The notes beneath the pieces were generated by a model. That model was not told the DNA's origin, ran no database searches, and saw only the letters and a program-made list of their open reading frames with translations. A program made the translations under genes and the position numbers. From contig CALGNJ010000049.1 of assembly GCA_937958705.1 (NCBI GenBank), forward strand, positions 1 to 34,139: a stretch of DNA of 34,139 nucleotides. Reading direction: 5' to 3'. Of the stretch, positions 1 through 34,139 are shown in pieces. Position 1 is the first letter of the stretch. Each line of letters opens with the position of its first letter. Origin of the DNA: Minisyncoccota bacterium. Its GTDB lineage: Bacteria; Patescibacteriota; Minisyncoccia; Phycocordibacterales; GCA-2747955.

Positions 1-759
1 GTTTTGTGTGTCAGTCCACGTGTCCACCGCTGTACCTGTGAGTCCTAGGCCTACTGTATCGTTTGCTCGCAACCATAATGCTAAATCAGTGTCGATACCT
101 CCAGGTGCAACAGTCAATGACTCTGTGACAACCGGCCTGAATCCCCCTGCCCCTGGCTCTCTCCACACAATCGTTTGCACACTTGTTGTTTCAAGCACAC
201 CCCAATTTGCACCTGACCCGACAGATGTTCCTGAATCAGAACCAGTTGCAGTTGTCCCTGTGGCTGTAATAAATCCACCTGCTGCAGGACCTGGTGTAAA
301 TATCCAATCGGTTCCATCAGTAGTAGCAACTGATGGTTGAAACGAGCCTGTTGCTGGTGTTTGCCACACAAAGCCATCACCAACAACCATAGGTTCCAAC
401 CTCATATCAACCGGTGCAGAAAAAGTAATAGTAACTGTAATATCATTATCGTTTACCGTGTTAATGATGTCGAAATCTCCATCAGACTCAATATCAAGTG
501 TGTGAGCACCAGTATCAGCACTACTGGTCACTGTCCAGGTTGTGCCGCTCGGTAAAGTACCTGTAGAAGTGGTTAGATATATATCACTTGCCGCATGTAG
601 CACTGCCGTCTGATATCCTCCAAAAGAAATACCAGAGATAATATATTCTCCGTATGGAAAAAATGAAAATATTCCGATCAATAAAGCCAACAAAAGTTGC
701 TTGCAAGAAAAAGAAGCTACGTTAATAGATCTTCTTCCAAGCTGGAAAATATAGTACAT
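1..759 (-). CDS. Secreted/surface protein with N-terminal hydrophobic segment, truncated at left edge; beginning of a possible LamG/concanavalin-like region
   Basis: Reading the minus strand from ATG at 759 gives an uninterrupted 253-codon frame to base 1: MYYIFQLGRRSINVASFSCKQLLLALLIGIFSFFPYG...DLALWLRANDTVGLGLTGTAVDTWTDTQN. Hydrophobic leader, Thr/Ser/Gly-rich body. Absent from the ORF track, presumably because it has no stop in the window. Confidence 0.8.
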   Translation of the reverse strand, partial: MYYIFQLGRRSINVASFSCKQLLLALLIGIFSFFPYGEYIISGISFGGYQTAVLHAASDIYLTTSTGTLPSGTTWTVTSSADTGAHTLDIESDGDFDIINTVNDNDITVTITFSAPVDMRLEPMVVGDGFVWQTPATGSFQPSVATTDGTDWIFTPGPAAGGFITATGTTATGSDSGTSVGSGANWGVLETTSVQTIVWREPGAGGFRPVVTESLTVAPGGIDTDLALWLRANDTVGLGLTGTAVDTWTDTQN

Positions 760-947
760 AGAGATAATGGATTAATTACTAAATAAACTACAAACTACTG
801 GTTTGTTACTGTAAATACTACACTCTTTATTTTTTTTGTGAACTATACAAACAACTCATAGTATGGAATAAATAACTACATGCCCGAATGTATGGAAAAG
901 CCACATTTTTTCGTCTTTTTTCTTTGTAGGGTGCATGGTAAAAGTTT

Positions 948-1955
948 TTATAAAAATTTGTGTATTACTTTTTTTATCTCACCCTCTTGCTCACAAATAC
1001 TCTTATGAAGTGCTATTTGTCCCCTCATGCGTGCTAGGTTGTGATCTCTTCGTGTGACATACCTTTTCTTGTTGTATCCAAAATAGTTATCTGCAAAATA
1101 ATCATTACAAAACCGAATAGCAAGCTCAAGTGTAATGAGCTTGATTGATTGCATCAAAAAACCAACCTCTTGTGTATCGAGAGTGTGTTCTGAAAAATAA
1201 CCATCAATAGCTGATTTAAAATAATTACTATTAAATGTATTTTCTGGATTGTCTTCTTCAAGACCACACCAGGACCTAAATGCGTCACCTAGATCAAATA
1301 ACAGAGAGGCACTCGAACAGGTATCAAGATCTATCAGTGCAAAAGCTTTTTCCTCTTTAAATAAAAAATTAGAAATTTTTGGGTCACCATGAATCACTTT
1401 TATAGGTAACGTGCCCGGGAGTAATAGTCCTGAGACTCTCTCTTGTAGATACATAACTTCATCTTGAATATTCGCTGCAAGATCTGAATGCTCGTCCAGG
1501 TGGCTGGTAAATATTTCTAAATACTCTTCGGTAGGGTGATTCGGGCGACCACTCTTAAAAGCATGTTGCAAATCTGACATCTCTCGGTGAAAAATACCAA
1601 GCTGTTTCCCCGCCTCATAAGCAACTTTTTCATTACCCACTATTTCATAACTGCTACCTCCTAGATATGATTGCGCTCTCCAAACCATATCTCCAAACTC
1701 TGTGAGTAAATCATTATCTTTGTTTTTAATAACTTCTGGTGCAACAAGCCCCTTCTCTAAAAGATGCTTTGTGACTGCATCCATGTCCTCTGTTATTGAA
1801 GGAGAAGAAAGAAACTTATTGAGCGATTGAAAGATGTATTCCCTGCTGTCTTCGGTTATCTTATATGTTTGATGGATCAAACCAATCGCTATTGGCTTAA
1901 TTACCACCTCTTCTAGTGTCAGTGAGTATGCGTGGAGTATTTCATCTGGAATCAT
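948..1955 (-). CDS. APH/choline kinase-like phosphotransferase family protein
   Basis: 335 aa; 'VIHGDPKISNFLF' catalytic loop and 'ALIDLDT' metal-binding motif typical of aminoglycoside phosphotransferase-fold kinases. Confidence 0.85.
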   Translation of the reverse strand: MIPDEILHAYSLTLEEVVIKPIAIGLIHQTYKITEDSREYIFQSLNKFLSSPSITEDMDAVTKHLLEKGLVAPEVIKNKDNDLLTEFGDMVWRAQSYLGGSSYEIVGNEKVAYEAGKQLGIFHREMSDLQHAFKSGRPNHPTEEYLEIFTSHLDEHSDLAANIQDEVMYLQERVSGLLLPGTLPIKVIHGDPKISNFLFKEEKAFALIDLDTCSSASLLFDLGDAFRSWCGLEEDNPENTFNSNYFKSAIDGYFSEHTLDTQEVGFLMQSIKLITLELAIRFCNDYFADNYFGYNKKRYVTRRDHNLARMRGQIALHKSICEQEGEIKKVIHKFL

Positions 1956-2123
1956 CTGTTTATTCTATCAGCACCCTTTACTATTATCTACAAACTATGT
2001 GTAGGTATCTTTTATGTATATAACGTGCTACAGTGGCATTATCAATATAGAGCTGTAGAGTTGTTCGGAGGTCGTTTTTATAGTATTTCGTTTTGGTACA
2101 TTACCAACCTAATCATAAAAACT

Positions 2124-2318
2124 ATGACACAAGGAACAATCGCAAGAATTACAGACAAAGGATTTGGATTCATCTCTCGAGAGGGAGAAGAAAAAGACCT
2201 TTTCTTCCACATGAACGAATGTCAAGACTTTAACGCTCTAACAGAGGGTCAAACTGTCTCATTCGATGTTGAAGAAGGACCAAAAGGTCTAAACGCTGTA
2301 AACGTAGCAGCTGCGTAA
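2124..2318 (+). CDS. Cold-shock domain protein (CspA family)
   Basis: 64 aa from ATG 2124: MTQGTIARITDKGFGFISREGEEKDLFFHMNEC...; RNP1-like KGFGFI and RNP2-like DLFFH. The longer ORF start at 1932 is likely 5' UTR read-through. Confidence 0.93.
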   Translation: MTQGTIARITDKGFGFISREGEEKDLFFHMNECQDFNALTEGQTVSFDVEEGPKGLNAVNVAAA

Positions 2319-2332
2319 TAAACGCACACAAT

Positions 2333-2360
2333 AAAAGAGCGGCCGTACGGCCGCTCTTTT
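2333..2360. terminator. Bidirectional intrinsic terminator
   Basis: Perfect 28-nt palindrome AAAAGAGCGGCCGTACGGCCGCTCTTTT between convergent csp and the membrane protein gene. Confidence 0.9.
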
Positions 2361-2372
2361 GTTTTAACCTAA

Positions 2373-4193
2373 CTATTCTGTAACAACCAAGAACCCTTCT
2401 ACATTCCTAAATTCCATAACCGCTCCATCTTCTATCTGCGCGCTTACTCCAACAAGATACAGAACTCCTTGTTCAAACGTAATAGCATGTGGTGGATTAT
2501 CACTAGAAAATCCAAAGCTACTCGTCTCGTCAAATATAAACTCACTCAACTGTTTTGTAATATCTTCTTGGTCTTGTATCCCTGACTTCAAAAAATTGAT
2601 AGTCACTCGATTACCTGCTGTTACACCAAATGGAGTCTTCTTTTCGGTGTATGATTGAATATTAGTAACAGATTCTGAATCGCGTGTATCAATAGTAAAC
2701 CCAGAATGACTTGCGTACCAAGACCTCATAGTTTTCTCATTATTGCCTCTTGTAGACCTCACATATTCAGGAAGACCAATATATGAGAGTAACGCTGAAG
2801 AACCCGCATATGAAGACTCTGTATCTTTTAGAATTGTGTTGTATGAATCACCAACCAAGTCCTTAAGACTCTCACAGCCATGATTTGCACAAATGTACGC
2901 GACAGTAGAAACCATACTATCTTGATCGTCCCGCGGTATGTTTTCAAGCCGTTGCGTAGAAAGTGTCTCCAGTCCTTCCTTGGTTATGATACCGTGAACG
3001 GTAAACAAATTCTGTAACTTATTTACTTGGGATCGCTCAGAGACAGCAAACATGCCCCATGGGCCAGTAAGAACTATGAGTAGCCCAACAAACAATGATG
3101 CTGGCAACACAAACAGCGACTTCTTTCTTGAAAAGATGTAATACAAACATAAAAAAGAAATCCAAACTCCAAACGCGACTACCAAGTATCTATTAATGGT
3201 AAACCCATGTTGCGCGATACGTAAACCAATTGCATAAAAAAGCATAACCATTTGAGGTGCCAGGACATACGGGAACCACTTTCTAAAAATCGAGACTAAT
3301 TGCTCATCTCGTACTTGATATGAAAAAAAGAACGTGATGAAACCAAAAAATGAAAAGATAATTACCATCCACGCAACCACTCCCTCTGGCCACTGGCTAA
3401 ATTGTAATAACACTTTAATTGAATATGCGTACAAAATAGCAAAATATATTCCTATAAACGGCAATGCTAGATACCGAATAACAAAACGTAAGAATTTCTT
3501 AAATACATCTCCTTGCATCTGGCTCACATGTATCTTTTCTGGGACATGCGAAAGAAAGTATACGGGTCCAATAAGTGTCATAGAAACAACCACCCATTGC
3601 AAATACCATTCATCAGATATTGAAAGTGAAAAGAGCGTATCGAGTGATGCTAGTGTTGCAGCACCTAAAATGAGTGAAAGTAGAGCAACCAAAACACCCT
3701 GACTTATTGCCAAAAGCTGTGAGAGTACGAAAAGATAAAATGGCTCATCTTCATAAGTATCAGTACAATATTCTCTCTGAAAACGAGCAGCAAAGGAACC
3801 TACAAGAATAAGAGCCATAATTCCAAATAAAGTAAATATAATCTCGAATGGAACAGCCTGAATTTGGTCTGGAATATAGAGATAGTACATAACACCACAC
3901 ACCACTACCAATACGTATAAAAACCCGCTCCACCAAAAACTCTTACCCTGCCAGGACTCTAGTCCTAAAACTAGTGCATATGAGAGCAGAGCGAGAAACA
4001 CAGAAGTTACAAGAGTTTTAATCAAGATACTATACTCAACAGCTTCATTTCCATAGTCAATATAAATCATGATGGTGCTCACACCAAACAGAACAAGTAA
4101 TGAAACGCTAGTCGCCGGAAATCTATAGACAATCCGTGTTAAGTCGTCCAGTGTAGTCTTGGGTTTTAGTTTGTTATATATTTTTTTAAACAT
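2373..4193 (-). CDS. Polytopic membrane protein, DUF4153-like
   Basis: 606 aa with about 11-12 hydrophobic segments followed by a soluble C-terminal domain; overall layout resembles DUF4153 proteins. Confidence 0.7.
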   Translation of the reverse strand: MFKKIYNKLKPKTTLDDLTRIVYRFPATSVSLLVLFGVSTIMIYIDYGNEAVEYSILIKTLVTSVFLALLSYALVLGLESWQGKSFWWSGFLYVLVVVCGVMYYLYIPDQIQAVPFEIIFTLFGIMALILVGSFAARFQREYCTDTYEDEPFYLFVLSQLLAISQGVLVALLSLILGAATLASLDTLFSLSISDEWYLQWVVVSMTLIGPVYFLSHVPEKIHVSQMQGDVFKKFLRFVIRYLALPFIGIYFAILYAYSIKVLLQFSQWPEGVVAWMVIIFSFFGFITFFFSYQVRDEQLVSIFRKWFPYVLAPQMVMLFYAIGLRIAQHGFTINRYLVVAFGVWISFLCLYYIFSRKKSLFVLPASLFVGLLIVLTGPWGMFAVSERSQVNKLQNLFTVHGIITKEGLETLSTQRLENIPRDDQDSMVSTVAYICANHGCESLKDLVGDSYNTILKDTESSYAGSSALLSYIGLPEYVRSTRGNNEKTMRSWYASHSGFTIDTRDSESVTNIQSYTEKKTPFGVTAGNRVTINFLKSGIQDQEDITKQLSEFIFDETSSFGFSSDNPPHAITFEQGVLYLVGVSAQIEDGAVMEFRNVEGFLVVTE

Positions 4194-4208
4194 AGTCTTC
4201 TTATTTTA

Positions 4209-4841
4209 TCAGAGTCTATATAACCCTTTAATATTCATAAAGGATGTTTGATATAGGTCTTTTTTTTTGAAATAGGTCTTCCCCATGAGACCCTTAAACT
4301 CCTTTAAAGAATACAAGCACACTGGAACCTGTAAATTAAATCTGTCTTGCATCTCGGGAGATAGTTTTGCAAACCTATCTTTAATCGGGTCGTCTAGTCC
4401 ACCATATCCGTCCCCCATCGCTGAATCAATACAAGATACTGTAATGTATAGATATCCATGTTTAGTCATAATTTTTGGCAAGAACGTAATAACTTTCTCC
4501 GCCTCAGCGTGCGGTACATAATGTAAAACTCTTTGAGCCAGTACAAGTGAAAACGTACCGGAATCAGCAAAAGAATCAGTCTCAGAAATACTGCTTTTGA
4601 TGTAAGTAATTGGTTTTTTCAGCCCAAAAAGTGCATTTGCTTGATTGTAAAATGGAGCATAATCAACAATATCAACACATACGACCTCAAATCCCAACAG
4701 AGCAAGAAAAATGCCGATTCTCCCCTCGCCTGAACCTAAAATCAAACAACGTTTATTTTTCCACTCTTCTTTCATCACGAGTTTGATAATCTTCTTGTCC
4801 TGTTCGTCTAGTCTCTCCTTTGTTATGTCGATACTGTACAT
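4209..4841 (-). CDS. Class I SAM-dependent methyltransferase
   Basis: Motif I 'CLILGSGEGRIGIFLALLGFEVVCVDIV'. The track start at 4856 is a TTG lying upstream of a TATAAT (4848-4853); the ATG at 4841 (MYSIDITKERL) is the more likely start. Confidence 0.85.
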   Translation of the reverse strand: MYSIDITKERLDEQDKKIIKLVMKEEWKNKRCLILGSGEGRIGIFLALLGFEVVCVDIVDYAPFYNQANALFGLKKPITYIKSSISETDSFADSGTFSLVLAQRVLHYVPHAEAEKVITFLPKIMTKHGYLYITVSCIDSAMGDGYGGLDDPIKDRFAKLSPEMQDRFNLQVPVCLYSLKEFKGLMGKTYFKKKDLYQTSFMNIKGLYRL

Positions 4842-4872
4842 CAAAGCATTATACAAAATTTGATAATAAAAA

Positions 4873-4890
4873 AACCAGGTGTAACCTGAT
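4873..4890 (-). terminator. Intrinsic terminator downstream of the HhH gene
   Basis: Minus strand ATCAGGTTACACCTGGTTTTTTT: CAGGT/ACCTG stem plus U-run. Confidence 0.7.
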
Positions 4891-4909
4891 TTTTATTGCT
4901 ATAAGTAAT

Positions 4910-5392
4910 TTAAAGCATTTTTCCTCCGTTCAAGAAGTCTTGATATTCTTCAAGCTCATCCCATTTACCTTCATCAGCAAGCATAGCTTGTTCTGCCCAG
5001 GTAGATGGATCGTGCATTCGGAACCGATCTCCTGCATTGGTAAGAATTTCTTGTAGTCGAGATTTTGGTGCTTTTGCAAGCTCTGACCACGTCTTGATTC
5101 CTCCGTTGTGTAGAAGCTCTTCAATTTTTGGTCCAATACCCTCAACAATTTTAAGGTCGTCTTTTCGGACACCTTTTGGCATCATTGCTACTGGAGCAAC
5201 AGCTGCTGCTGGAGCTGCAACTTTTTTAAGCTCAGCTTCTAGTTCAGATTCATCACAGTGTTGGCATCCCCAGAATTCATTCATAACCCACCGCAATAGA
5301 TACCCAAGGATAGCCGCTACTATGAGCATAATGATGATTTCGCCGAAAGCATCTCCGCCTGTGTAGTTTTCAAATACGTTATTTTTAAACAT
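4910..5392 (-). CDS. Membrane-anchored helix-hairpin-helix protein (L21-like/DUF4332-type HhH)
   Basis: N-terminal TM (EIIIMLIVAAILGYLLRWVM), CQHC, then 'DDLKIVEGIGPKIEELLHNGGIKTWSELAKAPKSRLQEIL' HhH motif. Confidence 0.82.
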   Translation of the reverse strand: MFKNNVFENYTGGDAFGEIIIMLIVAAILGYLLRWVMNEFWGCQHCDESELEAELKKVAAPAAAVAPVAMMPKGVRKDDLKIVEGIGPKIEELLHNGGIKTWSELAKAPKSRLQEILTNAGDRFRMHDPSTWAEQAMLADEGKWDELEEYQDFLNGGKML

Positions 5393-5399
5393 ACTATTA

Positions 5400-5933
5400 T
5401 TAGTTATTTTCTACTGATGTGTATGCACAGTAGAGTCTATTAATATGATCTCGTGTTGTTTGGTACACGTACCCCGTTGGCGAAGAAAGTCCCCATGGCG
5501 CTAATACCTCCGACCTATATTTCTCCTGGAATCGCTCCACTGCCATCACATCACTTGAATCAAATACTCCATTGACCACTAGGTCTTCATTCTCGTACTC
5601 ATTCAAGAACTCTTCAAGTCGCCTCATATCCTGTGACGAATTGTTATATCCTTCTCGTAGGTATGTACTTAAATACGCATCACATCGAACAACTTTTTCA
5701 CGAGTAACTGTTTGTGTTTCAGTTGTTTGAACTGTTCTTGTTTGTGTATTTTCAATCGTATCAGTTGGTCTGTCTGCTACTTCATCATCAACGTCTTTGT
5801 TGATTGAAATAGTCGAATCAGTTGCAATAACTTCATCCTGACAAAATCCTTTGATACCACATACATACCAGTAAGATGAAATGAATACCCATATCACGAA
5901 CGCTCCTAACACTGTCCAAGTCCATTTATTCAT
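5400..5933 (-). CDS. Anchored peptidoglycan-binding-domain-like protein
   Basis: N-terminal TM, Thr/Asp-rich linker, then 'RRLEEFLNEYENEDLVVNGVFDSSDVMAVERFQEKYRSEVLAPWGLSSPTGYV' resembling PG_binding_1. Confidence 0.75.
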   Translation of the reverse strand: MNKWTWTVLGAFVIWVFISSYWYVCGIKGFCQDEVIATDSTISINKDVDDEVADRPTDTIENTQTRTVQTTETQTVTREKVVRCDAYLSTYLREGYNNSSQDMRRLEEFLNEYENEDLVVNGVFDSSDVMAVERFQEKYRSEVLAPWGLSSPTGYVYQTTRDHINRLYCAYTSVENN

Positions 5934-6181
5934 AAAACTGATTTATCATTACTAATCAATGTTGCTCATCATATAATTATTTGACAATTATGTAAAATCT
6001 TATTTAGCAAAAAATATACAGAAAAGTTACATTTATGATGATTTGTTGTGTACAACATGTGTAAAACAACGCCCTGCCGTATAAATATCCGGGTTACTAG
6101 ACCAACAAAGTCACAAGTTCTTGTTCTATCTGGATGCAATTCCTTCTAGAAATTACATCTCGACATAAGAAAGATATAGTC

Positions 6182-6215
6182 GAATAAAAAAAGATGCAAA
6201 GCATCCTTTTTTTAT
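6182..6215. terminator. Intrinsic terminator
   Basis: GAATAAAAAAAGATGC-AAA-GCATCCTTTTTTTATTC, near-perfect stem immediately downstream of the Excalibur gene. Confidence 0.8.
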
Positions 6216-6234
6216 TCTCCTTATCTTTCATTAT

Positions 6235-6669
6235 TTACGCGCCAGCAGGAAGAGATTCACAAACGATTCCATCTTTGTCTCCGTCAAGTCTATTCACATC
6301 AGTTCCACATGCTTCGTATACCTTTTGAGCCTCTGGTTGTGTTAAAAAGTCACTACAGTTGTAATCATAGTAATCAGCTTCTTGTGCATCACAGATAAGT
6401 CCAACGTTTAATAAGTTACCATCCTCGTCACGTGCAAGCATTGATTCTTTTAAAGAACCTGTTTCAAATAAAGTGGCTAAGTCAAAATCTGTATCTGCCA
6501 CTTCAAGCGCACCTGCTGTTACCGCCAGCCCCCCAGCAACAAGTGCAGTATTTTTAACCACCTTGTTATCACTTGTAAACCATACAGCTGCTAATATAGC
6601 GATAAGGATTAAAATAACTACTAGCCGTACATTCTTGTTTCCTCTCATTTTTTGTATTTTTTTGTTCAT
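6235..6669 (-). CDS. Anchored Excalibur calcium-binding domain protein
   Basis: N-terminal TM; C-terminal '[40 protein letters not shown]' (DxDxDGxxCE). Confidence 0.88.
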
Positions 6670-6686
6670 ATATATCTAATTACTAA

Positions 6687-7289
6687 CTATGCCTTTCTAC
6701 CTCTCAAAAACTTCTTCGCCATACCAAGAAAACCTAAGATCTTTGGTACATCATCAATAACACTGCCGTCGTTATCTAAATCCAACATTGACATAATTCC
6801 TGAATTTTTACCATCTTTTGACATCATCTTTGCTGCTCCACCAAGCATGGTTGAGAGCGTCTCTGAATCCATTCCAACTGCTTGTTTCTCCTTACCTAAC
6901 GCACCCAAGATAAGTGGTGCAAATGTAGACATCATCTTCATGGTTGAGTCTTTATCACCCCCTGTTTCCCTCTCGATGACTTGTTCCACATCTTGCGTCT
7001 TATCACCAAATACGTATCCAAGAATCTTAGCGCCATCTTGTTCTAAATCCCCACCCATCACTGAGTCCAGGTTATCAAAAATAGATCCGTCATGTTTGTT
7101 AAGTGCATTTGCTAGTTTACCCGCACCTTCAGGAGTCTTTGCATTTTTCGCCATAGCTCCGGTCATTGCTGGTGTCATCTTATTTAGGACCGTTTGTGCG
7201 GTCTTTGGATCAACACCTACCTCTCTGGCTACCTTTTCAACAATATCATCAGAAAAGTTACCTATCATTCCTTGTAATAAATTATCCAT
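6687..7289 (-). CDS. DUF937 family protein
   Basis: 'VAREVGVDPKTAQTVLNKMTPAMTGAMAKNAKTPEGAGKLANALNKHDGSIFDNL' and 'ILGYVFG' match the DUF937/YidB style. Confidence 0.85.
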   Translation of the reverse strand: MDNLLQGMIGNFSDDIVEKVAREVGVDPKTAQTVLNKMTPAMTGAMAKNAKTPEGAGKLANALNKHDGSIFDNLDSVMGGDLEQDGAKILGYVFGDKTQDVEQVIERETGGDKDSTMKMMSTFAPLILGALGKEKQAVGMDSETLSTMLGGAAKMMSKDGKNSGIMSMLDLDNDGSVIDDVPKILGFLGMAKKFLRGRKA

Positions 7290-7374
7290 ATATCTGCGTT
7301 AGTTATTATAAAAAAATTATATCACGAAAAAAGGCCTCACATTTCTGCTTGGCCTCTTCTTGATTCATGGGGGG

Positions 7375-7530
7375 CTACTTGTATATACCACCACTGAATG
7401 CTCGATCCAGTGCTCCAACAAATGTCATTTGCTCCCTAATTGGAACTTCAGACACACTATCACGCAATTTGTTCTCGATTGTTTTTTTACCCAAAGGCAC
7501 GCCCGCTTTTGCTTCGACATCTTTACCCAT
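7375..7530 (-). CDS. Small conserved-looking protein of unknown function, 51 aa
   Basis: Minus-strand ORF MGKDVEAKAGVPLGKKTIENKLRDSVSEVPIREQMTFVGALDRAFSGGIYK* with a good Shine-Dalgarno (GAGGAGAATAATATG) and a downstream hairpin; below the ORF-track length cutoff. Confidence 0.7.
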   Translation of the reverse strand: MGKDVEAKAGVPLGKKTIENKLRDSVSEVPIREQMTFVGALDRAFSGGIYK

Positions 7531-7616
7531 ATTATTCTCCTCAACAAGTGATGTGTATAAACTATACCTATTTTGAGTAGAAATTCAAAGAGCGTTATAC
7601 ATGATAAAATGTCAGA

Positions 7617-8165
7617 ATGAAATACCTTTTGATAGGATTGCTTGTACTTCCCGTCTCGTTGCACGCATATGAAACGAAAGTCACAAGAATAGTGGATGGT
7701 GATACCGTCGTAGTAAATTTTGAAAATAAACAAGAAAAGGTACGAATCATAGGTATTAACACGCCAGAGTCGGTTGACCCACGTCGGCCAGTTGAGTGTT
7801 TCGGTAAAGAAGCCTCAAAAAAAGCCACTCGATTACTCCTTAACAAAGAAGTTATTCTAGAAAACTATCAAGAACGTGACAGACACGGAAGACTCCTTGC
7901 ATACATACGTCTCGAAGATGGAACTGATTTCGGTGAAACCATGATTAGTACTGGATATGCGTACTCATTTAAATCATACCCTCACAACAGATTATCTAAC
8001 TACAATCGATTAGAAAAGGAGGCTCGCTCAAATTCTCTTGGCTTATGGTCACCAGAGACATGTCTTACTACCGATACTACACAAGATATTCTCAAGGAAG
8101 AACGGATGACTCTTATCAAACAACTTATAGAAATAATAAAAGCGCTCTTGGAATTATTCTCATAA
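7617..8165 (+). CDS. Secreted thermonuclease (SNase-like) family protein
   Basis: Signal-like N-terminus; 'VTRIVDGDTVVVNFENKQEKVRIIGINTPES' and 'RDRHGRLLAYIRLEDG' SNase motifs. Confidence 0.93.
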   Translation: MKYLLIGLLVLPVSLHAYETKVTRIVDGDTVVVNFENKQEKVRIIGINTPESVDPRRPVECFGKEASKKATRLLLNKEVILENYQERDRHGRLLAYIRLEDGTDFGETMISTGYAYSFKSYPHNRLSNYNRLEKEARSNSLGLWSPETCLTTDTTQDILKEERMTLIKQLIEIIKALLELFS

Positions 8166-8167
8166 TA

Positions 8168-8190
8168 AAAAATCGCCAATGGCGATTTTT
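8168..8190. terminator. Bidirectional intrinsic terminator
   Basis: AAAAATCGCC-AAT-GGCGATTTTT between convergent genes. Confidence 0.88.
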
Positions 8191-8195
8191 ATTTT

Positions 8196-9581
8196 TTATA
8201 ATCCAAGTGTCTCAATGTCAGCCCTGAACTTATTTGCACGTTTTACTACTGATTCCCCATACTGAAACCTAAATTTATACCAATTACCTCCTGCATAGTA
8301 CTTAGCTGCAGCGCAACGCTCTCTCAGAGTCTTCTTCGGTGATATATGAGCATTATTGTTTGCGTATGTAGTACATCCAGATGAGTAGTACAGATCACGC
8401 AGGAATGTTCCTGATGTTACAAACGCATCTTGATTATTAAATGGAGATACAGATGTTCCTGCTTTACCAAGAATTTTACCTGCCTTGTCTCGATACCCCA
8501 TCCATGTTGTTGGAATAAACTGTGCTGGCCCCATAGCTCCTCCGTATGAACCATCTCTAGGAATCGGACATGAAACCCGCTGAGTCTCTGGATTACGTCC
8601 AAGCTCCCTCATGAGCTGAAGATATGCAGGTTTTTGCTTTGGAGACATAACAGTCTTGCCTGTTTTTGGATGTACATAGTTATATGTACACTGGCCGATA
8701 TTTCCCCCAATCTGGTTGTTCCACCCAGACTCTTGGAAAAGTACCGATAAGATAAATGCCGCATCAACACCAAGTTCTTTCTCGTAAGGTCGAACTAAAC
8801 TAAGCGCATCGCCAAACTTAATAGAGCCACCATCAGCAATCTTAAATATTCTGCTTCTAATTTGTGCCTTTAAAGCTTCTTTTTCTTTAATCACCGCTGC
8901 GTATTCTCCCTCTTTCTTTTTAGATATATCCAATAATACTTTTTGTTCAGCGCGACGTTTTCTTTCAGCAAGTGTCTCAGCCTCCTTCTGACTCTTTAAA
9001 TCTCGCTCTCGTGATTCAAATTCGGCTAGTTCTTCTGTTTTTTCTTCTGTTTCCTCTTTAATTTCTTCTAGCTCTTGTGACGCAGAAGCAAGGCGCACCT
9101 TAATAACATCAAAGTTATTCCAATCAATGAAAAAGTCAGAAAGTGTCTTTTTTGAAAGGATTGCTTCTAAAAATGAGTAGTCATCAAGTTCGTTCTTCTT
9201 TCTGATAAGAGAGCTCATCGCTTCTTGAATTTTTTGCTCTTGAAGTTCTAACCCTTGTAGTTTCTTTTTCTCACCATTTATCTCTTTGTTAATTCGATAA
9301 ATTTCAATTTCTTTTGACTTAATGTACGCATTAGATTTTCTAATTTGCGAATCAATAGTTGAGAGATCTCGTGAGATAGACTGTGTTTGAGCTTTCTTGT
9401 TTTGCAGTGCTGACTTTTGAGCCGCAATCTCCTGATTACAAACATCGAAAATAGACTGTAGCTCAGCATCTGTGTAATTATCTAAATCCCCTAAATCATC
9501 ACATGATGAAGCAAATGCAAATGACGGAATTAATAAACAGAGTATTATTACTCTAAATAGATATGTGGTAGTTGTTTTCAT
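8196..9581 (-). CDS. Lytic murein transglycosylase with N-terminal coiled coil
   Basis: Signal peptide, long coiled coil, then 'AAFILSVLFQESGWNNQIGGNIGQC' and 'GAMGPAQFIPTTW' lytic transglycosylase motifs. Confidence 0.88.
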   Translation of the reverse strand: MKTTTTYLFRVIILCLLIPSFAFASSCDDLGDLDNYTDAELQSIFDVCNQEIAAQKSALQNKKAQTQSISRDLSTIDSQIRKSNAYIKSKEIEIYRINKEINGEKKKLQGLELQEQKIQEAMSSLIRKKNELDDYSFLEAILSKKTLSDFFIDWNNFDVIKVRLASASQELEEIKEETEEKTEELAEFESRERDLKSQKEAETLAERKRRAEQKVLLDISKKKEGEYAAVIKEKEALKAQIRSRIFKIADGGSIKFGDALSLVRPYEKELGVDAAFILSVLFQESGWNNQIGGNIGQCTYNYVHPKTGKTVMSPKQKPAYLQLMRELGRNPETQRVSCPIPRDGSYGGAMGPAQFIPTTWMGYRDKAGKILGKAGTSVSPFNNQDAFVTSGTFLRDLYYSSGCTTYANNNAHISPKKTLRERCAAAKYYAGGNWYKFRFQYGESVVKRANKFRADIETLGL

Positions 9582-9633
9582 GTCACTTAATTATATCCGA
9601 ACTACAGACATTGTCACTCTTTTATCAACATAC

Positions 9634-9661
9634 AAAAAAACGAGCATACGCTCGTTTTTTT
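9634..9661. terminator. Intrinsic terminator
   Basis: AAAAAAACGAGC-ATAC-GCTCGTTTTTTTT between rplY and the transglycosylase gene. Confidence 0.85.
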
Positions 9662-9683
9662 TTGTATATCTATTATTGTTAGA

Positions 9684-10319
9684 TTATTCTGCTGACTCCT
9701 CTTCTTCTCCCTTACCTTTTTGTTCAGACTCAATAGCACTCATATCAATTTCTGTTGGAGCCTCCTCTTCAACAATTTCTTGAGCTACTGATGAAGTAAC
9801 AACTGCTTCTTCTGGATCTTCTGTAACTGTAACGTTAGCTGGAAGAACAAGATCTTTTACTAAAATGTTGTCTCCGACGTTTGTCATTGCTGTCATGTCT
9901 ACAACAATCTCTGAAGGTAGATCACGTGGTAGTGAAACTACATTTACTTCTCTCAAAACCTTAGAGATTGATGCTCCTGCTTTTTCAGCTGGTGCAAGCC
10001 CTTCAAATACCAATGGTACAGATGCCTCAATCGCTTCACCTTTAGTAGTGGCATAAAATTCTACGTGTAAAATTTCTTCTGATACTGGGTGTCTTTGAAT
10101 TTCTTTAATGAGAACGTCTTTTGACTCGTCTCCTGCTCCATCAAGTTCAATGATAGAAGAAGTACCAGCTTCTTTATATACTGCTAAAAATTCACTTGTT
10201 AGTAATGAAATCACCACAGACTCACCGTTCCCGTTACATACTGCAGGAACGAAACCGTCTTGTCGCAATGTCTCAAGTGATGCGCCTGCTTGGCGTGCTT
10301 GTGCTGTTAGTTTCATCAT
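9684..10319 (-). CDS. rplY: 50S ribosomal protein bL25 / Ctc
   Basis: 'MKLTAQARQAGASLETLRQDGFVPAVCNG', 'VLIKEIQRHPVSEEILHVEFYA' and acidic C-terminal tail as in Ctc-type L25. Confidence 0.92.
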   Translation of the reverse strand: MMKLTAQARQAGASLETLRQDGFVPAVCNGNGESVVISLLTSEFLAVYKEAGTSSIIELDGAGDESKDVLIKEIQRHPVSEEILHVEFYATTKGEAIEASVPLVFEGLAPAEKAGASISKVLREVNVVSLPRDLPSEIVVDMTAMTNVGDNILVKDLVLPANVTVTEDPEEAVVTSSVAQEIVEEEAPTEIDMSAIESEQKGKGEEEESAE

Positions 10320-10330
10320 AATACGCAGTA

Positions 10331-10567
10331 TTATAGTCGTTTTTTAGGAATAAGCAACCATATACTCCAGCCTGCCCAAATGGAGTTCAAAATAATAAAT
10401 GGCCAGAGCATTCCATCAACTGCGTATGCTAAAAGCAAGACAGAACCAACAAGATTAAAAATCTCGTCAGCCTTAGTTCTTTTATCTAAGTCATTATAGT
10501 TTCCAATAATAAATGCAATGAATATACATAAGGCTCCAACAATTCCTGATAAGTAAAATAAATCCAT
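10331..10567 (-). CDS. Small membrane protein, CBU_0592-like
   Basis: 78 aa, three hydrophobic segments, 'GIVGALCIFIAFI...NLVGSVLLLAYAVDGMLWPFIILNSIWAGWSIW'. Confidence 0.75.
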   Translation of the reverse strand: MDLFYLSGIVGALCIFIAFIIGNYNDLDKRTKADEIFNLVGSVLLLAYAVDGMLWPFIILNSIWAGWSIWLLIPKKRL

Positions 10568-10659
10568 AATGCTCGTAGTATACCGTATTCCCCACCATAC
10601 ACCTTAATTCTAACTCAGGCTTGCTATAATCTATCTATTATTTAGTAAATATTTTTTCT

Positions 10660-11703
10660 ATGAGTGAACAATTTGATTTTATTGCAATTGGAGACGTGGT
10701 TACCGATGCTTTTGTAAACCTAGACTCTGTGCAAATCCTCGAGCAAGAAAGAGGTCCAGATTTAATGGCGGTACGATACGGGGACAAGATCCCATTTAAC
10801 TGGCACAAAATTATTCCAGGAGTTGGAAACTCAGCAAATGCGGCGGTTTCAGCAACCAGACTCGGATTAAAAACTGCATACGTAGCAAATGTAGGTGGAG
10901 ATGCATATGGTGCAGAACAAATTGAAGCACTCAAATCAAATGATATCGATACCAAGTTCATTACAGTCCATGAGGGAGAAAAATCAAATTATCACTACGT
11001 ACTGCTTCACAAGGCTGATCGAACTATTCTCGTAAAACACACAGAATTTGATTACAAACTACCCGAGATTGGAACACCTACATGGATGTACCTTTCATCT
11101 ATGGCTGAGAACACACTTCCTCATCACATGGAAATTGCTGACTACCTAGAAGCAAACCCAACAGTAAAACTTGCATTCCAACCAGGAACATTTCAGATGA
11201 AACTTGGAATTGAAAATCTTGGTCGAATTTACAAAAACTCAGCATTATTCTTTTGTAACGTAGAAGAAGCAAAACGAATCTTATATACACACATGCCCGA
11301 ACTAGAAGAGCCTGTTGAGCAACTGGAAACGGATTCTGGACGAAAAGCTGCTGTGAAGATGCTTCTTGAAGAAATGGAAAAACAAGGACCAACAATTCCA
11401 GTTATTACCGACGGACCAGACGGAGCGTACGTACGAGACACTGATGGTTCTATCTACTGGTGTCCCATGTATCCTGATCCAAAACCCCCTATCGACCGAA
11501 CGGGTGCTGGAGACTCATTCTCATCAACCTTTACTGCAATCTATGCAGAAACAGGTGATGTTACAGAAGCACTTCTGGTTGGACCTTTAAACTCGATGAA
11601 TGTTGTGCAACATGTTGGAGCACAAGAAGGACTTCAAACTAGAGAAGAAATCCAAGTGCACCTAGATAATGCTCCAGAATTCTACAAAGTGAGCGAGCTT
11701 TAA
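10660..11703 (+). CDS. PfkB-family carbohydrate/nucleoside kinase
   Basis: 'GVGNSANAAVSATRLGLKTAYVANVGGDAYG' and 'DRTGAGDSFSSTFTA' PfkB signatures. Confidence 0.92.
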   Translation: MSEQFDFIAIGDVVTDAFVNLDSVQILEQERGPDLMAVRYGDKIPFNWHKIIPGVGNSANAAVSATRLGLKTAYVANVGGDAYGAEQIEALKSNDIDTKFITVHEGEKSNYHYVLLHKADRTILVKHTEFDYKLPEIGTPTWMYLSSMAENTLPHHMEIADYLEANPTVKLAFQPGTFQMKLGIENLGRIYKNSALFFCNVEEAKRILYTHMPELEEPVEQLETDSGRKAAVKMLLEEMEKQGPTIPVITDGPDGAYVRDTDGSIYWCPMYPDPKPPIDRTGAGDSFSSTFTAIYAETGDVTEALLVGPLNSMNVVQHVGAQEGLQTREEIQVHLDNAPEFYKVSEL

Positions 11704-11854
11704 AATAAGTACATTATTTTGTCGGTCGCGAAAAAACTTCCTCATCGTACATCCATACGTCTTGAAAGTTTTTTTCTTACCTCTTACCACTACATCTTCT
11801 TTAAAAACTCTTATGCATTACTTGGAGATAGACTAATGATTATTGAGAAAAATA

Positions 11855-11879
11855 AAAGCACGCCGTTGGCGTGCTTTTG
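11855..11879. terminator. Intrinsic terminator
   Basis: AAAAGCACGCC-GTT-GGCGTGCTTTT. Confidence 0.85.
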
Positions 11880-11896
11880 AAAACGTGAGATTCTGA

Positions 11897-12190
11897 TTAA
11901 CCAAGCGCCTTGAACAAAGGTTTACGAATGAATGTATCTAATATAAATTCTGCAGCTGCGCATGAACCATTTTTGATACATCTCCAATAGTTTTTCAGAT
12001 GCAAGATTATTTGAAGCTTCTCAAAGATATTTACAATCTCAGCCTCTGGTTTTTTTAGATACCAGCCATATGAAGAATTTCCTGGAATATCTGGATTTGC
12101 AACCAGAGCAACAGCATTAATGCTGGGCGCAGGCACTCCTAATTCCTCAAGGAGTTTTCTTATCTTGGAAGTACTTTGTGGGTAACGCAT
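11897..12190 (-). CDS. Hypothetical protein, 97 aa
   Basis: ATG preceded by AGGATAAATA (SD-like); no family recognised. Confidence 0.55.
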   Translation of the reverse strand: MRYPQSTSKIRKLLEELGVPAPSINAVALVANPDIPGNSSYGWYLKKPEAEIVNIFEKLQIILHLKNYWRCIKNGSCAAAEFILDTFIRKPLFKALG

Positions 12191-12288
12191 TATTTATCCT
12201 ATACATTATAAATTAAGGTTCAAAAATAGAGACCTCGTGTCTCATATTTAAGCAATATTATACCTGATACAAATCATTTGCGTAAATT

Positions 12289-13134
12289 CTATGATTCCAA
12301 CATTGTCCCGCAGTTCTTGCAGTGAGATGCACTTTGCTCATGAAATTGCAGTCCACATGTTTGACACGGAATTTTCTTTTTGTTGATTTGCCCGATATGA
12401 GCTTGTAGCAAAGTTGACATGTACACAGGAATTGAGAATACTCCTGCCATAATAATAAACATTACAATAAACTGCCCTATCTTAGTAACTGGCGTTATAT
12501 CTCCGAAACCAACAGTTGTCACCGTTACCATAGAAAAATATAACGCATCATCAAAGGTGCCAATCTCCGGGTTTTGTGTTGCCTCGAACGTAAAGAATAA
12601 ACCAGCAGAGACGTAGAGGAGTACAAAAAGTGTAAATGCAATCTTCATGATTAAAATCTGAGTAATCTTTTTTTTAGGAACGTGTTTATGATTAAAATAT
12701 TTATCAAAATATCTAAAAATCTTAAATAGTCGGAATACTCGCAAGAACTGAAGTGAACCAAATCCAGGAATAATTAGTGATAACCAAAACGGTACAACAG
12801 CCAAGATATCAGCAATATTAAAGAACGAACCTAGATATTTTTTATTGTCTTTATTAACACGGATTCGCGCAAACAATTCAATTGAGAAAAACATCATGAC
12901 AAGCACATCTAGTGTTCTTACAAAGGTATACCACTCTGGCGTAAGGTTGTATGTTTCAAGCACGTAAAAACAAGACGATGCGAGCACTAAAATAATAAGA
13001 AATACATCAAAGTAGAATTCTTCTTTTGTCTTGCCTTTTTCGTCAAAGAACTTTGCCAAGTGCTTTGGTTTATAAAAATCTAATGTAAAAAGAGACTTTA
13101 GAAAATCCAAGAACGTGTACTTCCTCCTCGACAT
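12289..13134 (-). CDS. Voltage-gated potassium channel-like protein with C-terminal zinc ribbon
   Basis: Six-TM layout, S4-like 'LQFLRVFRLFKIFRYFDKYF', filter 'TVTTVGFGDITP', tail 'CQTCGLQFHEQSASHCKNCG'. Confidence 0.92.
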   Translation of the reverse strand: MSRRKYTFLDFLKSLFTLDFYKPKHLAKFFDEKGKTKEEFYFDVFLIILVLASSCFYVLETYNLTPEWYTFVRTLDVLVMMFFSIELFARIRVNKDNKKYLGSFFNIADILAVVPFWLSLIIPGFGSLQFLRVFRLFKIFRYFDKYFNHKHVPKKKITQILIMKIAFTLFVLLYVSAGLFFTFEATQNPEIGTFDDALYFSMVTVTTVGFGDITPVTKIGQFIVMFIIMAGVFSIPVYMSTLLQAHIGQINKKKIPCQTCGLQFHEQSASHCKNCGTMLES

Positions 13135-13135
13135 A

Positions 13136-13909
13136 CTATATATCTTTAGTTAGCACGACAGGACCCTCTTTTGTAATCAGTACAGTCTCTTCAAACTGAG
13201 AAGTATCAGATCCATCTTTTGTCTCGAAAGTCCATCCATCAGACAGCATTGTAATTCTCCAACCGCCTGCTGTCACAATCGGCTCAATAGCAAGTATCAT
13301 ACCCTCCTTGAGAGGCTCAGCGTATCCTGATCCCCCAAAACTCGGCACAAACGGATCCATATGAATCTTATGACCCACACCATGCCCGCCAAGTTCTTTA
13401 ACTGTCTTGAATCCGTATTTACGGGCACATTCTTCTGCAGCAACCCCAATATCATTTGTAGTGTTTCCCACCCTAGCGGCAGCAATAGCAGCTTGTGTAG
13501 CCTCATAGGAGCACTCAAGAAGCTTCTTTCGTTCTGGTGTTGATTCTCCAACAAGATATGAACGACAGTTGTCTATAAACATACCCTTCCAAATAATAAT
13601 CACATCCAAAGAAACCAGATCTCCTTCTTGAATCACTGTCTTGTTTTCGTAACCAATCCCATGAGCAACATGGCTGTTAACTGAAATACATGTGGCACAC
13701 GGAAACGGAGGGTCAGATTTTTTTGTTTGATATCCAATTGTTCCAGACTGTGCACCAACAGACTCAATGAGTCTTCTTGATTCTATCTCTATATCATGAT
13801 GCGTTACTCCTGGTTTTAAAAAAGTTTTTAACCCACGCATAACTTCAGCAAGCTTTACGCCACCTTCTGTCATTATTGCTATTTCTTGTTCGTTATATGT
13901 CGTTACCAT
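13136..13909 (-). CDS. map: Type I methionine aminopeptidase
   Basis: 'INSHVAHGI'-type region (ISVNSHVAHGIGYENK), 'ELGGHGVGHKIHMDPFVP', 'GMILAIEPI'. Confidence 0.95.
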   Translation of the reverse strand: MVTTYNEQEIAIMTEGGVKLAEVMRGLKTFLKPGVTHHDIEIESRRLIESVGAQSGTIGYQTKKSDPPFPCATCISVNSHVAHGIGYENKTVIQEGDLVSLDVIIIWKGMFIDNCRSYLVGESTPERKKLLECSYEATQAAIAAARVGNTTNDIGVAAEECARKYGFKTVKELGGHGVGHKIHMDPFVPSFGGSGYAEPLKEGMILAIEPIVTAGGWRITMLSDGWTFETKDGSDTSQFEETVLITKEGPVVLTKDI

Positions 13910-13911
13910 GT

Positions 13912-14502
13912 CTATAGATTAACACGCTCCATAATTTCTGTGTGAATCTCTTCAATTGATCTGCTGGCGTCAATTTTTAGGAACTGATAATACTCTTCGT
14001 TCTCAAGAAAATCAATTGTTCGCAAGACCTCTTTATCAAACCAATCGAGTCGCTCCTCGATTGCTGCGGCTGTGTCATCTACTCCTCGCCCCCGAGCAAT
14101 CATTCTCTCTTTGGCAAGCTCTCTTGGGAGATCGAGATAAATCACTGTCGGACTTTCGATACCATAAAAACGAAGTGCTCCATCTAATACTTTTGCTTCA
14201 CGAATACGTCGACCAACCCCATCAGCAACTAAGTGTTTTGATCCATTAAAAAAATCTAGAAGCATATGTGACCAGATGTGAATTGCAAGAAATTCTGGTT
14301 GCAATGAACCTGAATTTGCAAGTTCTGCTGAACGTTCTGCTGTATAACCAGACTTTGTCCAGAACTCTCTAAATTGTCCACCTAACTCTAGTCGCAGGAT
14401 ATCCATTCCTTGCTCCTCCATCTTCTCTCTTAGTAATGCGGCTTGTGTTCCTTTCCCACAACCCGAGTTTCCTATAAAAATAAATACTCGTTGTTTTGTC
14501 AT
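13912..14502 (-). CDS. adk: Adenylate kinase family nucleoside monophosphate kinase
   Basis: P-loop 'GNSGCGKGTQ', 'VADGVGRRIREAKVLDG', 'YLDLPRELAKERMIARGRGVDD'; position next to map. Confidence 0.85.
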   Translation of the reverse strand: MTKQRVFIFIGNSGCGKGTQAALLREKMEEQGMDILRLELGGQFREFWTKSGYTAERSAELANSGSLQPEFLAIHIWSHMLLDFFNGSKHLVADGVGRRIREAKVLDGALRFYGIESPTVIYLDLPRELAKERMIARGRGVDDTAAAIEERLDWFDKEVLRTIDFLENEEYYQFLKIDASRSIEEIHTEIMERVNL

Positions 14503-14542
14503 GACGAGTATTATAACAAGTCTATATTTTTATGCCTTATAT

Positions 14543-14570
14543 TTGACATCCTGTATATAATATGGATAAT
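14543..14570 (+). promoter_or_regulatory. Putative sigma70-type promoter
   Basis: TTGACA (14543-14548), 16-nt spacer, GATAAT (14565-14570), upstream of the 84-aa ORF. Confidence 0.6.
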
Positions 14571-14606
14571 ATGTATATGTCCTTTTAGAAACCTGTGGAG
14601 AAAAAC

Positions 14607-14861
14607 ATGTTTGGTGCAAAATTTATGGAAGCATTTGGTCACAACTACAAACCGCAACCTCAAAAAAAATTCTCTGACGATGATTACCATCGCTATCTAC
14701 CAACAATGTCTGAAATCGATGAGTGGATCGAGATGGATGATTACTATGAATTGGAGTCTTATCTGGATGAGGTGACTGGGGTAGCATCTTTGGGTGCAGA
14801 TGCATTAAAATTTGAAGGCCCTCGACTCATCACACCAAAACATCTGGGCCGGAAGCGGTAA
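14607..14861 (+). CDS. Small acidic hypothetical protein
   Basis: 84 aa from ATG 14607 (SD GGAG 6 nt upstream; a GTG at 14595 is the alternative start). MFGAKFMEAFGHNYKPQPQKKFSDDDYHRYLPTMSEIDEWIEMDDYYELESYLDEV... Confidence 0.65.
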   Translation: MFGAKFMEAFGHNYKPQPQKKFSDDDYHRYLPTMSEIDEWIEMDDYYELESYLDEVTGVASLGADALKFEGPRLITPKHLGRKR

Positions 14862-14890
14862 TACGAAACCGCTTAAAGTTCATAAATGAC

Positions 14891-14923
14891 TAGCTCTCGT
14901 ATTACATACGAGAGCTAATTTTT
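14891..14923 (+). terminator. Intrinsic terminator
   Basis: TAGCTCTCGTA-TTACA-TACGAGAGCTA followed by ATTTTTTA. Confidence 0.88.
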
Positions 14924-14930
14924 TATTTAT

Positions 14931-14959
14931 AAAAAATGATGGCATAGCCATCATTTTTT
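14931..14959. terminator. Intrinsic terminator (secY side)
   Basis: AAAAAATGATGGC-ATA-GCCATCATTTTTT. Confidence 0.88.
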
Positions 14960-14980
14960 CATCTATAAGTTTAATTCCCT

Positions 14981-16264
14981 CTAGTACTCTCGCATTGTAA
15001 TTTGAGAATCAAGCCGCTTAACAAGATCGATAGTTACCGACACTGCAATAAGAAGTCCTGTACCCCCAATCGCAAGCGACTGCAGCCCAGTGATTCCTTG
15101 GATCACTACCGGCAATACCGCAACTGTTGCCAAGAAGATTGCTCCTACCAATGTAATTTTTGTCATTACATTACCAAGATATTCTTCTGTCTGAGCTCCT
15201 GGACGTACACCTGGAACAAATGATCCACCCTTTTGCAGATTGTCTGCAACTTGTTTTGGATCAAATGTAACTGCTGTATAGAAGTATGTGAACAGAAATG
15301 TGAGCACAAAGTACGCACCTCCATAGATCCACAAGTTAGCAAGTCCCTCTAGAATAGACTGTCCAAGACTAGCCATTGCCGGATTAGCAGAAACTGCCAA
15401 GAACTGTGCAACCATCTGTGGGAAAATCAATACTGAAATCGCAAAGATGATTGGGATAACTCCAGCTTGGTTCAGACGTAGTGGCAAGTATGTTGATACC
15501 GCACCAGCTGATCGTCCTGACCCTCGTGATTGTTTTGCGTGTGAAATTGGAATTGGTCGCTCAGCTTCTGTGATATACACAATTGCATAAATCACTGCAA
15601 ATGCCATAACTAAGAATAGTGCATACAGAGGAATATCTGCGGGATTAACTAAGAGGTTTTGGTATAACGAGAATATTTGTCCCGGCAGGATTGCAACAAT
15701 ACCAGCAAAGATAACGAGTGATACACCGTTACCAATACCAAATTCTGAAACAAGTTCACCAATCCACATAAGTAGAACAGACCCAGCAACAACAATTAAG
15801 ATATTAACTAACAACTCAGCTGTTGTTAGGTTTCCAAGTACTCCCTGTGACTGTAAAAGTTTGATTAGACCAAACCCTTGAATAGCCGCAAGTGGTACTG
15901 ACATAAGTCGTGAGTACATTGAAATCTTTTTTCGTCCTGCTTCTGATTCACGCTGCATTTCTTTTACTTTTGGAGACATCATCCCAACAAGTTGCATAAT
16001 AATAGATGCAGTAATGTATGGACCAACTCCAAGAAGAGCAATTGAAAGGTTTGCAAATCCACCTCCAGAGAAGATGTTTAGAAACCCAAGTAGATCCCCT
16101 CCTTCCCCGTTTAGCAGAGATTGCAATGCTGCAACATCTGCTCCAGGCATAGGAATGTTAGCAAGGACTCGGAAAATCATAAATCCAAAGAGTACAAAAA
16201 GGATTCTATTCCTCAAGACTTGGTCTCCCCATACTAGTTTAAGTTTTTGTGTAAATACGTTCAT
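14981..16264 (-). CDS. secY: Preprotein translocase subunit SecY
   Basis: 427 aa, 'RILFVLFGFMIFRVLANIPMPG', 'GFANLSIALLGVGPYITASIIMQL', 'KQSRGSGRSAGAVSTYLPLRLNQAGVIPIIFA'. Confidence 0.97.
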   Translation of the reverse strand: MNVFTQKLKLVWGDQVLRNRILFVLFGFMIFRVLANIPMPGADVAALQSLLNGEGGDLLGFLNIFSGGGFANLSIALLGVGPYITASIIMQLVGMMSPKVKEMQRESEAGRKKISMYSRLMSVPLAAIQGFGLIKLLQSQGVLGNLTTAELLVNILIVVAGSVLLMWIGELVSEFGIGNGVSLVIFAGIVAILPGQIFSLYQNLLVNPADIPLYALFLVMAFAVIYAIVYITEAERPIPISHAKQSRGSGRSAGAVSTYLPLRLNQAGVIPIIFAISVLIFPQMVAQFLAVSANPAMASLGQSILEGLANLWIYGGAYFVLTFLFTYFYTAVTFDPKQVADNLQKGGSFVPGVRPGAQTEEYLGNVMTKITLVGAIFLATVAVLPVVIQGITGLQSLAIGGTGLLIAVSVTIDLVKRLDSQITMREY

Positions 16265-16284
16265 AATAAATATATATTACACTA

Positions 16285-16728
16285 TTATTTTACTGATCCA
16301 CCTGCTTTCTCAATTTTGTCGATGGCGGTCTTTGATGCAAGACAGTTTGAAATAGTAAGTTTCTTTGAAATGTCACCTGTTCCAAGAATTTTGATTGATG
16401 GAATTTGTGCTTTCGCGTTGTGATCAACGATTCCTTTTTGAACAAGAATTTTAGGTGAAACAATATCTCCGTTTTCGAAGTGCTTCTCTAATGTAGAAAG
16501 GTTTATTGGGAAGTGATACGTAATGATATCTCGTGCCCGGTTACCGTTCTTACCTTGTCCTCGCAATTTTGGAAATTTCTTAATAAAGTCACGAACTTCT
16601 GGTCGCTTTGAGTTACCAGTCCTTGCATTTTGACCTTTCATTCCTTTTCCTGAAGTCTTCCCTCGCTTTCCTCCTCGTCCAACCCGCTTTCGTGAGCTGT
16701 TTGATTTTGTTAGTGAATGTATCTGCAT
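16285..16728 (-). CDS. rplO: 50S ribosomal protein uL15
   Basis: 'RKRVGRGGKRGKTSGKGMKGQNARTG' N-terminal signature. Confidence 0.96.
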   Translation of the reverse strand: MQIHSLTKSNSSRKRVGRGGKRGKTSGKGMKGQNARTGNSKRPEVRDFIKKFPKLRGQGKNGNRARDIITYHFPINLSTLEKHFENGDIVSPKILVQKGIVDHNAKAQIPSIKILGTGDISKKLTISNCLASKTAIDKIEKAGGSVK

Positions 16729-16732
16729 AAGC

Positions 16733-17419
16733 CTATTTTTTTACTGCAAATTGACGTAGTGCCTCGATAGTCACTCGTGCGTTATTAATGTTGTTTTTTG
16801 ATCGTGAAAGTAATTTACCTCCAACCTCATCTACTCCCGCTAGTTCAAGTACTGTCCTAACTCCACCTCCAGCAGCAAGTCCTTTACCTGTAACAGGTCG
16901 TAGCAACACTTCTGAGGCTTTGTATTTAGTTTGAACATCGTGTGGAATTGAGTTGTTCTCTGTAAGTTTCAGTGTGATCATGTCTCGTTTTGCAACTCGT
17001 ACAGCTTTGTCAATTGCCGCAGCTGTGTCGTTTGCTTTTGCAAGACCAAACCCTACTCGACCTTTTTTATCTCCAATTACAATTGCAACTGAAAATGAGA
17101 ATCGTCGTCCTCCAGCCATAACTCGAGTAACTCGACGCAGTGAAACAATTTTCTGTTCGAACTCTGGTTTTTCTCGTCGGAAGTTTTTCCGTCGTGGTCC
17201 ACCTCGTCCTCCTGGACGTCCACCTCGCTGTCCTTGTCCACCTCGTGGTCGGAACGCTGGCTTGTCTCCTGGTTTTGCTGCAGCTGGTTTTACTGGCGTG
17301 TCAGTTGTTGTTGCAGTAGTTTCTACTTGTGCTTCTACTTTTGTTTCTGTTGCAGGAGTCTCAACAACTGGTGTTGCTGTATCTGTCGTCTCAACTGCTT
17401 TTTTTTCTTCTTCTGTCAT
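16733..17419 (-). CDS. rpsE: 30S ribosomal protein uS5 with N-terminal extension
   Basis: 'EQKIVSLRRVTRVMAGGRRFSFSVAIVIGDKKGRVGFGLAKANDTAAAIDKAV' S5 core after a ~90-aa Thr/Glu/Ala- then Arg/Gly-rich extension. Confidence 0.96.
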   Translation of the reverse strand: MTEEEKKAVETTDTATPVVETPATETKVEAQVETTATTTDTPVKPAAAKPGDKPAFRPRGGQGQRGGRPGGRGGPRRKNFRREKPEFEQKIVSLRRVTRVMAGGRRFSFSVAIVIGDKKGRVGFGLAKANDTAAAIDKAVRVAKRDMITLKLTENNSIPHDVQTKYKASEVLLRPVTGKGLAAGGGVRTVLELAGVDEVGGKLLSRSKNNINNARVTIEALRQFAVKK

Positions 17420-17426
17420 ATATCAA

Positions 17427-17768
17427 TTAAAAGTTAAGTCCACCTTCTCGTGCCCCCTCAGCAAAAGCTTTGACACGACCAGTGTACCGGAATCCACCTC
17501 GGTCAAATACAATATCAGTTACACCTGCTTTTTTTGCAAGTTCAGCCATTTGTTTCCCAGCTTCAGAAGCTCGGTCTGTAAATGTCTTTCCTGATCCACC
17601 TTGTGTAGAAACTGCTGCTAATGTGTGTGCTGCTACATCATCTATAAGTTGTGCAGTAAGGTACCGATTTGATCGGTACACAGCTAGGCGTGGTCGCTCT
17701 GCCGTCCCAGAGATCTGAGACCGAACTCGTGCGTGTCGCCTTATTCGTTTTGTTGTTTTTGTTGTCAT
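17427..17768 (-). CDS. rplR: 50S ribosomal protein uL18
   Basis: From ATG 17768: MTTKTTKRIRRHARVRSQISGTAERPRLAVYRSNRYLTAQLIDD...FDRGGFRYTGRVKAFAEGAREGGL. Confidence 0.95.
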   Translation of the reverse strand: MTTKTTKRIRRHARVRSQISGTAERPRLAVYRSNRYLTAQLIDDVAAHTLAAVSTQGGSGKTFTDRASEAGKQMAELAKKAGVTDIVFDRGGFRYTGRVKAFAEGAREGGLNF

Positions 17769-17855
17769 GTGTATTGTATGTGTCGTTAAATCAATCCATA
17801 TCTCATCTCTATATACATAAAGTATAGAGAATGCCTTTTGCAATCAGTGTCTGTC

Positions 17856-18389
17856 TTATACGTTTTTCTTCCCTTCCTTTCGTCTAATAATCTCGTCTGA
17901 ATATCGGATACCCTTCCCCTTGTACGGTTCTGGTTTCTTTTGTAGTCGAACCTTTGAAGCAAATAATCCTACTTGCTCCTTATCAACTCCTGCAACCGTA
18001 ATTGTTTGTTTTTCAACAGCAACATCTAGGTCGGATGGAATTTCCATTTCAACTGGATGTGAAAATCCGAGTTGCATAACTAGTTGTGATCCTTTTACCT
18101 CAGCTCTGAATCCAACCCCATCAATGATGAGGTTTTTTGTGAACTTCGTTGTTACTCCATCAATCATGTTTTTTACATGTGATGCTGTTGTTCCCCAAAG
18201 TGCACGACCACGTGGTGTGTCCTCTTTAGGTATAAACGTAACTAGTCCATCATTCAGAGAAATAGTAATAACATCATTAAATGTTCTCTCTAGTTCTCCA
18301 AGTGGGCCTTTCACCGTAACGGTAGACCCATTTATTTGTACATCTGTTCCAGCTGGAACTTGTAGTTCTTGTTTTCCAATTCTACTCAT
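17856..18389 (-). CDS. rplF: 50S ribosomal protein uL6
   Basis: MSRIGKQELQVPAGTDVQINGSTVTVKGPLGEL...KKPEPYKGKGIRYSDEIIRRKEGKK. Confidence 0.97.
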   Translation of the reverse strand: MSRIGKQELQVPAGTDVQINGSTVTVKGPLGELERTFNDVITISLNDGLVTFIPKEDTPRGRALWGTTASHVKNMIDGVTTKFTKNLIIDGVGFRAEVKGSQLVMQLGFSHPVEMEIPSDLDVAVEKQTITVAGVDKEQVGLFASKVRLQKKPEPYKGKGIRYSDEIIRRKEGKKNV

Positions 18390-18407
18390 AATATGTAATT
18401 AATGGTT

Positions 18408-18800
18408 TTACCAAATAGTGAATAATAGCTCTCCTCCCACTTTTTTAGCTTTTGCTTCTTTCCCTGAGATGATTCCCAACGGAGTTGAAAGCACTGATAA
18501 TCCGTATCCGTATTTCACAGGCCGTAGGTCACGGTATCCTGCATATTTTCGTACAGATAGTTTTGATACACGCCGTAGATCAGTGATCTTTGGTGTTTTA
18601 TCTTTATTGTACGCAATCTCTACTGTGAAAGATTTTGTTACTCCTTTACCAACCTCTTCGAAGTCTGTAATGTACCCTTCCTTCTTTAAAAGTAGTAGTA
18701 TATTTTTCTTCAGCTTTGAAGCAGGAACTGATGTGGTTGCGTTACCAGCCATACCAGCATTTTTTAAACTAATGATTAGTTCTGAAATTTTGTCATTCAT
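18408..18800 (-). CDS. rpsH: 30S ribosomal protein uS8
   Basis: MNDKISELIISLKNAG...RVSKLSVRKYAGYRDLRPVKYGYGLSVLSTPLGIISGKEA. Confidence 0.95.
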   Translation of the reverse strand: MNDKISELIISLKNAGMAGNATTSVPASKLKKNILLLLKKEGYITDFEEVGKGVTKSFTVEIAYNKDKTPKITDLRRVSKLSVRKYAGYRDLRPVKYGYGLSVLSTPLGIISGKEAKAKKVGGELLFTIW

Positions 18801-18851
18801 ATTACGCAAGTGATATTACCCTAGTTAATAACCCCCTAGTATGCCTAAGCA

Positions 18852-19037
18852 CTACCAAGATGATTTTTGAATACCAGGAATCAAGCCTTGATTAGCCATC
18901 TCGCGGAAACAAATACGACACAATTCAAAATCTCGCATGAATCCATGCTTTCGGCCACATTTAAAACACCGATTTACTTTCCGTGTTGAATATTTAACCT
19001 TCTTTTGCGATCGTGCAATAACTGATGTTTTCGCCAT
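18852..19037 (-). CDS. rpsN: 30S ribosomal protein uS14, zinc-binding type Z
   Basis: 61 aa, '[38 protein letters not shown]'. Confidence 0.97.
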
Positions 19038-19205
19038 ATAATTTTTCTTAATAATTAATACTTATAGATATAAGTCCCGGTATAGTAACAAACCCCTTAG
19101 TAAAGTCAATTACAACAACACCTCCTCTTGTATCCGCGAAGTCAGATTTCTCGGAAATAAAGACATGTAGTGCGGTATGGAATTCTTTTTTTAAACTAGT
19201 AATAT

Positions 19206-19248
19206 AAATGTAAAGTATTCTTTACATTTTTTTCCTACTGTGTATAAT
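19206..19248 (+). promoter_or_regulatory. Putative promoter with overlapping palindromic operator
   Basis: AAATGTAAAG-TATT-CTTTACATTT palindrome (19206-19229) overlapping a -35-like TTTACA (19221-19226); TATAAT at 19243-19248 (16-nt spacer). Confidence 0.6.
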
Positions 19249-19282
19249 GGCTTCATTATAAAACTAGATAGTATTAATCATT

Positions 19283-20701
19283 ATGAAAAAACATTACGAC
19301 GTAATTGTAGTCGGTGCAGGATCAGGAGGTCTCACCTCTGCGGTAGGATTTAAAAATATTGGCAAGTCCGTACTCCTTGTTGAGCGTGAACACATGGGTG
19401 GTGAATGTACAAATACTGGGTGCATCCCTTCCAAGTCCCTGCTCCATCATGCAAAGTCATATCACAAAGCGAAAAAACTATCTGGCGATACTCCGGAGCT
19501 GAAAACATATCGAATCAATATTCTCTCTCAAGTACAAGCAAAAATTAATGATATCCTTGCGCACGAAACTCCTGAGCAATTTAAAAATATGGGTATCGAT
19601 GTTGTTATGGGTGAAGCAATGTTTACAAGTGAGAAATCTATCACAGTACAAGACCAAGAATATACTTTTGATACATCAGTTATTGCGACCGGATCATCTC
19701 CACGAATGGTAGACGTGCCGGGACTTCAAGAACAGGATCTCTTAACAAACCAAAATGTATTTACACAAGAAAAACTTCCTGAAAAACTTTTGGTTATTGG
19801 ATCTGGACCAATTGGTATGGAGCTCGGGCAAGCCTTTGCAATGCTCGGATCGAACGTAACTATCGCTACAATCGACCATAGATTCGCAAAATTAGAGGAT
19901 GAAGACATATCTCCGATTATAGAAAAGGAGTTTACAGACCTTGGAGTCAATATAATCAAGCGGGCATATATCTCGAAGATCAAAGACGGTGTCGCTTCTT
20001 TCGATATTAAAGATAGTGAGAACACTATAGTAAGCAGTACAGAAGTTCCTTTTGATAAAGTTCTACTTGCAATTGGTCGCGCACCCAATATGCCACAGGG
20101 ATTAGATGTGGCAAAAATAGAACACACCAAGTATGGAGTGACTACAAATAAGCATCACCAAACATCAAACAAAAATATTTTTGCCGTAGGAGATGTTTCA
20201 CTGAAACTCAAATTCACCCACACTGCAGATGACGCAGCTCGTCATGTTGTTAAAAAGGTACTACTTCCCTTCACTAAATCAGACCGCACTAAGCAGGTAC
20301 CAAAGGTAACCTTTACACAACCTGAAATAGCAGCAGTTGGAATGTCTTGGGAACAAGCCATAGAGAACTATGGAGTAAACCAAGTAGTAAAACTCTCCGT
20401 TCCTTACAGCAAGAACGATCGCGCAATTACAGACGAAGCGACTGAGAATGGATTAGCTGTAGTGATTGCAAAGAAGCTGTCTGGAAAAGTTATTGGTGCA
20501 AACATTATTGGTCAATCATCTGGAGAAATAATTTCATTCTTTACCCTAGCTATGGAGCACAATATTTCCCTTTGGAAGGTTAACAAAATTATTTTTCCAT
20601 ATCCAACAGTCTCCCTCATTATTAAAAAGATATCAGATGAATTTCTCTCGTATCAATTACGAAATATCAAATCAGACCTTGCTAATTACTTTAAAAAATA
20701 A
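19283..20701 (+). CDS. Class I pyridine nucleotide-disulfide oxidoreductase (mercuric reductase-like, no HMA domain)
   Basis: FAD motif 'VIVVGAGSGGLTSAVG', redox 'GGECTNTGCIPSK', NAD motif 'VIGSGPIGMELGQAFAMLG', 'IFAVGDVS'. Confidence 0.9.
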   Translation: MKKHYDVIVVGAGSGGLTSAVGFKNIGKSVLLVEREHMGGECTNTGCIPSKSLLHHAKSYHKAKKLSGDTPELKTYRINILSQVQAKINDILAHETPEQFKNMGIDVVMGEAMFTSEKSITVQDQEYTFDTSVIATGSSPRMVDVPGLQEQDLLTNQNVFTQEKLPEKLLVIGSGPIGMELGQAFAMLGSNVTIATIDHRFAKLEDEDISPIIEKEFTDLGVNIIKRAYISKIKDGVASFDIKDSENTIVSSTEVPFDKVLLAIGRAPNMPQGLDVAKIEHTKYGVTTNKHHQTSNKNIFAVGDVSLKLKFTHTADDAARHVVKKVLLPFTKSDRTKQVPKVTFTQPEIAAVGMSWEQAIENYGVNQVVKLSVPYSKNDRAITDEATENGLAVVIAKKLSGKVIGANIIGQSSGEIISFFTLAMEHNISLWKVNKIIFPYPTVSLIIKKISDEFLSYQLRNIKSDLANYFKK

Positions 20702-20703
20702 CC

Positions 20704-21396
20704 ATGACAGATAACATCAACAAAAAAAAGAACTATGCAAAAGTAGCAGGTCTACTCTTCTGGGCAACACTACTAATTGGATTCTTCTGGTATAAAACAA
20801 CAAACCAGCTCACGTTTCTCGAAATGGCCAAGACTATTGGGAGTGCAGAGGAAACAAAATGGGCACCACTAGTATTTATTATTGTGTACGCACTCAGGCC
20901 ACTCATCTTTTTCCCTGCTACACTCCTCACTATTCTCGCTGGAGTTTTGTTTGGACCAATTTATGGAATCATTTACACAATCGTTGGAGAGAACATGTCT
21001 GCAAACCTTGCCTACTGGGTAGGAAGATTCTTTGGTGGAGATGTAAAACTTCCAGAAGGAATTGTAAAACATCTTAGGGCAACTGCTCAAGAAAACTCGT
21101 TCACCACAGTTTTAATTGCACGGTTTATTTATCTGCCGTTTGACCTCACTAACTATGCATCAGGTATCCTAAAAGTCTCGTGGCCTTCGTACTTCCTGGC
21201 AACTCTGATTGGAATTATGCCTGGATTAACTACTTTCGTACTACTAGGAGCATCATTTGAAAACTTAGCAGATTTTGATCCCTCAATGGTTACATTTGAC
21301 CCTCAAACATTTGGGATTTCCGCAGCACTCTTTGTAGCATCCCTACTTCTTGCTCGTTTCTTTAAGAAACGACAATCACAAAAGAAAACAGCGTAA
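20704..21396 (+). CDS. TVP38/TMEM64 (SNARE-associated) family membrane protein
   Basis: 'GVLFGPIYGIIYTIVGENMSANLAYWVGRFFG' and 'FIYLPFDLTNYASGILKVSWPSYFLATLIGIMPG'. Confidence 0.9.
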   Translation: MTDNINKKKNYAKVAGLLFWATLLIGFFWYKTTNQLTFLEMAKTIGSAEETKWAPLVFIIVYALRPLIFFPATLLTILAGVLFGPIYGIIYTIVGENMSANLAYWVGRFFGGDVKLPEGIVKHLRATAQENSFTTVLIARFIYLPFDLTNYASGILKVSWPSYFLATLIGIMPGLTTFVLLGASFENLADFDPSMVTFDPQTFGISAALFVASLLLARFFKKRQSQKKTA

Positions 21397-21399
21397 AAT

Positions 21400-21422
21400 A
21401 AAAACCGCACTGTGCGGTTTTT
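21400..21422. terminator. Intrinsic terminator
   Basis: AAAAACCGCAC-T-GTGCGGTTTTT. Confidence 0.88.
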
Positions 21423-21442
21423 TTAATGATACAATGCGCGCA

Positions 21443-22711
21443 ATGAATAACGAGATGTATGACCTTATTGTCATTGGGGGTGGAGCGGCCGGACTAATGG
21501 CTGCTGGAGTAGCTGCTGAGCGAGGCGCATCTGTTTTAGTACTTGAAAAAAACAAAGAGCCTGGAAAAAAATTAAAGATCACAGGAGGAGGCAGATGCAA
21601 CATTTACAATGCTGAATTTGATACAAAAAAACTTCTCGAGAACTATGGTGATGCAAAAAAATACCTCTACTCTCCTTTCTCACAATTTGCAGCAGAAGAA
21701 TCAAAAGAGTTCTTCCACACCATTGGACTACATACCGTAGTGCAAGCACGTAAACGTGCGTTTCCATACACAGAGAAAGCATATGATGTTTTTAAAGTAC
21801 TAGAAGACTACTGCAAAAAACACCGGGTAGAATTTCGAACAGACACTCCTGTAACTCGGATAGATCAAGAGAACGGACAAATCTCTGGTGTACTCTCGAA
21901 AAAAGAACGTTTTTACGCACAAAACTATATTCTCTCAACTGGTGGGCATGCAGCACCTGAAACAGGATCGACTGGTGACGGATTTAAGTTCTTAGAAAAA
22001 CTAGGACACACCGTTCATAAACCCAGCCCAAATATTGTTCCCCTCACCTCAAATGCACAGTGGATTCACCGGCTTGCTGGAACATCTCTTTCATTCATGA
22101 AGATCCGATTTATCCAAGACGGAAAGACACATATCCGTAAAACAGGAAAAGTTCTTCTTACTCACTTTGGTATTTCAGGACCTCTAATTCTTAACTCTGC
22201 ACAAGAAGTACAAGAACTCATGCATGCTGGAGATGTAACCGGATCTATCGACCTATTCCCTGATACAGAACTTAATGATGTTGATCGGCGTATCTGGAGA
22301 ATCTTCGAACAACACAAAAATAAGAAGGTAAAAAACGTAATTAAAGAATTGGTCCCTAGAACGCTTGGGTTAGAACTATTAGCCATGCTCAAAATTGATA
22401 TAGCAGAAACTGATGTTAACGAGGTTTCAAAAGAATCCAGAAAAGAGCTTGCTTATCTGTGTAAAAATCTTGAATTCCCTATTACTGGAACCCTTGGTTG
22501 GGACAAAGCGGTTATTGCGGACGGAGGCGTGCATCTTGATGAAGTTGATTTCAAAACGATGCAATCAAGAAAATTTTCGAACTTGTACTTACTTGGAGAT
22601 ATCCTACATATTAATCGCCCATCCGGAGGATTCTCACTACAATTGTGTTGGACAACTGCCTGGGTTGCAGCACAAGCAATCCCACTCGAGAAAGAAAAAT
22701 GTAAGAGATAA
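21443..22711 (+). CDS. HI0933/BaiN-like NAD(P)/FAD-dependent oxidoreductase
   Basis: MNNEMYDLIVIGGGAAGLMAAGVAAERGASVLVLEKNKEPGKKLKITGGGRCN. The track start (21350) lies before the terminator; ATG 21443 follows a TACAAT box. Confidence 0.92.
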   Translation: MNNEMYDLIVIGGGAAGLMAAGVAAERGASVLVLEKNKEPGKKLKITGGGRCNIYNAEFDTKKLLENYGDAKKYLYSPFSQFAAEESKEFFHTIGLHTVVQARKRAFPYTEKAYDVFKVLEDYCKKHRVEFRTDTPVTRIDQENGQISGVLSKKERFYAQNYILSTGGHAAPETGSTGDGFKFLEKLGHTVHKPSPNIVPLTSNAQWIHRLAGTSLSFMKIRFIQDGKTHIRKTGKVLLTHFGISGPLILNSAQEVQELMHAGDVTGSIDLFPDTELNDVDRRIWRIFEQHKNKKVKNVIKELVPRTLGLELLAMLKIDIAETDVNEVSKESRKELAYLCKNLEFPITGTLGWDKAVIADGGVHLDEVDFKTMQSRKFSNLYLLGDILHINRPSGGFSLQLCWTTAWVAAQAIPLEKEKCKR

Positions 22712-22736
22712 AACAGCACTCAGTGAGTGCTGTTTT
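22710..22736. terminator. Bidirectional intrinsic terminator
   Basis: AAAACAGCACTC-AGT-GAGTGCTGTTTT between convergent genes. Confidence 0.88.
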
Positions 22737-22748
22737 TATATATAAGAT

Positions 22749-23207
22749 CTATACAGTTTCGTATGTTACTTCTCCTTCTCCAATATGCTCTAAAATTAGT
22801 ACTACTGTTGGAGTTGCTGCGCCCTTCTGTTGCAAATATGCCAGAATCTTGTCTTTCACTTCCTGTAATTGATCTTTCTGAAACGACACTTCTGCCTCTA
22901 AGGAGTCAAAGTTTTTGTGCCCTCCATATGCACCACAGTCTGTATGATGAAAAACGTAAACTGTCTCACCTGCATGTAACCCAACAGCAACTTCGACACC
23001 AAAGAGTAATACTTCGCCCTTTCCATCAAGAATCCACTTTCCTGCTCCTGGTGCAACCAGTGGATCATAGTCACTATTAGCTAGGCCGTATGCTTCTTGT
23101 AAATACTTTGCACGTGCGTCTTGGAACCGTGGGTCTTGGCAACCCAAAATACATGCCTGTACATTATGAATGGCTGTATGTTTTGTTGAAATTGTTATTT
23201 TTGTCAT
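22749..23207 (-). CDS. Small beta-carbonic-anhydrase-like protein
   Basis: 'ACILGCQDPRF' (CxDxR) and 'FHHTDCGAYGG' (HxxC) metal-site motifs in a 152-aa protein. Confidence 0.72.
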   Translation of the reverse strand: MTKITISTKHTAIHNVQACILGCQDPRFQDARAKYLQEAYGLANSDYDPLVAPGAGKWILDGKGEVLLFGVEVAVGLHAGETVYVFHHTDCGAYGGHKNFDSLEAEVSFQKDQLQEVKDKILAYLQQKGAATPTVVLILEHIGEGEVTYETV

Positions 23208-23262
23208 AGTGATTATTATTGTACTCCTCTTGTATTAATTATGTATATATATATATATTGTG

Positions 23263-23302
23263 CACATAAAAAGAGTGACACCTGTGTCACTCTTTTTATG
23301 TG
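23263..23302. terminator. Intrinsic terminator
   Basis: Perfect 19-bp arms CACATAAAAAGAGTGACAC-CT-GTGTCACTCTTTTTATGTG. Confidence 0.88.
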
Positions 23303-23304
23303 AA

Positions 23305-23478
23305 TTACATTCCTTTCATCATTGTTCCCATCGCTAGAACAACAAATGCAGCTAGAACTAGCCAGAATGCAACCATACCTCCAAGCATTGGAACGATCCC
23401 AGTGGCTCCTAGTAATCCTAGTGCCGCCAGAACAACAGTTGCCCAGAACACTACTCGTTTTGGTGCATTTAATCGCAT
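23305..23478 (-). CDS. Small two-TM membrane protein
   Basis: MRLNAPKRVVFWATVVLAALGLLGATGIVPMLGGMVAFWLVLAAFVVLAMGTMMKGM; 57 aa from ATG 23478. Confidence 0.7.
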   Translation of the reverse strand: MRLNAPKRVVFWATVVLAALGLLGATGIVPMLGGMVAFWLVLAAFVVLAMGTMMKGM

Positions 23479-23614
23479 ATTACATTTTTTACTACTAGTA
23501 ATATATTCATTATGGCACAAGATTTTTGATACATAAGAGACTTATCCACCACCTGTCTTGAATGGATTATATATATTTCATAAAATGCAAACTTAATTAT
23601 TAAGAACAAAATAT

Positions 23615-24886
23615 ATGTTATTTCCAATACTAGGGTCAATCGTGTTTATTATCGGGTACATTGGTATCGCGATGGAGCACAAGACCCACATTAATAAATC
23701 AGCATGGGCACTATTTACTGGTGGATTTCTTTGGCTCCTTGTCGCACTAAATGACTATAGTGTTATCGAGGATAAGATGATGCATGCTGGCTATGAGATC
23801 TTCTCGATCACCTTGTTCTTACTCGCAGCCATGTCTTTGGTTGAGATATTGATAGCGTGTGGAGTCTTTGATCTATTGCGCCAAAAGATGCTCACCTACA
23901 ATCTTGATAACAAGAAACAATTTCTTATTTTCTTGATTCTGGCATTTTTCTTATCCGGAATCATCGACAACCTAACTGCAACAATTATTCTGCTACAGAT
24001 TGCACGAAAATTCTTTAAAGCCGAAAACCTGCTGGTTGCTGCGGTCGGAGTAGTACTTGCTGCAAACGCAGGAGGTGCATTCTCACCTATTGGAGATATT
24101 ACAACTATCATGTTGTGGATTGCAGGTAAATTTTCTGCATGGGAAATTATTTCACGTGGATTCCTTCCTTCCCTTGCGATCTTCATGGTTGCAGGACTAC
24201 TACTTATGAGGAAGATGCAAAATGCTGATGACGATACACCTCCATCTGAACAGGTAGCTACACTGTCTGTTGGTAGAAAAATCATTGTTGCGGTAACGCT
24301 ATTATCATTTTTTATGCCTATCGCAGCAAAAGCATTACACCTACCTCCAGTATCAGGAATTCTATTTGGACTTGGACTAACATGGTTGCTTGTAGATTTT
24401 TTACACGCACGTGACACAAAAGAGACAAAGTTCTCAGAAGGCATGGAGGAGCTACTCCAAAAGACTGATATCTCTTCAATTAAATTCTTTGTAGGTATCT
24501 TGCTTGCCGTCTCAGCTCTTGAGGCTCTTGGGGTGCTTGGTGCTATCTCTGGATACATCTATGGAGCAGACCAAGAAACAAGCAGAGTGATTATAGGTAA
24601 TGTCGTAATGGGTATGATTTCTTCAATCCTAGATAACATTCCACTTACTGCAATTGCCATTAACATTCTTGAAGCTGGTGATACAAACCTATGGGTCCTT
24701 CTCGCTATTTGTGTAGGAACGGGAGGATCTCTTCTCTCGATTGGATCAGCAGCCGGTGTAGTAGCAATGGGAATTATCAAGGAACTTACGTTCAAAAAAT
24801 ATTTCCAAATTGCATTTATCCCAGCACTTATCTCATACTTTGTAGGTATTACTGTGTGGTGGATCCAAACAACCCTCTTCTTCTAA
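23615..24886 (+). CDS. NhaD-type Na+/H+ antiporter (ion transporter superfamily)
   Basis: 'FLSGIIDNLTATIILLQIARKFF', 'AANAGGAFSPIGDITTIMLWIAGKFSAWEII', 'GMISSILDNIPLTA', 'GTGGSLLSIGSAAGVVAMG'. Confidence 0.9.
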   Translation: MLFPILGSIVFIIGYIGIAMEHKTHINKSAWALFTGGFLWLLVALNDYSVIEDKMMHAGYEIFSITLFLLAAMSLVEILIACGVFDLLRQKMLTYNLDNKKQFLIFLILAFFLSGIIDNLTATIILLQIARKFFKAENLLVAAVGVVLAANAGGAFSPIGDITTIMLWIAGKFSAWEIISRGFLPSLAIFMVAGLLLMRKMQNADDDTPPSEQVATLSVGRKIIVAVTLLSFFMPIAAKALHLPPVSGILFGLGLTWLLVDFLHARDTKETKFSEGMEELLQKTDISSIKFFVGILLAVSALEALGVLGAISGYIYGADQETSRVIIGNVVMGMISSILDNIPLTAIAINILEAGDTNLWVLLAICVGTGGSLLSIGSAAGVVAMGIIKELTFKKYFQIAFIPALISYFVGITVWWIQTTLFF

Positions 24887-24903
24887 AGAAAAGAAACATA
24901 CAC

Positions 24904-24931
24904 AAAAACACGGACATCAGTCCGTGTTTTT
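24904..24931. terminator. Bidirectional intrinsic terminator
   Basis: AAAAACACGGAC-ATCA-GTCCGTGTTTTT between convergent genes. Confidence 0.88.
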
Positions 24932-24960
24932 GAATATCGAATAATAATCTTTCTTACTGT

Positions 24961-25716
24961 CTATTTTCTATCAACAAGCGGCATGAGCAAAAATGACCAA
25001 AGGTTCTTTTCTCCTCCATAAGACAATCCTATTGTATCTGGCGTTGCTCTGTTTTTAGTCTTAAAAAGAATATCCCACCATGAAAATATTACCCCGTAGT
25101 TTGAGTCATGTTCTTGACGTTTATCTGAGTGATGAGTTTGATGTAGCCTGGGAGAGATAAGTACATACTCAAGCACATTCTGTACACGTGCAGGCAATGC
25201 AATGTTTGCGTGATGAAACATAGCAAAAATTGTAATGAGTGATTCATACAAAAAGAATACATATAAGGGAACCCCAAAAACGATTAATATACAGGATTTA
25301 AATAGTACAGATAACAATAGTTCGCCTATATGAAAACGCAAAGCAGACGTAACATTAAGATACCTCTCAGCGTGATGTGTTTGATGAAATGACCAAAGGA
25401 ATGGAATCCTATGATTAATCATGTGCCAAAACCAAATAAGTAGATCTAGTATCAGTATTCCAAGTACATATTGAAGTACAACTGGAACATACTCAAACAT
25501 GTTGTGGATAGCAAACTCGCTCACTAATACAAAAACCAATCCCACACTAAGCACGTATGTCACAACTGTATTACATAGAAAAATTTCTGCATTGGTAGTA
25601 TATGAATTCTTCTTTTGTCTCGGTGCATACATCCGCGCTGGTTTATATAATTCCCACACCAACAAAAGCAGCAGTAAAACAAATGAACCGACACTAAGCA
25701 AAAATTCTATTTCCAT
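24961..25716 (-). CDS. Sterol desaturase/fatty acid hydroxylase superfamily protein
   Basis: Histidine boxes 'HMINH', 'HQTHHAE', 'FHHANI', 'LHQTHHSD' in a multi-TM protein. Confidence 0.9.
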   Translation of the reverse strand: MEIEFLLSVGSFVLLLLLLVWELYKPARMYAPRQKKNSYTTNAEIFLCNTVVTYVLSVGLVFVLVSEFAIHNMFEYVPVVLQYVLGILILDLLIWFWHMINHRIPFLWSFHQTHHAERYLNVTSALRFHIGELLLSVLFKSCILIVFGVPLYVFFLYESLITIFAMFHHANIALPARVQNVLEYVLISPRLHQTHHSDKRQEHDSNYGVIFSWWDILFKTKNRATPDTIGLSYGGEKNLWSFLLMPLVDRK

Positions 25717-25724
25717 ATAACTAT

Positions 25725-26252
25725 CTATTCACACGTGAGTGGTTTGTTAATAAGCCTTACTAATTGCCAGACAGAGAATAACAACGCAATAACTCCAAAG
25801 TAAAGAAATTCAGCCCCCCTAAACGGAAGCAGTAGCACTAATCCACCAAGCCCCACGGTCCCTAAAACAGCAGTAAGAGCGAGTGTTCCACATGCAGAGC
25901 AACCAATACCTAAAAGACCTAGCAAAAGCCCTAAAAAGCCAGTTCCTGAGGTTTTAACCAACACAGCACCTTGCTGTTTATAATAAAATACTAGCAGCGA
26001 GATTATTACTCCTGTAAGTACCGCAATCAACAGTGTGGGAATCAGTGTTGGTTCGGTGTTATGTTTTAAGAGCGTGAGTATCGATTCTCGCATGATAGAC
26101 CCTCCTCCTTGGAGTGAATCATCGAGTGCAATTGCTCCCCCAATCTCTTCTAGATGTGGCGTGATCGAAAAAATAATAAAAGAAACAAGTGATATAAAAA
26201 AACCAAGTACTACATACGTTGGCTTTTTAAAAATAGAAACAAGAGTTTTCAT
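25725..26252 (-). CDS. Four-TM membrane protein with CxxC (GIGCSACG)
   Basis: 175 aa, hydrophobic, 'LLGIGCSACGTLALTAVLGTVGLGGLVLLLPF'; adjacent to the DsbA-family gene. Confidence 0.7.
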   Translation of the reverse strand: MKTLVSIFKKPTYVVLGFFISLVSFIIFSITPHLEEIGGAIALDDSLQGGGSIMRESILTLLKHNTEPTLIPTLLIAVLTGVIISLLVFYYKQQGAVLVKTSGTGFLGLLLGLLGIGCSACGTLALTAVLGTVGLGGLVLLLPFRGAEFLYFGVIALLFSVWQLVRLINKPLTCE

Positions 26253-26289
26253 GAGTACAGTATACCATGAGTGTCAAGCTAACTTAACA

Positions 26290-26973
26290 TTATAACTCCT
26301 CTGTAGGCGTCGCAATATCCTTCTGTGTTTCTGTTTGCACAGCAGATTTTGCCGCATCTATCAGCTCTTGGAACTCTTGGACGGAACTTGCTCTAATCTT
26401 TTCTCCTTGAAGCATAAATGTTGGTGTTGAATTAACTCCAATCGCAGTTCCGCCGTTAAAATCTTGACTGACTTTATTGAGTGCAACATCTGAAGATCTA
26501 TATGCATTAAATGCATCAATATCTAGACCAAGCTCTTGTGCGTATCGTTCAAAGATATCACTTGCTGCCCCTGTCCCCAAACCTGACCACAAAGTTTGTT
26601 CTTCGAATTGCTTTTCAACCATCTGGTCAAATTGTCCTTGAGCTCCAGCCGCTTCAGCTGCCGCTCCAGCCATTCTTGCGTTTCTATGGAAGTGTAGCGG
26701 AAAGTGCCTTGTAACAACTGCAATGTCTGGATTCGCAGCTTTCACTTGATTCATAATCGGGTGAAATGCAGCACAAGCTGGACATTGTAGATCTAAGTAC
26801 TCGAATAATACGACAGATGAATTTACATCCCCAACCACATGATCATCGGCTTGTATCTGTAATACTTTTGAAGTATCAACTGGTGTTGGTGCTTCTTTTG
26901 CTCCATTAACATATAGCCCAAGTCCTATAATTACCGCAAATAGGATAGCGGTTACTGCAATAATTTTATTCAT
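26290..26973 (-). CDS. DsbA-family thioredoxin-fold protein, membrane anchored
   Basis: N-terminal TM, 'FEYLDLQCPACAAFHPIMNQVKAANPDIAVVTRHFPL', 'INSTPTF'-type cis-Pro (GVNSTPTFMLQG). Confidence 0.9.
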   Translation of the reverse strand: MNKIIAVTAILFAVIIGLGLYVNGAKEAPTPVDTSKVLQIQADDHVVGDVNSSVVLFEYLDLQCPACAAFHPIMNQVKAANPDIAVVTRHFPLHFHRNARMAGAAAEAAGAQGQFDQMVEKQFEEQTLWSGLGTGAASDIFERYAQELGLDIDAFNAYRSSDVALNKVSQDFNGGTAIGVNSTPTFMLQGEKIRASSVQEFQELIDAAKSAVQTETQKDIATPTEEL

Positions 26974-27026
26974 AATTTTATATTAAATTTCTACTATTCT
27001 AGCAAACGCATTACGTAAAACAAACG

Positions 27027-28169
27027 CTATAATAAAATAAATGATAGTTCATCAAACTGTATTCCATTAATCTGCAGAACAGCTCGATGTTCACCTGGAT
27101 ACAAAGTCTTGGTAGACATACTTCTCATCATATGTTTCTTGCTCAAAGAGACTGTTTCTCCTGGAGCAAGTAACAACTTCTTAATCTTAAATGTTTTAGG
27201 TGTCATCTCTCCATTCTTTTTCTGAAAATACACAATGTAATCTACTAATAAATCTTGCTTCTTGTTAGACACAGAACTCACATTAAAAGAAAAATTAAAG
27301 CTTTCTCCTACATGCACATGTTCTGTTTCTTGCGCAACCTGATCCACAACAATATTAGGCTTCCTGTACCCAACCAGCCTGAGCGCATCCTTATTACCCT
27401 GATTCACTAAGGTCCTCAATGAGTGTTTGATAATAAAATCAAGTTCTTGTGGTTCTTGCTTCCCTTCTTGTTTCCATTTCTTAAGAGTTGTAATAACAAG
27501 GTTTGGGTCGATTTTAGAAATATCATTCATGTGGTTCGCAACCGACCTGGTAACATATCGGGTTTTGTCAGCATGCAATCTATTCAGAATAGGCATAGGT
27601 CTTGTGTGGTGGGTATGTATTTTATGACACCATGGCAGCATTACTCGTGTTCCCTCACTCGCCAATCGCCGTACGTGATAATTTGCATCTTGCGCGCATT
27701 TTTCTAAAAACGTGAACGACTCATCAGGAAATTCATTAATAAAGTACCGTATCGCGCCTTCGGCTGAAAATCGTTTTGTCATCTCAACCAATGCTGCAAG
27801 CGAATAATCCAGATGCTCTTTGGTACAACCTTTAGTTGCAACAAAATGAGAATATGGCGCAGGTATAAATAATCCAAAGTCATCATCTTGCTTATTTGGG
27901 TCTAGCTCATCTGGCAGTGAAGCGAGGAGTACAGCTACTGTCCCCTCATAGTCTTTTGCAATATAGTGCTCAAAATTATGACAAATCCAATCTATTCTTT
28001 CTTTGAGCTCTAGATCAGGAAACTTAGAGACAACACGCCGTATAAAACTACGAGTCTTAAATTCTGTGTATACCTTCCCTATTTGTTTGGCAAGCTCACT
28101 AACATTTTTTCTATTAAATAATTCATCTTTAAGTGAAAATTTTGGAGTAGTTTCTTTATAGCTTTTCAT
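27027..28169 (-). CDS. HEAT-repeat, DNA alkylation repair (AlkD-like) family protein
   Basis: HEAT-like repeats ('DANYHVRRLASEGTRVMLPW', 'RYVTRSVANHMNDISKIDP', 'IKHSLRTLVNQGNKDALRLVGY') plus C-terminal beta-rich domain. Confidence 0.78.
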   Translation of the reverse strand: MKSYKETTPKFSLKDELFNRKNVSELAKQIGKVYTEFKTRSFIRRVVSKFPDLELKERIDWICHNFEHYIAKDYEGTVAVLLASLPDELDPNKQDDDFGLFIPAPYSHFVATKGCTKEHLDYSLAALVEMTKRFSAEGAIRYFINEFPDESFTFLEKCAQDANYHVRRLASEGTRVMLPWCHKIHTHHTRPMPILNRLHADKTRYVTRSVANHMNDISKIDPNLVITTLKKWKQEGKQEPQELDFIIKHSLRTLVNQGNKDALRLVGYRKPNIVVDQVAQETEHVHVGESFNFSFNVSSVSNKKQDLLVDYIVYFQKKNGEMTPKTFKIKKLLLAPGETVSLSKKHMMRSMSTKTLYPGEHRAVLQINGIQFDELSFILL

Positions 28170-28270
28170 GATGTGAGTCTAACGTACTATCACAGTAATT
28201 TCACCGCCACCTTGTACACAATAAAAATATTAGTCGAAAAAAATTAGTATTTTAGATATACTATACTGAT

Positions 28271-28597
28271 ATGAATATATTAAATGGAATTATCTTTGTC
28301 TTTACCGGTGCAATAATCCTACTGGTGCAAGCTGATGTGGTTGCACTCAGCTTTAACTGGGCGTGGCCGAGTTTACTCGCATTATATGGACTCTATCTCA
28401 TTCTTTCTTCTCAACGAAAAATCGTTGAGAAATCAGTGAGCAGAAAAGCTGCAAAACATGAAGCAAAGCTTGAGAAAAAACTAGAAAAAGAGCACATCAA
28501 AGAGAAAAAAGTTCTTGAAGAAAAGATTCAGGAAAAAGATAAACTTGTCGAAGAAGCAGAAGAAGTAATTGACGATATGGTAAATCCAAAACTATAA
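28271..28597 (+). CDS. Small membrane protein with C-terminal coiled coil
   Basis: Two hydrophobic segments then Lys/Glu coiled coil; 108 aa. Confidence 0.75.
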   Translation: MNILNGIIFVFTGAIILLVQADVVALSFNWAWPSLLALYGLYLILSSQRKIVEKSVSRKAAKHEAKLEKKLEKEHIKEKKVLEEKIQEKDKLVEEAEEVIDDMVNPKL

Positions 28598-28633
28598 ATG
28601 AAAAAGACGGCTGAGCCGTCTTTTTCATTTATA
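28593..28633. terminator. Bidirectional terminator overlapping both convergent stop codons
   Basis: Perfect 20-bp arms TATAAATGAAAAAGACGGCT-G-AGCCGTCTTTTTCATTTATA; TAA of each flanking gene lies in an arm. Confidence 0.88.
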
Positions 28634-29186
28634 GTACCTTTCTTGTTGAGTATCGAGCCAAGAAGACAAGCCAAAGAATTACTAAGAATACAGTAAGTGC
28701 CATCAGTGGAATAGTAATGAATCCCCAGATCAAAACATGGTTTGTGGTGCATGATGGGATAATCCCAATTCCAGAACACGGCATCGTTAATATATTGTCG
28801 AAGATAGCCACCTGTACGTGAAAGTAGTAATGCACCGAAGCAAAGAAGGATCCGATTGCTGCGAGTATTCCTATAATTATCTCGTTGAATTTAATTTTTT
28901 TCCAAACAGTCACCAAAACAATAACATCTATTGGGAACATGAAAATTCTTTGCCACCAACAGTACTCACACACCGGTGTTTTATACACAAACTGATACAC
29001 AAGTGCCCCAATGGTTGCAAGGATAGAGAGCACTCCAATTAATTTTATATATACAAAATAATCTACTCCCTGCATCTTCACACGTGCCTGTCTTGAAAAA
29101 GCAAATGCCAGAATACTTATAATTGTAGTAATTGACAGCAACACAAGTGCCGCCGAAAGCACTACCGAATATTGTTCTAAGTTCAT
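28629..29186 (-). CDS. Disulfide bond formation protein DsbB family
   Basis: 'YQFVYKTPVCEYCWWQRIFMFPIDVIVLV' and a later cysteine pair in a four-TM protein. Confidence 0.92.
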   Translation of the reverse strand: MNLEQYSVVLSAALVLLSITTIISILAFAFSRQARVKMQGVDYFVYIKLIGVLSILATIGALVYQFVYKTPVCEYCWWQRIFMFPIDVIVLVTVWKKIKFNEIIIGILAAIGSFFASVHYYFHVQVAIFDNILTMPCSGIGIIPSCTTNHVLIWGFITIPLMALTVFLVILWLVFLARYSTRKVL

Positions 29187-29191
29187 AATCT

Positions 29192-29302
29192 CTATATGAT
29201 ACCAAACTGATAGCCAAGATAAAATCCAAGAGCAAAAACAGCCACAAAAAGGATAACTGCAACAACCATTGATACCTTAGTAACTTCGTTAAACTTAATC
29301 AT
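29192..29302 (-). CDS. Single-TM micro-protein (36 aa) upstream of DsbB gene
   Basis: Minus-strand ORF MIKFNEVTKVSMVVAVILFVAVFALGFYLGYQFGII* ending 5 nt before the DsbB start; not in the ORF track. Confidence 0.6.
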   Translation of the reverse strand: MIKFNEVTKVSMVVAVILFVAVFALGFYLGYQFGII

Positions 29303-29305
29303 ATT

Positions 29306-29783
29306 TTACTTAACTAATGCTAATGCGGCACTTGCATACGTATAAATATAATCTTTTAATCGGTCATCATCTCTATACATCTTGTCGAGTTCATCTTTTG
29401 TAACCCAGACACATTCTGCGTTCAGACTCGCCTTCTCCTGAGGATTTATTTCTCTTGTGTCTGATTTTGCCACAAACACAAAAGCTGAGTGATCATGAAA
29501 CTCATTAAATTGAGTGCCTATTAATAAATAGAGGTGGCACCAAATCTTTATTGTCTTGAAATGTTTGATGCATCCATGAACTTGGACCTACTAGCTCCGG
29601 TTTTATACCTACCTCTTCCCATACTTCCCTTAAAACGGCTTCGTTAATATCTTCTCCCGGATCAACATGGCCGCCTGGGACAATCCAGATGTTGTATTTC
29701 TCATGCAGCCTTAAAAGGACCGCGCCATCGTTCACAATATACGCATCTGCGCAAAAGTCTAGGTAATAATTTTGATGTGCCAT
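29306..29783 (-). pseudogene. NUDIX hydrolase interrupted by a single-base frameshift
   Basis: N-terminal ORF (29505-29783) carries Nudix box GHVDPGEDINEAVLREVWEEVGI and stops at ...FINRHSI*; the adjacent frame continues ...FNEFHDHSAFVFVAKSDTREINPQEKASLNAECVWVTKDELDKMYRDDDRLKDYIYTYASAALALVK* to 29306. Confidence 0.82.
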
Positions 29784-29870
29784 AATTTTTTTATACTATC
29801 ATACTAAAAAAGTGCAAATCAACACACATCGTCTTTATAAAACATGAGCACACCTGCTATACTTGTCTTC

Positions 29871-30917
29871 ATGAAAATGAATACACTAGGAAATACAGAT
29901 ATTGTCCTACCAGAGATTTGTCTGGGTACAATGACATGGGGACAAAAAAATACAGAAGAAGAGGCACATCAACAGCTTGATTATGCTGTTAAAGAACGAG
30001 GAACAACTTTTATAGATACTGCGGAAATTTACCCTATCCCCCCAACACCAGAAAAACAAGGTCTCACAGAAACATACCTTGGGAACTGGATTGCTAAAAC
30101 TGGGAATCGTGAAAAATTGTTTATTGCGACCAAGATTGCTCCTGCGAGCCTTATCTCAACGAGACCAACAGGGACTCATGCGAAACTTGATCGAGCAAGT
30201 ATTCGCGAAGCAGTCATGGGTAGCCTCGAGAGACTTCAGACTGATTATATTGATCTATATCAAATACATTGGCCTGAGCGTAAGACAAATTTCTTTAACA
30301 TACGTGGATATTCAGAGGACATGAGAGGAGATTCAACAAGTATCGAAGAAACCCTTGAAGCACTCAAGGAACTTATTGATGAAGGCTTAATAAAACATAT
30401 TGGTGTCTCTAATGAAACTCCTTGGGGTGTATCTGAATATCTTCGTCTGTCCCGTGAAAAGGGACTTCCCCGCATCGTTTCTATACAAAACCAATACTCA
30501 TTACTCAACAGAACGTTTGAGGTAGGTCTTGCTGAGATTTGTATCGAAGAAAATATTAGTCTACTCGCCTACTCTGTATTGAACATGGGAGTACTGACCG
30601 GCAAGTACCTAGAAGGAGCACAACCTGCTGGTGCACGGTTCACCGTCTCAGGCAGAAACTCCGAACGATACAACCCAGAAATTGCACAACCTGCGATACG
30701 CGAATACATTAAGGTTGCACATAAGCATGGACTAAACCCTGCACAAATGGCAATTGCGTTTGCAAATAGTCGAGACTTCACAACATCTTCTATTATAGGG
30801 GCAACTAACCTGGAACAACTAGAGACATGTATTGATGCTCACAAGATCGAGCTTAGTCAAGAAGTCTTAAACGACTTACATGAGGTGTATACAAAATTCC
30901 CAGATCCTTGCTGTTAA
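29871..30917 (+). CDS. Aldo/keto reductase (Tas-like)
   Basis: 'LPEICLGTMTWGQ', 'FIDTAEIYP', 'FIATKIAP', 'DLYQIHWPER'; ATG 29871 chosen because a TATACT lies 7 nt upstream. Confidence 0.92.
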   Translation: MKMNTLGNTDIVLPEICLGTMTWGQKNTEEEAHQQLDYAVKERGTTFIDTAEIYPIPPTPEKQGLTETYLGNWIAKTGNREKLFIATKIAPASLISTRPTGTHAKLDRASIREAVMGSLERLQTDYIDLYQIHWPERKTNFFNIRGYSEDMRGDSTSIEETLEALKELIDEGLIKHIGVSNETPWGVSEYLRLSREKGLPRIVSIQNQYSLLNRTFEVGLAEICIEENISLLAYSVLNMGVLTGKYLEGAQPAGARFTVSGRNSERYNPEIAQPAIREYIKVAHKHGLNPAQMAIAFANSRDFTTSSIIGATNLEQLETCIDAHKIELSQEVLNDLHEVYTKFPDPCC

Positions 30918-30949
30918 ACAAAAGAGACCAAATGGTCTCTTTTGTTTAA
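30914..30949. terminator. Intrinsic terminator overlapping stop codon
   Basis: 17-bp perfect arms TTAAACAAAAGAGACCA-AA-TGGTCTCTTTTGTTTAA. Confidence 0.88.
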
Positions 30950-30987
30950 AGCTGGAGGCGTGGGATGAAGTAAGAACTTATTTTGAA

Positions 30988-31018
30988 TAAAAAACCTCAC
31001 TCATGTTTGTGAGTGAGG
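30988..31018 (-). terminator. Intrinsic terminator for the 63-aa gene
   Basis: Minus strand CCTCACTCA-CAAACA-TGAGTGAGG followed by TTTTTT. Confidence 0.8.
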
Positions 31019-31035
31019 CACCAGAAAGCAAGAGA

Positions 31036-31227
31036 TTATTTTTTCAGGATACCCTTGTACTTGCCATCTTTGACTTTTATGGTGAGGATTCCTGTTGTTT
31101 CCCACTTCTCAGGATCTTCAATTTTAGAATCTCTAACCATATCAGACTTAATGATCTGATCTACCAGCGCCATTCCAACAACAACACCTGCTAAAAAAAT
31201 GACGGCATAAATTACAAATTCTTCCAT
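31036..31227 (-). CDS. Small single-TM protein, 63 aa
   Basis: MEEFVIYAVIFLAGVVVGMALVDQIIKSD...; SD AAAGGAG upstream; promoter TTGACA-17-TATATT on minus strand (31276-31304). Confidence 0.72.
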   Translation of the reverse strand: MEEFVIYAVIFLAGVVVGMALVDQIIKSDMVRDSKIEDPEKWETTGILTIKVKDGKYKGILKK

Positions 31228-31322
31228 AATATTCTCCTTTCAAAAGAACTTTTTTGGACGTTTTCAATTAAATATAATATACACTATATATAAGTATATG
31301 TCAACACTACCCACTCTTGTAT

Positions 31323-31350
31323 TTGACAAATATCAAGTAATAAGTATAAT
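31323..31350 (+). promoter_or_regulatory. Putative sigma70-type promoter
   Basis: TTGACA (31323-31328)-16 nt-TATAAT (31345-31350) upstream of the 127-aa gene. Confidence 0.7.
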
Positions 31351-31419
31351 AAAAATAGGTTAAATATGGCAAAATGCCAACGCTACCGACGTTTCTCGGT
31401 ATTGAAAGTGATTTAATAA

Positions 31420-31803
31420 ATGAAGACTTTAATTCGTCTTTTCGTCCCTATGGCAGTCTTTGGCATTGTTCATATTGCAATGGCTAATGTTGAGCAGTCC
31501 ATTGACTTACGATATACAGAGCTTGAGTCTGTATACATAACCACAACTGCGGTTGCTGGACTCATCTGTGCAATATGGGCATTAGTCTGCATACTCATCA
31601 GAAAATATGCTGATTTTGGCGTAGCTCTCATGATGTTTTATACAATGCATATGGGTGTTGTACTCTTCTTGGGATGCTCAAATGGTATGCCCGAACCTGC
31701 CCCACCATTCATGCTTGCGCTAACGATAGGTATGGCTTGTGCTGGAGCTATCGGTTGGTTAGTTGCTTCATTCTCGAACGCAACAGAGCCAGAAAAAATA
31801 TAA
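31420..31803 (+). CDS. Hypothetical four-TM membrane protein
   Basis: 127 aa, four hydrophobic segments; upstream promoter; no family recognised. Confidence 0.7.
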   Translation: MKTLIRLFVPMAVFGIVHIAMANVEQSIDLRYTELESVYITTTAVAGLICAIWALVCILIRKYADFGVALMMFYTMHMGVVLFLGCSNGMPEPAPPFMLALTIGMACAGAIGWLVASFSNATEPEKI

Positions 31804-31804
31804 T

Positions 31805-31847
31805 CTCACCGAGATGTAGGAAACTTCATCATTCAGGTGAGGTTTTT
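31805..31847 (+). terminator. Intrinsic terminator-like hairpin
   Basis: CTCACC...GATG...CATC...GGTGAG followed by GTTTTTTAT, right after the 127-aa gene stop. Confidence 0.7.
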
Positions 31848-31856
31848 TATATCAAA

Positions 31857-31954
31857 ATCGTTCGAGCCTTCCCCTTCCAGGTATTCTAAAACCCTTGGTG
31901 ACAAGGGCTTAGAAAAGTGCTGACAAAGCTTAAAAAAGTTCGAACCAGTGTGGT
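31857..31954 (+). repeat. Interspersed ~98-bp direct repeat, copy 1
   Basis: ATCGTTCGAGCC...TTCTAAAACCCTTGGTGACAAGGGCTTAGAAAAG + 37-nt core TGCTGACAAAGCTTAAAAAAGTTCGAACCAGTGTGGT (31918-31954). Confidence 0.93.
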
Positions 31955-31974
31955 GGAGGTGAGAGGTATTTAAG

Positions 31975-32385
31975 CTAAGAGAAAAGTAATTCGGCCAACA
32001 TCTTTATCACCTCTTGATGTTCTTCGGTACCCTCCTGCGCTATATAAACAGCTAATTCATCAAGAGTAAAATCTCTGTAGGCTGGAACGAGACCATTTGC
32101 TTCACAGACTATCTCAAATGTCATGCATGCCGTTCTCTTGTTTCCATCTGTAAACGCATGGTCTTTCACAAGAAACCAAAGATACGCTACACACTTTTCT
32201 TCTGTTGTTTTATAAAAATCCTGACCACCAAAAGAACCAAGGATGTTTCCAACTAACGCATCAACTTTAGATTCTGATTCTTGAGCAATCATAAAAGAAA
32301 CTTCACCTTGTTGATGAAGAATCTTATATATTCGACAGATGTGCTTTGACTCGAGAGGTTGAAATGTCTTTTTTCCCTTCGTCAT
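31975..32385 (-). CDS. Doc/Fic-family toxin (death-on-curing type)
   Basis: 136 aa with 'HAFTDGNKRTA' Fic/Doc core motif. Confidence 0.88.
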   Translation of the reverse strand: MTKGKKTFQPLESKHICRIYKILHQQGEVSFMIAQESESKVDALVGNILGSFGGQDFYKTTEEKCVAYLWFLVKDHAFTDGNKRTACMTFEIVCEANGLVPAYRDFTLDELAVYIAQEGTEEHQEVIKMLAELLFS

Positions 32386-32497
32386 ACTGTTTTAATGAGC
32401 TTAATACTTGTTTATTTTGCTTAATTTTACGCATTGCCAAAGACCTGAATTTCACATCAGTTCTTTTTTTGGTAAATTTTTGTAACAAGTTATTCAT
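32324..32497 (-). CDS. Candidate antitoxin overlapping doc start, 57 aa
   Basis: MNNLLQKFTKKRTDVKFRSLAMRKIKQNKQVLSSLKQYDEGKKDISTSRVKAHLSNI*; immediately upstream of and overlapping the Doc gene out of frame; absent from ORF track. Confidence 0.6.
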   Translation of the reverse strand: MNNLLQKFTKKRTDVKFRSLAMRKIKQNKQVLSSLKQYDEGKKDISTSRVKAHLSNI

Positions 32498-32554
32498 GTG
32501 ATTATTTTATCATAATTATAAAGAATATCTTTATACCGATTTTTACAACAAGAA

Positions 32555-32651
32555 ATGATTCGAGCCTCCCTTTCCAGACATTCTAAAACTCTTGGTAACA
32601 AGGGCTTAGAAAAATGCTGACAAAGCTTAAAAAAGTTCGAACCAGTGTGGT
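32555..32651 (+). repeat. Interspersed ~98-bp direct repeat, copy 2
   Basis: ATGATTCGAGCC...TTCTAAAACTCTTGGTAACAAGGGCTTAGAAAAA + identical 37-nt core (32615-32651); one base shorter than the other copies. Confidence 0.93.
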
Positions 32652-32697
32652 AGAGATGAGGGGTTGTTTGGTATAGATATCAAATAATGTGGTTACT

Positions 32698-33441
32698 TTA
32701 ATTTGCCTCCAACGTGCTCTTCACATGTATCTTTGCTAATTTCCACTCAGGAAACTCATACAAATAAGATGCGTTAACCGAAAGATTTACCTCAGAATTA
32801 AAAGACTCGATTATCAGGAAATTATATCCTACCTCTTCCTGCATGACTGGTTCTTTGGTAATAATGACATGTTCACTCAAAACAGGTGGGAATGTTTTTC
32901 CTGCATCAATATTTTCTGGTAAAAGCTCTTGGTTTAATTCTGATAAAGAAATTTGGTTTTTCCATAATTGTGAGATATGAACGTCATACATTTCCTTCAT
33001 AGTTCCTAGATACATACCTCTTTGCAATAAAGTATGTGTTTGGAGATTTAGCCATTTAAGCTCCTCAGCAGAAGGAATTTCCGCCTTAGTATCATGTCCA
33101 TCTGATGCATTTACTCTAGTTAAAGTCTCTTGATTAACTATTAGCGTATCCTTATCTACTAACTGATAATCAAAGTTCTTTGCAAGAAATAGTAAACCTG
33201 CAGAAAAATTCTCTTTTCCAAATGACTGCATTGGCGCCTTCAGCGAATAGCTTGTTTTTTCTCCTTCTGTTTTATACGAAACACGCCCCTGAGAGAACAC
33301 CTGTAAGGTTGTGTTGTTGCTTGACCATGCCCCAACAATATTTTCATACCCATCTATCTGAGGATTATGAGTTAAGTTCGTAACCACATAAGCCCCTAGC
33401 AGCATAATTACGAGCCCTACGATTATAAATACTTTTTTCAT
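32698..33441 (-). CDS. Membrane-anchored secreted protein of unknown function
   Basis: 247 aa; N-terminal MKKVFIIVGLVIMLLGAYVVTNL then soluble domain; lies between repeat copies 2 and 3. Confidence 0.72.
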   Translation of the reverse strand: MKKVFIIVGLVIMLLGAYVVTNLTHNPQIDGYENIVGAWSSNNTTLQVFSQGRVSYKTEGEKTSYSLKAPMQSFGKENFSAGLLFLAKNFDYQLVDKDTLIVNQETLTRVNASDGHDTKAEIPSAEELKWLNLQTHTLLQRGMYLGTMKEMYDVHISQLWKNQISLSELNQELLPENIDAGKTFPPVLSEHVIITKEPVMQEEVGYNFLIIESFNSEVNLSVNASYLYEFPEWKLAKIHVKSTLEAN

Positions 33442-33457
33442 AAACTCATTATAGCAA

Positions 33458-33555
33458 ATGGTTCAAGCTTCCTCTTTCCGGCTATTCCAAAAGCCTTGGC
33501 AACAAGATCTCTATAAAATGCTGACAAAGCTTAAAAAAGTTCGAACCAGTGTGGT
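33458..33555 (+). repeat. Interspersed ~98-bp direct repeat, copy 3 (most diverged arm)
   Basis: ATGGTTCAAGCT...TTCCAAAAGCCTTGGCAACAAGATCTCTATAAAA + identical 37-nt core (33519-33555). Confidence 0.92.
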
Positions 33556-33641
33556 GCAAGCACGCACTAACTGTGTATTTACGTAGATATGAATTTATGT
33601 TTTAATATAACTCGATATAGCTCATTAGATGGAGAGAAAAA

Positions 33642-34139
33642 ATGACTAAAGCACCACAACGTTTCATGCTGAATGTAATGAACGATACTAAGCTGGACTC
33701 AGGAGGAAGAGCGGTTATGTTCCCTGTCGCAAAGACAAGAAAAGGAACTGTAATTTTTGCTACCTGTGCTCATGCAGTCGAGAATCACTCTGGGCGCATC
33801 CAAATGACAGTCTTTGACCACAACGGCGAGAATGTAGAGTATGCTGGTAATACTCAGAACTGGATTATTCCACCAGAGATTGGCGCTGACTTAGTTTTCA
33901 TTGATATGCCTGTCTCAGATATATCTAAATTCCAGCCAGTGCGTCTTCAAAAAGACAAAGTCTCAACAGGAAAAGATATTACATACACCAGAAATGTAAT
34001 GTACAAAAAAGACTTTCCTGAACAAATCCTCTTAACAGAGACAAGCCCAGTAAAACACATCAAAACAGAAACATATGCTCGGAGCTCTAAAGGTTTTGAT
34101 ACCCTACCTACTGGTCATAATTCGAGAGGTAGAAATTAC
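33642..34139 (+). CDS. Trypsin-like (S1-fold) protease domain protein, truncated at right edge
   Basis: Open 166-codon frame to the window end: MTKAPQRFMLNVMNDTKLDSGGRAVMFPVAKTRKGTVIFATCAHAVE...GADLVFIDM...TGHNSRGRNY; 'TCAHAV' resembles the catalytic-His motif. SD GGAG upstream. Not in ORF track. Confidence 0.6.
   Translation, partial: MTKAPQRFMLNVMNDTKLDSGGRAVMFPVAKTRKGTVIFATCAHAVENHSGRIQMTVFDHNGENVEYAGNTQNWIIPPEIGADLVFIDMPVSDISKFQPVRLQKDKVSTGKDITYTRNVMYKKDFPEQILLTETSPVKHIKTETYARSSKGFDTLPTGHNSRGRNY

What the first reader, a model, noticed from the sequence alone, without database searches (positions are those of the whole stretch)
31857..34139. Cassette-like array: three direct ~98-bp repeats bounding single accessory units
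Three same-orientation repeats (31857-31954, 32555-32651, 33458-33555) share a 37-nt core identical in all copies (TGCTGACAAAGCTTAAAAAAGTTCGAACCAGTGTGGT). The remaining ~60 bp is diverged but alignable. Each interval holds one unit: Doc toxin plus candidate antitoxin, then an anchored secreted protein, then a trypsin-like protease starting after copy 3. Both enclosed minus-strand genes end close to the core side (Doc 21 nt from core 1, the secreted protein 47 nt from core 2). That resembles integron cassettes, where a recombination site follows each stop codon, yet I see no canonical attC R boxes and no integrase in the window. It may be an undescribed cassette-capture or repeat-mediated insertion system, or simply a dispersed repeat family in an accessory island.
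Basis: partly seen in the sequence, partly recalled or inferred. Interest (0 to 1): 0.78.

Follow-up and report, generated by a model that had tools for sequence, protein, structure and literature searches.

The report
tRNA-anchored gene cassette arrays in Pacebacteria
In a tiny-genome bacterium, single genes are strung between repeated junction sequences that start at a tRNA gene, and a sister species carries the same kind of array at the same two places but filled with different genes, so this looks like an integron-style gene-swapping system without the known integron enzyme or sites.

Summary
The three repeats are real. They are composite junctions. Read on the minus strand, each is a left arm (L), the motif AGCA, and a right arm (R) with a hairpin. 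R alone recurs fused to the 3' end of tRNA-Gln(CTG) at the edge of another contig (C21), probably the upstream end of the same array. A second array with other arms lies between an M23 peptidase gene and yidC. There, relatives show turnover: G007 (another genus) is empty; the window's genome (G000) carries NUDIX and 62-aa gene units; same-genus G009 carries three different genes; both arrays begin at a tRNA-Gln-like 3'-end fragment. Across 14 sites, L and R types occur in all four combinations, switching exactly at AGC. Homologous recombination cannot easily make that; site-specific strand exchange can. Integron membership fails: recombinases miss the IntI cut-off, no attC R boxes, no significant folding. 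The core lacks dif resemblance and flanking inverted repeats. The enzyme is unknown; candidates are a tyrosine recombinase or a Y1/RAYT-type HUH protein. Best reading: a tRNA-anchored, integron-like cassette system. Excision and circles are untested, and only two genomes are known to have these arrays.

The parts
31857..31954 (-). Site c1, read on minus: L arm 31954-31922, AGCA 31921-31918, R arm with hairpin 31917-31857. Follows the Doc gene.
32555..32651 (-). Site c2: L arm 32651-32619, AGCA 32618-32615, R arm 32614-32555. Follows the 247-aa secreted-protein gene.
33458..33555 (-). Site c3: L arm 33555-33523, AGCA 33522-33519, R arm 33518-33458 (most diverged R).
31975..32385 (-). Cassette gene: Fic/Doc-type toxin, 136 aa
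   Evidence: PF02661 E=1.8e-8
32327..32497 (-). Small ORF (57 aa) overlapping the start of doc, candidate antitoxin
   Evidence: sequence; no Pfam match
32698..33441 (-). Cassette gene: 247-aa protein with N-terminal hydrophobic segment, function unknown
   Evidence: ORF; no Pfam match
33642..34139 (+). Truncated ORF beyond site c3, opposite orientation, protease-like by eye only
   Evidence: ORF runs off contig; no Pfam match
28629..29186 (-). DsbB-like gene, backbone marker: its homolog lies about 2.4 kb after tRNA-Gln(CTG) in G007
   Evidence: PF02600; synteny

Best explanation
The repeats are attachment sites of a gene-cassette array anchored at a tRNA gene. Each site is L|AGCA|R. A cassette is R - gene - L-AGCA. 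Cassettes are added or lost by site-specific strand exchange at the AGC(A) that marks the 3' end of tRNA-Gln, or of a tRNA-Gln-like 3'-end fragment, so that one gene unit at a time is inserted and each brings a new junction. Shown: the anatomy, the tRNA-type first sites, arm exchange at AGC, different enclosed genes in two species at yidC, and an empty yidC locus in a third genome. Inferred: that contig C21 joins C49, that cassettes move as circles or single strands, and that the exchange is enzyme-catalysed. Unknown: the enzyme. Candidates are a tyrosine recombinase (resident Xer, or one borne by a phage-like element) or a Y1/HUH RAYT-type protein, which would fit a fixed short motif followed by a hairpin with no inverted-repeat core.
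For: R half fused to the tRNA-Gln(CTG) 3' end. Second array M23 - NUDIX - 62 aa - yidC across an exact 141-bp contig overlap. Same locus in G009 on one contig with three other genes and the same tRNA-Gln-like first site; same locus empty in G007. Four-gamete pattern of L and R arms with the switch at AGC over 14 sites. The same two loci carry arrays in both species. Enclosed genes are accessory in type (Fic/Doc, NUDIX, patatin-like, YbjQ, orphans).
Against: No circle, excision product or strain pair was seen. No recombinase is encoded in the arrays. Site cores show no dif resemblance and no inverted repeats, and do not fold significantly. Only two genomes, both draft metagenome bins, carry these sites. 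The C21-C49 join is inferred. One gene beside c3 is in the opposite orientation.
Confidence: 0.62

Rival explanations
1. Homologous recombination or natural transformation: the 70-100-bp repeats are passive homology patches through which related strains swap the intervening genes; the repeats arose once and spread by duplication.
For: Copies within an array are 76-92% alike over about 100 bp, enough in principle for RecA-type exchange; it would explain turnover without a special enzyme.
Against: Different L and R types are joined with no shared sequence beyond AGC(A), too short for homologous recombination; it cannot explain how new chimeric sites form, though it may shuffle existing units.
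Confidence: 0.2
2. Serial insertion by ordinary tRNA-targeting integrative elements or satellites that have decayed to single genes, leaving direct repeats of the tRNA 3' end.
For: First sites are tRNA-Gln 3' ends; C22 of this genome is phage-like and carries a tyrosine recombinase.
Against: Units are 0.2-1 kb with intact single genes and no remnant integrase; most L arms are not copies of the tRNA end; no tRNA-Gln 3' end lies beside the C22 integrase.
Confidence: 0.1
3. A dispersed regulatory or terminator element with no role in exchange.
For: R is a hairpin; in G009 a yidC-type R scores as a terminator-like site; GNRA-like loops on the plus strand of the window copies.
Against: In the window no site scores as a terminator on the strand of the cassette genes; the identical 37-nt L core lies outside the hairpin; the enclosed genes differ between species at the same locus.
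Confidence: 0.08

Closest known systems
Integron gene-cassette arrays (IntI / attI / attC; site features in PMC2727003)
   Same: Array of mostly single genes, each followed by a recombination-site-like repeat, in mostly one orientation, starting from a fixed anchor; turnover of accessory genes.
   Different: No integron integrase reaching its cut-off, no attC R boxes, no significant hairpin folding of whole sites, anchor is a tRNA 3' end, junction at AGCA in mid-site.
pdif / dif modules of Acinetobacter (PMC6449649)
   Same: Small modules, often toxin-antitoxin genes, flanked by site-specific recombination sites and movable without their own recombinase.
   Different: Sites here show no dif resemblance (10-13 of 28 positions) and lie in direct orientation on the chromosome at tRNA-type sequences.
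tRNA-targeting satellites and islands such as tycheposons (PMC10872708)
   Same: Accessory DNA added at a tRNA 3' end.
   Different: Single-gene units without their own integrase, in tandem, with two kinds of exchangeable arms.
IS200/IS605 and RAYT/REP systems (own knowledge)
   Same: Insertion next to a fixed short motif with a nearby hairpin and no target duplication; Y1 proteins are encoded in both array-bearing genomes.
   Different: No direct link: one Y1 gene lies between its own palindromes, which differ from the sites.
rtT repeats of E. coli tyrT (own knowledge)
   Same: Repeats downstream of a tRNA gene, each carrying a copy of the tRNA 3' end; resembles the X elements noted here.
   Different: No protein genes swapped between the repeats.

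Membership tests
Integron | Integron integrase IntI | tested here: not met
   TIGR02249 130 and 85 bits against a cut-off of 265 for the two tyrosine recombinases of G000; the genome is 86% complete, so absence is not proven
Integron | attC sites with R boxes (RYYYAAC / GTTRRRY) | tested here: not met
   Arms read GTTCGA...; by inspection of the aligned sites
Integron | attC folds into a stable hairpin as a single strand | tested here: not met
   DNA folding z-scores between -1.9 and +1.8
Integron | Array of exchangeable single-gene cassettes at a fixed anchor | tested here: met
Xer / dif modules | 28-bp dif-like site | tested here: not met
   10-13 of 28 positions; unrelated genomic stretches reach 19-22
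Tyrosine-recombinase island at a tRNA | Inverted-repeat core around the crossover | tested here: not met
   at most 6 of 9 arm positions complementary
IS200/IS605 or RAYT-mobilised element | Y1 HUH protein in the genome, and a hairpin beside a fixed motif | tested here: inconclusive
   PF01797: G000 2, G009 1, G008 0, G007 0; hairpin about 5-16 nt after AGCA in most sites (sequence); no direct link to the sites
Any mobile cassette system | Excised circles or excision products | not testable with these tools
   needs reads or bench work

The most novel reading that the evidence does not exclude
A cassette-capture system unrelated to integrons: genes are inserted one at a time at the 3' end of tRNA genes or tRNA-like fragments, at a four-base AGCA, by a non-IntI enzyme (possibly a RAYT-type single-strand transposase), and it may share its junction chemistry with the structured X elements found behind tRNAs across this order.
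Probability: 0.35. Interest if true: 0.9.

Novelty: new variant of a known kind. Interest (0 to 1): 0.74.

Why it matters
My literature searches found no cassette-capture system described in Patescibacteria. A tRNA-anchored array that swaps toxin-antitoxin, NUDIX, patatin-like and orphan genes would give these reduced genomes an integron-style way to renew accessory genes, and would show that integron-like arrays can arise without IntI and attC. The yidC locus makes it directly testable by comparing strains.

Tried and rejected
Rfam: nothing at gathering scores; a Bacilli-1 hit on copy 2 (E=0.11) rejected as chance. True attC: boxes and folding fail. Xer/dif: consensus fails. Serine recombinases: none in G000. 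IS110 transposase: none in four genomes. Homologs of the 224-aa cassette protein: none in 247 genomes of the order (the answer has no positive control). Exact pattern scans of IMG/VR for L arms: none. Weak order-level repeat hits (E 0.002-0.01) are near chance for 297 genomes; their loci were not inspected one by one. C22 integrase as donor: no tRNA-Gln 3' end near its gene. A dispersed ~110-bp hairpin family was set aside as a different family, though it shares a short CTTTGTCAGC-like stretch with the window core. Literature: no cassette system of this kind found in the held library.

Full report
Observation. The three repeats are present as described. The 37-nt core is identical in all three. 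The window is one whole contig (C49 of 49) of a 607-kb, 86%-complete genome, so the array is cut by the contig end.

What the repeat is. A genome-wide search gave one further partial copy: 62 bp on contig C21, fused directly to the 3' end of tRNA-Gln(CTG), 91 bp from that contig's end. It matches only the part of the repeat beyond the core. The repeat is therefore a junction of two separable halves. On the minus strand: L arm (ACCACACTGGTTCGAACTTTTTTAAGCTTTGTC), then AGCA, then R (a hairpin, ending in an inverted tRNA-like arm CTCGAAC). In a genome labelled Candidatus Pacebacteria (G009, CALLVB01, same genus) the same R follows another L at the tRNA-Gln(CTG) locus, and the same L follows a patatin-like gene (Pfam Patatin at E=4e-4, below its cut-off). 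Synteny in G007 and G008 puts tRNA-Gln(CTG) beside homologs of the window's 22-29 kb region, so C21 most likely leads into C49 from its right end. That join is an inference; in G008 the tRNA points the other way.

Second array. I fetched stretches of this genome contig by contig (contigs C9, C10 and C29 have no readable bases). Several contigs overlap by exactly 141 bp. The C37-C42 overlap gives a complete array between an M23 peptidase gene and yidC: site 1, NUDIX gene (PF00293), site 2, 62-aa gene, site 3, yidC. Site 1 has as L arm a 22-nt exact copy of the tRNA-Gln(TTG) 3' end. The other two have a third L type (CATAAAAAGTTCTAACATCGTCCCACATCTCT), in site 3 interrupted by a 55-bp dispersed hairpin. 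R is another hairpin.

Turnover. G009 has this locus on one unbroken contig: M23, tRNA-Gln-like first site, 128-aa gene, site, 224-aa gene, site, 170-aa membrane gene, yidC. None of these genes is the NUDIX or 62-aa gene of G000, while YidC is 88% identical. G007, another genus of the family, has M23 and yidC about 75 bp apart with no site. G008 gave no yidC hit. The tRNA-Gln(CTG) locus behaves likewise (Doc and secreted protein in G000 against YbjQ and patatin-like in G009).

Exchange point. I aligned 14 sites at AGC and scored L (30 nt) and R (55 nt) separately. L(tRNA)-R(CTG), L(ii)-R(CTG), L(tRNA)-R(yid) and L(ii)-R(yid) all occur. Most shared arms score z = 7 to 25 against shuffles; unshared arms are mostly near zero; some pairs of tRNA-like or interrupted arms fall between (z 4 to 6). 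Similarity stops at AGC or AGCA. In tRNA-Gln this is the 3' terminus of the tRNA. The anchor was chosen by eye, and the sites are related, so the z-scores describe the pattern and are not probabilities. Homologous recombination needs more identity than this, so a site-specific process is the better explanation for the junctions.

Which process. The window's genome has two tyrosine recombinases: a resident Xer beside pyrH, and one on the phage-like contig C22. Neither reaches the integron-integrase cut-off. Sites lack attC boxes, do not fold significantly, show no dif resemblance and no core inverted repeat. Serine recombinases are absent from G000, IS110 from all four genomes tested. Y1_Tnp (RAYT-type HUH) proteins occur in G000 (two) and G009 (one), not in G008 or G007, the same distribution as the sites; with four genomes, none complete, this is only suggestive, and a second tyrosine recombinase has the same distribution. 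A Y1 enzyme would explain the fixed short motif and nearby hairpin, but the one at the start of C7 sits between its own palindromes. The enzyme is left open.

Wider context. Behind about a third of the tRNA genes read in this genome lies a structured element (X, modelled at 108 nt) flanked by an inverted and often a direct copy of that tRNA's own 3' end. A covariance model finds it in 46 of 148 sampled genomes of the order. Of 19 loci fetched from other genomes, 10 have a tRNA just upstream with such copies, and three more show a tRNA- or tmRNA-like 3' end by eye. Rfam reported no match for it in the loci searched. At tRNA-Leu the acceptor end plus terminator is repeated exactly (49 nt) after X, the same layout as the gene arrays with an RNA-like insert. 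Whether X and gene cassettes share machinery is not known.

Verdict. Integron-like in organisation, not an integron by the tests made. Arrays in two species at the same two loci with different cargo are strong evidence for turnover; mobility itself, the enzyme, and spread beyond the genus are unproven. All comparisons rest on draft genomes.

Noticed in passing
L058:10878-10979, L101:6225-6327 and 6628-6729, L096:13581-13695, L054:231-335, L099:1819-2045, L091:6796-6899, L051:12529-12654: Structured element X (model R1) directly behind tRNA genes, flanked by inverted and often direct copies of that tRNA's 3' end; 46 of 148 genomes of the order match the model; no Rfam match in the loci searched.
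   Followed up: partly
L101:6530-6558, L013:13488-13514, L054:595-619, L077:10032-10052, L091:6526-6549, L094:5440-5456: Copies of tRNA 5' ends (17-29 nt) lie about 70-170 bp upstream of the same tRNA genes; cause unknown.
   Followed up: no
L049:18935-19045, L065:5930-6042, L053:14697-14812 and others (alignment A1): Dispersed family of ~110-bp hairpins, at least 15 copies, with conserved internal loops and stems that vary in sequence, often just after genes.
   Followed up: partly
L088:350-425, L058:3611-3664, L092:1313-1368 and 3138-3191, L065:5804-5882, L096 near 13790: A 55-bp hairpin (CACCACAAGAGTAYTTCCATTTTTATA...TTAGGTC) found inside other hairpins and terminators, and inside array site 3 at yidC.
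   Followed up: partly
L161:3077-3199 and 6937-7059 (G063:C1): Two X copies, 98% identical over 123 nt and 3.9 kb apart, bound two large ORFs (622 and 579 aa), with no tRNA in the 10-kb stretch.
   Followed up: partly
L053:1283-1998 (G000:C7): RAYT-type Y1 gene flanked on both sides by the palindrome GAGTTCCAATCTGGATTGGAACTC.
   Followed up: partly
L068 (G000:C22): Phage-like 7.7-kb contig with tyrosine recombinase, YqaJ-type exonuclease and replication genes.
   Followed up: partly
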